Below are positions 1-64,000 of a stretch of DNA of 64,000 bases, piece by piece; the first letter of the stretch is position 1; each line of letters opens with the position of its first letter. Source of the stretch: Bacillus sp. ISL-51 (GTDB lineage Bacteria > Bacillota > Bacilli > Bacillales > Bacillaceae). Both the position numbers and the translations under genes were made by a program. The notes under the pieces are model-generated. The model did no database searches, was not told where the DNA came from, and was given only the letters and a program-made list of their open reading frames with translations. Where the stretch lies: the NCBI RefSeq assembly GCF_018613535.1, contig NZ_JAGGQB010000009.1, forward strand, positions 24,001-88,000, read 5' to 3'.

Positions 1-1
1 C

Positions 2-1877
<1,876 letters not shown>

Positions 1878-1944
1878 TTGTGATGTCCGGCAGACGTACT
1901 TGGCTGCCGGGACATTCTCATGTCATGTAAAAGGGGGAATCACG

Positions 1945-3360
1945 TTGGATGTTCATAAAGGCAGCGGCACTCAATTGAAGCGCACCATGAAAAGCAGGCA
2001 TTTATTTATGATTTCATTGGGCGGCGTCATTGGGACGGGGCTGTTTCTGAGTACAGGTTATACATTGAGCCAAGCGGGACCCGGCGGGACGATACTCGCC
2101 TACTTAATCGGCGGCTTCATGATGTATCTTGTCATGCAGTGCCTCGGAGAATTATCGGTAGCCATGCCCGTGACCGGATCGTTTCAAACGTACGCGACGA
2201 CATTCATCGGGCCGTCTACCGGATTTATGGTGGGCATCATGTACTGGGTGAATTGGGTGGTGACGGTAGGCTCAGAGTTTACCGCCTCCGGCATTCTCAT
2301 GCAGCGCTGGTTTCCCCACAGCAGTGTCTGGATGTGGAGCGTGATTTTTGCCGTTCTCCTTTTCGCGGCCAATGCGTTCTCGGTTAAATTATTCGCGGAG
2401 ACAGAGTTTTGGTTTTCCAGCGTCAAAATTGTCACCATTCTTTTATTTATTATTTTAGGCGGCGCCGCGATGTTCGGCCTGATCTCATTACACGGAGCGG
2501 CTGAAGCCCCGATGCTGTCGAATTTCACTGATCACGGCGGACTGTTTCCGAACGGCTTTCTCGCGGTTTTTATCGCCATGATATCCGTAAGCTTCGCCTT
2601 TTCAGGGACGGAACTGATCGGAATTACAGCGGGAGAAACCGCAAATCCGGCAAAAGATATTCCGCGTTCGATCCGAAATGTCGCCTGGAGAACGGTGATC
2701 TTTTTTATCGGCGCAATCTTTGTGTTATCCGGCCTGATTTCCTGGAAAAAAGCCGGTGTCATTGAAAGCCCGTTTGTGGCGGTCTTTTCCCAGATCGGGA
2801 TTCCTTATGCCGCAGATATTATGAATTTTGTTATTTTAACGGCACTGCTTTCTGTAGCAAACTCTGGGCTGTACGCCTCCACCCGGATGCTCTGGTCTTT
2901 GGCCAATGAAAATATGATCAGCTCCCGCTTCAAAAAAATCACTCCGAAGGGCATTCCGCTGAACGCCTTAATCGCCAGTATGGCCGTATCTTCCTTATCC
3001 TTAATCTCCAGTATTGTTGCTCCGGGGACGGTATACGTGGTGCTGGTGGCGATTGCGGGGTTTGCCGGAGTGGTTGTATGGATGAGTATTGCGCTGTCTC
3101 AGCTTTTGTTTCGGAAGGACTTTCTTAAAAAGGGCGGAAAGGTCACAGATTTAACCTTTCGCACGCCGCTTTACCCTCTCGTTCCCATCGCTGCAATGAT
3201 CTTATGCTTTGCTTCCTGCATAGGCCTTGCGTTTGATCCCAATCAGAGAATTGCCCTTTTTTGCGGAATCCCTTGTATTATCCTTTGCTACCTTATTCGC
3301 TTTTTTAAGAAAGGGCAGCCGAAAGAAGCCGTCCGTGAGATACAGAAAACAATGTCATAA
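1945..3360 (+). CDS. hutM: Histidine permease
   Basis: Amino-acid/polyamine/organocation family permease importing histidine for the Hut pathway. About 12 hydrophobic segments are visible, starting with the conserved [15 protein letters not shown] helix 1 motif. The TTG at 1945 behind AAGGGGGAAT gives 471 residues, close to B. subtilis HutM (about 475); an ATG at 1987 is an alternative giving a 14-residue shorter product. It is the last gene of the operon and is followed at once by a terminator shared with pdp. Confidence 0.93.
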
Positions 3361-3391
3361 AAAACGGCACATACCGATGAAGTATGTGCCG
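3359..3391. terminator. Bidirectional intrinsic terminator between hutM and pdp
   Basis: Perfect 10-bp stem (CGGCACATAC / GTATGTGCCG) with a 7-base loop. On the minus strand it is followed by a run of T (A6 at 3359–3364 on plus). On the plus strand the tail is pyrimidine-rich but weaker. Confidence 0.8.
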
Positions 3392-3404
3392 CTTCTCTAT
3401 TTTC

Positions 3405-4706
3405 TTATTCCGTAATCAGCGTATGAATCAGCTTCGGCGCTTCCGCCTTTTCCGCAATGCGGATGTTGTCATAGATTTTAGTGATGACTTCGTCAACGTT
3501 TTCGCGGTTGGCGTAAAGGGTGACGAGCGCCTCGCCTTTATCGACTTTGTCTCCGACTTTTTTGCGGAGCATGATGCCGACGGCCAGGTCGATATCGTCT
3601 TCTTTTGTTGCGCGCCCCGCGCCCAACAGCATGGCCGCGACGCCGATTTCGTCAGCAACGATTTCTGATACGACACCCGCTTCCTTTGCAGGAACGTCAA
3701 TTTTGTATGCCGCCTGCGGGAGTTTGGACGGATCGTCAACGACAGAGCCGTCACCGCCTTGGTTGTTCAGGAATTCCTTAAATTTCTCAAGCGCTTTGCC
3801 ATTTTTCATTACTTCCTGAAGCTTGGCTCTCGCTTCCTCCAATGTCTCGGCTTTTTTCGCTAAAACGACCATTTGGCTGCCGAGCGTGAGGACAAGTTCG
3901 TTTAAATCTTCCGGGCCTTCTCCCCTCAAGGTATCAATGGCCTCTTCAACCTCAAGCGCGTTTCCGATCGCATAACCGAGCGGCTGCGACATATCAGAAA
4001 TGACAGCCATCGTCTGGCGCCCTACATTGTTTCCGATACGCACCATCGCTTTGGCGAGGTTCACGGCGTCTTCGTCCGTTTTCATAAATGCGCCCGCTCC
4101 TGTTTTTACATCAAGCACGATCGCATCCGCCCCTGCGGCGATTTTTTTACTCATAATAGAGCTTGCGATCAGCGGAATGGAATTCACCGTTCCCGTCACA
4201 TCACGAAGCGCGTACAGTTTTTTATCAGCAGGCGTCAAATTGCCGCTTTGGCCGATGACGGCTACCTTGTCGCGGTTTACAAGCTTGATGAATTCATCTT
4301 TTGACAGTTCCACATGAAACCCTTCAATGGCTTCCAGTTTATCAATGGTTCCGCCGGTATGTCCGAGGCCGCGGCCGGACATTTTAGCGACGGGAACACC
4401 GAGAGCTGCGACAAGCGGAGCGAGTACAAGTGTTGTCGTGTCGCCGACCCCGCCCGTTGAGTGCTTATCAACCTTAATGCCTTCAATTGCAGAAAGATCA
4501 ATCGTTTCTCCTGAGTTTACCATCGCCATAGTGAGATCAGCGCGTTCTTGATCCGTCATATCCTGAAAGAAAATCGCCATCGCCAGTGCGCTTGCTTGGT
4601 AATCCGGGATGCTGCCGTCCGTATATCCTTTTACGAAAAATTGAATTTCTTCCGTTGTCAGTTCTTTTCCGTTTTGTTTTTTTATAATAAGATCTACCAT
4701 TCTCAT
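3405..4706 (-). CDS. pdp: Pyrimidine-nucleoside phosphorylase
   Basis: Phosphorolyses thymidine, deoxyuridine and uridine to base plus (deoxy)ribose-1-phosphate. The protein has 433 residues, full length for the family. The phosphate-binding loop [12 protein letters not shown] near residue 82 and the [11 protein letters not shown] motif are intact, and the C-terminal PYNP_C-like domain ends in LIHTLITE as in B. subtilis Pdp. It is last in the deoC-nupC-pdp operon, 27 bases after nupC. The ATG at 4706 is chosen (MRMVDLI, as in the orthologue). Confidence 0.97.
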
Positions 4707-4733
4707 GTTAAGTCACCTATCCTTCGTTTATGG

Positions 4734-5915
4734 TCAGTAAATCAATCCGACGATTGCCGCTGTTAAGAAGCTGACAAGCGTGGCGCCGTATAATAATTTC
4801 AATCCGAACCGCGCGACGACGTTTCCTTGCTTTTCATTTAATCCTTTCACCGCGCCCGTGATAATCCCGATGGACGAGAAGTTAGCAAATGAAACAAGGA
4901 AAACAGATACAACTGCCTGCGTATGCGCGCTGAAATGAAAACTTCCGGACGAGAGCGTCTGCATGGCGACAAATTCATTCGATACCATTTTAGTTGCCAT
5001 TATGCTTCCGGCGCTTACCGCTTCATTCCACGGAATGCCGACTAAAAACGCAAATGGCGCGAATACATATCCAAGCAGCGCCTGGAAAGTAATGCCGAAG
5101 ACCGCGCTAAAGATTCCATTAATCAAAGCAATTAGCGCTACAAATCCGATCAGCATCGCCGCTACGACAACGGCGACTCTGAATCCATCCATTATATACT
5201 CACCGAGCACTTCAAAAAAGGATTGTTTTTCTTCTTCAGGGACGACAATGATATCCTCTTCTTTGCTCACGTCATACGGGTTGATGATCGAAGCGATAAT
5301 AAATCCGCCGAATAAGTTCAGCACGAGCGCCGTCACGACATATTCAGGTTTCAGCATTGTCATATAAGAGCCGACAATAGACATGGAAACCGTCGACATC
5401 GCTGATGCGCAAAGCGTATACAAGCGCTGCTCTGATAGAAAGCCGAGCTGCTTTTTCAGGCTGATGAAAACTTCTGATTGCCCTAAGATCGCTGATGCGA
5501 CTGCGTTGTAAGATTCAATTTTTCCCATTCCGTTCACCTTGCTTAAAGCAAGACCGATATATTTTGTGATCAAGGGGAGGATCTTCCAATGCTGCAATAT
5601 TCCGATTAAAGCGGAAATAAAGACGATCGGCAGAAGCACGCTTATGAAGAATGTGGTCTGTTTCGCATTCACAAGCCCGCCGAACACGAAGTTGATCCCT
5701 TCTGATGCATATTCCAGCAAGTAGTTAAATCCTTTTGCAAAGCCGCCGACAAGATAATTACCGATACCGGTGTTGAGGAGAATATAGCCAAGAATCAGCT
5801 GCAGAACAAGCATGACTGCTATCGGCCGAATTTTAACTCTCTTTTTCCCATTGCTGATGAGCCAGGCGAGACCTAAAAACACAATGATTCCAATGATTCC
5901 GATAAGATACTTCAT
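4734..5915 (-). CDS. nupC: Pyrimidine nucleoside:H+ symporter (CNT family)
   Basis: Imports pyrimidine (deoxy)nucleosides feeding pdp and deoC. It is a 393-residue polytopic concentrative nucleoside transporter with an N-terminal helix, the core domain containing SEVFISLKKQLGFLSEQRLYT, and a C-terminal helix pair. Start ATG at 5915 has AAAAGGAG upstream. It sits between deoC and pdp, which fits a single catabolic operon repressed by DeoR. Confidence 0.96.
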   Translation of the reverse strand: MKYLIGIIGIIVFLGLAWLISNGKKRVKIRPIAVMLVLQLILGYILLNTGIGNYLVGGFAKGFNYLLEYASEGINFVFGGLVNAKQTTFFISVLLPIVFISALIGILQHWKILPLITKYIGLALSKVNGMGKIESYNAVASAILGQSEVFISLKKQLGFLSEQRLYTLCASAMSTVSMSIVGSYMTMLKPEYVVTALVLNLFGGFIIASIINPYDVSKEEDIIVVPEEEKQSFFEVLGEYIMDGFRVAVVVAAMLIGFVALIALINGIFSAVFGITFQALLGYVFAPFAFLVGIPWNEAVSAGSIMATKMVSNEFVAMQTLSSGSFHFSAHTQAVVSVFLVSFANFSSIGIITGAVKGLNEKQGNVVARFGLKLLYGATLVSFLTAAIVGLIY

Positions 5916-5933
5916 GTGTGTTCTCCTTTTATT

Positions 5934-5947
5934 TGTATTCGCTTACA
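5934..5947. promoter_or_regulatory. Candidate CcpA catabolite-responsive element (cre)
   Basis: On the minus strand the 14-mer TGTAAGCGAATACA fits the cre consensus TGWAANCGNTNWCA with one mismatch. It lies between deoC and nupC, inside the operon, where a roadblock cre would act. Carbon-catabolite control of this operon is known in B. subtilis; this precise site is an inference. Confidence 0.5.
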
Positions 5948-6008
5948 ATTTTTCATGCACGAACGAAAGAGAGGAGATGACGGAAGCAAAACGCTTCCGC
6001 ACCTTTCC

Positions 6009-6677
6009 TTAATAATTGTCGCTGCTGCCGCCGTCGCCGCCTACGATGGATACGCCCGCACTTGCGCCGATCCGGCTCGCGCCCGCAGCAATCATGCTGT
6101 CAACATCAGCTTTCGTTCTGATGCCGCCTGATGCTTTTACTCCGATGTTCGGTCCGACTGTTTTGCGCATCAAAGCGATATCCTCAGCCGTTGCCCCGCC
6201 TGTAGAAAACCCTGTTGACGTTTTGACGAAATCAGCGCCGGCAGAAACCGCCAAGCGGCATGCGCGCTCTTTTTCTTCATCTGTCAGCAGGCATGTTTCG
6301 ATGATGACTTTGACAAGCGCTTTTTGTGCCGCAGCTTCGACAACCGCGCGGATGTCAGCCTCGACTGCATCGTTATCGCCGTCTTTTAAAGCGCCTATAT
6401 TGATGACCATATCAACTTCAGTTGCCCCTTTTGAGATGGCATCCCTCGTTTCAAATGCTTTCGTTTCCGTTGTAGCCGCGCCGAGCGGAAAGCCGATAAC
6501 AGTACAAACGTCAACACCTGTGCCCTTTAGTTCTTTTGCCGCGAGTTTTACCCAAGTCGGGTTCACACAAACGGAAGCGAACTTGTATTCTTTTGCTTCT
6601 TTTATCAGTTGTAAAATATCTGCTTTTTGTGTATGCGGTTTCAAAGCAGTATGGTCTATTTGACTTGCAATTGACAT
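6009..6677 (-). CDS. deoC: Deoxyribose-phosphate aldolase
   Basis: Cleaves 2-deoxyribose-5-phosphate to acetaldehyde and glyceraldehyde-3-phosphate. The 222-residue class I aldolase TIM barrel carries the Schiff-base lysine in [13 protein letters not shown] and the motifs CVNP and KVIIET. ATG at 6677 ([15 protein letters not shown]) is preferred over an upstream GTG at 6686 because of AAAGGAAG spacing and the orthologue N-terminus. It is the first gene of deoC-nupC-pdp. Confidence 0.96.
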
Positions 6678-6709
6678 TGTATGCACTTCCTTTTTACTAG
6701 GATACGTTT

Positions 6710-6738
6710 AGAATAACCGAATTTTGAACATATGTAAA
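6710..6738 (-). promoter_or_regulatory. Sigma-A promoter of deoC-nupC-pdp
   Basis: Minus strand: -35 TTTACA (6733–6738), 17-base spacer, -10 TATTCT (6710–6715). A DeoR half site occupies the spacer. Confidence 0.65.
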
Positions 6739-6761
6739 TTGGTAAATGAAATTATGTTCAA
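6724..6761. promoter_or_regulatory. Probable DeoR operator half sites
   Basis: Two inverted 9-mers, TTGAACATA (6724–6732) and TATGTTCAA (6753–6761), are separated by 20 bases. One falls between -35 and -10 of the deoC promoter, the other just upstream of -35. This layout is expected for DeoR repression of dra/deoC in B. subtilis. Confidence 0.65.
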
Positions 6762-6767
6762 TAATTG

Positions 6768-7709
6768 TCACATTTCTTGAACGAGTACTTTGGCCGTATG
6801 CTGATCGACAATCAGGACATTCGCATATTTTCCGGCCAGCGCCCCGTGAATGGCCGGGACTTTTCTGCTGCCGCCCGCAACCAGGATGGAACGCTCCTTC
6901 ATTTTTAAATCAGCTAGCTCCACACCGATTGTCCTATCGTTAATACTGCTGCTGCAAATATTGCCCCCGGCGTCAAAGAAACGTGAACAAATATCACCGA
7001 CTCCGTGTTTTTTCAGCAATTGCTTTTCTTCTTCGCGGAAATAACCGAGTCTGAAAAGCAGCGCCTCATCCCGAACGGTTCCTACCGTAAACAAAGCGAT
7101 ATTGGCTTGTTTGCCCATTTCAATGATCCGCTTAATATGCCTGTCCTGCTCCACCATGTTTTTCACATCGGCATTGTCAAATATAACGGGCAGCGGCAAA
7201 TATCTCGGCATCGTCTGGAAAGCCTCGGCAAACAGCTGAATCGTTTCTGATGAATACGTATTGACATTGGAATGGCTGATGCCGCCTTTCAGCTGCACCA
7301 CTTCAACGCTCTTCACCTGCTTCGGTTCCATATTCCGGGCCATTTGGTACATTGTCGTTCCCCAGCTTACACCGAGAATGTCGCCATCCTTTACGGTTTT
7401 ATGCATATAGTCTGCGCCGTAGCGGCTCAAGTAATGTGTAATGGCAGGGTAATCGGCACTGGGAGAAAAGACGACGTGCGCCTCAAGCAGACCGTATTTC
7501 TCCTCCAGCTTCGCACCGAGTTCATCCAAATCCTCAAACGGGTCCATGACACGGATTTGGACATATCCTTTTTCTTTGGCATACTGAAGCAGCCTCGAAA
7601 CGGTCGGGCGTGACAGGTTAAGCTGTTCCGCGATTTGCTGCTGGCTGTAATCCGATTGATAATATAGTTTTGCGGCTTCTATGCTGAGCTGCTGTTTTTC
7701 ACGATCCAT
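6768..7709 (-). CDS. deoR: Deoxyribonucleoside operon repressor (SorC/DeoR family)
   Basis: Repressor of deoC-nupC-pdp, relieved by deoxyribose-5-phosphate. It has 313 residues: an N-terminal HTH (YSQQQIAEQLNLSRPTVSRLL, about residues 20–40), then a SorC-type sugar-phosphate-binding domain. The start is ATG at 7709 behind GGAGG (MDREKQQLS, as in B. subtilis); an open frame extends 8 codons further without a ribosome site. It is encoded upstream of deoC on the same strand, separated by the operator region. Confidence 0.95.
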   Translation of the reverse strand: MDREKQQLSIEAAKLYYQSDYSQQQIAEQLNLSRPTVSRLLQYAKEKGYVQIRVMDPFEDLDELGAKLEEKYGLLEAHVVFSPSADYPAITHYLSRYGADYMHKTVKDGDILGVSWGTTMYQMARNMEPKQVKSVEVVQLKGGISHSNVNTYSSETIQLFAEAFQTMPRYLPLPVIFDNADVKNMVEQDRHIKRIIEMGKQANIALFTVGTVRDEALLFRLGYFREEEKQLLKKHGVGDICSRFFDAGGNICSSSINDRTIGVELADLKMKERSILVAGGSRKVPAIHGALAGKYANVLIVDQHTAKVLVQEM

Positions 7710-8105
7710 ATCGAGCCTCCAGATTAGAATCAATATTTTCTATTTATTTTTACGTATTTCAATTTATTTTAACATTGAAGTACTGTATACGCTCCATTAT
7801 CGGATGGTTTAATACACTTAAAAGTGATATTTGAAGACAAATTAATAAAAAACGCTCAATATATAAGGTATTTCTAAAAATGACTATGATTAAAAGCTAT
7901 TTGCTTAATCATTTAAACAATTATAGGAATTTAATCTCCTGTTAAGAAACATTTATATTCCTGGTTACGACTTTAAATATATACACCTGAAGCATACCTC
8001 ATAAAGTAATGAAAGACTATCGCCCTTTATTTTTCAATATTATCTCGCGATCTATGTTAAATGGTAACTATAAGAATAAATACTCAAAAAAATAGAAAAA
8101 AATAG
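7710..8105. other. AT-rich intergenic spacer, left edge of the island
   Basis: About 400 bases without a convincing gene on either strand. Base composition changes here from the deo backbone to strongly AT-rich, so the left boundary of the inserted cluster probably lies in this spacer. No tRNA, attachment repeat or transposon end was recognised. Confidence 0.5.
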
Positions 8106-8134
8106 TTGACATGTAAAAATAATATAGTTAATAT
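8106..8134 (+). promoter_or_regulatory. Sigma-A promoter for the exported-protein/ABC cluster
   Basis: Perfect -35 TTGACA (8106–8111), exactly 17 bases, then -10 TAATAT (8129–8134), about 45 bases before the lipoprotein start. It is the best promoter seen ahead of the cluster. Confidence 0.6.
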
Positions 8135-8180
8135 AAGCTTATTGAATTTTTTTCGAGTAAATAAGAGGAAGTGTTCTTTA

Positions 8181-8759
8181 ATGAAGAAATTAATCTTTTT
8201 ACTATTTTTCACAGTATCCCTCTTAATGATTTCTGCTTGTGGCAAAAATAATGAAGTCAAGATGGTTACAGATTCGGTATCAGAACCAATAGTTGTAATA
8301 ACAGATACCTCTAAAGACCCTAAGAGCGAAAATAATGACTTTTGGTTAGACTCTGAATCGAAAAATATTTATTTCAAAAAAATATTTTGGTCATCTGATT
8401 TTAAGAATGGTCCTTTTTACAGTAAACAAGTAGAGACGAATAATGCTGACATTAAAAAATTACTTAAAGGAAAAAAGACTGATATTGTCCCACTCCCAAA
8501 ACATAATAAGATTGAAATGGTTAAGGAATTAAAGCATCCTACACCAAATTACATACTTGGAAAGATAAGTGGTGAAAACGGGCAAGAAATTACATGGAAA
8601 CAAACTTACAAAGATCCTGGACCTGATACAGATTTTCAAATCAAATTACCATCTTTCAAAGGAAAATCAGCAGTTGTTTCTCTTCGGTTTATTTGGTTGA
8701 ATGAAAATCATGACTGTTACGGTGTGGCAGACAAGATTTTTAATATAAAAAAAATATAG
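8181..8759 (+). CDS. Lipoprotein of unknown function, first gene of the AT-rich cluster
   Basis: A 192-residue predicted lipoprotein: N-terminal MKK, a hydrophobic stretch and lipobox ISAC with the lipidated cysteine near residue 21. The rest is hydrophilic, lysine/asparagine-rich and shows no domain I recognise. ATG at 8181 follows AGAGGAAG; a longer frame to 8106 overlaps the promoter and is rejected. It precedes the first secreted protein by 11 bases. Position suggests a surface accessory or self-protection partner of the exported proteins (inference). Confidence 0.75.
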   Translation: MKKLIFLLFFTVSLLMISACGKNNEVKMVTDSVSEPIVVITDTSKDPKSENNDFWLDSESKNIYFKKIFWSSDFKNGPFYSKQVETNNADIKKLLKGKKTDIVPLPKHNKIEMVKELKHPTPNYILGKISGENGQEITWKQTYKDPGPDTDFQIKLPSFKGKSAVVSLRFIWLNENHDCYGVADKIFNIKKI

Positions 8760-8770
8760 AGGTGACTTAG

Positions 8771-9202
8771 GTGAAAAAAAAGTTAATTGTATTTATGCTT
8801 CTTTTTGGGGTTAGTTTTACTTCTTTAGGTACTGCCAAATTATTAGCGGCCAGCCCACCAGATGGAAACTTTGTAGACACTAAATTTCATTTTGGGTTCT
8901 TGAAGGGAAACCCTTATGATGAGACAACTGAACGTGACAAATACCGAACAACTTATGTATATCAAAATGTAAAAGATGTTAATATTGCTTATACATCTTG
9001 GGTTAAAGCCAAAGGGCATGATGCTTCCCACGGGCATAATTATACAGTAAGAAAAAAAGGCGTAGTATTAATGACAAACTATGCAGTTGAAGATTATAGA
9101 AGTTGGTGGGCGGATTACGTAAACACTTCTATTGCAGCTAAAAAAAATGGAAACGGCCACTCTAATGGCGTATGGAGTCCTGACTACGATAAATATTCGT
9201 GA
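8771..9202 (+). CDS. Secreted DUF2712-like protein, copy 1
   Basis: A 143-residue protein with GTG start behind GAGGTGA. The signal peptide covers residues 1–26 (KKK, hydrophobic core, cleavage after LLA), leaving a 117-residue mature protein without cysteine. The mature part has an aromatic FHFGFLKGNPYDE block, a KYRTTYVY block, a histidine-rich GHDASHGHNYTVRKKG block and the tail SIAAKKNGNGHSNGVW. This arrangement (F-x-F start, RYRxT, VN-x-x-Y-S, final G-x-W) resembles DUF2712 proteins as I remember them; not verified. Function unknown; a bacteriocin-like role is possible. It is paralogous to the next gene. Confidence 0.75.
   Translation: MKKKLIVFMLLFGVSFTSLGTAKLLAASPPDGNFVDTKFHFGFLKGNPYDETTERDKYRTTYVYQNVKDVNIAYTSWVKAKGHDASHGHNYTVRKKGVVLMTNYAVEDYRSWWADYVNTSIAAKKNGNGHSNGVWSPDYDKYS
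9014..9075 (+). repeat. 62-bp block identical to 9470–9531 (copy 1)
   Basis: Inside copy 1 of the secreted protein pair. It begins GGGCATGATG and ends TTAATGAC and is identical base for base, synonymous sites included, to 9470–9531, while flanking parts of the two genes have diverged. Confidence 0.9.
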
Positions 9203-9235
9203 TAAAATGTGTTAGTTTCAGAAGGGAGTTAAAGT

Positions 9236-9640
9236 ATGAAGAAAAAGGTTTTTATTTTCGCTCTTATTATGGGGATGAGCTTTACTTTAATAGGTATTAA
9301 CAAAGTTTTTGCTACTACACCAAAAGATATGAATGCAAGTTATCATTTTGGATTTTTAAAAGGGAATCCATACGATGAGACTCGTAAGCTCACTAAATAT
9401 ACTAGAAGTGCTGTCTATCAAAGAGTAACAGATATAAATATTTCATATACATCTTGGGTTAAAGCAAATGGGCATGATGCTTCCCACGGGCATAATTATA
9501 CAGTAAGAAAAAAAGGCGTAGTATTAATGACGAATTATGCCCTTGAAGATTTTGGAACTAGAGGTACAGTATCAGCTTCAATTGCTGCTAAAAAAGATGG
9601 AAACGGCCATTCTAATGGAGTGTGGAGCTCCGATTATTGA
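9236..9640 (+). CDS. Secreted DUF2712-like protein, copy 2
   Basis: A 134-residue paralogue of the preceding gene with ATG behind AAGGGAG. The signal peptide is also 26 residues (cleavage after VFA), leaving 108 mature residues. The YHFGFLKGNPYDE block, the histidine-rich GHDASHGHNYTVRKKG block and the GNGHSNGVW tail are kept. The stretch between them is changed, and the C-terminal DKYS of copy 1 is missing. The pair could act as a two-component secreted factor, or one copy could be a variant. It lies 56 bases before the first permease gene. Confidence 0.75.
   Translation: MKKKVFIFALIMGMSFTLIGINKVFATTPKDMNASYHFGFLKGNPYDETRKLTKYTRSAVYQRVTDINISYTSWVKANGHDASHGHNYTVRKKGVVLMTNYALEDFGTRGTVSASIAAKKDGNGHSNGVWSSDY
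9470..9531 (+). repeat. 62-bp block identical to 9014–9075 (copy 2)
   Basis: Second copy of the identical block, in the same reading frame, encoding the GHDASHGHNYTVRKKG motif and the following VVLMT. It points to recent duplication or gene conversion. Confidence 0.9.
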
Positions 9641-9695
9641 TAATTTCTTAGGTACTGATTTTTCAGTACCTATTTACTTGTTAGAGGAGGATTCT

Positions 9696-10502
9696 ATGGG
9701 AGTACTAATTTTACACCGACTATTACATAAAAAATCATTTTATATCGCAATTTTAATCGGCTTATTTTGTTCTGTTGCTTATTTTTATACAGATGAACTT
9801 TTCTTAGAAGAATCAATTGAAAAAGACGGCGGAATAGCGTTTACACCTTATACCAAGTGGATGGGGATTGGTGGAATTTCAGACTATCCTACCTTGTTTC
9901 TGTTCCTTTTACCTGTAATAGCCTCTCTCCCATTAGCAGATTTATTCGCAAGTGATCAACGTACTGGCTATACACCTTTTTTATTTATAAGGAAAAAAGC
10001 AAGTTTATACTTTAAGGCTTTATTTGGATTGAATTTTGCCGCAGCTTTTATTACTGGAACGCTGCCTCTAATTGTTAATCTTTATTTATCTTTCATGAAG
10101 TTGCCTAATATTCCGCCTGATCGAGTTATCAATAATGAAATGCCTTTAGTAACAGGCTATACATTTTACCCTGATTTTTATTATAATCATCCATTATTAC
10201 ACATTTTATTCTATATATTACTAATCGGTTTGTTTTCTGGTGTATGGGCTACTTTTGCACTGAGTATAAGTATGTTATTTCACAATATGTTTATTGTTGT
10301 TTTATCACCGTTCGTACTTCAATTTATACTTAATACTGTATTTACAACGTTAGGACAAGATCAAATGCAAGCCAATAGTTTTTTGCAACAACAAGCACCC
10401 AATGGGGCAAGTTGGTCTGCAATGTGCTTTCAGTTAATAGGGATTATGCTTTTAAGTTCAATAATTTTTCTATTAGGAGTTCGCAAATATGTTCGTGATT
10501 AA
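9696..10502 (+). CDS. Polytopic membrane protein, ABC-2-type permease-like (1)
   Basis: A 268-residue protein with about six hydrophobic segments: one near the N-terminus (FYIAILIGLFCSVAYFY), a large exposed loop, and five more. ATG at 9696 follows TTAGAGGAGG; the frame runs open back to 9537 through the previous gene but without a ribosome site. The layout fits an ABC-2-type exporter/immunity permease subunit, and DUF2705-like membrane proteins are a possible relative (from memory). Its 3' end overlaps the next permease by 14 bases. Confidence 0.7.
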   Translation: MGVLILHRLLHKKSFYIAILIGLFCSVAYFYTDELFLEESIEKDGGIAFTPYTKWMGIGGISDYPTLFLFLLPVIASLPLADLFASDQRTGYTPFLFIRKKASLYFKALFGLNFAAAFITGTLPLIVNLYLSFMKLPNIPPDRVINNEMPLVTGYTFYPDFYYNHPLLHILFYILLIGLFSGVWATFALSISMLFHNMFIVVLSPFVLQFILNTVFTTLGQDQMQANSFLQQQAPNGASWSAMCFQLIGIMLLSSIIFLLGVRKYVRD

Positions 10503-11307
10503 GGAATGGAAAAACTTAATAGCTGATTTATGTGCGGATAAATGGAAGATATTGGGTTGGTTTTGCTTATTTATACTGACTATTCTTTTCTTAATTAAGA
10601 GCGCACGACTTGAAGATCTAAAAGGTACGATTAGTATTGCAGATGCAATGGATCAATTTTTCTCAATATATACATTTACCTTCCCTCTCAGTCCACTTTT
10701 TCTTTTATTTGTGTCTATTGGTGTTTTATCATTTTTCTCACTATTTCGTATCATTAGATACAGATCACGTTCAGAACTTTTTTTAGCTTTCATTGCTCGA
10801 TTGTTTGGTATTTCCTTATGTTTTACATTATTATTATTATTATTTGGATATATTATTAGTGGAATTTGGTGCGGTGATTTTGTACATTACTGGGACACAA
10901 CAGCAGGAACACCATTTATAAGATATGGAGACCAAATAAACCTCACATCTTTTTCAGGGATATGGATGATTACTCGTTATTTTATTACGAGTACTCTCGT
11001 GTTCTTTTTCATTTCGGCTGCTGTTAGTGCTATATATTTATTGTTATCAAATTACATATATAGTTTTATCGTTGTAATGTGTTTAATTATAATGGACCGT
11101 ATGATGAACAACTTTTATGATTTTTCAATTTTGCATGATCACTTATCATTAAATTTAGACCAATGGTTAGTACCAGAATCGTTTGAAACCACAGTCTTTC
11201 TTTTTACAGGCGGAACAATACTTTTATTTTCTATAATATATATACAAATGGTCAAAAAAGATTATTCAGATGGAAAAATTGATGAGAACAATGTTAAGAA
11301 GAACTAA
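10489..11307 (+). CDS. Polytopic membrane protein, ABC-2-type permease-like (2)
   Basis: A 272-residue protein with about six membrane segments and a charged C-terminal tail. It starts with ATG inside the end of the previous permease gene, so the two are probably made together as a heterodimeric channel. The ATPase gene follows after 16 bases. No substrate can be read from the sequence; the adjoining secreted proteins are the natural candidates (inference). Confidence 0.7.
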   Translation: MFVIKEWKNLIADLCADKWKILGWFCLFILTILFLIKSARLEDLKGTISIADAMDQFFSIYTFTFPLSPLFLLFVSIGVLSFFSLFRIIRYRSRSELFLAFIARLFGISLCFTLLLLLFGYIISGIWCGDFVHYWDTTAGTPFIRYGDQINLTSFSGIWMITRYFITSTLVFFFISAAVSAIYLLLSNYIYSFIVVMCLIIMDRMMNNFYDFSILHDHLSLNLDQWLVPESFETTVFLFTGGTILLFSIIYIQMVKKDYSDGKIDENNVKKN

Positions 11308-11323
11308 TAATGGAGGTTGAAAA

Positions 11324-11983
11324 ATGTCGAAAGTAATCATAGAAGCTAAAGATATTGTAAAAACATTCAAAAGAAATACGGTACTAGATAGTATTTCTTT
11401 TAAGTTAAATAAAGGCGAGATTTACGGATTTCAAGGACGGAATGGATCTGGTAAGACTATGTTGCTTCGTGTACTCTCTGGATTGATGCGCCCTACTAAA
11501 GGACAAGTTTTAATCAACGGAACTAATATGACAAAGCAAGGAGATTTCCCTAACAATATTGGCGTTTTAATCGAGTATCCTGGGTTTGTACCTGATTACA
11601 CCGGCTTTAAGAATTTAAAGTTGCTTTCAAAAATTCAATCAAAAATTTCTGATAATGACATTAAGGAAGCTATTAAAAGTGTCGGCCTAAATCCTGATGA
11701 TAAAAAAAAATATAAAAAATATTCCTTAGGCATGAAGCAACGCCTTGGAATTGCTCAAGCTATTATGGAAGATCAACAAATCATAATGCTGGATGAACCC
11801 ACAAATGCTTTAGATCGGGAAGCTGTAAAAGTGGTTGAAAAACTTTTATTTAAATTAAAGGCTGAAGGAAAAACCATATTAGTTGCTAGTCACGACTCTG
11901 AAACACTTAATGCAGTATCAGATAAAATTTTTGATATTGATTATGGACGTATTATCCGGGAGTCTGAGAGGAATGTGAATTAA
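11324..11983 (+). CDS. ABC transporter ATP-binding protein
   Basis: A 219-residue nucleotide-binding domain with Walker A GRNGSGKT (about residue 38), signature LGMKQR, Walker B IIMLDEPT and an H-loop VASHDSE. It is close to the short ATPases of antibiotic/bacteriocin export and self-immunity systems. Only one ATPase is present for three candidate permeases in the cluster. ATG follows TGGAGGTTG; its stop overlaps the next start (TAATG). Confidence 0.9.
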   Translation: MSKVIIEAKDIVKTFKRNTVLDSISFKLNKGEIYGFQGRNGSGKTMLLRVLSGLMRPTKGQVLINGTNMTKQGDFPNNIGVLIEYPGFVPDYTGFKNLKLLSKIQSKISDNDIKEAIKSVGLNPDDKKKYKKYSLGMKQRLGIAQAIMEDQQIIMLDEPTNALDREAVKVVEKLLFKLKAEGKTILVASHDSETLNAVSDKIFDIDYGRIIRESERNVN

Positions 11984-12486
11984 TGAAGAAAAAACTATAT
12001 TTAGCTTTAGTATTAATTTGTTTGATTTTCGTTACTGCATATAGTATTTATCAATACCGTGCTACTAATAAAAACTATGCTGGTTACAAATTATCTATTG
12101 TTAATTCTAAACTTGACACACCAATAAAAGCCTTAGGCCTTACACAAACATTCGGTAAAGCAAAAACTGAAGTAGTGGAAGATGATATGTTGAACAAAAT
12201 AACAATTTTTTCCATACCCTTCACTTTTAAAAATGACACTAATAAAGCTGTTGCATTTCATCCAGAATTTTACCGGTTGATGCGTGGAGAAGATATGACG
12301 CAAAGTATCGACTTTATTGATAATCGTACAAAAAAAAGAGTTTATTCTATCCCTCCTTACACAACAATCAAAGGTGAAGCTAAATTCACCTATAATGATA
12401 TGAATAAAACTGCACCATTACAACTAAATATTAACTCTAGGGATGGTATGTCTATAAATTTGTTCAAAATTCCAGTTTACAAATAA
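11983..12486 (+). CDS. Membrane-anchored extracytoplasmic protein, unknown
   Basis: A 167-residue protein with a single N-terminal membrane segment (LYLALVLICLIFVTAYSIY) and a 130-residue outside domain. The domain alternates beta-type hydrophobic strands and ends in FKIPVY, suggesting an immunoglobulin-like or DUF4352-like fold; this is only an impression. It has no lipobox. It overlaps the ATPase stop by one base, so it is translationally coupled to the transporter and may be an accessory or immunity subunit. Confidence 0.65.
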   Translation: MKKKLYLALVLICLIFVTAYSIYQYRATNKNYAGYKLSIVNSKLDTPIKALGLTQTFGKAKTEVVEDDMLNKITIFSIPFTFKNDTNKAVAFHPEFYRLMRGEDMTQSIDFIDNRTKKRVYSIPPYTTIKGEAKFTYNDMNKTAPLQLNINSRDGMSINLFKIPVYK

Positions 12487-12508
12487 GGCTTTATGGAAGT
12501 GAAATTCG

Positions 12509-13339
12509 ATGAAAGATTATTTCTTATTAATAAAAAGAGATCTGCAAACTGGCTTTCAACATATTAAAAACAACTTCATTATTTTTCTAATTCTCACGCT
12601 GTTTTTTTTGTTGTACCCAGTACTTCTGTTAAAATCATATGATCAAAATAGTTATTATTCGTATTTAGATGCGTTACTAATTGGTATCGGAGGTGTACCA
12701 ATTGATCTTGTGAAGCAACACTCTTTTAAATTCCCTTTTTTATGGTTGTTTATTCAACTAAGCTTAATTTTTATTATGAATACATGGGCAAGAACAGACA
12801 TTATAAATTTCAGCTCATTTACTAGAATTAGAATACGTAAAGTATATTTACTTATCATTAGTAAATATACCTGTACTTTTATTGTAACATTGATCTACTG
12901 CTCTCTAATATTTTTATTAACACTTTTTCTATGCTCTTTATTTGGGATCCAGTCAACAAATTATACAGAATATACTTTGCATACACTCAGTTTGTCAGAT
13001 TTAAAAATGCCTTATCTACAGTTAACATGGTTCATCATTTTGTTGAATTTTTCAAGTGTACTCTGTGCTGTTTTTCTCTTCACAACACTTTCAATAATGA
13101 TAAAACCAGTTTATTCCTTTTTAATCATAACTGCATGGTACGTGCTGTCTATTTTCAGAGACTCCTTTGTTTTTATAGGAAATCTGAGTATGGTTTTAAG
13201 ACAGCCCCTATTTCACCAAAATGTTTTTACCTCTATTATGATCACCTTGTTGATACAAATAATAATTATTTTTATGTGTGTAATTACTTCCATTATATTT
13301 CTTAACAAAAAAGACATCATAGGGGATTCTAACGATTAA
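12509..13339 (+). CDS. Polytopic membrane protein, permease-like (3)
   Basis: A 276-residue protein with an N-terminal amphipathic stretch (MKDYFLLIKRDLQTGF) typical of ABC-2 permeases and about six hydrophobic segments. ATG follows GGAAGTG. It is the last gene of the AT-rich cluster and ends about 140 bases before a terminator shared with yxeH. It may replace one of the two upstream permeases or form a second transporter using the same ATPase. No family is recognised with confidence. Confidence 0.65.
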   Translation: MKDYFLLIKRDLQTGFQHIKNNFIIFLILTLFFLLYPVLLLKSYDQNSYYSYLDALLIGIGGVPIDLVKQHSFKFPFLWLFIQLSLIFIMNTWARTDIINFSSFTRIRIRKVYLLIISKYTCTFIVTLIYCSLIFLLTLFLCSLFGIQSTNYTEYTLHTLSLSDLKMPYLQLTWFIILLNFSSVLCAVFLFTTLSIMIKPVYSFLIITAWYVLSIFRDSFVFIGNLSMVLRQPLFHQNVFTSIMITLLIQIIIIFMCVITSIIFLNKKDIIGDSND

Positions 13340-13480
13340 AAATACTGAGCTAAAGAATTATTTCAAATTTTAAAGGGTTTAATCTTAATCATTTCTGAAA
13401 TCGACTTTAATATTTTAACTATCCTCTCGGTTAATGTAACTACAATATTTCTTAATTAGTATTTAAACTTTTTTCAAAAA

Positions 13481-13508
13481 GCACCCTCTGATAGGGTGCC
13501 TATTTTTT
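13481..13508. terminator. Bidirectional terminator between the cluster and yxeH
   Basis: A 7-bp stem GCACCCT/AGGGTGC with loop CTGAT. The plus side is followed by CTATTTTTT and the minus side by TTTTTG, so it can end both converging units. Confidence 0.75.
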
Positions 13509-14312
13509 CAGCACAAGCTCCTGAATCGCATGTGCGACGCCGTGTTCGTTGTTTGATTTTGTCTCATAGTCGGCAATTTCTCTTGCTTCCGGGATGGCAT
13601 TGGCCATCGCCACGCCGCAGCCGGCCCATTTTATCATGGACAGATCGTTGCCGTTATCGCCGATCGCCATGACCTGTTTCTGCTCAATGCCGAGCTGTTC
13701 AGCGAGCAGTTTGACTGCATTTCCTTTGCTGACCTTCGGATGGAGAATCTCATAAAAGAACGGCGCGCTTTTGACCATTGTGTACTTTTCTCTGTATGGT
13801 TCCGGTATCGATTCGACTGTTTTGTCCAGCTTCTCCGGATCGTCGATGAACATGATTTTCGGAATCAGGATATCCTTCGGCACTTCTTCAATCGTGCGGA
13901 AATGAAGCGGCACCTTCGTGATGTATGATTCGTATACTGTGTATTCGCTGATGTCCCGATTCAGTGTGTATAAATTGGCCGAATCAAAGTAATGCATCGG
14001 CGTGTCCAGCTGTAAGCTCAGCTCATGTAACGATTGCAAGTCTTCAAAGCCTAAGGATTGCTCAGCTACGACACCGTTCGTATACGTGTTTTGGACAAGG
14101 GCGCCGTTGTAGGCAATGACATAGTCGCCTTCTTCCTTTAAATTCAGCTCGTCCAAATACCGCTGCACTCCGCCGAGCGGACGGCCTGTGCAGAGTACGA
14201 TATTGACCCCTGCCGCTTTTGCGGCATTGAGCGCCTCACGGACTTCGGCTGTGACTTCATGATGATCGTTTAAAAGTGTTCCGTCCATATCTATCGCGAT
14301 TAACTTGTACAT
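13500..14312 (-). CDS. yxeH: HAD-superfamily (Cof-type) phosphatase
   Basis: A 270-residue Cof/HAD-IIB sugar-phosphatase-like protein. Motif I DMDGTLLND at residue 8, motif II CTGRPLGG, and motif III/IV around KGNAVKLLAEQ and GDNGNDLSMIK are intact. The length and ending match B. subtilis YxeH. The cytoplasmic substrate is not deducible. It converges on the AT-rich cluster. Confidence 0.92.
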   Translation of the reverse strand: MYKLIAIDMDGTLLNDHHEVTAEVREALNAAKAAGVNIVLCTGRPLGGVQRYLDELNLKEEGDYVIAYNGALVQNTYTNGVVAEQSLGFEDLQSLHELSLQLDTPMHYFDSANLYTLNRDISEYTVYESYITKVPLHFRTIEEVPKDILIPKIMFIDDPEKLDKTVESIPEPYREKYTMVKSAPFFYEILHPKVSKGNAVKLLAEQLGIEQKQVMAIGDNGNDLSMIKWAGCGVAMANAIPEAREIADYETKSNNEHGVAHAIQELVLKK

Positions 14313-14381
14313 CTTGCATCTCCTTCGTATTGTTTTCGTCTAATGATCTCATCATATCGTTTTTTCATTTCTCAGTTCAAT

Positions 14382-14903
14382 CTAAAAAGACGTTTTTCTC
14401 CTTATGAGCCGCGTTTGTTTTCGGATCGGAACCCGCCTTCTTCTTCGGCCGGTCTCCTCTGTTTCAGCGCCGCTTTCTTTTTTCTGCTTCATCAGCATCA
14501 GCCCTGCCATTAAGAAAGGAACGGCCGCCAAATCCATAACGGCAAGCTTCACTCCCATCGCTGCCGGAACGTATCCCCACAATGAATAGCGGTTCCGCCT
14601 GATCATCACATAAGAAATGATTTCTAATATGATAAAAACGGCATTCAGCCATAAATAAATGAGCAGAGCCGCAAACATAAAGAACAGCAGCGTATTCCGC
14701 ATCGTCCCTGAATAAAGAAGAGAACGCATCATATCTGAAAATGAAAAAGACTGCATGGTGCCGTTCACAACATTCGGATTATAGATGGTAAAATGCCCGA
14801 ACTTATTTTCAATCTGAAAGAACAGCCGCAACAGCGTAAACCATTGAATCATATGTATGATGACTCCTGCTAAAACGAGCCGGTCGGCAGCTTTATTTCT
14901 CAT
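14382..14903 (-). CDS. yxeG: Membrane protein of unknown function, YxeG-like
   Basis: A 173-residue protein with about four hydrophobic segments and an arginine-rich cytoplasmic tail (GRRRRRVPIRKQTRLIRR). The name rests on length and position between yxeH and yxeF in the B. subtilis order. It overlaps the yxeF stop by 11 bases, so the two are probably co-translated. Confidence 0.7.
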   Translation of the reverse strand: MRNKAADRLVLAGVIIHMIQWFTLLRLFFQIENKFGHFTIYNPNVVNGTMQSFSFSDMMRSLLYSGTMRNTLLFFMFAALLIYLWLNAVFIILEIISYVMIRRNRYSLWGYVPAAMGVKLAVMDLAAVPFLMAGLMLMKQKKESGAETEETGRRRRRVPIRKQTRLIRRKTSF

Positions 14904-15321
14904 GTTTGTCCTCCTCGCCTGTTTTCATTCGTTTCATCGTTTTTATTTCTCCATTTTCAATCCAGATCAGCGTGCCGTTTTTTCCCCTTTTCAATGTGCT
15001 TTCACCAGGATGGGGCGAGCCGAGATACTGAATTGTGATGGTTCCGTCTGTGCTTTGGGATAACACTTTGTAAGCTTTAAAAGGCAGTTCTGCTTCTCCC
15101 CGGCCTTTCATCACTTGCTTTGTCAGTACTTTATCCTTCGTAAACGTGACGGTTTCTGATCTCACCCCGTCCATCGGCCCCGGCTTCAGGCCTTCATCCC
15201 ATGTTCCGTAATAAAAAGGCGTTTCATCCTCTTTCTTCTGCTGGCAGCCCGTCATCATTACACATGCGATAATAAGAAGCAGCGTAATGAAGCCTATACC
15301 GCGAGAATGTGTATTCCGCAA
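14893..15321 (-). CDS. yxeF: Putative lipoprotein, YxeF-like
   Basis: A 142-residue predicted lipoprotein with signal LLLIIACVMMTGC (lipidated cysteine near residue 26) and a mature beta-rich domain. The TTG start at 15321 follows AAGGAAGGTGATCACAA. It overlaps yxeG. Named from length and synteny; function unknown. Confidence 0.7.
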   Translation of the reverse strand: MRNTHSRGIGFITLLLIIACVMMTGCQQKKEDETPFYYGTWDEGLKPGPMDGVRSETVTFTKDKVLTKQVMKGRGEAELPFKAYKVLSQSTDGTITIQYLGSPHPGESTLKRGKNGTLIWIENGEIKTMKRMKTGEEDKHEK

Positions 15322-15427
15322 TTGTGATCACCTTCCTTTGAAACCTCCTTGTGCTGGGCAGATGCCGTGGCACTGTGCGATTGACTACATAAGGTATAAA
15401 GAAATTGACTAATAAGGAGAATGATGA

Positions 15428-15823
15428 ATGAATCCATATCAGTACTACACACCCCCTGGTTATTTCCCTCAGCAGGAATATGAAGTGAGCCATGTTGAAT
15501 ATGAACCGTATCAGCAGGAAACCTATTATGCGCCCTATCAGCAATATCATCAAGATCAGCAAGACGATCGGCAAACGACGGCTTTAGAACGCAGAGTCGC
15601 CCAGCTCGAAAGACAAAACGTTCAGCAAACGAGAGAGCTTACCCGCCTCTCAAATGAAGATCAGCGCCAAAACCGTGAACTGACGCGGATGAATGAACAA
15701 ATCGGACGGTTAAGCCAAGCGATTGAGCTTCATACCCGCCGCTTAAACCGTCTGAATCAGCGCCTGCGCACTGTTGAAAACAGACTCAATATTCCCTTCC
15801 ACTCCACTGAAGGCGGTTTCTGA
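15428..15823 (+). CDS. yxeE: Spore coat protein YxeE-like
   Basis: A 131-residue protein. The N-terminal third is rich in tyrosine, proline and glutamine ([20 protein letters not shown]), followed by an arginine/glutamine heptad region predicted to be a coiled coil, ending FHSTEGGF. Tyr/Gln-rich composition is usual for coat proteins, and B. subtilis YxeE is reported in the inner spore coat. ATG follows AAGGAGAATG. It is a monocistronic forward gene. Confidence 0.75.
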
Positions 15824-15984
15824 GAAAAAGGCCGGAATACAAAGCTCACAGGCAATATCGAGCCTTGTATTCCGCCCTGTACATAAAAAGGTAAATAATT
15901 GAATTCCTGTATTTGATGAATGCCGCTCTTATTCCTTCACATGATAAATGTGTAAATCCAATAACCCAATGGAGGTTTTTTATC

Positions 15985-16347
15985 ATGTATCAAAATCAAT
16001 ACAGCGGAAATCAATTAAATCAATGCCGCCAAACAGCGCAGCAGCTCATTCAGCAGACACAGCAAAGCAGCAATCAGTATAAACAAATGCTGCAGCAGGA
16101 ACAGCAGAATATTCAAATACTTCAGCAGGTGCTTAACCATGAGCAGCATGCCGTGCATACTATTCAACAAGCGCTGCAGGGCCATGAAATGGCGATCCAA
16201 AAATGCCAGCAGATCGTAAATATGTGCAACCAGCTGCAGCAGGAAGTAAGCGGACAAATGTCTTCATCTATGGTGAATTCAAACGTTTCTTCATTCCCGC
16301 AAAGCCAGCAGCACACACCATTCCAGCAGCATTCATACCAGCAATAA
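15985..16347 (+). CDS. yxeD: Glutamine-rich coat-like protein YxeD
   Basis: A 120-residue low-complexity glutamine-rich protein with repeats such as QQTQQSSNQYKQML and a long helical middle. ATG at 15985 follows GGAGG; the frame extends upstream to 15913 without a ribosome site. The length is close to B. subtilis YxeD (about 118). It is probably sporulation-associated by composition and by its neighbour yxeE; no catalytic function is suggested. Confidence 0.7.
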   Translation: MYQNQYSGNQLNQCRQTAQQLIQQTQQSSNQYKQMLQQEQQNIQILQQVLNHEQHAVHTIQQALQGHEMAIQKCQQIVNMCNQLQQEVSGQMSSSMVNSNVSSFPQSQQHTPFQQHSYQQ

Positions 16348-16357
16348 CCGCTTTATG

Positions 16358-16402
16358 CAAATGACAAAGCACGATGATGCCGGCTTTGTCATTTGTTTTT
16401 TA
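16358..16402 (+). terminator. Intrinsic terminator after yxeD
   Basis: A 13-bp stem CAAATGACAAAGC/GCTTTGTCATTTG followed by a run of T. Confidence 0.8.
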
Positions 16403-16526
16403 CCGATGTTTTGTCAAGTCAACATGCCGGGCGGGTTTTCCGCCGAATTTTGCCTCCGCCTCATGTCTTACCGCTTCAAACGCTCTTGCCTCTGCATTTT
16501 GTTTAAACACATCAAGCTGGATCATT

Positions 16527-16715
16527 TCAATCCATGAATGATTTGAAATGATCCATAAAGGCAGAAATAAGACCGTATTTCAGCCAGTTTTTGTTCTTGG
16601 CTCTGTAACCGATATAGAAAAAAGCCAAAAAACTGGTCAGCGCAAAGGACACGAAAATCAGAAGCAGCCACCAGCTGTGCAGCACTTCCCACCATGCCCC
16701 TCTTTTCGTAATCAA
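16527..16715 (-). CDS. yxeC: Small single-span membrane protein, YxeC position
   Basis: About 62 residues with one membrane segment (WWLLLIFVSFALTSFLAFFYIG). The open frame runs on to 16829, but that part overlaps the Fur box. I take the TTG at 16715 behind AAAGGAGAGGG, with a slightly long spacing. The yxeC name is from position only, and the B. subtilis protein is longer as I recall. The gene call itself is uncertain. Confidence 0.4.
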   Translation of the reverse strand: MITKRGAWWEVLHSWWLLLIFVSFALTSFLAFFYIGYRAKNKNWLKYGLISAFMDHFKSFMD

Positions 16716-16813
16716 AACACATTCCCTCTCCTTTACCACTATATCATGGATAATCAAGGAAGGTTTTCTAGAAAAATTATAGACGGCCTCATGTCTTCCT
16801 GCTATATTAATAA

Positions 16814-16828
16814 TGATAATCATTATCA
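16814..16828. promoter_or_regulatory. Fur box
   Basis: Perfect 7-1-7 inverted repeat TGATAAT-C-ATTATCA, the core Fur operator of Bacillus, directly before the yxeB ribosome site. It predicts derepression under iron starvation. Confidence 0.9.
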
Positions 16829-16846
16829 TTATTAAGGAGGATAATT

Positions 16847-17809
16847 ATGAAGAAACAATCATGGCTGATCGGTCTGGCACTCCTGCTTGTTTTTGCTTTA
16901 AGCGCGTGCAGCGGCGCGAATGAAAGCAGCGGGTCAGTGTCCGGCAAGGAAAAGACAGACATGCGTACATACCACTCATCTAAAGGCAATGAAAAAATAC
17001 CCGCGCACCCGAAGCGGATTGTCACTGATTTTTATGCGGGAGAGCTGTTCACCGTTGACGCAAATGTCGTCGGAGCAGGCTCATGGTCCTTTAAAAATCC
17101 ATTTATCAAAACACAGCTGAAAAACGTCACGGACATCGGCAATCCGGTCAATGTCGAGAAAGTTATGCAGCTGAAACCAGATTTAATTGTGTTAATGAAA
17201 GATGACCAATACGATAAATTGTCTAAAATCGCACCGACAATCGTTATTCCGTTTAACACTGCAAAAAATGTAAAAGACACGGTCAGCTTATTCGGAGATA
17301 TTGCCGGAGCGAAGGATAAAGCGAAAAGCTTTATGGCGGACTTCAACAAAAAAGCGGAAGCAGACAAAAAGAAACTCGAAGGCGTCATCAGCAAAGACGC
17401 GACATTCGGACTTTTTGAAAGCACGGATAAAGGAGAGCTTTGGGTCTTTAATGACAATTCCGGGCGCGGCGGCCAGGCTGTGTATAACGCACTCGGACTG
17501 AAAGCGCCAGCCAAAGTGGAAAAGGACATAATGAAAACGGGGGCAATGAAACAGATCTCCCAAGAGGTCATTCCTGAGTATGCCGCTGATTATATGTTCA
17601 TCACCGATTACAACCCGAACGGAGAAAGCAAAACCCTCCAGCGGCTGAAGGGATCTTCCATTTGGAAAAACCTGGACGCCATTAAGAACAATCGCGTCTT
17701 TATCAACGACTTTGACACCTTTTATCCATATGACCCGATTGCCGTCAGCAAACAGATGGATCTGATCACTGACATGCTGATCAAGCGGGCTGAAGAAAAC
17801 AAAAAATAA
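16847..17809 (+). CDS. yxeB: Iron-hydroxamate siderophore-binding lipoprotein
   Basis: A 320-residue type III substrate-binding protein: lipobox ALSAC, then two lobes with motifs IPAHPKRIVTDFYAGE and KVMQLKPDLIVLM. The B. subtilis orthologue YxeB (FhuX-type) delivers ferrioxamine to the FhuBGC transporter encoded elsewhere. It is an orphan binding protein, since no permease or ATPase gene is adjacent. Fur box and AAGGAGG lie upstream; a terminator follows directly. Confidence 0.93.
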   Translation: MKKQSWLIGLALLLVFALSACSGANESSGSVSGKEKTDMRTYHSSKGNEKIPAHPKRIVTDFYAGELFTVDANVVGAGSWSFKNPFIKTQLKNVTDIGNPVNVEKVMQLKPDLIVLMKDDQYDKLSKIAPTIVIPFNTAKNVKDTVSLFGDIAGAKDKAKSFMADFNKKAEADKKKLEGVISKDATFGLFESTDKGELWVFNDNSGRGGQAVYNALGLKAPAKVEKDIMKTGAMKQISQEVIPEYAADYMFITDYNPNGESKTLQRLKGSSIWKNLDAIKNNRVFINDFDTFYPYDPIAVSKQMDLITDMLIKRAEENKK

Positions 17810-17812
17810 ATA

Positions 17813-17842
17813 AAACGGCACAGAGTTTTCTCTGTGCCGTTT
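17813..17842. terminator. Bidirectional terminator between yxeB and yxeA
   Basis: A 13-bp stem AAACGGCACAGAG/CTCTGTGCCGTTT with a TTTT loop, lying between convergent genes. Confidence 0.85.
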
Positions 17843-17852
17843 GCTGTATGGT

Positions 17853-18200
17853 TTAATGAAATTTTGACTGCACGATGTTCGGCATCTCTTCATACTTGAC
17901 TTCTTCCCAGGTCTCTACATACTTTCCTTTTGCCTTGACCTTCAGATAAGCTTGCTTCCGAAGATCTCCTCCGGCAAAAAAGGTCACTTCTTCTTTTTTT
18001 CCTGATTGATTATATCCGTCTAATGTATATTCAATACCGCCCGGGCTAAGATGTTTGCCATCTCGATTAATCTGTACATAAACATCTTGTTTGTGAATAA
18101 ACGGATTAATTCTGTCTGTAACGTCATTATGAAAAAAGAGAAGCCCGCAAATCACGGCAGCGGCCGCCAAAGCGGCCAAGATTGCCAGTACCTTTTTCAT
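17853..18200 (-). CDS. yxeA: YxeA family exported protein (DUF1093)
   Basis: A 115-residue protein with an N-terminal membrane/signal segment (VLAILAALAAAAVICGLLFF) and a small beta-rich domain containing YTLDGYNQSGKKEEVTF, characteristic of the YxeA/DUF1093 family. It lies 13 bases after yxdM and belongs to the yxdJKLM transcription unit in B. subtilis. Function unknown; an accessory role to the antimicrobial-peptide transporter is possible. Confidence 0.85.
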   Translation of the reverse strand: MKKVLAILAALAAAAVICGLLFFHNDVTDRINPFIHKQDVYVQINRDGKHLSPGGIEYTLDGYNQSGKKEEVTFFAGGDLRKQAYLKVKAKGKYVETWEEVKYEEMPNIVQSKFH

Positions 18201-18213
18201 CTGTATACTCCCC

Positions 18214-20082
18214 TTACTTTTTCATTTTTTTCAAATAGCTTGACCGTACCGCAAGGAAGAATAGAAGCTGAAAAATGAAAAATCCTCCGATGGTGAAGCT
18301 GAGCGGTCCCGCCACATTGGAATAGCCTTCCACCGCCAGTGTTCTCAACGCAAACAGCGTATGAAGCACGGCGATCGCAAATGGAAAGAAGAATAAAATC
18401 GCCAATTGTATCGTCACGCTCTGCGACATTTCACGTTCACTCAAGCCGATTTTCGCCAATGAGCGATAGCGATGCCGATCCTCATCTAAATCGGTAAACA
18501 GCCGGAAGTACAAGAAGCTTGCTGCCGCGATAAAGAAGACGATCGCGATAAACAGCCCGATGAATAAACTCAAGCTCGGCAGCTGCACCGTAGCATAGTA
18601 GGTGCCGGCTTTTGTCATAAAATCAAAATGCACATCTGAATAGTCGCCGTAAAAGTCATTTTTCAGTGACTGGCTGAAATCAAGACTGTCCTTCCAATGA
18701 TCATAGCTGTAACCGTATAATTTAGATGTTTCACCCAGTGATTTGAGATGGGTAAAGGTTTCGCCGTTAACCGCGATAACGCTGTTCAATGAGATAAGCG
18801 GTTTTTTGACCTCTTTTACCGAAAGCTTTTGATCCGTCAGCTTTTGTTTTTGGTTCAGCAGCTTCAGCTGATCCGGCGATTCGTTTTTAAAATTGCTATC
18901 GTACGTGCCTGGGAAATATACGGCCTCGCCGTCTTTCAGACCGTCCAAGCTGACATGGAAATATTTTGACAAGTCCGATTGATTGATCATAATGACAGGC
19001 GGTGCGCCGTCTCCCTGCTGATATCGAATATAGGAAACTTCCATATCGTCTCTCTTATACGTAAAGCCATGCGTTTTCAAATCATGTTCAATTTCTTTCA
19101 GATGAGTCTGTTCTTTCTTATTGCCGCCGTATGATAAATACTCCATTTCATAAGCGGATTCCTTCGCCCCAACGGTCGCTTTGTACATCGCCAGGACGCC
19201 TGTGGCTGTAAACGCCACGGCGGAAATAATGCTGACAATAAAGAACAGGCGGGCGTTGTCTTTTAAGCGGTAGACAAGATCAGAAACCCAAATGACATTT
19301 TTCCCGTGCAGATAAAAGGTTTTCCATTTCTTCAAAGCCCGCAAAATCCAGATACTGCTTTGGCTGAAGAAGAAATATGTGCCGATAATCGTTAACAGTA
19401 AAATAAAAACAGGCTCATACCCGTGCACACTGCCTTTGAGAACCATGCCGTACCCGGCCGCAAGGCATCCGACGCCGAATAATGACAGAATCACAGACGG
19501 CTTCGGCTCCGGTTTGATTTTTTCAGTGCCTTTGATCAGTTTAATAATCGTGTTTGATCTGATAAAAAAGATCGTGAATTGCGATAAAAGGAAAAATAAG
19601 AGCAGGAACCCGCCGGCCGTAATTCCGAGCGCTTTCCAAGGCATATATAAAGGCAAAGCATCCATTTCTAAAATATAAGCCCCGACTGTAAAAAACGTTT
19701 TTGAAAAGATAAAACCGCCGATAATGCCGGCCGCGATCGACATAACGCCGATGATCATATTTTCCGCAGTAATCAGCGTTCTGAGCTGTCCCGGCGTGAT
19801 TCCCTGCATAAGCAGGATGCCGAATTCCTTATTCCTTGATTTCAGGAATGCATTCACGGAATACAGAACGAACAAGAAAGAAAAGACAAAAATCATCCAT
19901 TCGGCTGCGGTTAAGCCCTTTTTGGCAATGCTATTCAAGTAGCCTTCCTTCAAAGCCGGATGAAACAGAAACATGGCAAAGGTAAAGAAAATCAAAACGG
20001 AAAAGGCGCTGCTTAAAAAGAAAGCGAGATAGGCCCTTTTGTTCCTCGTGACATTTTTATAAGCGAACTGAAGAAAGGTCAT
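18214..20082 (-). CDS. yxdM: Antimicrobial-peptide ABC transporter permease (BceB-like)
   Basis: A 622-residue FtsX-type permease with about 10 membrane helices and one large extracytoplasmic domain (roughly residues 310–510) between helices 7 and 8, the hallmark of BceB-type peptide sensors/detoxifiers. The start is ATG at 20082 (MTFLQFAYKNVTRNKRAY), as in B. subtilis, not the open frame to 20217. It overlaps yxdL by 26 bases. Works with YxdL and signals to YxdK. Confidence 0.95.
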   Translation of the reverse strand: MTFLQFAYKNVTRNKRAYLAFFLSSAFSVLIFFTFAMFLFHPALKEGYLNSIAKKGLTAAEWMIFVFSFLFVLYSVNAFLKSRNKEFGILLMQGITPGQLRTLITAENMIIGVMSIAAGIIGGFIFSKTFFTVGAYILEMDALPLYMPWKALGITAGGFLLLFFLLSQFTIFFIRSNTIIKLIKGTEKIKPEPKPSVILSLFGVGCLAAGYGMVLKGSVHGYEPVFILLLTIIGTYFFFSQSSIWILRALKKWKTFYLHGKNVIWVSDLVYRLKDNARLFFIVSIISAVAFTATGVLAMYKATVGAKESAYEMEYLSYGGNKKEQTHLKEIEHDLKTHGFTYKRDDMEVSYIRYQQGDGAPPVIMINQSDLSKYFHVSLDGLKDGEAVYFPGTYDSNFKNESPDQLKLLNQKQKLTDQKLSVKEVKKPLISLNSVIAVNGETFTHLKSLGETSKLYGYSYDHWKDSLDFSQSLKNDFYGDYSDVHFDFMTKAGTYYATVQLPSLSLFIGLFIAIVFFIAAASFLYFRLFTDLDEDRHRYRSLAKIGLSEREMSQSVTIQLAILFFFPFAIAVLHTLFALRTLAVEGYSNVAGPLSFTIGGFFIFQLLFFLAVRSSYLKKMKK

Positions 20083-20830
20083 TTGCGTTTCCCCCCAGCA
20101 TAGACAGCACATCAAGAATTTGTTCATAAAACACTTGGCGGTTTTCCCCGCGATAAATCTCGTTAAACAGCTCGCCGTCTTTAATAAAAATGACGCGGCG
20201 GCAGTAGCTCGCCGCAACCGGATCGTGGGTCACCATCAAAGCCGTCACTTTATCATTCTGATTCAGGCTCTGCATCGTTTCCATGACATCCTTCGATGCT
20301 TTGGAATCAAGGTTTCCCGTCGGTTCATCAGCGAGAATGAGGGACGGCTTATGAATGACCGCTCTTGCGATGGCGGCCCGCTGGCGCTGGCCTCCGGACA
20401 CCTCGAACGTCCGTTTATTCAGCAAATCTTCAATCCCCAGCTTTCCGGCGATGCTGTGCAATTTTTCTTCCATCACAGACGGTGATTCTTTTTCAAGCGT
20501 TAACGGCAGCATGATATTTTCACCGATCGTCAGCGTGTCCAGCAGATTGAAATCTTGAAACACAAATCCAAGCTGCTTGCGGCGAAAATGGGCCAGCCGC
20601 GTCCGCTTCAGATGGTGCGGGTTCTCCCCGTGAATCAGGATATCGCCGGAATCCGGGCGGTCAATCGTTGAGATGATGTTCAAGAGCGTTGTTTTTCCTG
20701 ACCCTGACGGCCCCATCACCGCCGTAAACTCCCCTTCTTCTATTGAAAATGAAATTTGCTTTAAGGCTTGATAGGACACTTGTCCTTTGTAAGTTTTATT
20801 TATATGTTTAACTTCAAGCATATTCGCCAT
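20057..20830 (-). CDS. yxdL: Antimicrobial-peptide ABC transporter ATPase (BceA-like)
   Basis: A 257-residue ATPase with Walker A GPSGSGKTT, signature VSGGQRQR, Walker B LILADEPTGNLDSK and switch histidine MVTHD. ATG at 20830 (MANMLEVKHINKTYKG) equals the orthologue start. It pairs with yxdM. Transcription probably starts from a promoter just after yxdK that is activated by YxdJ. Confidence 0.95.
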   Translation of the reverse strand: MANMLEVKHINKTYKGQVSYQALKQISFSIEEGEFTAVMGPSGSGKTTLLNIISTIDRPDSGDILIHGENPHHLKRTRLAHFRRKQLGFVFQDFNLLDTLTIGENIMLPLTLEKESPSVMEEKLHSIAGKLGIEDLLNKRTFEVSGGQRQRAAIARAVIHKPSLILADEPTGNLDSKASKDVMETMQSLNQNDKVTALMVTHDPVAASYCRRVIFIKDGELFNEIYRGENRQVFYEQILDVLSMLGGNANDLSSVRL

Positions 20831-20901
20831 GAGAATCCTCCTTATGGTTTTATTCTTGTTGAACAACGTGTTTTTCATGTGGCATCAGGGCTTTTCAATG
20901 A

Positions 20902-20938
20902 AAAAATCCCCTTGACGTAAACAAATTTTATCAAGGGG
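20902..20938 (-). terminator. Terminator after yxdJ-yxdK
   Basis: Stem CCCCTTGA/TCAAGGGG followed on the minus strand by TTTTTT. A possible -10 of the yxdL promoter (TAAAAT on minus, 20925–20930) lies in its loop. Confidence 0.75.
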
Positions 20939-20973
20939 AAACAGAATGTGCTATGTCGTTTTCTTAACGCAGC

Positions 20974-20989
20974 CTTACACTTTTGTAAG
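20974..20989. promoter_or_regulatory. Probable YxdJ (Bce-type) binding site
   Basis: Perfect inverted repeat CTTACA-CTTT-TGTAAG, matching the TnACA-N4-TGTAA consensus of BceR-like response regulators. It sits over the yxdK stop codon, about 63 bases upstream of the inferred yxdL transcription start. Confidence 0.7.
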
Positions 20990-21952
20990 AAATGAAAATC
21001 GAACCGCTGTCCCTTCGCCGGGAGAAGAGCTGATCTCCACCTCATGATTGAGCTTGCCCGTGATTTCTTTGACAAGGTGCAGGCCGATGCCCGTTGATTC
21101 TTGGAAACGGCGGCCGTTTTCGCCGGTATAATAAGGGTCAAATACCCGCTTCAGATCCTGAGAAGGAATGCCGACGCCATGATCTCTGACCTCCAGCACC
21201 GTCTTGTCCCCGTCTCGGAAGACGTTCAGCTCAAGCCTGTCACTCATTCCGGCTGAATACTTCACCGCGTTTGTCACCACCTGGCCAATCGCGAATTTCA
21301 GCCATTTGGCATCGGTGTAAATCTTGTCCTCAGCGAGGATTTTCGTTTTAGGATATACCCGATATTGGATAAAAAATCGTTTATAGCTTTGAACAATGGA
21401 TTGAACGAGCTCGGATAAGGAAACCGCCTCGATTTTGAAATCCCTCTCAAACAAATCAAGCCGTGATGAGTAAAGGAGCGTCTCAAGCCCGTATTCAATC
21501 TGCCGGACTTCTTTTTTGATTTGTTCAAAAATCGGCTCATCCTCTTCCTGAATGATTAAATTAATGACAGAAAGCGGCGTTTTCACTTGATGGACCCATT
21601 GGTTCATATATGTCACCCTTGCGTCAAGCTTGGCTTCCGTCTCATGGAGCTTCTGATGCTGCAAGCGGATCAGCTCCATCTGCTTTTCATAAAGCTCTGA
21701 ACTAAACACCGAAGAACCGAGAAAAGGAATCTCCATATCGTCCTGCCCCGAGCTGATCCACTCATAAACGCCGCGTTCCTTGTACCAGCGGTATGCCAAG
21801 TACCCCGCCAAAATCAGAAGCTGCACGCCCAATATATAAAAAAGATGAGAAAAAGAATGAAGACCCGCAAACCAATAGTAAAAGAACACAAACAAACCTT
21901 GGAGGAAAAACAGCAGGATTAACACCGTATGAGATCGCAAAAACAGCTTCAT
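20975..21952 (-). CDS. yxdK: Intramembrane-sensing histidine kinase
   Basis: A 325-residue BceS-like kinase. Two N-terminal membrane helices have a very short outside loop, so it has no sensor domain of its own. The H-box is WVHQVKTPLSVI, and the ATP-binding domain shows N (GQVVTNAVKYS), D (VRDHGVGIP) and G (STGIGLHLVKEI) boxes. It overlaps yxdJ by 4 bases. The signal is expected to come from the YxdLM transporter. Confidence 0.94.
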   Translation of the reverse strand: MKLFLRSHTVLILLFFLQGLFVFFYYWFAGLHSFSHLFYILGVQLLILAGYLAYRWYKERGVYEWISSGQDDMEIPFLGSSVFSSELYEKQMELIRLQHQKLHETEAKLDARVTYMNQWVHQVKTPLSVINLIIQEEDEPIFEQIKKEVRQIEYGLETLLYSSRLDLFERDFKIEAVSLSELVQSIVQSYKRFFIQYRVYPKTKILAEDKIYTDAKWLKFAIGQVVTNAVKYSAGMSDRLELNVFRDGDKTVLEVRDHGVGIPSQDLKRVFDPYYTGENGRRFQESTGIGLHLVKEITGKLNHEVEISSSPGEGTAVRFSFLTKV

Positions 21953-22638
21953 GACAGCGTCCTCAGCTGATAGCCTTCGCCCCGCACCGATTCAATCGAA
22001 ACAGGCACACCGAGCTCCCGCAGTTTTTTACGCAGCCGTGTAATATACACATTCAGCGTATTGTCATCCACAAAAATATCAGTGTCCCACGTTTTTTCCA
22101 TCAGACGGTCTCTTCCCGTTACCTTTTCTCCCCGCTCCAAGAGCACCTCAAGCAGCTTGCTTTCCTTCTTTGACAGTTCGCTTTTTTCATGTTGATAACG
22201 CAATTCAAACCGTTCCACAAAAAGCTGCACACCGGCATATTCGATCACTTTTTCTCCTTGCTTTGCGGCGTACTCGCCATATGCCCTGCGGATTTGGCTT
22301 TTGATTTTCGCCAATACAATATCATAGGAAAACGGTTTTTCTATATAATCATCACCGCCGTTTTCAATCGCCATCACCTGATCCATTTCCCCGTTTCTGG
22401 CTGAAATGAAAATGATGGGGCTTGTCGAGTGCTGGCGGATCTGGCGGCACCAATAATACCCGTCATAGGACGGGAGGTTGATATCGAGCAGCACCACATC
22501 AGGCTTTTCCCGCAAGAACACGTCCAGAACAGACGTAAAGTCAGAGGTCACCACGGTTTGATATCCGTATTTCTCTAAATAATTCCGCAATAGCAGCCGA
22601 ATGTCTTCACTATCTTCCACAATCATGATTTTATTCAA
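21949..22638 (-). CDS. yxdJ: Response regulator, OmpR family
   Basis: A 229-residue regulator. The receiver domain has the phosphorylatable aspartate in VVLLDINLPSYDG, followed by an OmpR winged helix (NTLNVYITRLRKKLRELG). It activates yxdLM-yxeA in B. subtilis in response to cationic peptides such as LL-37. It is the first gene of the unit. Confidence 0.95.
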   Translation of the reverse strand: MNKIMIVEDSEDIRLLLRNYLEKYGYQTVVTSDFTSVLDVFLREKPDVVLLDINLPSYDGYYWCRQIRQHSTSPIIFISARNGEMDQVMAIENGGDDYIEKPFSYDIVLAKIKSQIRRAYGEYAAKQGEKVIEYAGVQLFVERFELRYQHEKSELSKKESKLLEVLLERGEKVTGRDRLMEKTWDTDIFVDDNTLNVYITRLRKKLRELGVPVSIESVRGEGYQLRTLS

Positions 22639-22711
22639 ACTGAACCACTCCTAATTTTTGCGCTGATGCCCTCATCATAATCGTTCAGGACATACAGACG
22701 CAACACCGCGC

Positions 22712-22743
22712 AAAAAAACCGCCTTCCCGTTAAGATGGCGGTT
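22712..22743 (-). terminator. Terminator of the iol operon
   Basis: Stem AACCGCC/GGCGGTT followed on the minus strand by a T7 run, immediately after iolJ. Confidence 0.8.
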
Positions 22744-22753
22744 CTTTATCCTG

Positions 22754-23626
22754 TCAGCCCACATGCTGCTTCGCGGCTTTTCCGGCTGATCCGAATTCCC
22801 TCATTTTGCTTCGCACTGTCTCTTCCACGGCTTCAATACCGGGTGTCATATAGCCCCGCGGCTCGTACATGTCTTCGTTTTCCAGAAACATGCTCCGTGT
22901 TTTGTCTGTCCAGGCGACCATACATTCCGTATTGATATTAATTTTCGCGTGGCCGAGTTTGATGGCTTTTTTGATTTGATCTTGCGGAATGCCGGATGCT
23001 CCGTGAAGAACGAGCGGAACATCGGTGATGCCGGAGATTTCTTCCATTTCCTTAAATCCGAGATTCGGCTCGCCCTGATACTTGCCGTGAACGGAGCCAA
23101 GGGCCGCGGCCAGCGCGTCAATATTGGTTTCTTTGACAATCCGCTCACATTCCCTGATATCGGCATAGCAGACTCCGCCAATCAAGCCGTCTTCCATCCC
23201 GCCTACCGTGCCGACTTCGGCTTCGACCGATACGCCGTGCTTTGCGGCATAATCAGCGACTTCTTTTGTCATGGCGATATTCTCGTCAATCGGGGAGTGG
23301 GAACCGTCAATCATCACCGAGCTGAATCCCGCGTCAATCGCCTGTTTGCAGCGTGCCGCACTGCTTCCGTGATCAAGGTGAAGCACAACGGGAACGGTAA
23401 TCGCCATTTCCTCCATTAACGCGCTGACCATGGCGGCAATGGTTTTAAATCCGCCTAAATAATCGACCAGCCGATCGGAGGCTGCGGCGATGACAGGTGA
23501 TTGCTCTTTTTGCGCCGCTTGTAAAATCGCCTTTGTCCATTGAAGCCCGTTTATATTAAACTGGCCGACTGCGTAATGCTCTCGCTTTGCTTCCGCAAGA
23601 AGATCTTTCATGGATACAAAAGCCAC
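22754..23626 (-). CDS. iolJ: 2-deoxy-5-keto-gluconate-6-phosphate aldolase (class II)
   Basis: Last step of the sugar-phosphate part of inositol catabolism, giving malonic semialdehyde and dihydroxyacetone phosphate. The 290-residue FbaA-type class II aldolase has metal/substrate motifs HLDHG, EAEVGTVGG, GSVHG and LVLHGASG. The GTG at 23626 (MAFVSMKDLL) is preferred, with AAAGGAGG at good spacing. It is the last gene of the iol operon. Confidence 0.94.
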   Translation of the reverse strand: MAFVSMKDLLAEAKREHYAVGQFNINGLQWTKAILQAAQKEQSPVIAAASDRLVDYLGGFKTIAAMVSALMEEMAITVPVVLHLDHGSSAARCKQAIDAGFSSVMIDGSHSPIDENIAMTKEVADYAAKHGVSVEAEVGTVGGMEDGLIGGVCYADIRECERIVKETNIDALAAALGSVHGKYQGEPNLGFKEMEEISGITDVPLVLHGASGIPQDQIKKAIKLGHAKININTECMVAWTDKTRSMFLENEDMYEPRGYMTPGIEAVEETVRSKMREFGSAGKAAKQHVG

Positions 23627-23644
23627 GTTCACCCCTCCTTTTGA

Positions 23645-24481
23645 TTACATCTTGAAGTATTTTGATAACGCGTCAACTGTTGTTTCTTTCGCCGTTTTGA
23701 TTGTTTCCTCCGCGCTCAGCCTGTAATATTCAGGCCGGAACAGCTCGACGGAGGCAACGTCTGAGAATCCGATTTCTTTCAGCGCCGATAAGTGGGCGTC
23801 TAAGTCGATCGCTCCGTGCCCCGGCCAGACGCGATCCTCGTCGGTTAAACATCCGATTGGGAAATCTTCTGTATCGTCAATGTGATAAATAAAGATTTTC
23901 TTCCCGTCAGCCTGCTTTAAGCTTTCGATATTTGACCCCATCGCATGGAAATGAAAGCTGTCAAAAACAAGTCCAACATTGTCGCTGCCGACAGTGTTCA
24001 CGATGTCATACGCCTGTTCAAATGTATTGACCGTACATTGCGGATGGCCGACAAATTCAAGTGCGATTTTTACGCCGTACGGCTCCGCGATATCAGAAAG
24101 CTCAGTCAGAACCTCTACACAACTCTTTTTGATCTCTTCTTTTAAGATTTTCTGCTCTGTCACAAGCGGAACGGCCACCACATATCTCACACCGAGGGTT
24201 TTGCACGTTTCCATCATGCCCTTGAATTCAGCAATGATGTTCTTACAGCCCTTTTCATCACGATTGTTGAAGAAAACGAGTGCGTTTAAGGCAAGCGGTT
24301 TAATGTGATGGGTTTGAAAATATTCCGCAAGATCGGCCAGTGAATGGTCTTTTAAGTACTCCGGCAGCTTATCCATTGTGCGGATTTCAATATAATCATA
24401 GCCGTGCTTTTCGCATAGCTCTAAATCCTCTTTAAGATTTGAATTCTCCAATGTTGTTGCTTCATTAAAACAAAGTTTCAT
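23645..24481 (-). CDS. iolI: Inosose isomerase
   Basis: TIM-barrel (xylose-isomerase-like) enzyme interconverting 2-keto-myo-inositol and 1-keto-D-chiro-inositol. The 278 residues equal B. subtilis IolI. Metal ligands are recognisable in ALEFVGHP, VFDSFHFHAMG and YHIDDTEDF. ATG at 24481 starts MKLCFNEATTLENS. It belongs to the iol operon. Confidence 0.95.
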   Translation of the reverse strand: MKLCFNEATTLENSNLKEDLELCEKHGYDYIEIRTMDKLPEYLKDHSLADLAEYFQTHHIKPLALNALVFFNNRDEKGCKNIIAEFKGMMETCKTLGVRYVVAVPLVTEQKILKEEIKKSCVEVLTELSDIAEPYGVKIALEFVGHPQCTVNTFEQAYDIVNTVGSDNVGLVFDSFHFHAMGSNIESLKQADGKKIFIYHIDDTEDFPIGCLTDEDRVWPGHGAIDLDAHLSALKEIGFSDVASVELFRPEYYRLSAEETIKTAKETTVDALSKYFKM

Positions 24482-24515
24482 GTCAGACTCCCCCATCTGC
24501 GTTTTAGATATGAAG

Positions 24516-24558
24516 GGAGTTCGGCAGGAAGGCTGTTCGCCAAATCCCGCCGAACTCC
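24516..24558 (-). other. Intercistronic hairpin between iolH and iolI
   Basis: A 10-bp perfect stem GGAGTTCGGC/GCCGAACTCC without a following T run. It is more likely an mRNA-processing or stabilising structure than a terminator (inference). Confidence 0.5.
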
Positions 24559-24567
24559 ATGCTCAGC

Positions 24568-25437
24568 TTATGCCAGACCTAATTCTTCTTTCACTTTTCG
24601 AAGCATAAATCGGCTTGATTCATCCGCTCTTTCGTCGACCCAAGCAAAAACGGCATTCGTCGCAATTCCGTCAAACTTCATCTCTCTCAGCTTTCTGAAA
24701 ATCGTATCAAAATCAACCTCGCCTTGACCAATGTCCAAATGCTGGTGAACCGTTACTTTCGCGTCAGGCGGATTGACGATGTAGCGCAGGCCGTGAGCCG
24801 CTTTATGATTAAAGGTATCTGCAAATAAAACATGTGTGAGGCGGTCTCCGGCTTCGTCAAACATGGTCTCGATGTCGCCTTTGCCGTCATCATAGAAGAA
24901 CGTATGCGCAGTCGAGTAAACAAGATTGATCCAATCCTTGTCAAGCGCGCGGATCATATCCATCGCACCTTTGTGCGTTTCGATAAAATCGTATGGATGG
25001 GCTTGAAGATTGAGTTTAACGCCTTCTTTTTCAAAGACGGGCAGAAGCTCATCCATGGATTTGATAAATTTTTCTTCACTTGTTAAAGGATCATATTTTG
25101 AACCGCTGAATTCACTGTTCATCAAATCGACTTCAAGTTCAACCGCTATTTCGATTGCCCTTTTCCAATTGCGCACCGCAGCCTGACGGCGGTCTTCATC
25201 AGGGCCCGCCCAGTGGTAAAGCGGAAGGAGTGATGAAAGCTTAACACCTGTATCCCGTAAAAGACGCTTTAATTGTTTGATCTTTGCTGAATCAACTTTC
25301 GGATATTTATAGAATGGACAAAAATCCTCGCGCGGTGATAGTTCGATATATTCATAGCCAAGCTCCGCCGTTTTATAGACCATTTCCTCCAAGGTTAAAT
25401 CATCTCGATACATTGATGGATCCAATGCTAATTTCAT
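24568..25437 (-). CDS. iolH: IolH, TIM-barrel protein of inositol catabolism
   Basis: A 289-residue xylose-isomerase-like TIM barrel. Acidic/histidine ligands appear in [19 protein letters not shown] and [13 protein letters not shown]. Its exact reaction is not established as far as I know. ATG at 25437 matches the B. subtilis start. It lies in the iol operon, 17 bases after iolG. Confidence 0.92.
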
Positions 25438-25454
25438 ATTTTTCACTCCTTACC

Positions 25455-26510
<1,056 letters not shown>

Positions 26511-27806
26511 TTAAATAATGTTTCTTGCCTTGCTTTTCTTTGTGCCGCCGCGAGGAGTTCCGTAGAGTTCCTCTTGGATCTGTTCAAGCGGCTTACCAGA
26601 TGTATTCGGTGCGAACACAAGTCCTATGATCATACTGGCCGTGACGCAAACCAGCAGGATCGCAGACATAAAGCCGATGCCGAAATGTGTCATGATCATC
26701 GGCACAAATAAACTCCAAATCCCTATCGAGATACGGACTAGAAAGAACATCAATCCTTGCGCAGAAGCCCGGTGCTCCGTCGGAAACAGCTCACTTGCCC
26801 ACAGCTGGTAGTTCGCTTGCTGACCGGCTCCGTTATTAATGCCGATCACGAAGACGAACAGAAGCAGAACCGGCAGTCCTTGAATCGGCAGTAAAAACAG
26901 CGACCAGCCGATGACGGCCATAAATGCGCAGATTCCGAAAACCGTTTTCCTGTATTTATCCGCAAAGGGCATGAAGATACAGGCGACGCCAAGCCCTGTG
27001 AAGATAAACAGACCCATTTGCAGCATATTTGCCATGTTCGCAGATACCCCGCCGACCTGCTGATAGATATACGGCATAAAAAATCCCATCACTCCTGCGG
27101 CCAAGTTCCATATGAGAAACACGCCCATTAAGAACAAAATGTTCTTAAAGAATTGAGGCTGAAGCAGATCAAAGTAAGAAGTTTTTTTCACTGCTGCCGG
27201 CTGATCTTCTTTCTTTTTCCAGGCATCCGACTCAGGTAAACGCTTTCTTATTGTATATGTGATAAGGGCGATCACCAGCAGATGCGCAAAGACGATTTTA
27301 TTTCCTAAAAGCCCAAGGTCTCCGGTCAACACGGACAACAGCAGCACAGCAACGGCTCCGGCCGCCCATGCCACCTGTGCCACGCCGCAGTGTCTGGCCC
27401 GGTTTTTCTCCGGGGCGTTTTCTGCGATAATCGTCCACGATGCCGTAATATCAGCGCCTACAGAAATTCCGATAATCAAGTAGCCGCTTAACAGCATCGG
27501 AAAGTTAAATCCAAACAGCACTAAGCAAATTCCTAAGGCGTAAACCAGCATACTGTTTGTGTATACAGCTTTACGGCCGATCTTATCAGCCAAATATCCG
27601 CCAAGCAGCGCACCGATTGCCGCTGATATGGCGTTTGCGCTAAAAGCGCCGAGCAAGCCGATTTGACTGTCGGACAGCTTCAGATAGCTGACCCACATGG
27701 ATAAACCTGCCGATCCTGCCACGATGGAACCTTCGTCTATATAGTTTGCTAATGCTGCGGCAATGGTCCTTTTATTAAAAGCCGATTCCGCCCTGGCACT
27801 ATTCAT
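26511..27806 (-). CDS. iolF: Inositol transporter, MFS family
   Basis: A 431-residue, 12-helix major facilitator with the loop signature GGYLADKIGRKAVY between helices 2 and 3. IolF is a secondary inositol transporter in B. subtilis (the main one, IolT, is encoded elsewhere). ATG at 27806 follows AGGGGG. It lies between iolE and iolG. Confidence 0.94.
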   Translation of the reverse strand: MNSARAESAFNKRTIAAALANYIDEGSIVAGSAGLSMWVSYLKLSDSQIGLLGAFSANAISAAIGALLGGYLADKIGRKAVYTNSMLVYALGICLVLFGFNFPMLLSGYLIIGISVGADITASWTIIAENAPEKNRARHCGVAQVAWAAGAVAVLLLSVLTGDLGLLGNKIVFAHLLVIALITYTIRKRLPESDAWKKKEDQPAAVKKTSYFDLLQPQFFKNILFLMGVFLIWNLAAGVMGFFMPYIYQQVGGVSANMANMLQMGLFIFTGLGVACIFMPFADKYRKTVFGICAFMAVIGWSLFLLPIQGLPVLLLFVFVIGINNGAGQQANYQLWASELFPTEHRASAQGLMFFLVRISIGIWSLFVPMIMTHFGIGFMSAILLVCVTASMIIGLVFAPNTSGKPLEQIQEELYGTPRGGTKKSKARNII

Positions 27807-27818
27807 ATAAGTCCCCCT

Positions 27819-28715
27819 CTAATTTGCAAGATCGAGCAGTTCGGAGTCGATATACTGTCTCGCCATCAGCGCATACTCAAGCGGGTTGGCCACATCCGGG
27901 TCTTGTTCGGCTTCGATGACGATCCAGCCGGAGTAATCGCGCTTTAAAAGCGTCCGGTACACCTCTGTAAAATCGATGCATCCGTCTCCCGGCACGGTAA
28001 AGATTCCCTGCAAAAACGACTGCTGGAATGACTTCCCTTCTTTCTTACATTGCTCCATAATATCAAGCCGCGCGTCTTTGAAATGCACATGCTTGATCCG
28101 GTCAATATGCTTGTTGAGCATCGGCATACAGTCTCCGTCCGAGATGTAGGCATGGCCGGTATCATAGAGAAGATGGACATGCGCAGGATCAGTATGTTCC
28201 ATCAGCCGGTCGACTTCTTCCGCCGTCTGGACGCCTGTGCCGAGATGATGGTGGTATACAAGTGTAAGCCCGTGCTCATCAGCGATCTTCCCGAGACGGT
28301 TTAAACCTTTACACAGCGTCTCCCATTCTTCGTCCGTGAAGTGAGGTTTTTTCTTAAAGACATCAATGTCCAAGCCCTGTATACTGTACGTTTGTTCAGA
28401 CACGGTCGCGACATCAGCCCCGACTTCTTGCAAATATTTGCATTGTTCTGTAAACTCATCAGCCGTTTTTTCAATACCATCACGAAGGATGAAGCTGCTG
28501 AACCATTTCCCCGCGATCCGTAAATTCCGAAGCCCCAGCTCCTTATTCAGAATGGAGGGTTCAGGAAAAAATCCTCCGACCTCTGTCCCTTGAAAACGCG
28601 CGACAACAATGTCACTTAACAAATGCTGCAGCGTATTGCCGGCTCCGATTTCCGGCATATCGTCATTCCGCCACCCTATGGGGGCGATGCCCCACAGAAT
28701 ATCGTGTTTGCCCAT
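27819..28715 (-). CDS. iolE: 2-keto-myo-inositol dehydratase
   Basis: Dehydrates inosose to the diketone used by IolD. A 298-residue TIM-barrel protein with ligands in [20 protein letters not shown] and [10 protein letters not shown], ending with the VIEAEQDP motif typical of IolE. The start is ATG at 28715 ([19 protein letters not shown]); the frame upstream lacks a better ribosome site. Confidence 0.95.
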
Positions 28716-28730
28716 CGTGATGCCTCCCAT

Positions 28731-30644
28731 CTAGTACTGCTTCGCAGCATTTAGCATTTTCTCTTTTGCTTCATATGCCTTTTGGACGCTTTCCCGTTCA
28801 GAAACTTCAGCAACGCCGACATGCCACCAGCTGTCATAGCCGTCTGTCATCGTTTTCGGAAGGACCTTCATCTCAATCAATGTTGATACGTCTTGTTTTT
28901 TCGCGTCTTCCAGCGCCGCTTTCAGCTCTTCCGCTGTATTGGCTTTGTATGTTTTGGCGCCGTAGCCCTCTGCCACCTTTGCATAATCAACATTTAAAAT
29001 GTGATTGTCGCCTGTGCGGAACTCACAGAAATAACTGCCGCTGCCATGATCCATCTGGAGGTTGTTGATACAGCCGAAGCCGGAGTTATCAAAGAGCAGG
29101 ACATTGATTTTTTTGTTATATTGAATGGCCGTAATCAGCTCTGAGTGCAGCATCAGGAAGCTGCCGTCTCCGACAAGCGAATAAACCTCTTTGTCAGGGT
29201 GGGCCAGCTTGAGGCCGAGCGCGCCTGATACCTCGTATCCCATACAAGAGTAGCCGTATTCGAGATGGTACGTATTCGGGGCATTTGAGTGCCACAAACG
29301 CTGTAAGTCTCCCGGAAGAGAACCCGCCGAACTGATGACGACGCTGTCTTCGGGAATCGTTTCGTTAATGGTAAGCAGCGCCGTTGTTTGCGGAAGCTCC
29401 GTCTGCAGCGCGTCAGCATACTCATTTAATACGTCCTGTGAGAAATGATTTTTAATTTCCGGTACGAATGCTTCGCGTGTAAAGGTGACCTTGCCAAGGC
29501 GCTCCCGTTCAGCCAGCCATTCGTCTTTCCATTCTTTAATCGTTGAACCGAATTCACTCTTGTATCCTTCTAATAAGCCGTGCAGCTTGCCGAGCGTCGC
29601 TTTCGCATCCGCTACGACTTGGAACGCGTCCATTTTGTACGCCTGCATTCTGCTGACATTGATATTTAAGAATTTGGCTTTATCAAAATCGAATGCCGTT
29701 TTTGATGATGTCGCAAAGTCCGTGTATCGTGTGCCGATTCCGATGATTAAATCAGCCTTTCGGGCCGCCTTGTTCGCGGCGAGTGTTCCCGTAATGCCCA
29801 TGCCGCCCAAATTGTTGGCGAAATCAGCCTCAACCGTTGATTTGCCGGCCTGTGTTTCCACAAGCGGAATGCCGTATGTTTCAGAAATCGCGATCAATTC
29901 ATCACGCGCGCCGGAATACTTCGCGCCGCCGCCCACTAAGATGACTGGGTTTTTGCTCTCTTTCATTCTTTCTGCCGCGCCTTTCAGCTCACGCTCGCTC
30001 GGCTGCATCCGGTCGATGTAATGAACGCGCTTTTCGAAGAAGCTTTCGTCGAATTCAAATGCTTCCCCCTCCACATCCTGAGAAATACAAATCGTTGCCG
30101 GGCCAGCTTTTGCTGGGTCTGTCATCACTTCAAATGCCCGGATTAAGCTGCTCATCAGCTGTTCGGGGCGTGTAATGCGGTCCCAATAGCGGGAAACAGG
30201 CTTCAATGCATCGTTTGTCGTAATCGCCGCACTGTATTCTTGTTCCACCTGCTGTAAGACAGGGTCCGGCTGCCTTGTCGCAAATGTGTCTGCCGGAAGC
30301 AGCAGCACCGGGATATTATTGGCCAGCGCCGTACCTGCCGCGGCCGTTAAGTTCGCGGCTCCAGGGCCGACTGACGTCGATACGGCGTAAATTTTTCTTC
30401 TCAGCATTTGCTTGCTGTATGCCATTGCGGCATGTGCCATGCCTTGCTCGTTTTTGCCTTGAAAAACTTTCAAATGGCCTGCGTCTTGTTCAAGCGCTTG
30501 CCCGATCCCTACGACATTTCCATGCCCGAAAATCGTGAAGATCCCTTCAACGAACGGCTCTTCTTTTCCGTCAATATGGATGTACTGCCGGTTTAAGAAT
30601 TTGATCAGCGCTTGTGCTGTCGTTAAGCGAAGTTTCTTGCCCAC
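28731..30644 (-). CDS. iolD: 3D-(3,5/4)-trihydroxycyclohexane-1,2-dione hydrolase
   Basis: Thiamine-diphosphate enzyme opening the cyclohexane ring. The 637 residues equal the B. subtilis enzyme. The N-terminal PYR domain, central domain and C-terminal ThDP motif (GDGSFLMLHSELITA followed by NVLLFDNSGFG) are present. The GTG at 30644 behind AAAGGTGG is chosen, giving MGKKLRLTT; a GTG four codons upstream overlaps that ribosome site. Confidence 0.95.
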   Translation of the reverse strand: MGKKLRLTTAQALIKFLNRQYIHIDGKEEPFVEGIFTIFGHGNVVGIGQALEQDAGHLKVFQGKNEQGMAHAAMAYSKQMLRRKIYAVSTSVGPGAANLTAAAGTALANNIPVLLLPADTFATRQPDPVLQQVEQEYSAAITTNDALKPVSRYWDRITRPEQLMSSLIRAFEVMTDPAKAGPATICISQDVEGEAFEFDESFFEKRVHYIDRMQPSERELKGAAERMKESKNPVILVGGGAKYSGARDELIAISETYGIPLVETQAGKSTVEADFANNLGGMGITGTLAANKAARKADLIIGIGTRYTDFATSSKTAFDFDKAKFLNINVSRMQAYKMDAFQVVADAKATLGKLHGLLEGYKSEFGSTIKEWKDEWLAERERLGKVTFTREAFVPEIKNHFSQDVLNEYADALQTELPQTTALLTINETIPEDSVVISSAGSLPGDLQRLWHSNAPNTYHLEYGYSCMGYEVSGALGLKLAHPDKEVYSLVGDGSFLMLHSELITAIQYNKKINVLLFDNSGFGCINNLQMDHGSGSYFCEFRTGDNHILNVDYAKVAEGYGAKTYKANTAEELKAALEDAKKQDVSTLIEMKVLPKTMTDGYDSWWHVGVAEVSERESVQKAYEAKEKMLNAAKQY

Positions 30645-30678
30645 AAACGATCCCACCTTTTATACGTTTGATTTACCA

Positions 30679-31656
30679 TTAAGACTGTGCTTCAATGAGC
30701 CTGACGATTTCATCCGCAGCCGGCATCGCTTCCGAGGAGCTGTGCTTGCTGACGACAATTGACGCGGAGGCGCTCCCGTATTTTAATGCCGTTTCAATGT
30801 CTTTTCCGCTGACAAGCCCGTAAATGAAGGCTGAGGCATAGGAATCACCAGCGCCGAATGTTTTCAATACTTTTGTTTTGTAGGCTTTTGCCCGGAAGAC
30901 CTCTCCTGATTTGCTGTATGCGTATGACCCGTCAACACCGTGCTTGATGACGACAAGGTCAGCGGAGTGTGCAAATAAATGTTGAACGGTTTCGTCGTTA
31001 CTGCCGCCGGGGCGGTGTTCCATCACGTCAAATTCATCACGCGTGCCGATGACGATGTCGGATTGTTCCGCAACCAATGTATAGTACACGGCGGTTTCTT
31101 CTGCCGACTGCCATGTATACGGACGGTAGTCGAGTTCAAAAACGACTTTTACGCTATGCTTTTTCGCGATGTTTACCGCTTTGAGGACGGCTTCGCGTGA
31201 AGGGCTTTTCGCAAGCGCCGTACCTGATACGAGAAGCATCTTCGCGTTTGCAACGTACTCCTCACTGACTTCAGACGGTTCAAGATACAAGTCCGCCACG
31301 TCATCTCTGTACATCAGAATGCTGCACTCTTCAGGGCTGAGTATTTCAGTAAAGGCAAGACCCGCTTTGTGTCCGTTTCTGTCAATGACCATCTGGGACG
31401 TATCGACACCCTTATCCTTCATATACGACTCTATGAATCTGCCGTGCTGATCGTCCGGAATTTTACCGATAAAACCCGCTTTTAAGCCGAGCTTTGCGCT
31501 GCCGATCGCAATATTCGCCGGAGAGCCCCCGACATATTTAGAAAACGTCATCGTTTCTTCCATCGGCCGATTGTATTCCGCCGCGTTCAAGTCAATACAC
31601 GCGCGTCCGATCGCGACAATATCAAACTCTTTTTCTTCATTAAACGTATACTCCAT
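30679..31656 (-). CDS. iolC: 5-dehydro-2-deoxygluconokinase
   Basis: PfkB-family kinase phosphorylating 5-keto-2-deoxygluconate, which makes DKGP, the inducer that releases IolR. It has 325 residues; the signature KYVGGSPANIAIG and the catalytic KTFGAGDSYASAF (GAGD anion hole) are intact. ATG at 31656 (MEYTFNEEKEFD) is used as in B. subtilis, leaving 23 bases to iolB. Confidence 0.95.
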   Translation of the reverse strand: MEYTFNEEKEFDIVAIGRACIDLNAAEYNRPMEETMTFSKYVGGSPANIAIGSAKLGLKAGFIGKIPDDQHGRFIESYMKDKGVDTSQMVIDRNGHKAGLAFTEILSPEECSILMYRDDVADLYLEPSEVSEEYVANAKMLLVSGTALAKSPSREAVLKAVNIAKKHSVKVVFELDYRPYTWQSAEETAVYYTLVAEQSDIVIGTRDEFDVMEHRPGGSNDETVQHLFAHSADLVVIKHGVDGSYAYSKSGEVFRAKAYKTKVLKTFGAGDSYASAFIYGLVSGKDIETALKYGSASASIVVSKHSSSEAMPAADEIVRLIEAQS

Positions 31657-31679
31657 CGTAAACTGCCACTCCTCACTTG

Positions 31680-32495
31680 TTAGCGTTCCAGAATCCATTC
31701 GTGGGCGGGATCATTATGAAACTTCCATTTCCGTGTCGGTCCCGCCATTACATTTAAGTAGTAAGATGTATATCCGTCAGGAACACCAACCGGGTGATAG
31801 CCCGCCGGCACAATGACAACGTTTTCATTTTCTGCAGTCATCGTCTCATCAATAGAGCGGTCGTCCGTGTATACGCGCTGGAATACAAAGCCTTGCGGCG
31901 GGTCCATTTCATGATAATAGGTTTCTTCTAAAAAGGATTCAGCAGGCAGATTGTCTTTGTCATGTTTATGAGGCGGATAGCTCGACCAGTTGCCGCTGTC
32001 CGTATAGACTTCAACAACCAGCAGGCTGTTCGCCGACGGGTCTGAATCGGGGAGAATGTTATGAACCGTACGTTTATTCGCCAGCTTTCCGCGGTGCTCC
32101 ACGCCATTATCCTCAGCTTTAATCAGCTTTGTCGGGAGCTGCCGCTCAGACGGAGAATAGCAAAGCGCGACCCGTGCCTGACTGACCGCTGTCACTTCAA
32201 AGGATTGATCGTTTGATACATAGACGCTGTCCGTCGGTTTTCTTTCAAATACGCTCTCGCGGGTGCCGATGCTTTCAAATGTCTGATCATGGTCCGTTAC
32301 CGTGATTTTGCCTGTCACTGCAACGATACAGCACTCCATCTTTTTCAATTCTTCTGTATAGCGGGAGCCCGGTGCGAGATCCACGACTTTAAACCCGGCA
32401 TATTCGAGGTCTGAATTAGCTGAAGTGACGTCATGGATGATCTTCACGCCTTGTGAAAGCTCATCCGCCTGCGGTTTCCGCAACAAATGACTCAT
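31680..32495 (-). CDS. iolB: 5-deoxy-glucuronate isomerase
   Basis: Cupin-type isomerase converting 5-deoxyglucuronate to 5-keto-2-deoxygluconate. The 271 residues match B. subtilis IolB. The C-terminal cupin shows the metal-binding YPPHKHD and ETYYHEMDP with a later PAGYHPV. It is the second gene after iolA. Confidence 0.95.
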   Translation of the reverse strand: MSHLLRKPQADELSQGVKIIHDVTSANSDLEYAGFKVVDLAPGSRYTEELKKMECCIVAVTGKITVTDHDQTFESIGTRESVFERKPTDSVYVSNDQSFEVTAVSQARVALCYSPSERQLPTKLIKAEDNGVEHRGKLANKRTVHNILPDSDPSANSLLVVEVYTDSGNWSSYPPHKHDKDNLPAESFLEETYYHEMDPPQGFVFQRVYTDDRSIDETMTAENENVVIVPAGYHPVGVPDGYTSYYLNVMAGPTRKWKFHNDPAHEWILER

Positions 32496-32527
32496 GATTA
32501 TTCCTCCTCTTTATTGTAAAGAATGAG

Positions 32528-32557
32528 CCGGACGGCAGCGGTTCGCAAGCCGTCCGG
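32528..32557 (-). other. Intercistronic hairpin between iolA and iolB
   Basis: Perfect 9-bp stem CCGGACGGC/GCCGTCCGG with a 12-base loop and no T run. It could set differential stability of the iolA message (inference). Confidence 0.5.
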
Positions 32558-32570
32558 GATGGCTGTCATA

Positions 32571-34034
32571 TTAGCTGAAGTCCGGAGACGGGTATCTTGC
32601 CGTCACGACTTTTTTACGTGTATAGAAATCAACGCTGTCTTTTCCGTTTGCGTGCAATGTTCCGAAGAAGGAAGACTTCCAGCCGGAGAATGGGAAGAAA
32701 GCCATCGGCGCAGGCACACCGAGGTTGATGCCGAGCATTCCCGCATCGATATTCTCACGGAAGTAGCGGATCGCGTTCGCATTTGAAGTAAACAGGCACG
32801 CGCCGTTGGCAAATTCAGACTGATTTGCGATATCGACCGCTTCTTTTAAGTTCTTCACGCGGATGACGGACAATACAGGCGCGAAAATTTCGTCTTTCCA
32901 GATTGTCATATCCGTTGTGACGTTATCAAAAATCGTCGGGCCGACAAAATAGCCTTCTTCCGATACGTTTTCACGGCCGTCACAAAGGAGTCTTGCCCCT
33001 TCCTCAATCCCTTTTTCGATATAGCCGAGCGTGCGTTTTTTGTTGTCCTCGCGAATGACGGGGCCTAAGAATACGCCGTCATCCAATCCGTTTCCGATTT
33101 TGATGTCTGCGGCCTTTTCCTGCAATTTCGCCATAAACTCATCAGCAATTCCCTCTTCAACCGTCACAACCGCACAAGCCATGCAGCGCTCTCCTGCTGA
33201 ACCGAATGCAGCGCCGATAATGTTTGTGACCGTATCCTCAAGGTGGGCGTCATTTAAAACGATCGTATGGTTTTTCGCGCCCGTTAATGCCTGAACGCGT
33301 TTTAAGTTTTCGCTTCCTTTTTTGAACACGTACTCGCCGACCGGTTTTGAACCGACGAATGAGATGGCTTTAATCTCAGGATGCTCAAGAACGCCGTTTA
33401 CGACGTCATGCGCTCCGTGTACGACATTGAATACGCCTTTCGGCAGCCCGGCTTGTTCAAACAGCTCGACCAGCTTTTCCGTTAACAGCGGGGTGCGCTC
33501 AGACGGCTTCAGTATGAAGGTGTTTCCTAATGAAATCGCCATCGGGAACATCCAGCAAGGAACCATCATCGGGAAGTTGAACGGCGCGATTCCGCCGACC
33601 ACTCCGATCGGGTAGCGATAGTTCGCCGCTTCTACATCCGTCGCGATGGAAGCAAGTGAGTCGCCCATCATGAGCGATGGCGCTCCCGCTGCGAATTCGA
33701 CGTTTTCAATCCCGCGGCCCACTTCGCCCAGTGCTTCTGTCGTATTTTTTCCGTTTTCCAATGTAATCAGGCGGGCAAGCTCTTCTTTGTTTTGCTGAAG
33801 AAGCTGCTGATAGTTAAATAGAATTCTCGCGCGGCGCGGCACCGCCGTCTTTGACCATGTTTTAAACGCTTCAGCCGCTGATTGGACGGCATAATCAACA
33901 TCTTCTTGCGTAGAAATCGGAACCCGGCACATCACTTCTTTTGTAGCCGGATTGACAACGTCTTCATATTGATCTGTTTTACTTTCAACCCATTCACCAT
34001 TGATGTAGTTTTTAAGTTTTCTGATCTCTGCCAT
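32571..34034 (-). CDS. iolA: Methylmalonate/malonate-semialdehyde dehydrogenase
   Basis: Final step of the pathway: CoA-dependent oxidation of malonic semialdehyde to acetyl-CoA and CO2. The 487-residue ALDH has cofactor motif [23 protein letters not shown] and the catalytic cysteine in [15 protein letters not shown] at 34034 ([15 protein letters not shown]) follows AAGGAGG. It is the first gene of iolABCDEFGHIJ. Confidence 0.96.
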
Positions 34035-34123
34035 TCTTATTGCCTCCTTAAATAGTAAACATCCTGTATACAGCTGGATCATAATGGATGAATATATTCA
34101 TGATTTACATACAAAAGACATGA

Positions 34124-34137
34124 ATTAAACGCTTACA
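34124..34137. promoter_or_regulatory. Candidate cre site for CcpA upstream of iolA
   Basis: Minus strand TGTAAGCGTTTAAT matches the cre consensus except at the last two positions. It lies between the iol promoter and iolA, in the leader. Catabolite repression of iol is known in B. subtilis. Confidence 0.5.
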
Positions 34138-34205
34138 AATGCTAAAATGATGGTAATTCATAAAATTTGATCATTTGCTGAAAACAGCAAACGGTTACAT
34201 CTTTC

Positions 34206-34247
34206 ACTTTTGATTTCACAGGGTACTTTTTGGTCATTTCTTGGTTA
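34206..34247. promoter_or_regulatory. IolR operator, tandem direct 11-mers
   Basis: On the minus strand two contiguous 11-mers, TAACCAAGAAA (34237–34247) and TGACCAAAAAG (34226–34236), each fit the IolR repeat consensus WRAYCAADARD as I recall it. A third full match, AAATCAAAAGT, lies at 34206–34216. The pair begins just after the -10 box, so bound IolR would block initiation. Confidence 0.8.
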
Positions 34248-34248
34248 C

Positions 34249-34277
34249 ATTGTAAGCCCATCACACCTTCAAGTCAA
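34249..34277 (-). promoter_or_regulatory. Sigma-A promoter of the iolABCDEFGHIJ operon
   Basis: Minus strand: -35 TTGACT (34272–34277), 17-base spacer, -10 TACAAT (34249–34254). A leader of about 200 bases follows, carrying the operators and cre. Confidence 0.85.
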
Positions 34278-34403
34278 TCTAAAAAATCAAAATTTTTTCA
34301 TTATTTTTATAATACTTTTTTCGGATGAAAAAATAAGGTATTGTATAACGGTAATTTAACCATACAAAATGGCACATCGGTTTTATCATTTGTTAAGTAA
34401 CTA

Positions 34404-34433
34404 TTGATTAACTCTTGGTATTTATTATATATT
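34404..34433 (+). promoter_or_regulatory. Candidate promoter of iolR-iolS
   Basis: -35 TTGATT (34404–34409) with -10 TATATT (34428–34433) at an 18-base spacing, about 37 bases before iolR. The surrounding sequence is very AT-rich, so other registers are possible. Confidence 0.4.
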
Positions 34434-34469
34434 TTAATTACTTTAAGAATTCTAGAAGGGGTTTTTTTT

Positions 34470-35225
34470 ATGAAACTGATGCGGATACAGGAGATGGAAG
34501 AATACATCTTAAAAAACGGTGCTGCTTCATTAGATGAATTATGCGAGGTATTCAATGTCTCTAAAAACACGGTCAGGCGCGATATTAACAAGCTTGCGGA
34601 AAAAGGGGTTATTAAAAAAGTATACGGCGGCGTCACATCGGCTGAAAAATCGGTGCTTGTCCCTTATGAAAACCGCACCATTCAAAACCAGGACGAGAAA
34701 ATTAAAATTGCCCATTATGCTTCCCGGTTTATCGAAGATCACGATCTTGTTTTTATTGACTCCGGCACAACGACCAAATCCATTTTGGAGACGCTGGACC
34801 CCAATAAAAATGTGACCGTACTGACAAACAGCCTGGATATCATTAATTCCGCTTCATCCCTGAAAAATATCAATCTGATCATCATCGGCAATAACTACAA
34901 ACGGAAGACACGGTCCTTTGTCGGCATTGATGATCCAAACACACTTAATAAATACAATATTAACAAGGCATTCATGTCCGCTACCGGAACAACGATCACC
35001 CACGGCCTGACGAATTCCGACTTACTGGAATACGAGGTCAAAAAGAAAATTTCCGAAAAGGCGAACGAAGTGTATTTGCTCGCGGACCATTCCAAATTCG
35101 GCAAATCAACGCTTTTAACCTATGCGCCTTTCGAGAGGCTGCACTGCATCGTAACGTCTCAGCCGCTAGATGAAGAATATACGAAGTATTGCAAAGAGCA
35201 TCAAATCGACATTCACTTGGCATAG
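34470..35225 (+). CDS. iolR: Inositol catabolism repressor (DeoR family)
   Basis: A 251-residue DeoR-type repressor of the iol operon and of iolRS. The N-terminal HTH ([23 protein letters not shown], cut here at about residues 18–40) is followed by the DeoRC sensor domain with [12 protein letters not shown] and [15 protein letters not shown] at 34470 follows AGAAGGGG. It is divergent from iolA and followed by iolS. Confidence 0.96.
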
Positions 35226-35304
35226 CGTTATAGTTAATAGAGAATGCTGCCATCTTTTGCCGGCAGTCTCAATAGATACCTACTTTCTACCAGGAGGCGA
35301 AATC

Positions 35305-36237
35305 ATGAGTAAAGCAACAATCGGCAAATCAGACTTACAAGTTTTTCCGATCGGTTTAGGCACAAATGCGGTCGGAGGGCACAACCTCTATCCGAATTTG
35401 AATGAAGAGACGGGAAAAGAATTAGTCCGGGAAGCCATCAAAAGCGGCGTTACTTTATTAGATACCGCCTATATTTACGGCGTGGGCCGTTCTGAAGAAT
35501 TAATCGGCGAAGTCCTGAAAGAATTTAATCGCGAAGATGTCATCATCGCGACTAAAGCGGCGCACAGAAAAGAAGGCGATGACTTTGTGTTTGATAACTC
35601 ACCGGCCTTTTTGAAACAATCGGCGGAAGACAGCCTGAAACGACTGCAAACCGACTACATTGATTTATTTTACATCCATTTCCCGGATGACCATACACCG
35701 AAAGATGAAGCCGTTCAGGCTTTGCATGAATTGAAAAAAGAAGGAAAAATCCGCGCGATCGGCGTCTCCAATTTCTCTCTGGAGCAGCTGAAGGAAGCGA
35801 ACAAAGACGGCTACGTTGATGTGATTCAAGGCGAATACAATCTGTTGAACCGGGAGGCGGAAAACACGTTCTTCCCTTATACAACAGAAAACAATATCTC
35901 ATTTATCCCGTACTTCCCGCTCGTATCCGGTCTGTTAGCCGGCAAATACGACGAAAACACAACCTTCCCAGAAGGCGATCTGCGTAATGAACAAGAGCAT
36001 TTCCAAGGGGCGCAGTTTAAAGAAAACATAAAAAAAGTCAATCAGCTCAAACCGATTGCCGAAAAGCACAATGCCGACACTGCACACATTGTTCTTGCGT
36101 GGTATTTGGCAAGACCAGAAATCGACATCTTAATTCCGGGCGCCAAACGCGCGGAGCAATTAAAAGATAATATCAAAGCAGCGTCCATCAAGCTTTCTGA
36201 AGAAGACATCACGTTTATCGACAAGCTGTTTTCATAA
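35305..36237 (+). CDS. iolS: Aldo-keto reductase
   Basis: A 310-residue AKR11-type NADPH-dependent reductase. The tetrad is visible: [14 protein letters not shown] (Asp, Tyr), IATKAAH (Lys) and [12 protein letters not shown] (His). ATG at 35305 follows AGGAGG; the frame upstream overlaps iolR and is rejected. It is co-transcribed with iolR but dispensable for inositol use in B. subtilis; the natural substrate is unknown. Confidence 0.94.
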
Positions 36238-36246
36238 GAAAAAAGA

Positions 36247-36279
36247 AACACGCCTCCCTCAGGAAGGCGTGTTTTTTAT
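36247..36279 (+). terminator. Terminator after iolS
   Basis: A 9-bp stem AACACGCCT/AGGCGTGTT followed by TTTTTT. Confidence 0.85.
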
Positions 36280-36305
36280 GTTTATCTTTTTTTTCACAAG
36301 GGAAT
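36280..36305 (+). promoter_or_regulatory. SigB-type promoter of csbC
   Basis: -35 GTTTAT (36280–36285), 14 bases, -10 GGGAAT (36300–36305). This is one mismatch each from the SigB consensus GTTTAA/GGGTAT. It agrees with csbC being a general-stress gene in B. subtilis. Confidence 0.75.
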
Positions 36306-36360
36306 GAAATAGTTATCTTACTACACATTCATGCGTTCCAGAAGATGAGGAGGATCATCT

Positions 36361-37749
36361 GTGAAGAAAAACACAAAAAAATACATGATTTACTTTTTTG
36401 GAGCATTAGGAGGTTTGCTTTACGGTTATGACACCGGCGTGATCTCCGGCGCTTTGCTTTTTATTAACAATGATATTCCTTTAACCACTTTGACAGAAGG
36501 AATGGTCGTCAGCATGCTGCTTCTCGGTGCGATTTTCGGCTCTGCACTAAGCGGAACCTGCTCGGATCGATGGGGCCGGAGAAAGGTCGTATTCGTCCTT
36601 TCACTTATTTTTATTTTCGGAGCGCTTGCTTGCGCAGCTTCACAAACCGTCACCATGCTGATCATATCCAGGGTCATTCTCGGATTGGCAGTCGGCGGCT
36701 CTACGGCGCTTGTCCCCGTTTATCTTTCTGAAATGGCGCCGACGAAAGTACGCGGAACGCTTGGCACACTGAATAATTTAATGATTGTGACCGGTATTTT
36801 ACTTGCATATATTGTGAATTATATTTTTACACCATTTGAGGCGTGGCGCTGGATGGTCGGACTGGCAGCAGTTCCGGCAGCGCTTTTATTAATCGGGATT
36901 GCGTTTATGCCGGAATCTCCGAGATGGCTTGTCAAACGCGGCCGTGAAGAAGAAGCCAAAAAAGTCATGGAAACGACGCATGACAAAGAAGATATTGAAA
37001 TCGAACTGGCAGAAATGAAGCAAGGGGAAGCCGAGAAACAAGAATCAACGCTCGGCTTGCTGAAAGCAAAATGGATTCGCCCTATGCTTTTAATCGGGAT
37101 CGGACTGGCTGTCTTCCAGCAGGCTGTCGGCATTAATACGGTGATCTACTATGCACCGACGATCTTTACAAAGGCCGGCCTCGGCACATCGGCGTCAGTG
37201 CTCGGTACGATGGGCATCGGCGTCCTCAACGTCATCATGTGTATCACCGCCATGATCTTAATTGACCGTGTCGGCAGAAAAAAACTTCTGATGTGGGGAA
37301 GCGTCGGAATTACCTTGAGTCTGGCGTCATTATCAGCCATTCTCCTTTTGGCCGGCTTATCATCATCAACGGCTTGGCTGACCGTCTTATTTCTCGGAAT
37401 CTATATCGTGTTTTACCAGGCGACATGGGGGCCCGTCGTATGGGTTCTGATGCCGGAGCTGTTCCCGTCCAAAGCACGCGGAGCCGCAACGGGATTCACG
37501 ACATTGATTCTGTCGGCAACCAACCTGATCGTATCGTTAGTGTTCCCGCTTATGCTCAGTGCGATGGGCATCGGCTGGGTCTTCGGCATTTTTTCAGTCA
37601 TCTGTCTCACTTCCTTCTTCTTCGCCGCCTATATCGTCCCTGAGACGAAAGGCAGAAGCTTAGAAGAAATTGAGTCCCATCTGAAAAAGCGGTTCACATT
37701 AAAGAAGGACAGCAAACAAAACCGCATCCTTAAACAGCGGACGCTGTAA
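36361..37749 (+). CDS. csbC: Sugar transporter of the MFS family
   Basis: A 462-residue, 12-helix sugar porter with family motifs GLLYGYDTGVISGAL, DRWGRRKV, PESPRWLVKRG, QQAVGINTVIYYAP and PETKGRSLEE. The GTG start follows GAGGAGG. It is paralogous to inositol/xylose transporters, is driven by SigB in B. subtilis, and its physiological sugar is not certain. It is followed by a shared terminator with htpG. Confidence 0.93.
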   Translation: MKKNTKKYMIYFFGALGGLLYGYDTGVISGALLFINNDIPLTTLTEGMVVSMLLLGAIFGSALSGTCSDRWGRRKVVFVLSLIFIFGALACAASQTVTMLIISRVILGLAVGGSTALVPVYLSEMAPTKVRGTLGTLNNLMIVTGILLAYIVNYIFTPFEAWRWMVGLAAVPAALLLIGIAFMPESPRWLVKRGREEEAKKVMETTHDKEDIEIELAEMKQGEAEKQESTLGLLKAKWIRPMLLIGIGLAVFQQAVGINTVIYYAPTIFTKAGLGTSASVLGTMGIGVLNVIMCITAMILIDRVGRKKLLMWGSVGITLSLASLSAILLLAGLSSSTAWLTVLFLGIYIVFYQATWGPVVWVLMPELFPSKARGAATGFTTLILSATNLIVSLVFPLMLSAMGIGWVFGIFSVICLTSFFFAAYIVPETKGRSLEEIESHLKKRFTLKKDSKQNRILKQRTL

Positions 37750-37755
37750 AAGAAA

Positions 37756-37792
37756 AAGGAATCGTCTCCTGACTGAGACGATTCCTTTTTTT
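37756..37792. terminator. Bidirectional terminator between csbC and htpG
   Basis: A 13-bp stem AAGGAATCGTCTC/GAGACGATTCCTT with a T run on the plus strand and A/T symmetry allowing use from both sides. Confidence 0.85.
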
Positions 37793-37795
37793 GCG

Positions 37796-39681
37796 TCATA
37801 CCATGACTTTGCAGATGTCATTCGTAAACTCTACCGGATCATGGATCGGCAGCCCTTCGATCAGCAGCGCTTGATTGTACAGAAGGTTTGTATATAATGC
37901 GAGTTTTTCTTTGTCTTGTTCATGAGCATTTTTCAGCGTTTCGAATACTTCGTGATTCGGGTTGATTTCCAGCACTTTTTCCGCTTTGACCTGCTGGCTG
38001 TCAGGCATGGCGTTTAATACTTTCTCCATTTCAATGGTCACTTCACCGTCTGTGGCTAAGCAGACCGGATGTGATTTCAGCCGTTTGGAGGCTCTGACGT
38101 TTTTGACCTTATCCGCAAGAATCTCCTTCATGTTTTCAAAAAGATCTTTATGCTCGTTTACTTCGGCCTCTGTCTGCTTTTCATCCTCATCCGGGTCAAT
38201 GCCCAAGTCTGCGCTTGAAACGGACTTGAATTCTTTTTCTTCGTAGCTTGTCAGCATTTTGATCGCGAATTCATCAATATCCTCAGTGAAATATAAAATT
38301 TCATAGCCTTTGTCGGCCACCATTTCAGTTTGCGGCAGCTTTTCAATTCGCTCGTACGAGTCACCGGACGCGTAATAAATGTATTTTTGATCCTCAGGCA
38401 TTCTGGACACATATTCATCCAGTGTAACGAGTTTTTTCTCTGTAGAGGAATAGAATAACAGCAAATCTTTCAATACGTCTTTATTTGCGCCGAAATCATT
38501 GTAGACGCCGAACTTCAGCTGTCTGCCGAAGGATTCATAGAAAGATTCATATGTTTCTCTGTTGTTTTTCAGCAGGCTTTTCAGCTCGCCCTTGATTTTT
38601 TTATTGATGTTTTTCGCAATCAGCTTCAGCTGGCGGTCGTGCTGCAGCATTTCTCTGGAAATGTTTAAAGACAGATCCTCAGAATCAACCATTCCCTTTA
38701 CAAAGCTGAAATGGTCAGGAAGCAGGTCGGCGCATTTGTTCATGATCAGCACGCCGTTGGAATACAGCTCCAAGCCCTTTTCAAATTCCTTCGAATAGTA
38801 GTCAAACGGCATGTTTTCCGGAATAAATAAAATAGAGTTGTAGCGCACCGCTCCGTCCGCACTGATATGGACATGGGTAAGCGGCTTATCAAATCCGTAA
38901 TGCTTCTCGGCATAAAATGCTTCGTAATCTTCATCCGTCAGCTCGCTTTTATTTTTTCTCCAGATCGGCACCATGCTGTTGACCGTCTGCTCTTCCAGCA
39001 CCTCTTCAAACTCGTTGTCACTGTCTTCTTTCGGTTTGTTGACCGTCTCTTCCATTTTGATCGGGTAGCGGATAAAGTCCGAGTACTTCTTGATGATTGA
39101 TTTAATACGGTAGTTATCTAAAAACTCATCATAGCTTTCATCTTCTGTGTTTTCTTTTATTTTCAAGGTGATTTCCGTACCGACGGTTTCCTTGTCACAA
39201 GGCTCGATCGTGTAGCCGGCCGCGCCTTCAGACGCCCATACATACGCCTCGCCTCGTCACTGCCGAGCGCCTTACTTTTCACCGTGACCTTATCAGCCAC
39301 CATAAACGCCGCATAGAATCCGACGCCGAACTGGCCGATAATATCATGCCCATCCTTGATGTCATTTTCTTTTTTGAAAGCGAGAGAGCCGCTTTTCGCA
39401 ATCGTTCCGAGATGCTGCTCAAGCTCATCCTTCGTCATTCCGATTCCGGTATCTGTAACAGTGAGCGTTCTTGCATCCTTGTCCGCCGTCACTTTTATGT
39501 AGTAATTGTCTTGATCAAAGGTTAACGAATCATCCGTTAAGGCTTTGTAGTAGATTTTGTCGATGGCATCGCTCGCGTTGGAAATCAACTCGCGGAGAAA
39601 AATTTCCTTCTGCGTGTAAATGGAGTTAATCATCATGTCTAGCAAGCGTTTGGATTCTGCTTTGAACTTTTTCTTTCGCAC
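37796..39681 (-). pseudogene. htpG: HSP90 chaperone htpG, frameshifted by a 5-bp duplication
   Basis: Two open frames (39163–39681, 172 residues; 37796–39166, 456 residues) together make one HtpG of the expected length near 625. The first holds the GHKL ATP site ([30 protein letters not shown]), then goes out of frame after KALGSDEA. Removing one of two tandem GCCTC units (39246–39255, plus strand) restores the reading [20 protein letters not shown] into the second frame. The rest of the gene looks intact, so the lesion is recent, a slippage variant, or a sequencing error. The start is GTG at 39681 with AAAGGAGAG. Confidence 0.9.
39246..39255. repeat. Tandem GCCTC duplication causing the htpG frameshift
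   Basis: The 5-mer is present twice in a row where a single copy keeps the HtpG frame. Confidence 0.9.
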
Positions 39682-39948
39682 TTGAGATCTCTCCTTTGAT
39701 TCATGCTTTTATGTTATGTAAACTCTTTTCAGCATCTATTTACCATATTCAAAGAGATCTGTCAATCTATTAGAATATGATATTCAGCTGAGTATTTCAT
39801 ATAATTAATTTAACATAAAAAACAATAATTGGATCATATTTTTCAAAAACCGATGATGCAAAAGTCCGCCATCGCGGTTTCGATATTCCGAATTATGTTT
39901 ACTCCTTCACATATCGGGAAAGTTCCCAATAAAAAAGGAGAGTGCGGC

Positions 39949-40770
39949 ATGGGAAGATTAACAAACAAAACCGCTGTTATCACAGGGGCCGCGACTGGAA
40001 TTGGGCAAGCAACGGCAGAGGTCTTTGCCAATGAAGGCGCGCGTGTGGTCTGCGGCGACATCAATGAAAGTGACATGAAAGAAACCGTCAATAGCATCAG
40101 AAAAAACGGCGGAGAAGCAGAAGCCTTTCACCTTGATGTCTCAGATGAAGAAAATGTGAAGTCATTTGCAGACAAAATCAAAAATATGTACGGAACGATT
40201 GATATTCTCTTTAACAACGCCGGAATCGATCAGGAGGGCGGAAAGGTCCATGAATATCCGGTTGAGCTGTTTGACCGGATCATTGCCGTCGATCTTCGCG
40301 GCACGTTTCTTTGCAGCAAGTACCTGATTCCGCTCATGCTCGAAAAAGGAGGCTCAATCATCAACACCTCCTCCATGTCCGGCCAGGCCGCAGACCTTGA
40401 CCGCTCCGGCTATAACGCCGCAAAAGGCGGCATTACGAACCTGACAAAAGCGATGGCCATTGATTATGCCAGAAGCGGAATCCGCGTCAATTCCATATCG
40501 CCGGGCACAATTGAAACACCGCTGATTGACAAATTGGCAGGTACAAAAGAAGAAGAAATGGGAGCCAAGTTCCGGGAAGCCAACAAATGGATCACACCTC
40601 TCGGCCGGCTCGGGAAACCGGAGGAAATGGCGGCCGTAGCTCTCTTCCTCGCCTCAGACGACAGCTCTTACGTCACAGGCGAAGACATCACCGCTGACGG
40701 CGGCATTATGGCTTACACATGGCCAGGGAAGATGCTGATTGATAAGAAGTGGAAGGAAGAGACGGAGTAA
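39949..40770 (+). CDS. yxbG: Short-chain dehydrogenase/reductase
   Basis: A 273-residue classical SDR with cofactor motif TGAATGIGQA, the NNAG motif and the catalytic Ser/Tyr/Lys in INTSSMSGQ and YNAAKGG. ATG at 39949 follows AAAAAGGAG; the open frame upstream to 39829 has no ribosome site. Length and start agree with B. subtilis YxbG. The substrate is unknown. Confidence 0.92.
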   Translation: MGRLTNKTAVITGAATGIGQATAEVFANEGARVVCGDINESDMKETVNSIRKNGGEAEAFHLDVSDEENVKSFADKIKNMYGTIDILFNNAGIDQEGGKVHEYPVELFDRIIAVDLRGTFLCSKYLIPLMLEKGGSIINTSSMSGQAADLDRSGYNAAKGGITNLTKAMAIDYARSGIRVNSISPGTIETPLIDKLAGTKEEEMGAKFREANKWITPLGRLGKPEEMAAVALFLASDDSSYVTGEDITADGGIMAYTWPGKMLIDKKWKEETE

Positions 40771-40778
40771 TGGAGAGT

Positions 40779-40818
40779 AAAAAAACAGCCAGTGTGCAGC
40801 CAAAAAACACACTGGCTG
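40779..40818 (-). terminator. Terminator of desK-desR
   Basis: An 11-bp stem CAGCCAGTGTG/CACACTGGCTG. On the minus strand it is followed by TTTTTT. Confidence 0.8.
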
Positions 40819-40835
40819 AACAAACTGAGGGCCGG

Positions 40836-41435
40836 TTACTTAAACCAGCCCTTTTCCTTTGATCGTGTAATAGCTTCAATTCGGTTTTTTACTTCTAATT
40901 TATCTAGGATCATCGAAACGTAATTGCGGACTGTTCCGCTTTTGATGCTAAGGGCGCTTGCGATTTCTTTAGTATTTTTTCCGTCTGCGACAAGCTCCAA
41001 CACCGCTTTTTCCCGTTCGGTCAGCGGGTTTTCTTCACTATAGATGTCCTCCATTAATTCAGGTGCGTAGACGCGTCTTCCTTTCATGACGCTGCGGATG
41101 GCGCTGACGAGCTCCTCGCTTGGGCTGTCCTTGAGCATGTAGCCGCTGACGCCTGCTTTTAGCGCCCGCTGAAAATAGCCGGAGCGGGCAAATGTCGTTA
41201 AAATGATGATTTTCACATCGCTGTCCTTGAGCATTTCTGCTGCATCAAGTCCTGATTTTCCGGGCATTTCGATATCCATCAGACAGATGTCAGGAGCGTG
41301 TTTTTCCACGAAATCGATGGCATCCTGGCCGCTTGTGCCTTTGCCGACGACCGTCATATCCTCTTCTAAATTCAACAGCGAACCAAGTGCGCCGAGCAGC
41401 ATTTGCTGATCCTCAGCAATGAAGATGTTGATCAT
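40836..41435 (-). CDS. desR: Cold-shock response regulator
   Basis: A 199-residue NarL/LuxR-type regulator with a receiver aspartate in ICLMDIEMPGKSG and a C-terminal HTH (LTEREKAVLELVADGKNT, then IKSGTVRNYVSMILDKL). It activates des when phosphorylated by DesK. ATG at 41435 matches B. subtilis DesR; it overlaps desK by 4 bases. Confidence 0.96.
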   Translation of the reverse strand: MINIFIAEDQQMLLGALGSLLNLEEDMTVVGKGTSGQDAIDFVEKHAPDICLMDIEMPGKSGLDAAEMLKDSDVKIIILTTFARSGYFQRALKAGVSGYMLKDSPSEELVSAIRSVMKGRRVYAPELMEDIYSEENPLTEREKAVLELVADGKNTKEIASALSIKSGTVRNYVSMILDKLEVKNRIEAITRSKEKGWFK

Positions 41436-42568
41436 CTGCAACCATCCTTTTCTTTTGATTTTGAGTCATTTGGGATGCTCATGGTCAGCTTTGTCCCAGT
41501 AGATGTATCGATGGCTAAACTGCCATTTGCGAATTCAAGCCGTTCTCTCATTCCAAGCAGGCCGTGTCCCTTTGAAAAAAAGTGGGCTTCGCTGCCTCTG
41601 AAGCTGCCGTCATCCTCAACCGTGATGACAACCTCTTTCCAGAGCTGCTGAATGGTAATGCGGCATACATTGGCGCCGCTGTGTTTCACGACATTGGTGA
41701 CAGCTTCTTTAATGCACATGCTGACGATGTTTTCGTTTAACATGGATATGTTTTTTGGCGCTTCTTTTTCTTCGTACACAAAGTCAATTCCTGCTGCTTC
41801 AAGTATTTGCCGAACATTGCCAAGCTCATCCTTCAATCGGATGCCTTTCATAGACGAGACAATTTGTCTGACCTCATTTAAGGAGGTGCGGGCTGTCTGC
41901 TGAACGTTTTTCAGCTCAGTGCGCGCCTGTTCAGGGTCCTTGTAAATCAGCTTTCGGGCAAGATCGCTTTTTAGTCCGATTAAGGAGAGCTTTTGCCCAA
42001 GCGTATCGTGAAGGTCGCGGGCGATGCGCTGTCTTTCTTCCAGCTTCACAAGATCTGCAATTCGTTCATTTGCAAATTCTAATTTCTCCTCAAGGCTCTC
42101 TCGTGCCTTCCTGCTTCGAATGCTGAGCGGAAGCAAGATGGCACTGATCAGTGTAATGATGATAAACGGGATTTGTGTCAAAAACCATCCTTTTTTCAGC
42201 ACAAGGCTGAAGTTGACTGCAATCGCCGCACTGGCGATATGAACGTAATATAAAATGTAAAAAGGAACTTTCTCCCGAATGTGGCCGATGAAATAGGCGA
42301 TAAAGAAGGCGAAATAAATATAGCTGAACAGCATGACCGAGCCGGTCGAAATGCCGATCAAAAGAAGCGCCCATAAGTAAAGCGGCCAGCCTTTTGCGAC
42401 AAATGCAAAGCGATATGCGGCAAAGAAAACAAGTGTGAAAATGACGCCGGCAACCATTACAAAGGTTGAGGATGTCTTAAAAATAAAATAAAAGGGCAGG
42501 ATGAAAAAAATCGTCCATATATAAGGGGAAATCCCGTTCAGTTTTTGAAATTTAAAATACTTCTTCAT
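41432..42568 (-). CDS. desK: Membrane-thickness/temperature-sensing histidine kinase
   Basis: A 378-residue kinase with about five membrane helices, no extracellular sensor, a HisKA_3 dimerisation domain with the H-box ARDLHDTLGQKLSL, and an ATPase domain containing EAVTNVVKHS and GHGLLGMRERL. It senses bilayer order after cold shock. It is a few residues longer at the C-terminus (SKSKEKDGCR) than the B. subtilis protein. Confidence 0.96.
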   Translation of the reverse strand: MKKYFKFQKLNGISPYIWTIFFILPFYFIFKTSSTFVMVAGVIFTLVFFAAYRFAFVAKGWPLYLWALLLIGISTGSVMLFSYIYFAFFIAYFIGHIREKVPFYILYYVHIASAAIAVNFSLVLKKGWFLTQIPFIIITLISAILLPLSIRSRKARESLEEKLEFANERIADLVKLEERQRIARDLHDTLGQKLSLIGLKSDLARKLIYKDPEQARTELKNVQQTARTSLNEVRQIVSSMKGIRLKDELGNVRQILEAAGIDFVYEEKEAPKNISMLNENIVSMCIKEAVTNVVKHSGANVCRITIQQLWKEVVITVEDDGSFRGSEAHFFSKGHGLLGMRERLEFANGSLAIDTSTGTKLTMSIPNDSKSKEKDGCR

Positions 42569-42680
42569 CCTTGTTCCACCTTCTGCTTCTTGTGTCTACC
42601 ATCACTTTATCAAAACACCGCCTTCATTGCATCCTCATGCAGAAGGCCCTTTCCGTTAAGAGAAAGAGCCTTGCGCCATA

Positions 42681-43730
42681 TTAGGCATTTTTCTTTAAAG
42701 ATTCTTCCGGCACCTGCTGGGACGGCGGTGTTTTTCGTGCCTCCCGAAAGGTGACAAACTGCTTTTGATCCTCATCCCACAGGCGGAATTTCATGGATTC
42801 AAGACTTGTTTTAAGCGTAATGGTCGGTACATTTTTTAAAGGTTCATGCCCCTCATGAGCCGCTTCCAGCTTGTAATTTGGCACTTTCGGACTTAAATGG
42901 TGGACATGATGGTAGCCGATGTTGCCTGTCAGCCATTGCAGAAGCTTCGGCAGCTTGTAAAAGGAGCTTCCTTCTACTGCGGCCTGCACATAGTTCCAAT
43001 GCTCATCGGCTTCAAAATAAGAGTCTTCAAACGTGTGCTGCACATAAAAGAGCCAGACGCCGATCGATCCCGAAATGAGGAAAATCGGACCCTGTACAAG
43101 CAAAAAGCTTTCCCAGCCAACAAGCAGGCACGTGGCACCAGCTAATAAGACAATCGCCGCGTTCGTGAAATAGGTGTTCAAGCGCTCCTTGCGGCGGGCG
43201 CCTTTTACGTTGAAACGGTTTTGAATAAGAAATGCGTAAATCGGTCCGAGAATAAACATAATAATCGGATTGCGATAAAGTCTGTAGCGTACTTTTGTCC
43301 AAGCTGACGCTTCGTTGTATTCCTTGACAGTCATCATCCAAATATCGCCGGTGCCTCGTTTATCTAAGTTGCTGCTTGTCGCGTGATGAATGGAGTGACT
43401 GCGCTGCCATTGAAGGTACGGAAACAGTGTCAGCACACCTGAAATAAAACCGAACAGGTGGTTCAGCTTCTTTTGTTTGAAAAAGGATTGATGGCAGCAA
43501 TCGTGGAAAATGATAAAAATTCTTGTCAAAAAGCCTGCTGCTATAACAGTAAAAGCGAGGGTCAGAAGATAGGAGACATTGAGGCTGAAGTAAGCAAGAA
43601 ACCAAAGGGCAAAGAACGGCACAAACGTGTTGAAAAGCTGATTGACACTATGCTTTGTATCGGCACCGGAAAATGCAGCAACCTGCTTTTTTAAAGATGC
43701 TTGTTTTTGAGTTGCGGTGTGATTGATCAT
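42681..43730 (-). CDS. des: Phospholipid delta-5 fatty-acid desaturase
   Basis: Membrane desaturase introducing cis double bonds into membrane lipids after cold shock. Three histidine boxes are intact: HDCCH, HSIHHATSS and HHVHHLSP, within a multi-span protein of about 350 residues. An ATG at 43739 is in frame, but it is only two bases from the AAAGGGG site, so I prefer the ATG at 43730. It is upstream of desKR on the same strand, with 112 bases between. Confidence 0.95.
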   Translation of the reverse strand: MINHTATQKQASLKKQVAAFSGADTKHSVNQLFNTFVPFFALWFLAYFSLNVSYLLTLAFTVIAAGFLTRIFIIFHDCCHQSFFKQKKLNHLFGFISGVLTLFPYLQWQRSHSIHHATSSNLDKRGTGDIWMMTVKEYNEASAWTKVRYRLYRNPIIMFILGPIYAFLIQNRFNVKGARRKERLNTYFTNAAIVLLAGATCLLVGWESFLLVQGPIFLISGSIGVWLFYVQHTFEDSYFEADEHWNYVQAAVEGSSFYKLPKLLQWLTGNIGYHHVHHLSPKVPNYKLEAAHEGHEPLKNVPTITLKTSLESMKFRLWDEDQKQFVTFREARKTPPSQQVPEESLKKNA

Positions 43731-43765
43731 AAATGTCATATCCCCTTTTTTTTATTATGATTCCA

Positions 43766-43794
43766 AGTATACCGAGGCGCTCGCGGCGTTTGTA
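43766..43794 (-). promoter_or_regulatory. des promoter
   Basis: Minus strand -10 TATACT (43766–43771), 17 bases, and a poor -35 TACAAA (43789–43794). A weak -35 is expected for an activator-dependent promoter. Confidence 0.55.
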
Positions 43795-43817
43795 GTAGCA
43801 GCCATCATGCCCCGAAT

Positions 43818-43831
43818 ATGACATTTGTCAT
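43818..43831. promoter_or_regulatory. Probable DesR binding palindrome
   Basis: Perfect inverted repeat ATGACA-TT-TGTCAT centred about 65 bases upstream of the inferred des start, where phosphorylated DesR binds in B. subtilis. Confidence 0.7.
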
Positions 43832-44001
43832 GTTGGCAGCAGAATGCTGATCAGACGGCATTTGGAACGGTTTTCTTTTTTTGAACCGGAAGGGAAAAAG
43901 GCGGAAAGGAATTTTAAAAAGACAAGAAAGCCGCACTTCATATTCTGCAGATGCAATTATTTTTTGCTAAGTCTGACCGTTTGATTATGCGGTGTTTATC
44001 A

Positions 44002-44035
44002 ATAAAAGACCTTCAGCCTGTCGCGGCTGAAGGTC
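44002..44035 (-). terminator. Terminator after yxbF
   Basis: An 11-bp stem GACCTTCAGCC/GGCTGAAGGTC followed on the minus strand by TTTTATT, directly at the yxbF stop. Confidence 0.8.
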
Positions 44036-45193
44036 TCACAGCAAAATCACCCTATACTTCTTCACATCCAAAAACTGCAAGAACTCCCTCGCCAGCACTT
44101 CCGGGGCGTGGTCTTTTCCTTCGTGGAGGCGATATTGTATCAATCCGACGAGCATGGATGCGACGTAATAGGCATAGAGCTTTTTGCCGGCGTGAACGCG
44201 GATCGGCTGGTGCAGGTAAAAGGATTGCAGCGCTCTGAAGATTTCCGGGATGACATCGGGGACGCCGGAACCCTCTCTCAGAAAATGGACGAGCGGCATG
44301 CCTTCCGATAGAGCCGAAAACAGGCGGACGAGCGCGGCTTCCGCTTCTGCCATGGAGCAGTCAGCAGGCGAACCGTTTACCGTCAATAAGCCGATCAGCT
44401 CCCGGCACGATTGGTGAATAATCGTTTTCAGCAATTCCTCTTTATTGGCGTAATGGTCATAAAAAGTGGCGCGGCGGAGATTGCTTTTCCGGGCAATATC
44501 GGAAATCGTGACCGCCGCATAATCTTTTTTCTCCGCCATTACGTCAAGCATCGACCCTTGTAAGGCCTGCCTCGTTCGGATCACCCGACGGTCGGCGGGC
44601 TGTTTTTCTTCATGTTCCGACACCCGGCGGCCGAACAGCCAGAAAAACCGCTTTTGAGAAATCAAATCCCACACCTGCCCGCTTACCGCCTCCGGGGATG
44701 CCTCCTGATCCTCATTCAGCCAATACAGAACGATGGCATACGTATATAAGGCGCGGTAATGAATGTACATATCCTGTTCAGTCGGCGAGAAATTCGCATT
44801 GACCGGCGACAGAAGAACATCCTGCCGGAACACATCTTTAAAAAAGGCGTGAAAGTGAAAATAAGGCATTTTATTGCGATCCATCATGGTTTGGAAAAAT
44901 GCACGATGCTGATCAACAAATGACAGTGTTGGATGCACCTTTTGCCATGTCCCGTTTAAATTGAGAAAATCCTTATGCTTCAGCGAATCATAGAGCGCTT
45001 CGCTCAGTCCTTCTTTCATTTCTTCTGTAATATCTTCTATAATTGCATGTTTATCCTCGTAATAAAGGTACAGTGTCCCCCGGCTTACGTTCGCATGCCC
45101 GGCGATTTCCTTCATTGTGATCCGGCGGATATCCCGCTCCTGCAATAGGGTCAGCAGCGATTGTTTAATGTCAGCCGTCACAGAATCAGGCAT
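44036..45193 (-). CDS. yxbF: Tandem TetR-family regulator
   Basis: A 385-residue protein containing two TetR-type units: a first HTH at about residues 24–50 (RITMKEIAGHANVSRGTLYL) and a second at about 225–250 (VTISDIARKSNLRRATFYDH), each followed by a helical ligand/dimer domain. This is about twice the usual TetR length. ATG at 45193 follows AAAGGAGTG. It is divergent from aldX, which it probably controls (inference from position). Confidence 0.88.
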   Translation of the reverse strand: MPDSVTADIKQSLLTLLQERDIRRITMKEIAGHANVSRGTLYLYYEDKHAIIEDITEEMKEGLSEALYDSLKHKDFLNLNGTWQKVHPTLSFVDQHRAFFQTMMDRNKMPYFHFHAFFKDVFRQDVLLSPVNANFSPTEQDMYIHYRALYTYAIVLYWLNEDQEASPEAVSGQVWDLISQKRFFWLFGRRVSEHEEKQPADRRVIRTRQALQGSMLDVMAEKKDYAAVTISDIARKSNLRRATFYDHYANKEELLKTIIHQSCRELIGLLTVNGSPADCSMAEAEAALVRLFSALSEGMPLVHFLREGSGVPDVIPEIFRALQSFYLHQPIRVHAGKKLYAYYVASMLVGLIQYRLHEGKDHAPEVLAREFLQFLDVKKYRVILL

Positions 45194-45334
45194 AAGAGAC
45201 ACTCCTTTCATTAGACAGTTGTCCTGTTATTGTACGGTAACGTATAGATGCTTTCCCGCTGTCTTTGATACGGAATCACACCATTTTATAATAGGCCCGA
45301 GAGAAACAAAAAAGCAAATCAGGGGGAATTACAG

Positions 45335-46672
45335 ATGGACCAGCAAGCAAAAGCGGATATTCAGCGCGTCTTTCAGCTGCAGAAGAAAAACCAGAAAGCA
45401 TTGCGCGCTTCAACGGCGGAGCAGCGAAAAGAAAAGCTCAGCCGCTTATTAGAGGCCGTCACCGCCCATGAAGAGGAAATCATTGAAGCGATCAGACAAG
45501 ACGTCCGCAAGCCTTATCATGAGGTAAAAAGAGCGGAGACGCAGGGAACGATCAAAGCCATCAAAGATAATATGAACAATCTAGAAGCCTGGATGGCTCC
45601 AAAACAAGTCGGCTCAGCCCTGAACCCGGAGGCTGACGGCGTATTAATGTACGAGCCAAAAGGCACGGCCCTGATTCTCGGCCCTTGGAATTACCCGTTT
45701 ATGCTGACGATGGCTCCGCTTGCAGCAGCGATTGCGGCAGGCAACAGCGCGATTGTGAAGCTGTCTGACTTTACGATGAAAACAAGCCATATCGCCGCAA
45801 AAGTGATTCGCGAGGCATTTCATGAAGAAGATGCCGCCATTTTTGAAGGGGAAGTCGATGTCGCGACAGAACTCCTCGACCAGCCGTTCGACCATATTTT
45901 CTTCACCGGAAGCACAAACGTCGGAAAAATCGTCATGACGGCTGCGGCGAAGCATTTGTCATCCGTCACGCTTGAGCTTGGCGGAAAAAGCCCGACGATT
46001 ATCGACAGCGAGTACGATCTGATGGACGCTGCGAAAAAAATAGCAGTCGGCAAATTTGTCAATGCGGGACAGACATGTATCGCCCCTGATTATGTTTTCA
46101 TTAAGGAAGACGTACAGGATGCATTTACAAATATGCTGCAGACCATTGTCAACGCCGGTTTTATGGAAGATGACCATACGATTGACCGTGAAAAATTCAC
46201 GCAGATTGTCAATGACCGGAACTTTAACCGTGTCAAAGCCCTGTTTGACGACGCAATTGATAAAGGGGCGGAAGTCGCATTCGGCGGCGTGTTTGACGCA
46301 CATGACCGCACCATATCGCCGACCGTGCTAAAAAACGTCACGCCTGACATGAAGATCATGCAGGAAGAAATCTTCGCACCGATTCTGCCGCTCATGAATT
46401 ACGAAGACATAGACGAAGCGGTTGAATACATTACAGACCGTGACAAGCCGCTTGCATTATATGTATTCAGCCATAATCAAAAGCTTATCGATTACGTGCT
46501 GCAGCATACGACGTCCGGCAATGCCGCGGTGAATGATGTCGTCGTTCATTTCACGGACGTGAATCTCCCGTTCGGAGGCGTCAATACGAGCGGAATCGGT
46601 TCATATCACGGCGTGTACGGCTTTAAAGAATTTTCTCATGAAAAAGGCGTATTTATTCAAGCCTCTAAATAG
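45335..46672 (+). CDS. aldX: Aldehyde dehydrogenase
   Basis: A 445-residue class 3-type ALDH. The cofactor region PWNYPFMLTMAPL, the catalytic Glu in LELGGKSP and Cys in GQTCIAPDY are intact, and the C-terminal GSYHGVYGFKEFSHEKG motif is present. ATG follows AGGGGG. The NAD(P)-dependent aldehyde substrate is unknown. It is probably regulated by the divergent YxbF. Confidence 0.93.
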   Translation: MDQQAKADIQRVFQLQKKNQKALRASTAEQRKEKLSRLLEAVTAHEEEIIEAIRQDVRKPYHEVKRAETQGTIKAIKDNMNNLEAWMAPKQVGSALNPEADGVLMYEPKGTALILGPWNYPFMLTMAPLAAAIAAGNSAIVKLSDFTMKTSHIAAKVIREAFHEEDAAIFEGEVDVATELLDQPFDHIFFTGSTNVGKIVMTAAAKHLSSVTLELGGKSPTIIDSEYDLMDAAKKIAVGKFVNAGQTCIAPDYVFIKEDVQDAFTNMLQTIVNAGFMEDDHTIDREKFTQIVNDRNFNRVKALFDDAIDKGAEVAFGGVFDAHDRTISPTVLKNVTPDMKIMQEEIFAPILPLMNYEDIDEAVEYITDRDKPLALYVFSHNQKLIDYVLQHTTSGNAAVNDVVVHFTDVNLPFGGVNTSGIGSYHGVYGFKEFSHEKGVFIQASK

Positions 46673-46707
46673 AAAAAGAATCCGCGCATGTGACGCGGAT
46701 TCTTTTT
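46673..46707. terminator. Bidirectional terminator after aldX
   Basis: Long stem AAAAAGAATCCGCG/CGCGGATTCTTTTT with a 7-base loop, serving both convergent directions. Confidence 0.85.
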
Positions 46708-46708
46708 G

Positions 46709-46822
46709 TTATGTCGCTGAACCAAAAGCAAGCAGTTTTTTATAAGTGCCGATGTACAGCGTCCCGCCCTCAGCGAGAACCGATGAAGAAATGACATTGC
46801 TGTACACTTTATGGAATGATAG
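46709..46822 (-). pseudogene. yxaL: C-terminal remnant of a YxaL-like beta-propeller protein
   Basis: A 37-codon open tail directly behind the stop of the DUF5391 gene, in the same frame and without a start or ribosome site. Its last residues (GGTLYIGTYKKLLAF) have the form of a PQQ-type beta-propeller blade, as at the end of B. subtilis YxaL, and it keeps the terminator. It looks like the surviving 3' end after a deletion. The assignment to yxaL rests on synteny with aldX and yxaJ. Confidence 0.6.
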
Positions 46823-47245
46823 TCACATCGTCTGCTGTCGGTGCGGAGCCGCACGGAACGCAACAACATACCACAGCACATTGACGATAAAAGCCGCGCC
46901 CGACCAAGCCAAAACGCCGGAAAAGGAAGACAGCTCCTGTCCTTCATTCATACCGATAGCCAGCGTCACCAAAATGACAGCAAGCCAAATGATAAGCCCG
47001 ATTCCGCAAAAAACAGCCATAATGATCTTCATCACATTTACACCAAGAACATAAAGAGCAAGCGGAATCAGATAGAAGACAAGCATCATACCGACAGACG
47101 TCCACATGCCGGCAGAGTTAAACGAATTCGCGTTCGGCCCCGTTTCTGCAAACGGAGATAGCGAGCCGATAACCGGCAATAAACAAAACATCACAGCGGA
47201 AAACAGGGTCACCGTGACTGTACCTTTTTTGTTTGTTTGATTCAT
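46823..47245 (-). CDS. DUF5391 family membrane protein, YxaJ/YxaI-like
   Basis: A 140-residue protein with four hydrophobic segments (first VTVTLFSAVMFCLLPVIG) and an asparagine/serine outside loop. It matches the small DUF5391 membrane proteins encoded near yxaL in B. subtilis. ATG follows AGGAGG. Function unknown; it now ends at the deletion junction described for the yxaL remnant. Confidence 0.75.
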   Translation of the reverse strand: MNQTNKKGTVTVTLFSAVMFCLLPVIGSLSPFAETGPNANSFNSAGMWTSVGMMLVFYLIPLALYVLGVNVMKIIMAVFCGIGLIIWLAVILVTLAIGMNEGQELSSFSGVLAWSGAAFIVNVLWYVVAFRAAPHRQQTM

Positions 47246-47374
47246 GAGAATATCCTCCTGACGACATCCCGGTATTGGTTTTACCGAGAATCTGATAATA
47301 TGTTATATTTTAACACATTTATTTGCGAAATTTTGGTCTGCCCCCATTGTGAGAAAGGTTTTTTTGAAAAAGAA

Positions 47375-47402
47375 TTTACAAATCTAGAAAAATAGATATA
47401 AT
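47375..47402 (+). promoter_or_regulatory. Promoter of the ArsR-type gene, possibly leaderless
   Basis: -35 TTTACA (47375–47380), 16 bases, consensus -10 TATAAT (47397–47402). The expected start point (about 47408–47410) coincides with the ATG at 47410, and no ribosome site is visible. Confidence 0.6.
47382..47399. promoter_or_regulatory. Operator 1 of the ArsR-type repressor
   Basis: Inverted repeat ATCTA-N6-TAGAT overlapping the -10 region. The 15-mer TAGAAAAATAGATAT here recurs in reverse orientation at 47750–47764, before the MFS gene. Confidence 0.7.
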
Positions 47403-47409
47403 AAGCTGT

Positions 47410-47721
47410 ATGGAACCAATACTTATTCATAAAGCGTTATCTAACAAAACCCGAAGTGACATTATGACATGGCTCAAACATCCCGAGGAACATTTTGATG
47501 AAAGGCCTTATCTTGAACAGGGCCTCAGCTTCCGCACCGGGATTTGCGTCGGTGATATTCAGGCGAAATCAGGGCTCGCGCAGTCCGTGATATCAAGCTA
47601 CCTGCTGACGATGCAAAAAGCCGGCCTGCTGGAATCTGAACGGATCGGAAAATGGACATATTACAGACGAAACGAAAAAAACATCAAAGCCTTTGCTGAG
47701 TACGTCCAACACAATTTATAA
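47410..47721 (+). CDS. ArsR-family transcriptional regulator
   Basis: A 103-residue winged-helix protein: helix 1 PILIHKALSNKTRSDIMTWL, recognition region GDIQAKSGLAQSVISSYLLTM, beta-wing GLLESERIGKWTYYRRNE. No conserved cysteine pair for metal sensing (only one Cys), so it probably senses an organic or redox signal. It is 76 bases upstream of the MFS gene, which shares its operator. Autoregulation is likely. Confidence 0.88.
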   Translation: MEPILIHKALSNKTRSDIMTWLKHPEEHFDERPYLEQGLSFRTGICVGDIQAKSGLAQSVISSYLLTMQKAGLLESERIGKWTYYRRNEKNIKAFAEYVQHNL

Positions 47722-47749
47722 CATGAAAGGAGGGCTTTTTTGTTATAAC

Positions 47750-47764
47750 ATATCTATTTTTCTA
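47750..47764. promoter_or_regulatory. Operator 2 of the ArsR-type repressor, within the MFS promoter
   Basis: ATATCTATTTTTCTA, the exact reverse complement of 47385–47399. It lies between a possible -35 TTGTTA (47740–47745) and -10 TATATA (47763–47768), so binding would block the MFS promoter. Confidence 0.65.
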
Positions 47765-47797
47765 TATATGTAGTTACAAAAGGAGGCTTACATAAAA

Positions 47798-48964
47798 GTG
47801 AAAAAGAACAGCTCAATCTTCATTATTTTCTTGGCATTAGGGGTTTTCGGGATCATCACTACCGAAATGGGGATCATCGGTGTTCTGCCGCAGGTGGCGG
47901 ACAGATTTCATATCACCGCTTCAAAGGCTGGATGGCTTGTCAGTATCTTCGCGTTAGTCGTCGCTGTGTCCGGCCCGTTTTTGACATTGCTCGCGTCAGG
48001 CTTGAATCGAAAATATATTCTTTTGCTGGCCGTGCTGATGTTTGCCGTTTCAAACACAGTCTACGCGTATACGGAACATTTCAATGTCTTGATTGCATTT
48101 CGGATTATCCCCGCCTTATGTCACCCGGTCTTTTTTTCTGTAGCTCTTGCGGCGGCGGCCCGGCTTGTCCCTGCCGATCAATCCGGAAAAGCCGTAACAA
48201 AAGTATTTTCGGGCATTACCGTCGGGTTTGCTTTTGGCGTGCCGTTCACGTCTTATCTGGCGGAGCGGCTGTCGCTGGAGGCGGCTTTCTTATTCGGCGC
48301 AATGGTCAGCATCATCGCTTTCGCAGGCATTCTCCTCTTTCTGCCATCCATGCCGGTGAAGGAAAAAATGTCTTTCAGAAGCCAGCTCGGCATCCTGCGT
48401 AAAACAGCCTTATGGCTCAATATCGGAGCCGTCATCTGTCTGTTTGCGGCCATGTTTTCTGTCTACAGCTATTTTGCGGAGTACCTCGGACAAGTGACCC
48501 ATATGAATGGATCATGGATCAGCCTGATGCTGATGAGCTTCGGGGTAATTATGATCGCCGGAAATTTTGTCTTCGGCGTCATGTTACACAAAAATACGAA
48601 AAAGACCGTCATCCTGTTTCCGCTTCTTTATACAGCGGCTTACTTTCTCGTATACGGGCTCGGAACGTCTTTCATACTGATGGCTGTCCTCGTCTTCGTA
48701 TGGGGCGCCGTTCATTCAGGCGGGCTCATCGTCAGCCAGACGTGGCTCATTGCGGAAGCAAAGGAGGCCCCAGAATTCGGAAACAGTCTGTTTGTCTCCT
48801 TTTCCAACCTCGGCATCACCCTCGGAACAGCTGCGGGCGGCTGGTTTATTTCACGTCTGGGAATCCATCAGCTGATATGGTGCGGCATGCTGTTCGCCCT
48901 GCTGGCTTTCGGATTGATGATGGGGCGGCTGGCATTGGGGAACAGAAAGCTCGCAGAAAACTGA
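47798..48964 (+). CDS. MFS efflux transporter (DHA1, AraJ/YdhP-like)
   Basis: A 388-residue, 12-helix drug:H+ antiporter-1 type protein opening with IFLALGVFGIITTEMGIIGVLP, the AraJ/NepI/YdhP subgroup signature. The GTG start follows AAAAGGAGG. It is likely repressed by the upstream ArsR-type protein through a shared operator. The substrate is unknown. Confidence 0.88.
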   Translation: MKKNSSIFIIFLALGVFGIITTEMGIIGVLPQVADRFHITASKAGWLVSIFALVVAVSGPFLTLLASGLNRKYILLLAVLMFAVSNTVYAYTEHFNVLIAFRIIPALCHPVFFSVALAAAARLVPADQSGKAVTKVFSGITVGFAFGVPFTSYLAERLSLEAAFLFGAMVSIIAFAGILLFLPSMPVKEKMSFRSQLGILRKTALWLNIGAVICLFAAMFSVYSYFAEYLGQVTHMNGSWISLMLMSFGVIMIAGNFVFGVMLHKNTKKTVILFPLLYTAAYFLVYGLGTSFILMAVLVFVWGAVHSGGLIVSQTWLIAEAKEAPEFGNSLFVSFSNLGITLGTAAGGWFISRLGIHQLIWCGMLFALLAFGLMMGRLALGNRKLAEN

Positions 48965-49052
48965 GATCTTTTACAAAATTCGGCATAGTTGCGTATAACA
49001 TACCAGATTACGTCAAGGGAGAGAAAAAAGCGCCGCATAACATCATTTACTG

Positions 49053-49081
49053 AGTCCGGGCTTTTCGAACCCGGACTTTTT
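49053..49081. terminator. Terminator between the MFS gene and the VOC gene
   Basis: An 8-bp stem AGTCCGGG/CCCGGACT followed by TTTTT on the plus strand, between convergent genes. Confidence 0.8.
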
Positions 49082-49766
49082 ATGACGGGTGCGTACGCGT
49101 GATGTCTATTCCGCCTTCACCGTCAGCTTCAATATGTGTCGTCCCGTTCACGGTGATCGAAAGCGGATGAAACTCCGCGTGTTGCTCAGAAAAAATCCAG
49201 CGGCGCCCCCTCGGCCCCAAAAGCAAAAACGCCCCATCCTTATAATCACCCATAAAGTGAAACCCGTCCTTGGCAAGAGGCGCATCATTTCTCACCGGAA
49301 TGCCGAAGCGCTGTAATGTCTCCCCTGTTGACACCACCTCGGCAGCCGTCACATTGATCTCGCCAATATTCAATACGGACTCAATGGAAAAACTTTCTTC
49401 AGAGGCCGGCGACGAATCTCTGGCGATGAATTCCACAAGGTTTTGAGACGGATCTGAGAAATAAAAAGAACGGGCATTGATATGGGGAAAATACACCTCA
49501 TCCTCACCAACTTCTGTTTGAAACGCCACCTTCCCCTTCGCCCATGCCTTTGCTTCATGAAATTGATTGTTCGGAACGTTAAAAGCAAAATGATAAAATG
49601 GATGAGATTGAGAATCGGTCCGCCTGAACTCTAATTCACTGTCTCCCGCCTTGATTGTAAACGAATCGTCCGTACTTTCGATCAAGGTAAAACCAAGCTC
49701 CCGTACATAGAAGCGTTTCGTCTTCTCCAAAGCATCACTGTACAACGTTACTTTGTTTATCAGCAT
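49080..49766 (-). CDS. VOC-superfamily (glyoxalase/dioxygenase fold) protein
   Basis: A 228-residue protein with two vicinal-oxygen-chelate modules. The N-terminal one (LINKVTLYSDALEKTKRFYV to FYFSDPSQNLVEFIAR) is complete; the C-terminal half is shorter and less conserved. ATG at 49766 follows AAAGGGGTGATC. It is single-gene. Metal ligands are only partly evident, so the reaction cannot be named; distant relation to catechol 2,3-dioxygenase-like proteins. Confidence 0.8.
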   Translation of the reverse strand: MLINKVTLYSDALEKTKRFYVRELGFTLIESTDDSFTIKAGDSELEFRRTDSQSHPFYHFAFNVPNNQFHEAKAWAKGKVAFQTEVGEDEVYFPHINARSFYFSDPSQNLVEFIARDSSPASEESFSIESVLNIGEINVTAAEVVSTGETLQRFGIPVRNDAPLAKDGFHFMGDYKDGAFLLLGPRGRRWIFSEQHAEFHPLSITVNGTTHIEADGEGGIDITRTHPS

Positions 49767-49945
49767 CGTGATCACCCCTTTGGTTTATCTTACCACCTGA
49801 CGGAAGAATTCCCACTATTTTGCTTCGCCAATTGAGAAACATCCCTCCCTCATTTCATTAAATTTAAAAACGGGGACAGACCGCTCATACCAAGCGTTTT
49901 CATACCTTAAAAGCAAAAAAACCATAAAATAATATGCCATATGCC

Positions 49946-49974
49946 TTGACAAAAAATAAATGTTATTTAATAAT
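49946..49974 (+). promoter_or_regulatory. Promoter of ahpC-ahpF
   Basis: Perfect -35 TTGACA (49946–49951), 17 bases, -10 AATAAT (49969–49974). A leader of about 80 bases carries a PerR-like palindrome at its start. Confidence 0.75.
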
Positions 49975-49980
49975 TCATAT

Positions 49981-49994
49981 ATAATTAGAATTAT
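49981..49994. promoter_or_regulatory. PerR-like operator
   Basis: Palindrome ATAATT-AG-AATTAT at the expected transcription start of ahpC. It is AT-rich like the PerR box (TTATAATNATTATAA) but not an exact fit; ahpCF is a PerR target in B. subtilis. Confidence 0.5.
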
Positions 49995-50064
49995 TATTGA
50001 AAGATAAAGTGTATTCTTTGTCTTTTTTAATATTTCAAATCACATTTCAGGAGGAAGATATATT

Positions 50065-50628
50065 ATGTCTCTAATTGGAAAAGAAGTACAACCATTCGCA
50101 GCGAAAGCTTACAAAAACGGTGAATTCATCGATGTAACAAATGAAAGCCTGAAAGGCCAATGGAGCGTATTCTGCTTCTACCCTGCGGATTTCTCATTCG
50201 TATGCCCGACTGAGCTTGAAGATCTTCAAAATCAATACGCTGCTCTTAAAGAACTTGGAGTTGAAGTATACTCTGTATCTACAGATACTCACTTCGTACA
50301 CAAAGGCTGGCATGACAGCTCTGAAAAAATCGGCAAAATCACTTACGCGATGATCGGTGATCCTTCTCAAACGATCTCCCGCAACTTTGATGTCCTTAAC
50401 GAAGAAGAAGGTCTTGCTGATCGCGGAACATTCATCATCGATCCGGACGGCGTGATCCAAACTGTTGAAATCAACGCCGGCGGTATTGGCCGTGACGCAA
50501 GCAACCTTGTAAACAAAGTAAAAGCGGCTCAATATGTCCGTCAAAACCCAGGTGAAGTCTGCCCGGCTAAATGGGAAGAAGGTTCTGAAACACTGACACC
50601 AAGCCTTGACCTAGTAGGTAAAATCTAA
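50065..50628 (+). CDS. ahpC: Alkyl hydroperoxide reductase, peroxiredoxin subunit
   Basis: A 187-residue typical 2-Cys peroxiredoxin reducing H2O2, organic peroxides and peroxynitrite. The peroxidatic Cys47 sits in FVCPTE and the resolving Cys166 in EVCPAKW. ATG follows CAGGAGG. It is followed by ahpF after 13 bases and recycled by it. Confidence 0.97.
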
Positions 50629-50641
50629 GGAGTGCATTCTA

Positions 50642-52171
50642 TTGGTACTTGAAGCAAATATCAAAGCACAATTAAATCAATACATGCAGCTAATTGAGAA
50701 TGACATTGTTCTCAAAGTAAGCGCAGGTGACGATGACACCTCGAAGGACATGCTGGCTCTCGTTGATGAGTTGGCTTCCATGTCATCCAAAATCACAGTT
50801 GAAAAAGCACAGTTAAACAGAACGCCAAGCTTCAGCGTCAATCGTGCCGGAGAGGAGACCGGCGTCACATTTGCCGGTGTTCCGCTGGGACACGAGTTCA
50901 CATCTTTAGTGCTTGCGCTATTGCAAGTGAGCGGCAGAGCGCCTAAGGTTGATCAAAAGGTCATTGACCAGATTAAGAAGATCAGCGGAGAGTACCGCTT
51001 TGAATCTTATATCAGCCTGACGTGCCACAACTGCCCTGACGTCGTCCAAGCATTAAACATGATGAGCGTGCTCAACCCGAACATCACACATACGATGATT
51101 GACGGAGCGGCTTTTAAAGAAGAAGTCGAAAGCAAAAACATCATGGCCGTGCCGACTGTTTTCTTAAACGGCGAATCTTTCGGAAGCGGACGTATGACCC
51201 TCGAAGAGATTCTTGCAAAAATGGGAAGCGGCGCAGATGCATCTGAGTTTGCTGACAAAGAGCCATACGACGTGCTTGTCGTCGGCGGCGGACCTGCCGG
51301 CGCCAGTGCGGCCATTTACACGGCACGTAAAGGAATCCGTACAGGGGTTGTCGCTGAACGCTTCGGCGGACAGGTTCTCGACACGATGAGCATCGAAAAC
51401 TTCATCAGCGTAAAAGCGACAGAAGGACCGAAGCTCGCTGCAAGCCTTGAGGAGCACGTGAAGGATTATGATATTGACGTCATGAACCTGCAGCGCGCAA
51501 AACGCCTTGAGAAAAAAGACCTTTTCGAACTCGAACTCGAGAACGGCGCTGTTCTGAAAAGTAAAACAGTCATCCTTTCAACAGGTGCCCGCTGGCGCAA
51601 TGTCGGCATACCTGGCGAACAAGAGTTCAAAAACAAAGGTGTCGCCTACTGCCCTCACTGTGACGGGCCATTGTTTGAAGGCAAGGACGTTGCCGTCATT
51701 GGCGGCGGAAACTCCGGGATCGAAGCAGCGATTGACCTCGCAGGCATTGTGAAACATGTCACTGTATTTGAATTCATGCCGGAGCTGAAAGCAGATGAAG
51801 TCCTGCAAAAACGTCTTTACAGCCTGCCAAACGTCACTGTACTGAAAAACGTACAAACAAAAGAAATCACAGGCGACCAAAACGTAAACGGCATCACGTA
51901 CGTTGATCGTGAAACAGGCGAAGAAAAACACGTTGAACTCCAAGGTGTCTTCGTCCAAATCGGTCTCGTGCCAAACACGGAATGGTTAGACGAAACAGTC
52001 GAACGCAACCGCATCGGCGAAATCGTCGTCGACAAACGCGGCGCCACAAGCGTCCCAGGCCTATTTGCCGCAGGAGACTGCACGGACGGCCCGTACAATC
52101 AAATCATTATTTCAATGGGATCAGGTGCAAATGCCGCTTTAGGCGCGTTTGATTATTTGATCCGGAACTAA
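50642..52171 (+). CDS. ahpF: Alkyl hydroperoxide reductase, flavoprotein subunit
   Basis: A 509-residue NADH:peroxiredoxin reductase. The N-terminal double-thioredoxin domain holds Cys128/Cys131 (CHNC); then an FAD domain ([12 protein letters not shown]) and an NADH domain with Cys337/Cys340 (CPHC) and [15 protein letters not shown] start ([15 protein letters not shown]) behind AAGGAG, as in B. subtilis. Confidence 0.97.
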
Positions 52172-52174
52172 TAC

Positions 52175-52210
52175 AAAAGCCGCCATATTACCTGATTGGC
52201 GGCTTTTTTG
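52175..52210 (+). terminator. Terminator after ahpF
   Basis: An 11-bp stem AAAAGCCGCCA/TGGCGGCTTTT followed by T. Confidence 0.85.
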
Positions 52211-52225
52211 ATATGTCCCGTTGAA

Positions 52226-53443
52226 TTAAGAAGGCAGTATTTCTTCTAAACACTCCTCGCTGATTTTATAAGATTTTGGTCTTCTGCTCACCAGCTCAAC
52301 AAATCCTTGCTGCTCTAAATAATCCATTACTTTGTTAACTTTATGTCTTGATTTATTTGAGAGATTCATTAAATCTTGCACCGATAGCGTAACATAATCA
52401 TTTACAAATACATTAATGGTGATAATGATATTAAAAATATCACGTTCATCCTTATAATCAGCCCATTGGTCGCTATCAATATAGTTTCTAATTCGTTTCA
52501 GCTTCATTAAATTAAGCTCAAGGTCCTCGATAATCCCTTTTTGCCCTGACAGAAGCAGCTCCAACATATTTATTAAATAAAAAGTCATCTCTCCCCGGTT
52601 TAAAGGTGCGGGAATTTCCTCTAATGCCTTGAAATACTTTTCTTTATTCTTATTGACCGCGTAAGAAAAAGTGATGGCAGAATATTTTTCTAAGTATCTG
52701 GATAAATAACTCCCAACGATTAAACGCCCCGTTCTTCCGTTACCGTCATAAAAAGGATGAATATATTCATAATAATAATGGGCTGTCATATAACGATACA
52801 GCTGTGGATGTGATTCATCATGCAGATAAGCAATTAATGCCTCCAATGCTTCTGTAATTTTCCGTTCAGAGCTGATCCCGATATGGGTGGTCATACTCCC
52901 GTCATTTACTTCAGCATACCCTTTTCTGAAAAGCTCACCATCCGGGGCATCTTCTGCTACTATTTCATCATATAATTTTCTGAAGTCCTGAGCACTTGTA
53001 AATGAATGAATTTGGTCTATAAATTGATATGTTTTCATTAGTCCAAGAAACCGCTTATGTTGCGGTTCAGATTGTTCCAGCGCTTTAAGAGCTTCTTTCA
53101 ATTCTTTTTTTGTACTGCGAATCCCCTCAATTTCATTATTACTCTGAGCTTCATTAATGATTAATTTATTAAAATAAGGCTTCACAACAAATTTAGGAAG
53201 CTGACTAATGAGTGAAGATATTGTAGAGCTGTTCAATAACACTTCATTATTCAAATTCATGAGTTCATGGGTATTTACATAAAATAATTCGAATGAATCG
53301 TTTGTTAGATGACCTTTACGAAATCCGCGCACTGTTAATGATGTAGAATAGCTGCCATAGCTGCTTATTCTTTTTTTAAATTCTTTATCATATGAGTCAG
53401 TATCCATTTTATAAAAAAGCTTCGATAATTTCTCATACTTCAT
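52226..53443 (-). CDS. Fic-domain protein (AMPylase-type) with C-terminal winged helix
   Basis: A 405-residue protein. The Fic core motif H229-PFYDGNGR-237 is complete. An N-terminal helix carries SNNEIEG (101–107), resembling the autoinhibitory motif [ST]xxxE[GN] of class II Fic enzymes, but with Asn at the Ser/Thr position. The last ~70 residues form a winged helix (VQDLMNLSNKSRHKVNKVM). It probably transfers a nucleotide to a target protein; target unknown. It is more AT-rich than the flanking genes, has no partner antitoxin gene, and is likely acquired. Confidence 0.88.
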   Translation of the reverse strand: MKYEKLSKLFYKMDTDSYDKEFKKRISSYGSYSTSLTVRGFRKGHLTNDSFELFYVNTHELMNLNNEVLLNSSTISSLISQLPKFVVKPYFNKLIINEAQSNNEIEGIRSTKKELKEALKALEQSEPQHKRFLGLMKTYQFIDQIHSFTSAQDFRKLYDEIVAEDAPDGELFRKGYAEVNDGSMTTHIGISSERKITEALEALIAYLHDESHPQLYRYMTAHYYYEYIHPFYDGNGRTGRLIVGSYLSRYLEKYSAITFSYAVNKNKEKYFKALEEIPAPLNRGEMTFYLINMLELLLSGQKGIIEDLELNLMKLKRIRNYIDSDQWADYKDERDIFNIIITINVFVNDYVTLSVQDLMNLSNKSRHKVNKVMDYLEQQGFVELVSRRPKSYKISEECLEEILPS

Positions 53444-53761
53444 AATATCACCTCTCTTAATTTAAAGATCTGGACTTTTTTAAAATTACACATTCATTAT
53501 AGCCTGATTTCTAATAAATATTCTCGCTTTCTAATAATTAAGTGCGATCAGGTCACTGCGATTGGACCCTGCAGCTATTCTGCGATTCCCCCTAAAAGAA
53601 TGAGTGCACAGATAGCTTGTACCTTCCCCCGTTCTCATAACTGCATTAAATATATGCCTGTAAAAAGAAGCGGTTAACAAAAATAAAAACGGCATACTGC
53701 ATGCAGTACACCGTCTTTTTCATGATTAGAGATTTATGGAACCACCATTTGATATGACTCA
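53444..53761. other. Intergenic region with short TGCGAT repeats and a terminator
   Basis: About 320 bases without a gene. Three copies of TGCGAT occur at about 53543, 53557 and 53581, which could be the end of a degraded insertion sequence. At its right end is a palindromic terminator (53689–53720). Confidence 0.4.
53689..53720. terminator. Terminator after the amino-acid permease
   Basis: Palindrome ACGG-CA-TACTGCATGCAGTA-CA-CCGT with T runs on both strands. Confidence 0.7.
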
Positions 53762-55108
53762 TCAGGTCCTTCTTTTCTTGCTCCCCCAATATAGGATAAA
53801 TAATAAAATAAACCACAGAGGAGTCAGCAGCAAGGCCGGACGGGTTGCATCCGCAAACAGCATAATCATAAGAATGACAGCAAATAGAGCCAGGACAGCG
53901 TAATTGATAAATGGCGCAAATGGCGCTTTAAATGTTGATCTTGCGTGTAATTGCGGACGGGTTTTCTTGTATCGGATATGACAAACAAGAATCACACCCC
54001 ACACCCATATAAAACAAATCGCGCTGATAGTTGTCACGATGCCAAAAGCTTGTTCCGGTATCAGCTTGCTTAAAAGAGCTCCCGCTGACAGGACAATGGT
54101 TGATACCCATAACGCGTGACTCGGCACATGGTTTTTATTCAGCTTCGCGAAACGATCCGGGCCCTGTTTCGTTTTGCTTAAATTGTACAGAATCCGGCTT
54201 GTTGAAAACATCCCGCTGTTACAAGCAGACGCGGCTGACGTTAAGACGACAAAATTAATGATTCCCGCGGCAAGCGGAATACCGACTAAGCTGAAGGTCT
54301 TCACAAAAGGGCTTTCTGCCGCATTCAGTTCCATCCATGGGTTAATACATAATAGGACGATAAGCGCGCCGACGTAGAAAAATAAAATACGCAAAGGAAT
54401 TTTATTAATAGCCGATGGAATATTTTTTTTCGGATTCGATGTTTCCGCCGCTGATACACCTACTAATTCCACACCGACATATGCAAAGATCACCATTTGG
54501 AAAGAAAGCAAAAAGCCTGAAAATCCGTTTGGAAACAGGCCGCCATGCTCCCAAAGGTTTGTAACCGAAACCGTTCCTGTATGCGTCTTAAATCCGATCA
54601 CCAGCAAAATAACCCCGATAACAATTAACGCCAGAATCGTGATCACCTTTATTAAAGCAAACCAAAATTCCAATTCTCCAAAAAGCTTGACCGTTAATAG
54701 ATTAAGCCCTAATAAAATGAGTAAACAGATTAGTGCAGGGATCCACTGCGGAATATCAAACCAATATTTCACATATACACCGACGGCAATCACATCCGCC
54801 ATAGCCGTCATAATCCAGCAAAACCAATACGTCCAGCCGGTGACAAACGAGGCCCGCGGCCCCAAATACTCCTCCGCAATATCTGTTAACGATTGATACC
54901 CCGCTTTAGATAACAGCAGTTCTCCCAGCGCCCGCATCACGAAAAAAAGCGCCATACCTACAATGAAATACGCAAAGATGATAGAAGGACCCGCCAATTG
55001 AATCGCTTTACCAGAGCCTAAAAATAACCCGGTGCCAATCGTCCCGCCAATGGCGATAAGCTGCACATGCCGATTGGATAAGTCCCTCTTTAATTCTCGC
55101 TGTTCCAA
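53762..55108 (-). CDS. Amino-acid permease (CycA/AAT-type), probable glycine/alanine/serine uptake
   Basis: A 448-residue, 12-helix APC-superfamily permease with helix-1 motif AIGGTIGTGLFLGSG and the ETSNPKKNIPSAI motif. It belongs to the D-serine/D-alanine/glycine (CycA, YtnA/YdgF/AapA) branch. TTG start behind AAGGAGGAG. The leader contains a glycine riboswitch, so glycine or a related small amino acid is the best-supported substrate (inference). It could equally be an exporter relieving glycine toxicity. Confidence 0.88.
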   Translation of the reverse strand: MEQRELKRDLSNRHVQLIAIGGTIGTGLFLGSGKAIQLAGPSIIFAYFIVGMALFFVMRALGELLLSKAGYQSLTDIAEEYLGPRASFVTGWTYWFCWIMTAMADVIAVGVYVKYWFDIPQWIPALICLLILLGLNLLTVKLFGELEFWFALIKVITILALIVIGVILLVIGFKTHTGTVSVTNLWEHGGLFPNGFSGFLLSFQMVIFAYVGVELVGVSAAETSNPKKNIPSAINKIPLRILFFYVGALIVLLCINPWMELNAAESPFVKTFSLVGIPLAAGIINFVVLTSAASACNSGMFSTSRILYNLSKTKQGPDRFAKLNKNHVPSHALWVSTIVLSAGALLSKLIPEQAFGIVTTISAICFIWVWGVILVCHIRYKKTRPQLHARSTFKAPFAPFINYAVLALFAVILMIMLFADATRPALLLTPLWFILLFILYWGSKKRRT

Positions 55109-55163
55109 ATCTAACTCCTCCTTACCTCTTTATTGTGAAACGACGAGCAATGAAAAAAGCCCA

Positions 55164-55194
55164 TAAAAAAAGAGATTGGATGTCCTCCAATCTC
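55164..55194 (-). terminator. Riboswitch-controlled terminator
   Basis: Stem GAGATTGG/CCAATCTC with a T7 run on the minus strand, between the aptamer and the permease ribosome site. It is the expression platform. Confidence 0.8.
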
Positions 55195-55220
55195 GTCGTG
55201 GTCATAAGAATAACAAATTA

Positions 55221-55256
55221 TATTTGTGCCGCTGACAATCATCAGCACGACAAATA
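55221..55256 (-). other. Hairpin between aptamer and terminator, possible ghost aptamer
   Basis: Arms TATTTGT/ACAAATA close an inner helix with CTGA/TCAG. In singlet glycine riboswitches a reduced second (ghost) aptamer follows the full one; this hairpin occupies that place. Confidence 0.45.
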
Positions 55257-55270
55257 CATATTCGGTACTC

Positions 55271-55334
55271 TTCTGTCCTTTTGCCTGAGATTGTGAACCC
55301 TTCGGCGCCGCGGAACCCCGCGGTCTCTCCAGAA
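55271..55334 (-). ncRNA. Glycine riboswitch aptamer
   Basis: Minus-strand RNA shows the conserved order: P1 TTCTG/CAGAA, GGAGAGACC, GCCGAAGG, and the signature TCTCAGGCAAAAGGAC. Only one full aptamer is present rather than the tandem pair of B. subtilis gcvT. It is placed between a strong promoter and a terminator ahead of the permease. Confidence 0.9.
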
Positions 55335-55420
55335 GCTGCTCCTGCTGTAGTGCGACCCACAGCAATCATAGCTTGCTACGTATTGAGTTTTCGATAAATA
55401 TGACTATCAGATAACTTTTT

Positions 55421-55449
55421 ATTTTAATAGAAGTTGAATCGTTTGTCAA
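55421..55449 (-). promoter_or_regulatory. Promoter of the riboswitch-permease unit
   Basis: Minus strand -35 TTGACA (55444–55449), 17 bases, -10 TAAAAT (55421–55426). Confidence 0.8.
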
Positions 55450-55749
55450 AGGGATGATGAGCTGTCTGCGGAAGGCATCCAAGCTTTGAGGGCGTTCAAT
55501 GATTCTTTTTTGAAATCGACAGTACCGCCTGTTGATGTATGTTTTACGGCATTATTCCGGCCCTTTTTTTCAAGATTTTGATGCCTTAGGCGCCACATTT
55601 TCCGTTTTGATTGTCTCAAAAAGGAGTTATGCGGTACTATCATATAAGATCTAATGATGTAAAAATAATGTCATACTTTTAAATTTACCTTATCATGCAA
55701 ATGCTCATAAATAGGGACAGCTCTTATTCTAAAAAGGGGATGGACGATT
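55450..55749. other. Intergenic region before fbp
   Basis: About 300 bases between divergent units. A 65-codon open frame on the minus strand (55446–55643) has no ribosome site, runs into the permease promoter and resembles nothing I know. The fbp promoter must lie at the right side, but no single hexamer pair stands out. Confidence 0.4.
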
Positions 55750-57675
55750 TTGGAAACCAAATACTTAGATCTGCTCGCGCAAAAATACGATTGTGAAGAA
55801 AAAGTGGTAACGGAAATCATTAATTTGAAAGCGATACTGAACCTGCCAAAAGGCACCGAGCATTTTGTCAGTGATTTGCACGGGGAGTATCAGGCATTCC
55901 AGCACGTGCTGCGGAATGGTTCAGGACGAGTAAAAGAGAAGATCCGCGATATTTTCAGCGGCGTCATTTATGATAGAGAAATTGATGAACTGGCAGCATT
56001 GGTCTATTACCCGGAAGACAAACTGAAGTTAATCAAACATGACTTTGATACGAAAGAAGCATTAAACGATTGGTATAAAGAAACGATTAACCGAATGATT
56101 AGGCTCGTTTCTTATTCCTCCTCCAAGTATACCCGCTCCAAATTGCGCAAAGCACTGCCTGCCCAGTTTGCTTATATTACGGAGGAGCTCCTATATAAAA
56201 CAGAACAAGCTGCCAACAAGGAACAATATTACTCCGAAATCATAGATCAGATCATAGCACTCGGCCAGGCTGATAAGCTGATCACCGGTCTTGCCTACAG
56301 CACGCAGCGATTGGTGGTCGACCATCTGCATGTTGTCGGCGATATTTACGACCGCGGACCGCAGCCGGATAAGATTATGGAAGAACTGATCAACTATCAT
56401 TCTGTCGATATTCAGTGGGGAAATCATGACGTTCTCTGGATAGGCGCTTATTCAGGCTCCAAAGTATGCCTGGCAAATATTATCCGCATCTGTGCCCGCT
56501 ATGACAACCTGGATATTATTGAAGACGTGTACGGCATCAATCTGAGACCGCTCTTGAACCTTGCCGAAAAATATTACGATGATAACCCGTCTTTCCGTCC
56601 AAAAGCGGACGAAAACAGACCAGAGGCTGAGATTAAGCAAATCACAAAAATTCATCAGGCGATCGCGATGATCCAATTCAAGCTTGAAAGCCCGATAATC
56701 AAGAGACGGCCGAACTTTAATATGGAAGAACGGCTGTTACTGGAAAAGATTGATTATGATCAAAATGAAATCACGCTGAACGGAAAAACATATCAACTGG
56801 AAAACACCTGCTTTGCGACGATTAATCCAGAACAGCCGGATGAGCTATTAGAGGAAGAAGCAGAAGTCATGGACAAGCTGCTATTCTCTGTCCAGCATTC
56901 CGAAAAGCTGGGCCGACATATGAATTTTATGATGAAAAAAGGCAGCCTTTATTTAAAATATAACGGCAACCTGTTAATTCACGGCTGTATTCCTGTCGAT
57001 GAAAACGGCAATATGGAAACGATGATGATTGAGGACAGAGCCTACGCGGGCCGCGAGCTGCTCGATGTATTTGAACGGTTCTTACGGAAAGCCTTCGCCC
57101 ATCCGGAAGAAACCGATGATCTGGCGACAGATATGGCCTGGTATTTATGGACAGGCGAGTACTCCTCCCTCTTCGGAAAACGCGCCATGACGACCTTTGA
57201 ACGCTATTTCATTAAAGAGAAGGAAACGCATAAAGAAAAGAAAAACCCGTATTACTATTTGCGGGAAGACGAGGCAACCTGCCGGAATATCCTGAAAGAA
57301 TTCGGTCTCAATCCAGATCATGGCCATATCATCAACGGCCATACACCGGTAAAAGAAATCGAAGGAGAAGACCCGATCAAGGCAAACGGAAAAATGATCG
57401 TCATCGACGGCGGCTTCTCCAAAGCCTATCAATCCACAACAGGCATCGCCGGCTACACGCTGTTGTACAACTCCTACGGCATGCAGCTCGTTGCCCATAA
57501 ACACTTTAATTCCAAGGCAGAAGTGCTAAGCACCGGAACCGATGTCTTAACGGTGAAACGATTAGTGGATAAAGAGCTTGAGCGGAAGAAAGTAAAGGAA
57601 ACGAATGTGGGTGAGGAACTGCTGCAGGAAGTGGCTATTTTGGAGAGTTTGCGTGAGTATCGGTATATGAAGTGA
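55750..57675 (+). CDS. fbp: Fructose-1,6-bisphosphatase, class III
   Basis: Gluconeogenic phosphatase of the Firmicutes-specific class III (metallophosphoesterase fold). It has 641 residues. Metal motifs [29 protein letters not shown] and INGHTPVKE are in place, as is the C-terminal [13 protein letters not shown] start behind AAAAGGGG; the B. subtilis annotation (about 670) begins some 30 codons earlier, but no start is seen here. Confidence 0.95.
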
Positions 57676-57690
57676 GGGATATTTAGGGTT

Positions 57691-57717
57691 CAGAGATGAT
57701 TCTCTGGGCTCTTTTTT
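57691..57717 (+). terminator. Terminator after fbp
   Basis: A 6-bp stem CAGAGA/TCTCTG plus GGCT and a T6 run. The stem is short. Confidence 0.6.
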
Positions 57718-57738
57718 ACGATTCTCCGTAACAACTGG

Positions 57739-58203
57739 CTAATGAGTCCCTTTCCCTGTATGTAAAACAGATTTAACTGCTTCTTCAATCTCCCTATAAC
57801 CAGTACATCTGCAAATATTGGACTCCAGCCAATCTTTTATCGTTTCATCACCAGCATTCGGCTCAGTATTAACTAAAGCATGACAATTCATGAGAAAACC
57901 CGGTGTACAATAACCGCATTGAAACGCAAATTTTTCAATAAAAGCCTTTTGAATCGGCGTATTGATAAGTCCTTCAATTGTCGTAATGTCCTTTCCTTCC
58001 CCTTCTACCGCAAGCATTAAACAAGATTTCATCGGTACCCCATCCATTAATACCGTACAGGCGCCGCAATCACCATTTAAGCAACCTGGCTTTGAACCAG
58101 TTAATCCAAGACGAAGACGAAGAGCATATAACAAAGTATCGGCTGGTCTGACAGTAATCTGTCTTTCCTTACCATTTATTTTTAATGTAATAGGATTAGA
58201 CAT
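57739..58203 (-). CDS. pucE: Xanthine dehydrogenase-type 2Fe-2S subunit
   Basis: A 154-residue small subunit with two [2Fe-2S] clusters: plant-ferredoxin type Cys41, 46, 49, 61 (CLNGDCGAC) and the C-terminal Cys96, 99, 131, 133 (CGYC, CRC). It passes electrons from the molybdenum centre to FAD. It overlaps the previous gene by 8 bases and is last in the operon. The puc name assumes purine oxidation; the substrate is not proven. Confidence 0.85.
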   Translation of the reverse strand: MSNPITLKINGKERQITVRPADTLLYALRLRLGLTGSKPGCLNGDCGACTVLMDGVPMKSCLMLAVEGEGKDITTIEGLINTPIQKAFIEKFAFQCGYCTPGFLMNCHALVNTEPNAGDETIKDWLESNICRCTGYREIEEAVKSVLHTGKGTH

Positions 58204-59038
58204 TTGGGCCTCCTTCTAATTCATGTAAGGCATCTAAGATTGTATGTTGTAAGACAAATATTCGATATTCACTTGAGCCTTCTGCATCATCAAGAATAGG
58301 TTTGGGTACATACTGTAAAGACCTGCGTACTCTATCTTCTAATGAGCAGCTTTTATCGTTAAACATAACCTCCATTTCAACAGAACGAAAAGGAAATGGA
58401 CATACGCCGCTAAAGGCCATTCTAACCTTTTCATCTTTTTTTAGTGCACAAACTGTCACCAATGGATATCCGACATTCCACTGTTGTCTTCTTTTTATAC
58501 TTACAAATGGCAAGTCTGCATACATTCGATCTATAAGGATATTAAATAAAAAATCCCCTTTTTGTAATTGTATTTCCCTGTTAAATACTTTATTTATCGG
58601 ATGGTAATGAAGCCCTGCTCGCCCTGCAACCCCTACCAAACTATCGGAAATTAACAACGGCAAGACTGCCTCACGGTAATATATGCCCCCGCAAATATTT
58701 CCACCCAGGCTGATTTTATTTCGAGCCGTCCGATCCGCAATTTCACTTACTGTTTTACTTAATAACGGAAAAGGATTTTCTTCTTCCACTTTCGTTAATG
58801 ACACACCTGCTCCGATCACTAGATAATTTTCATAAAAACGGATGGTATGAAATTCTGGAAGTGCGTTAATATCTATAACTGCATCCGTATATATGAGATT
58901 CAGCCTTCCTAACGTTATAATTTCTGTGCCGCCAGAATAATACATTGGTGTTTTCTTTTCGGCCATAAGAGAGTGAAATAGATTGGTTGTTTCTTGAAGT
59001 GTCTTCGGTTTAAAATATTCAAAATCAAACGGTATCAT
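58196..59038 (-). CDS. pucC: Xanthine dehydrogenase-type FAD-binding subunit
   Basis: A 280-residue medium subunit (CoxM/PucC family) with FAD-binding YYSGGTEI near residue 34 and GGNICGGIYYREA near 112, and a C-terminal CO_deh_flav_C-like domain. It lies between the molybdenum subunit and the Fe-S subunit with overlaps on both sides. In B. subtilis pucC precedes pucD; here it follows it. Confidence 0.85.
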   Translation of the reverse strand: MIPFDFEYFKPKTLQETTNLFHSLMAEKKTPMYYSGGTEIITLGRLNLIYTDAVIDINALPEFHTIRFYENYLVIGAGVSLTKVEEENPFPLLSKTVSEIADRTARNKISLGGNICGGIYYREAVLPLLISDSLVGVAGRAGLHYHPINKVFNREIQLQKGDFLFNILIDRMYADLPFVSIKRRQQWNVGYPLVTVCALKKDEKVRMAFSGVCPFPFRSVEMEVMFNDKSCSLEDRVRRSLQYVPKPILDDAEGSSEYRIFVLQHTILDALHELEGGPNV

Positions 59039-61364
59039 CTTTCCACCCCTCTTGCGTCCTCCATAATACTTCAGGAATAAGAGGAAGTTGATTCAATTGG
59101 ACACCTAAAGCAACAGAAAGGCAATTTCCTAATGCTGCCGGCATCCCCAACAGTCCATGTTCCCCGCCGCCACGTGCCCCATAAGGCGCAATAATATGCG
59201 GAGTTTCAATAAATTCAATGATATATTCAGGCTGCTCTCCATAGTGAAGGGGTCTGTATGTTCTAAGTTGAGGATTTAATACTCTTCCATATGGATCAAA
59301 TACAAAGGTTTCCCTTCCTCCAAATGCAATTCCCATACTCATCGCCCCCATCACTTGACCCCTTGCAGCTTTTTCATTCAATACAGTTCCTATATCCACA
59401 ACAGAATAGGCTTTTATAATTCGGTACGTATAATCCCGTCTATCTAACTCAACTTCAATTCCCTGAGCACCTACAGCCCACTCGGGTCCCGGCTTTCCTT
59501 TTCCTGTTTCCGGGTCTAAATTAGTCATCCGGGTTAATGTGTAGTTGCCGCTCGCAATTACTTGGCCGCCAATGGTATTTCCATTCGGAAACGTATATCC
59601 ATAAGCAATGTCTTTTATTTCAACATTTACATGAGGATTATCTAAAAAATAAACCTTTCCATCAGCCACTTCTAATTCCTCGACAGGAACTCTTAAAACA
59701 CATGATGCCACTTCCTTAAGCTTTCGAATGGCTTCATCCGCTGCATTCAGTACGGCTCTTCCTCCCATTAAAGTCCCTCTGCTGCCTACAGTTTTCCAAT
59801 GCTCAGGTGTTGTTTGTGTATCCACAAGCATTTTTACGTGAATTTTACTTATATCCATTTTCATTCGTTCCGCTAAGATTTGGGCTAACACTGTTTTTGT
59901 CCCTGTTCCAATTTCCACTACCCCTGACATCAAATTAATGCTTCCATCAGGATTAAAGGTTAAAATAACCCCGGATGTTGCATTTGTATCAAATGTTGAG
60001 GTTTTCCAAATACAGCTGATCCCCTTTGCCCGTATCTTCCGATTATCGATTTCAATTCTCTGTCCCTCGTCCCAATTCATTAATTCCTTCAATCTTTCAA
60101 TGCATTTTGGTACATTTCCGACTGTGCTTGAATTGAGAAGAACTTGAGTAGGTGTGGTATCACCGGGACGAATGGCATTTTTATAGCGGAGTTCTAACGG
60201 ATCCATGTTTAGCTTTTCTGCCAATACATCCATCGTTCGCTCAAAGGCAAATAAAACTTCAGCATGACTATAGCCTCTAAAAGCACTGGGATATGGATGA
60301 TTCGTATACATACAATATGAATCACACCATATGTGGTCGATTGCGTATGGACCCGTACAATCAACCGCTCCTGCTCGACTGATGTCAACTCCTTTATCAG
60401 AGTATGCCCCGCCATCAAATAAAAATTGAATGTCTGCCGCCTTTAAGATTCCATCCTTTGTTGCTCCTAATTTGACAATGGCATCCAATCCTATATGAAC
60501 AGGAGATGTGATCATATCCTCTTCTCTCGAATTAAATAATTTTACGGGCCGGCCTCCAACTGCTTTTGATGCCAAATATGCAATAACCTCTAACTGAACT
60601 GCTGCTTTTCCCCCGTACGCCCCTCCTACTAAAGGTGTTTTGACGATAACCTTTCCAGGTTCAATCCCAAAATACCACTCCATTAATTTTTTAATGGCAA
60701 AAGGAGCTTGAGAGGATGTTGTCATGATAATCTCCTCATCCGCTCGAATTTCAACAATCGAGCATCTCGTTTCCATAGCAGCGTGATCAGAAGGGTTAAA
60801 GGAAATTTGGAATTCTGCTGTCACATCACTTTCCCTAAACCCGTCTTCAATATTTCCTTTTCTTATTTTATCCAGGTTTGCGATATTGGTCTTCGGAACT
60901 GGGAATACACCTTCCTTCCTCTCATAGCGGTCCACATTTTCATGGACGAGGGGGGCATTCTTTTGGAAAGCCTCGCGGGGGGAATTTACGACGGGAAGAG
61001 GTTCATAGGACACTTTGATGGCATTCACTGCCTTTTTAGCTATGATTGGATTTTCCGCAACAACAACAGCAACCGGCTCACCATGGTACCTAACTTTTTT
61101 ATAAGCAATCGGCGACCTGTCTTTAATTTCTTCACCTGTAAGCGGAAAAGGTTCATCACCCAATATCGCTTTCACTCCGGGAATCTTCCAAGCTTCTGAA
61201 AAGTCAATAGAAGCAATATGGGCATGAGCATATGGACTGATCAACATTTTTGCGTGTAATGTACCTGTTTCTTGAAAATCATCTGTATATTTCGCCTTAC
61301 CTGTCACTTTTTCAAGGGCTTCTTTTCGAATCACACTTTTCCCGATATACTCCAATCCATTCAC
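59025..61364 (-). CDS. pucD: Xanthine dehydrogenase-type molybdenum-binding subunit
   Basis: A 779-residue large catalytic subunit. The N-terminal a/b hammerhead contains GKAKYTDDFQETGTLHAKML, the MoCo-binding core includes GGAYGGKAAVQLE, and the C-terminal GARGGGEHGLLGMP carries the catalytic Glu. It is a little longer than B. subtilis PucD. It overlaps pucB by 4 and pucC by 14 bases. The exact substrate (hypoxanthine/xanthine or another aldehyde/heterocycle) cannot be read. Confidence 0.86.
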   Translation of the reverse strand: MNGLEYIGKSVIRKEALEKVTGKAKYTDDFQETGTLHAKMLISPYAHAHIASIDFSEAWKIPGVKAILGDEPFPLTGEEIKDRSPIAYKKVRYHGEPVAVVVAENPIIAKKAVNAIKVSYEPLPVVNSPREAFQKNAPLVHENVDRYERKEGVFPVPKTNIANLDKIRKGNIEDGFRESDVTAEFQISFNPSDHAAMETRCSIVEIRADEEIIMTTSSQAPFAIKKLMEWYFGIEPGKVIVKTPLVGGAYGGKAAVQLEVIAYLASKAVGGRPVKLFNSREEDMITSPVHIGLDAIVKLGATKDGILKAADIQFLFDGGAYSDKGVDISRAGAVDCTGPYAIDHIWCDSYCMYTNHPYPSAFRGYSHAEVLFAFERTMDVLAEKLNMDPLELRYKNAIRPGDTTPTQVLLNSSTVGNVPKCIERLKELMNWDEGQRIEIDNRKIRAKGISCIWKTSTFDTNATSGVILTFNPDGSINLMSGVVEIGTGTKTVLAQILAERMKMDISKIHVKMLVDTQTTPEHWKTVGSRGTLMGGRAVLNAADEAIRKLKEVASCVLRVPVEELEVADGKVYFLDNPHVNVEIKDIAYGYTFPNGNTIGGQVIASGNYTLTRMTNLDPETGKGKPGPEWAVGAQGIEVELDRRDYTYRIIKAYSVVDIGTVLNEKAARGQVMGAMSMGIAFGGRETFVFDPYGRVLNPQLRTYRPLHYGEQPEYIIEFIETPHIIAPYGARGGGEHGLLGMPAALGNCLSVALGVQLNQLPLIPEVLWRTQEGWKDDTV

Positions 61365-61981
61365 TCCCCGAATTTATTCAGCAGCAGAGTATAATCTTCA
61401 ATTGTATCTACGTCATAAAAAAGCAAAGGGTCTTGAAAGTTGATCATTTTTCCCGTATTGATCATACTTTCACGGATTACATGCCGAGCGCCTTGATCTC
61501 CCTTTAACTGATGTAATACTGGAAAACATTGATTTGAGAATAAGATAGGGGGCATAGGAAGATGTTGATTTTCAGCAGCTATAAATGAATAGTGGTGCTC
61601 CCTTTGATAGGAATCAATTAACGTATTGATGATATCTGTGGTGACAAATGGCTGGTCTGCAAGGAGAATGATAACGGCATCAGCCTCATACTCTAACGCT
61701 CTTTTTAAACCGCATTGTATAGAGTGGCCTTGGCCCTTATTCGCTTCCTCACATTCTACCTGACTCCACTTATTTGACATAGGATATAAAAAGAAAAAAG
61801 CTGAAAGCCAATGTAGTGAATCTCCCTTTCTGGTTATAACGAGAATATGATCTAATTTAGATAACAAGGCATTTTTAAGAGCCATGCTTCCCAGGGAGAC
61901 TCCATTAAGAAATAAACTTCGCTTATCCGTCCCCATGCGTCTGCTTGTACCAGCTGCCAGGTAAATGGCTGCTGTTTTCAT
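61361..61981 (-). CDS. pucB: Molybdenum cofactor cytidylyltransferase (MocA/PucB-like)
   Basis: A 206-residue MobA-like NTP transferase with the nucleotide loop LAAGTSRRMGTDKRSL at residue 8 and LLADQPFVT. It converts molybdopterin to its cytosine dinucleotide or matures the cofactor for the enzyme. It overlaps pucA and pucD by 4 bases each, so it is tightly coupled to its client. Confidence 0.85.
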   Translation of the reverse strand: MKTAAIYLAAGTSRRMGTDKRSLFLNGVSLGSMALKNALLSKLDHILVITRKGDSLHWLSAFFFLYPMSNKWSQVECEEANKGQGHSIQCGLKRALEYEADAVIILLADQPFVTTDIINTLIDSYQREHHYSFIAAENQHLPMPPILFSNQCFPVLHQLKGDQGARHVIRESMINTGKMINFQDPLLFYDVDTIEDYTLLLNKFGE

Positions 61982-63012
61982 GAGGCGGACCTTTGTTTTC
62001 GCATTTTTTTAATCATCTCGCCAACAATACTGACAGCAATTTCCTCAGGGCCTTGTGCCCCAATGGGAAGTCCAATGGGGGAATGAATATCTTCCGGAAT
62101 CTCAGCTCCGCCTAAAAGCCGCTCAGTACGCCTTCTGGGGCCTAAAACGCCTTTATAAAACACATTCTTGTTTTTTAATGTATGTAAAATGGTCCGATCT
62201 TTTTGAAAGCTGTGCGTCATAATGACAACAAAATCCCTTTGTGTCATGCTCAGACCTTCTATTACTTCTTCCGGTGCTCCTGTAATCAAATGGCCGGCTT
62301 CAGGAAAATGGCCGTAATGACATAAAGCAGGGCGCCAGTCAATCACCGTCACATGAAAGCCCGTACAAGCCGCCAAAGAAACTAATGGCTTAGCATCTTC
62401 CCCTGCTCCAAAGACATATAAACAAGGTTTTGGAACCATCTGATGGATAAAAAATAAATCAGATGTATGTTCATCCCTTTTGATTCCCTTTTCCGTATCA
62501 TAAAGGGGATTCTTATTTCTCAGTTTTTGAATACAGCCTTGTTCCATAAAATCCCCAGTTCCAAACACTCTGCCATCTTCAACGATATACATATCTTCCC
62601 TTGGCTCTAACCTTTCAGTGAATCGTTTCATTCGAGTAACAGACTTTTTTACATCTAAGCATTTCTTTACTGTCCTCAGATGTCTTTCCAATTCCCCTTT
62701 TACAGGCTCGAGTAAAACCGTCAAAACACCATTACAGCCAACGCCCTGTCCCCAGGATAAATCGTCCTCCGCGCTCATATCAAAGCGAACAATCAACGGC
62801 TCTCCTGCAGCCCAAACTTGCTCTGACCTTTCCACAAGATCTTCTTCCAGACAACCGGCGGATAACATTCCGACTCTTGTTTTGTCCCCTAAAATTAACA
62901 TGGAGGCCCCTTCCTTCCTATAAGCAGACCCCTCTGTTTTAATGATGGTAGCCAGTACTTTAGCTTTTTTAGAAGTGGCGATGACATCCAAAATCCGGTG
63001 TATATCATCCAT
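61978..63012 (-). CDS. pucA: XdhC/CoxI-family molybdenum cofactor insertion protein
   Basis: A 344-residue maturation factor. The N-terminal XdhC_CoxI domain has GSAYRKEGASMLILGD and LSAGCLEEDLVER; the C-terminal Rossmann domain has CLYVFGAGEDAKPLVSLA. It sulfurates or inserts the cofactor. ATG at 63012 behind GCGGGGGAA is preferred to a TTG at 63036. It is the first gene of the operon. Confidence 0.85.
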   Translation of the reverse strand: MDDIHRILDVIATSKKAKVLATIIKTEGSAYRKEGASMLILGDKTRVGMLSAGCLEEDLVERSEQVWAAGEPLIVRFDMSAEDDLSWGQGVGCNGVLTVLLEPVKGELERHLRTVKKCLDVKKSVTRMKRFTERLEPREDMYIVEDGRVFGTGDFMEQGCIQKLRNKNPLYDTEKGIKRDEHTSDLFFIHQMVPKPCLYVFGAGEDAKPLVSLAACTGFHVTVIDWRPALCHYGHFPEAGHLITGAPEEVIEGLSMTQRDFVVIMTHSFQKDRTILHTLKNKNVFYKGVLGPRRRTERLLGGAEIPEDIHSPIGLPIGAQGPEEIAVSIVGEMIKKMRKQRSAS

Positions 63013-63082
63013 TTCATTTCCCCCGCTTTTACCCAATTTATATCTGCATCTGTAAATCCATATTCTTTTTTTCCAGAAAACA

Positions 63083-64000
63083 TTACAAACTTTTCAGCAA
63101 TTTCATCGTTTCTAAAAAAAAAGAGTCTTTATAGACCTTATGACCGGGCGGCGGGTACGACAGCATGTTGGAACGGAGAGATTCCAATAACATGTTCTGT
63201 TCCTTCTGTTTCCAATTGTCTGTTTCACCCTGCTGTATTCCTTTAAAACCCGCAAAAAATTCGCTTAAGACTTGTAAATCATTCCCCAGCTCCATTTTGT
63301 CACTTGCAGATAAATCCCCTTCTTTTTCCCATTCTTTTAACGTTCTCACTATATTTGAGATGTACTCATATCCAGCATTCATCTTTTGCATCTCTATTTG
63401 ATATCTTGAAAGAATAATTTTATGTTTTTTTCTGATGGGGTTGAATTTTAAGCTCTTAGAGGCCGTTTGTAACATGTCTTTTGTCGTATGTAACTCCTGC
63501 AGAAGATTGTTCATTTTGTACTCCATGATGTTCCCTTTTCCTTGTCCCCACTCGAATTGAACCCATTTGGAAAGTTCGAAAAGGATTTCAGAAAGCTGAT
63601 GAGCTAATGTGCGAAAAGAGTCCGCTGCCTTTTTTGTATAGTCTGGCGGAAAAAAGAACATATGAACCAGAATGGCGATGATGACGCCGATCATCGTATC
63701 GATTATTCGATCCATTGCATAATCTTTAGAGTTTCGTTCAAACGTAAATACCAATAAAATGGTGAGCGCTACCTGATGTAAAACCGTTTCATCTATTCGT
63801 AACCACTTTGCAATGTAGGTCCCGCCTAATAGTAACAGCCCCAGCATCCAGCCATTCATTGGTAAATGATTGACAAGATAGGCTGTTAACATGATCCCAA
63901 TTGCAGTTCCCGCAATACGATGAAAAGAAAATCGAATCGACTGATCTATGGTTGGCTGCAAACATAATATAACGGATAGAGGTGCTAAATACGGGTGATC
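63083..64000 (-). CDS. FUSC/aromatic-acid-exporter-type membrane protein (window-edge truncated)
   Basis: The frame is open to the window end (about 305 residues visible), and the part before an internal TTG at 63961 (YLAPLSVILCLQPT) is typical of the family, so the true start lies outside. Several membrane helices are followed by a cytoplasmic helical domain, as in ArAE_1/FUSC proteins that export aromatic acids or similar compounds. It is 70 bases upstream of pucA on the same strand and could share its transcript. Function is by family only. Confidence 0.75.
   Translation of the reverse strand, partial: DHPYLAPLSVILCLQPTIDQSIRFSFHRIAGTAIGIMLTAYLVNHLPMNGWMLGLLLLGGTYIAKWLRIDETVLHQVALTILLVFTFERNSKDYAMDRIIDTMIGVIIAILVHMFFFPPDYTKKAADSFRTLAHQLSEILFELSKWVQFEWGQGKGNIMEYKMNNLLQELHTTKDMLQTASKSLKFNPIRKKHKIILSRYQIEMQKMNAGYEYISNIVRTLKEWEKEGDLSASDKMELGNDLQVLSEFFAGFKGIQQGETDNWKQKEQNMLLESLRSNMLSYPPPGHKVYKDSFFLETMKLLKSL

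What the first reader, a model, noticed from the sequence alone, without database searches (positions are those of the whole stretch)
8106..13480. AT-rich cluster: lipoprotein, two secreted paralogues, one ABC ATPase, three permease-like proteins
Seen: seven tightly spaced or overlapping genes plus a lipoprotein behind one sigma-A promoter, flanked by deoR and yxeH, far more AT-rich than either. Two genes encode cysteine-free secreted proteins of 117 and 108 mature residues resembling DUF2712. Known: secreted small proteins beside ABC-2 permeases, a lipoprotein and a membrane-anchored protein are the usual make-up of bacteriocin/self-immunity or surface-signalling loci. Inference: an undescribed exported-protein system in which the Sec-secreted pair acts outside and the ABC complex with its accessory proteins gives tolerance or sensing.
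Basis: partly seen in the sequence, partly recalled or inferred. Interest (0 to 1): 0.78.

Follow-up and report, generated by a model that had tools for sequence, protein, structure and literature searches.

The report
Candidate bacteriocin island with ABC immunity
A Bacillus chromosome carries an inserted, AT-rich block of eight genes that looks like a new kind of secreted protein toxin together with the membrane pump and surface proteins that would protect the producer, and relatives of it turn up on plasmids and chromosomes of other Gram-positive bacteria.

Summary
The eight-gene cluster is real. It lies in a 5.75-kb, 31% G+C segment (7721-13475) between deoR and yxeH that is missing from this site in the 4 of 4 closest relatives examined. 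It encodes a lipoprotein, two secreted cysteine-free paralogues, three permease-like proteins, an ABC ATPase and an anchored beta-sandwich protein. The secreted family has no significant Pfam, NCBIfam or PDB-sequence match; its model is all-beta. Permease 1 is homologous to that of the DUF2712 (yybN-type) operon, of unknown function in print, but the secreted proteins are not measurably DUF2712. Related cassettes occur in Bacillus, Tumebacillus, Clostridia and lactic acid bacteria, some on small plasmids. The best functional clue is an asymmetry: of 301 Lactobacillaceae genomes, 52 have permease 1 and 20 of those the secreted gene (3 as fragments); only 3 weak, probably spurious secreted hits lie elsewhere. 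Near-identical L. plantarum-group plasmids differ by clean absence of the secreted gene while the transporter stays. The secreted gene has the highest dN/dS, and a hairpin follows it in 19 of 24 loci tested. Best reading: a bacteriocin-like toxin with an ABC immunity module. Killing was not tested.

The parts
7721..13475 (.). AT-rich inserted segment (island) between deoR and yxeH
   Evidence: Flank matches to 4 of 4 nearest relatives stop at 7720 and resume at 13476, where those genomes have 35-40 bp; G+C 30.8% vs 45.8%
8106..8134 (+). sigma-A-like promoter candidate TTGACA-17-TAATAT
   Evidence: such sites are about as frequent in shuffles, so weak
8181..8759 (+). lipoprotein (192 aa), candidate LanI-like accessory
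   Evidence: 36-38% identical lipoprotein at the same position in pumilus-group cassettes; no Pfam hit
8771..9202 (+). secreted protein A (143 aa, signal sequence judged by eye, cysteine-free all-beta domain)
9236..9640 (+). secreted protein B (134 aa), paralogue of A, 65-66% identical, with a shared tract of about 62 identical nt
9649..9672 (+). 10-pair stem-loop between the secreted genes and the transporter genes (attenuator or stabiliser candidate)
   Evidence: fold better than shuffles after the secreted gene in 19 of 24 loci tested
9696..10502 (+). permease 1 (268 aa), homologous to the first permease of the DUF2712 (yybN-type) operon
10489..11307 (+). permease 2 (272 aa)
11324..11983 (+). 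ABC ATPase (219 aa); best NCBIfam model TIGR03740, lantibiotic protection ABC ATPase, below its cut-off (172.4 vs 309.75 bits)
11983..12486 (+). membrane-anchored protein (167 aa): one N-terminal helix plus an MPT63/YjhA-like (DUF4352-type) beta sandwich
   Evidence: DUF4352 profile hit in 1 of 12 homologues
12509..13339 (+). permease 3 (276 aa)
13481..13499 (.). terminator-like hairpin of the old site (also present in the empty sites), now 3' of the cassette

Best explanation
The cluster is a horizontally acquired bacteriocin-like (antagonism and self-protection) cassette. The two paralogous proteins are exported by Sec as unmodified, cysteine-free beta-sandwich proteins of about 12 kDa and act at the surface of competing, probably related, Gram-positive cells. 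The ABC ATPase with the permeases, the DUF4352-type anchored protein and the lipoprotein form the immunity module, which clears or blocks the toxin at the producer's membrane in the manner of LanFEG plus LanI. A hairpin after the secreted genes would make their mRNA more abundant than that of the transporter. Shown here: gene content, insertion, related cassettes on plasmids and chromosomes, transporter modules without the secreted gene, highest dN/dS in the secreted gene. Inferred: export, killing, target and protection.
For: (1) Asymmetric co-occurrence: permease 1 profile in 52 of 301 genomes of the family of L. xiangfangensis at E<=1e-6; secreted-family profile in 23 of 301 at E<=0.01. 20 genomes have both, 3 of these as partial secreted hits (G522, G552, G598); the other 3 secreted hits (G555, G582, G762) cover only model positions 1-70 of ORFs of 263-289 aa and look spurious. 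So 32 of 52 permease-bearing genomes lack it (24 of 44 at permease E<=1e-20, 10 of 20 at E<=1e-55). (2) 6 of 16 plasmid records with permease 1 lack the secreted gene beside the cassette, and it is nowhere in those 6 records at E<=1, while 4 of 4 positive controls ring. The 6 share flanks 97.7-99.7% identical with a plasmid that has it and lack the same stretch of about 840 bp, so this is one event. A chromosomal pair is L056 (present) and L055 (absent; a MAG). (3) Site empty in 4 of 4 relatives. (4) dN/dS in the pumilus group: secreted gene 0.46, lipoprotein 0.26, other cassette genes 0.17-0.21, five flanking genes 0.02-0.12. (5) ATPase's best NCBIfam model is lantibiotic protection. (6) One cassette beside a Blp class II bacteriocin locus on a lactococcal plasmid. 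(7) Tandem secreted paralogues, two here, three in L029/L030. (8) Hairpin after the secreted gene in 19 of 24 loci tested.
Against: No activity data. The secreted fold has no PDB match at Foldseek E<=0.001, and its weak neighbours are mostly generic beta sandwiches. No secreted member has a bacteriocin-family hit at E<=1, PF09683 (lactococcin 972) included. Absence of the secreted gene may partly reflect divergence beyond the profile: L128 was found only at E 7.6e-4, and DUF2712 is not recognised as related. A dN/dS of 0.46 can also mean relaxed constraint and was not tested for significance. In the window's genus 14 of 15 permease-bearing genomes keep the secreted gene; the exception (G006) holds broken remnants, so intact modules without it were seen only in Lactobacillales. 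The ATPase is below the lantibiotic-protection cut-off.
Confidence: 0.62

Rival explanations
1. A surface-signalling or sensing system: the secreted proteins are ligands and the ABC complex with its anchored and lipoprotein partners senses them, without killing.
For: A Rap-type regulator (RapH_N, tested in L025 and L128) lies directly upstream of the secreted gene in two lineages; L040 has a helix-turn-helix regulator between the secreted gene and permease 1; the cassette has an extracytoplasmic anchored domain.
Against: In the mapped loci I saw no sensor kinase inside the cassette (by reading the maps, not by a family search); receiver modules without the ligand in 32 of 52 genomes are hard to explain for self-signalling.
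Confidence: 0.13
2. The ABC transporter exports or places the secreted protein (or another substrate), and the secreted protein is a cell-surface or wall-binding factor for adhesion or envelope maintenance.
For: Weak fold similarity to carbohydrate- and collagen-binding beta sandwiches; near-strict linkage of the secreted gene to the transporter.
Against: Each secreted protein has its own signal sequence (judged by eye), so it should need no ABC exporter; an exporter without cargo in 32 of 52 genomes would be useless; patchy, plasmid-borne, inserted distribution argues against a housekeeping role.
Confidence: 0.13
3. The transporter is a stand-alone resistance module against some other antimicrobial, and the secreted gene is an optional regulator or decoy.
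For: Modules without the secreted gene; two tandem modules without it in L054.
Against: The secreted gene usually lies directly before permease 1 (exceptions: opposite strand in L042 and L065, another gene between in L040 and L048) and is hardly ever found without it.
Confidence: 0.1

Closest known systems
DUF2712/DUF2705 operon of the B. subtilis group (named yybNMLKJ from recall; the DUF2712 control rings in B. subtilis)
   Same: Small secreted protein directly before a homologous first permease (98.6%, E 6e-16), with further permeases and an ABC ATPase; ATPase 54% identical to pumilus-group cassette ATPases; well-folded hairpin after the secreted gene in L035 and L076 but not clearly in L037 and L047. 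In print the yybN operon is A+T-rich, postulated to be horizontally acquired, bound by Rok, and 'of unknown function' (passages of PMC2978689 and PMC11841835).
   Different: Secreted protein not detectably related; in the window the third permease is last, after the ATPase and anchored protein, whereas L035 has all three before the ATPase (L016, L025 and L127 resemble L035 in this); no anchored protein or lipoprotein in L035, though L076 has one more unnamed gene after the ATPase.
Lactococcin 972 (class IId bacteriocin)
   Same: Unmodified, cysteine-free bacteriocin (passages of PMC8538875); Sec export, an ABC immunity partner and a beta-sandwich fold are recalled.
   Different: No PF09683 hit among 16 members; lactococcin 972 is about 66 residues (recalled); window ATPase matches TIGR03608 only at 124 vs 254.85 bits.
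Lantibiotic immunity LanFEG plus LanI
   Same: One ATPase with several permeases plus a lipoprotein; ATPase's best model is TIGR03740; [quoted passage not shown]
   Different: No lantibiotic modification gene among the eight genes; ATPase below the family cut-off.
MPT63/YjhA/DUF4352 beta-sandwich proteins
   Same: Fold of the anchored protein; 1 of 12 homologues hits DUF4352 at 1.3e-12.
   Different: Window protein itself has no Pfam hit.

Membership tests
DUF2712 (PF10916) | Match of the secreted proteins to the Pfam model | tested here: not met
   No hit at E<=1 for window proteins or for 16 members; hhalign 11.9%; PF10916 search finds nothing in the own genome
DUF2712/DUF2705 (yybN-type) operon | Homologous permease directly after the secreted gene | tested here: met
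   hhalign 98.6%, E 6e-16 over 252 columns; position compared in L035, L047, L076
DUF2712/DUF2705 (yybN-type) operon | A DUF2705 permease | tested here: not met
   Present in L035, strong in the third permease and just above cut-off in the first; window permeases have no Pfam hit at E<=1
Lactococcin 972 family (PF09683) | Match to the structural-protein model | tested here: not met
   Not among the hits at E<=1 for 16 members
Lantibiotic immunity LanFEG | ATPase above the TIGR03740 cut-off | tested here: not met
   172.4 vs 309.75 bits, though first of 192 families listed
Bacteriocin-immunity system (functional class) | Immunity module occurs without the toxin gene, toxin not without immunity | tested here: met
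   in Lactobacillales, with the 3 weak contrary hits judged spurious
Bacteriocin-immunity system (functional class) | Secreted product inhibits relatives; the module protects | not testable with these tools
   Needs the bench
DUF4352-type anchored domain | Fold or profile match | tested here: met
   Foldseek E 5e-5 to 9e-4 to 4eae, 5bxg, 4r4g, 3cfu, 1lmi; profile hit in 1 of 12 homologues, not in the window protein

The most novel reading that the evidence does not exclude
A widespread, unrecognised class of Sec-secreted protein bacteriocins: unmodified beta-sandwich proteins of about 12 kDa with a C-terminal W-S-P-D motif, each protected by a dedicated ABC complex with a DUF4352-type anchored partner, spread across Bacillota by plasmids and chromosomal insertion. 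The Rok-bound yybN operon of B. subtilis, long without a function, would be a divergent member.
Probability: 0.45. Interest if true: 0.8.

Novelty: new variant of a known kind. Interest (0 to 1): 0.62.

Why it matters
If right, it names a new family of protein bacteriocins that Pfam and NCBIfam do not model and that plasmid annotation of Lactiplantibacillus and Lactococcus lists as hypothetical proteins. It also gives a testable function to the yybN operon, a Rok target still called 'of unknown function' in 2024 (PMC11841835, passages). The natural pair of near-identical plasmids with and without the secreted gene makes the toxin-immunity idea directly testable.

Tried and rejected
Rejected: DUF2712 membership of the secreted pair; lactococcin 972 membership; phage origin (a viral-contig scan with P0001, which reaches close relatives only, found none; one unannotated 'Bacteriophage sp.' faecal contig, L048, carries a cassette, which proves no phage); a defence-system label (PADLOC hits only the ATPase); housekeeping role at this site (empty in 4 of 4 relatives). 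Led nowhere: PDB sequence searches; PHROGs (best 0.004 for secreted A); the weak Pfam and NCBIfam hits of single members (best E 0.0063 and 0.0086; among them SelX in 3 of 16 members, taken as chance); paper searches for yybNMLKJ, DUF2712/DUF2705/WxPxxD and L. plantarum Sec-secreted systems (no relevant paper). Two papers that mention yybN once (PMC4591507, PMC6212828; listing) were not opened. No complex of secreted protein with lipoprotein or anchored protein was modelled. A crude search for another secreted ORF within 1.5 kb of permease 1 in the 10 strictest modules without the secreted gene listed only short ORFs, none convincing by eye. The 6 plasmids without the gene share one junction and are one event, not six. 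In the hairpin count several of the 24 rows are near-identical relatives, and other duplicates and opposite-strand loci were not given to it, so 19 of 24 overstates independence. In the dN/dS means identical pairs were dropped, and flank names there are recalled.
Full report
WHAT IS THERE. Window 8181-13339 holds eight same-strand genes, tightly packed: lipoprotein, secreted A, secreted B, permease 1, permease 2, ABC ATPase, anchored protein, permease 3. The segment 7721-13475 has 30.8% G+C against 45.8% for the rest of the window. The left neighbour is DeoR and the right neighbour a Cof-type HAD phosphatase. In the own genome the secreted family has only these two members at E<=0.001.

IT IS AN INSERTION. 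The YxeH search matched 44 of 44 genus genomes. In the four genomes other than the window's own whose YxeH is at least 89% identical (G016, 98%; G002, G040, G026, 89%), deoR and yxeH lie next to each other. Matches to the window end at 7720 and resume at 13476, and those genomes have 35-40 bp in between. I saw no target-site duplication at the junctions and no mobility gene among the eight. The right-hand terminator-like hairpin (13481-13499) belongs to the old site. Permease 1 is absent from those four genomes.

THE SECRETED FAMILY. For the 16 members scanned, the best Pfam and NCBIfam hits are E 0.0063 and 0.0086, scattered over unrelated families; the window pair has nothing better than 0.042. 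PDB sequence searches give nothing below E 0.09. In the 21-member alignment A5, K57, W135 and D138 are invariant and T52, Y64, S86, N103, E107, G133 and S136 nearly so; the C-terminus usually reads W-S-P-D. AlphaFold on a 12-member alignment gives mean pLDDT 81.5, with 89 residues at 90 or more and residues 1-29 (the signal region) below 50, an all-beta domain apart from one short helix. Foldseek finds no PDB match at E<=0.001; weak neighbours are nucleoplasmin, collagen-binding, CBM86 and other beta sandwiches. A and B share a tract of about 62 identical nucleotides inside otherwise diverged sequence, suggesting gene conversion.

THE OTHER PARTS. The ATPase scores best with TIGR03740, lantibiotic protection, but under its cut-off. 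Permease 1 is homologous to the first permease of the DUF2712 operon. The anchored protein models as one N-terminal helix plus an MPT63/YjhA-like sandwich, and 1 of 12 homologues is a DUF4352 protein. By blastp in the mapped loci, this lipoprotein was seen only here and in the pumilus-group cassettes; L048 and L063 carry other lipoprotein-like genes near the secreted gene.

WHERE ELSE. With P0001 as query, 12 of 80 family genomes match, in 1 of 6 genera. Permease 1 is in 15 of 44 genus genomes. 14 of the 15 have a secreted gene, two of them (G018, G019) found only with the profile; the fifteenth, G006, holds broken remnants. A class-wide sample gave the secreted profile in 2 of 398 genomes, the own one and G257. 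Sites differ: pumilus-group cassettes beside a sulfur-transfer gene block (names recalled), subtilis-group ones between a rap gene and an agmatinase gene, or near a two-component gene pair (recalled as degS/degU) with three tandem secreted copies in L029/L030. A named-genome scan with permease 1 gave 15 loci, among them B. pumilus, B. altitudinis, B. xiamenensis, B. australimaris, B. tequilensis, Tumebacillus avium, Enterococcus cecorum, several lactobacilli and a Lachnospiraceae MAG. 11 of 15 have the secreted gene beside it; L054, L055, L058 and L059 do not, and it is nowhere in those four genomes at E<=1. tblastn of permease 1 hits 16 plasmid records: 11 Lactiplantibacillus, 4 Lactococcus, 1 Vescimonas. 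10 of 16 have a secreted gene beside the cassette: found by profile in L016, L017, L040, L041, L042 and L046 and L018 and L065, and by identical protein accession in L064 and L068. In L042 it is truncated, and in L042 and L065 it lies on the other strand. 6 of 16 lack it.

THE TEST OF FUNCTION. A toxin-immunity pair predicts immunity without toxin, but not toxin without immunity. Near-identical L. plantarum and L. paraplantarum plasmids show this directly: L018 (with the gene) and the six plasmids without it match at 97.7-99.2% over the left 1,454 bp and at 99.5-99.7% over the longest right-hand stretch. All six lack the same stretch of about 840 bp holding the secreted gene and its hairpin, while permease 1 carries the same protein accession in L018 and four of them. 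The junction looks like a microhomology deletion, but direction is not proven. In a sample of 301 genomes of the family of L. xiangfangensis (Lactobacillaceae), permease 1 is in 52 and the secreted family in 23; 20 have both, of which G522, G552 and G598 are partial hits, and the 3 others are weak partial hits in longer ORFs. The sample includes three genomes already known to me (G470, G471, G473). This asymmetry is the strongest argument for antagonism and against self-signalling or export of the secreted protein by the transporter. Against it: in the window's genus no intact module without the secreted gene was seen.

RATES AND RNA. In six pumilus-group loci, pairwise Nei-Gojobori dN/dS is 0.464 for the secreted gene, 0.255 for the lipoprotein, 0.17-0.21 for the rest of the cassette and 0.02-0.12 for five flanking genes; cassette dS (0.03-0.16) is lower than most flanking dS (0.16-0.47), consistent with recent spread. 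These are pairwise means without a significance test; identical pairs were dropped, and permease 3 and the flanking genes were recovered in only 4 or 5 of the 6 loci. The stretch after the secreted gene folds better than at least 195 of 200 dinucleotide shuffles in 19 of 24 loci given, the window included (z -2.6, 5 of 200 shuffles as good); the 5 failures are L056, L060, L061, L046 and L063. In L048 and L040 the next gene is not permease 1. Of four DUF2712 operons, L035 and L076 pass and L037 and L047 do not.

KNOWN OR NEW. In the open papers searched, the yybN operon is described as A+T-rich, postulated to be horizontally acquired, bound by Rok and of unknown function (passages of PMC2978689 and PMC11841835), and YybJKL is listed as an ABC system of unknown function (passages of PMC11466899). 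I saw no paper on the secreted family. The link from L035 to the name yybNMLKJ is recalled; what the calls show is that DUF2712 rings in B. subtilis and that L035 holds DUF2712, DUF2705 and an ATPase in that order. ABC-transporter immunity genes for bacteriocins have a published precedent (title and start of abstract of PMC10598978, search listing only).

VERDICT. A real, inserted, eight-gene antagonism-type cassette with an undescribed secreted protein family. What it works like: a Sec-secreted bacteriocin with LanFEG/LanI-like immunity (0.62). What it is a member of: a broader group with the yybN-type operon at the permease level; not DUF2712, lactococcin 972 or LanFEG by the tests made.

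Noticed in passing
window 7709-7760: The insertion replaces the DNA just upstream of the deoR start codon, so deoR has probably lost its original promoter region (sequence comparison).
   Followed up: partly
L025 7301-8443 and L128 6179-7252: A Rap-type protein (RapH_N) gene lies directly upstream of the secreted gene in two lineages, hinting at quorum control.
   Followed up: partly
L129 (G006) 7800-8765: Broken remnants of a cassette (ATPase and permease 1 fragments) without a secreted gene.
   Followed up: no
L043, L044, L045, L067, L069: YxeA-family small protein gene annotated in five of the six L. plantarum plasmids without the secreted gene; DUF1093 checked in L043 only.
   Followed up: no
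L037 2268-3203: A polyprenyl synthetase-family gene (ComQ-like by recall) next to a DUF2712 gene.
   Followed up: no
L054 5261-11304: Two tandem transporter modules without any secreted-family gene in Enterococcus cecorum.
   Followed up: partly
L046 6456-12340: A distant cassette on a Vescimonas plasmid near an S26 signal peptidase gene and a site-specific integrase gene.
   Followed up: no
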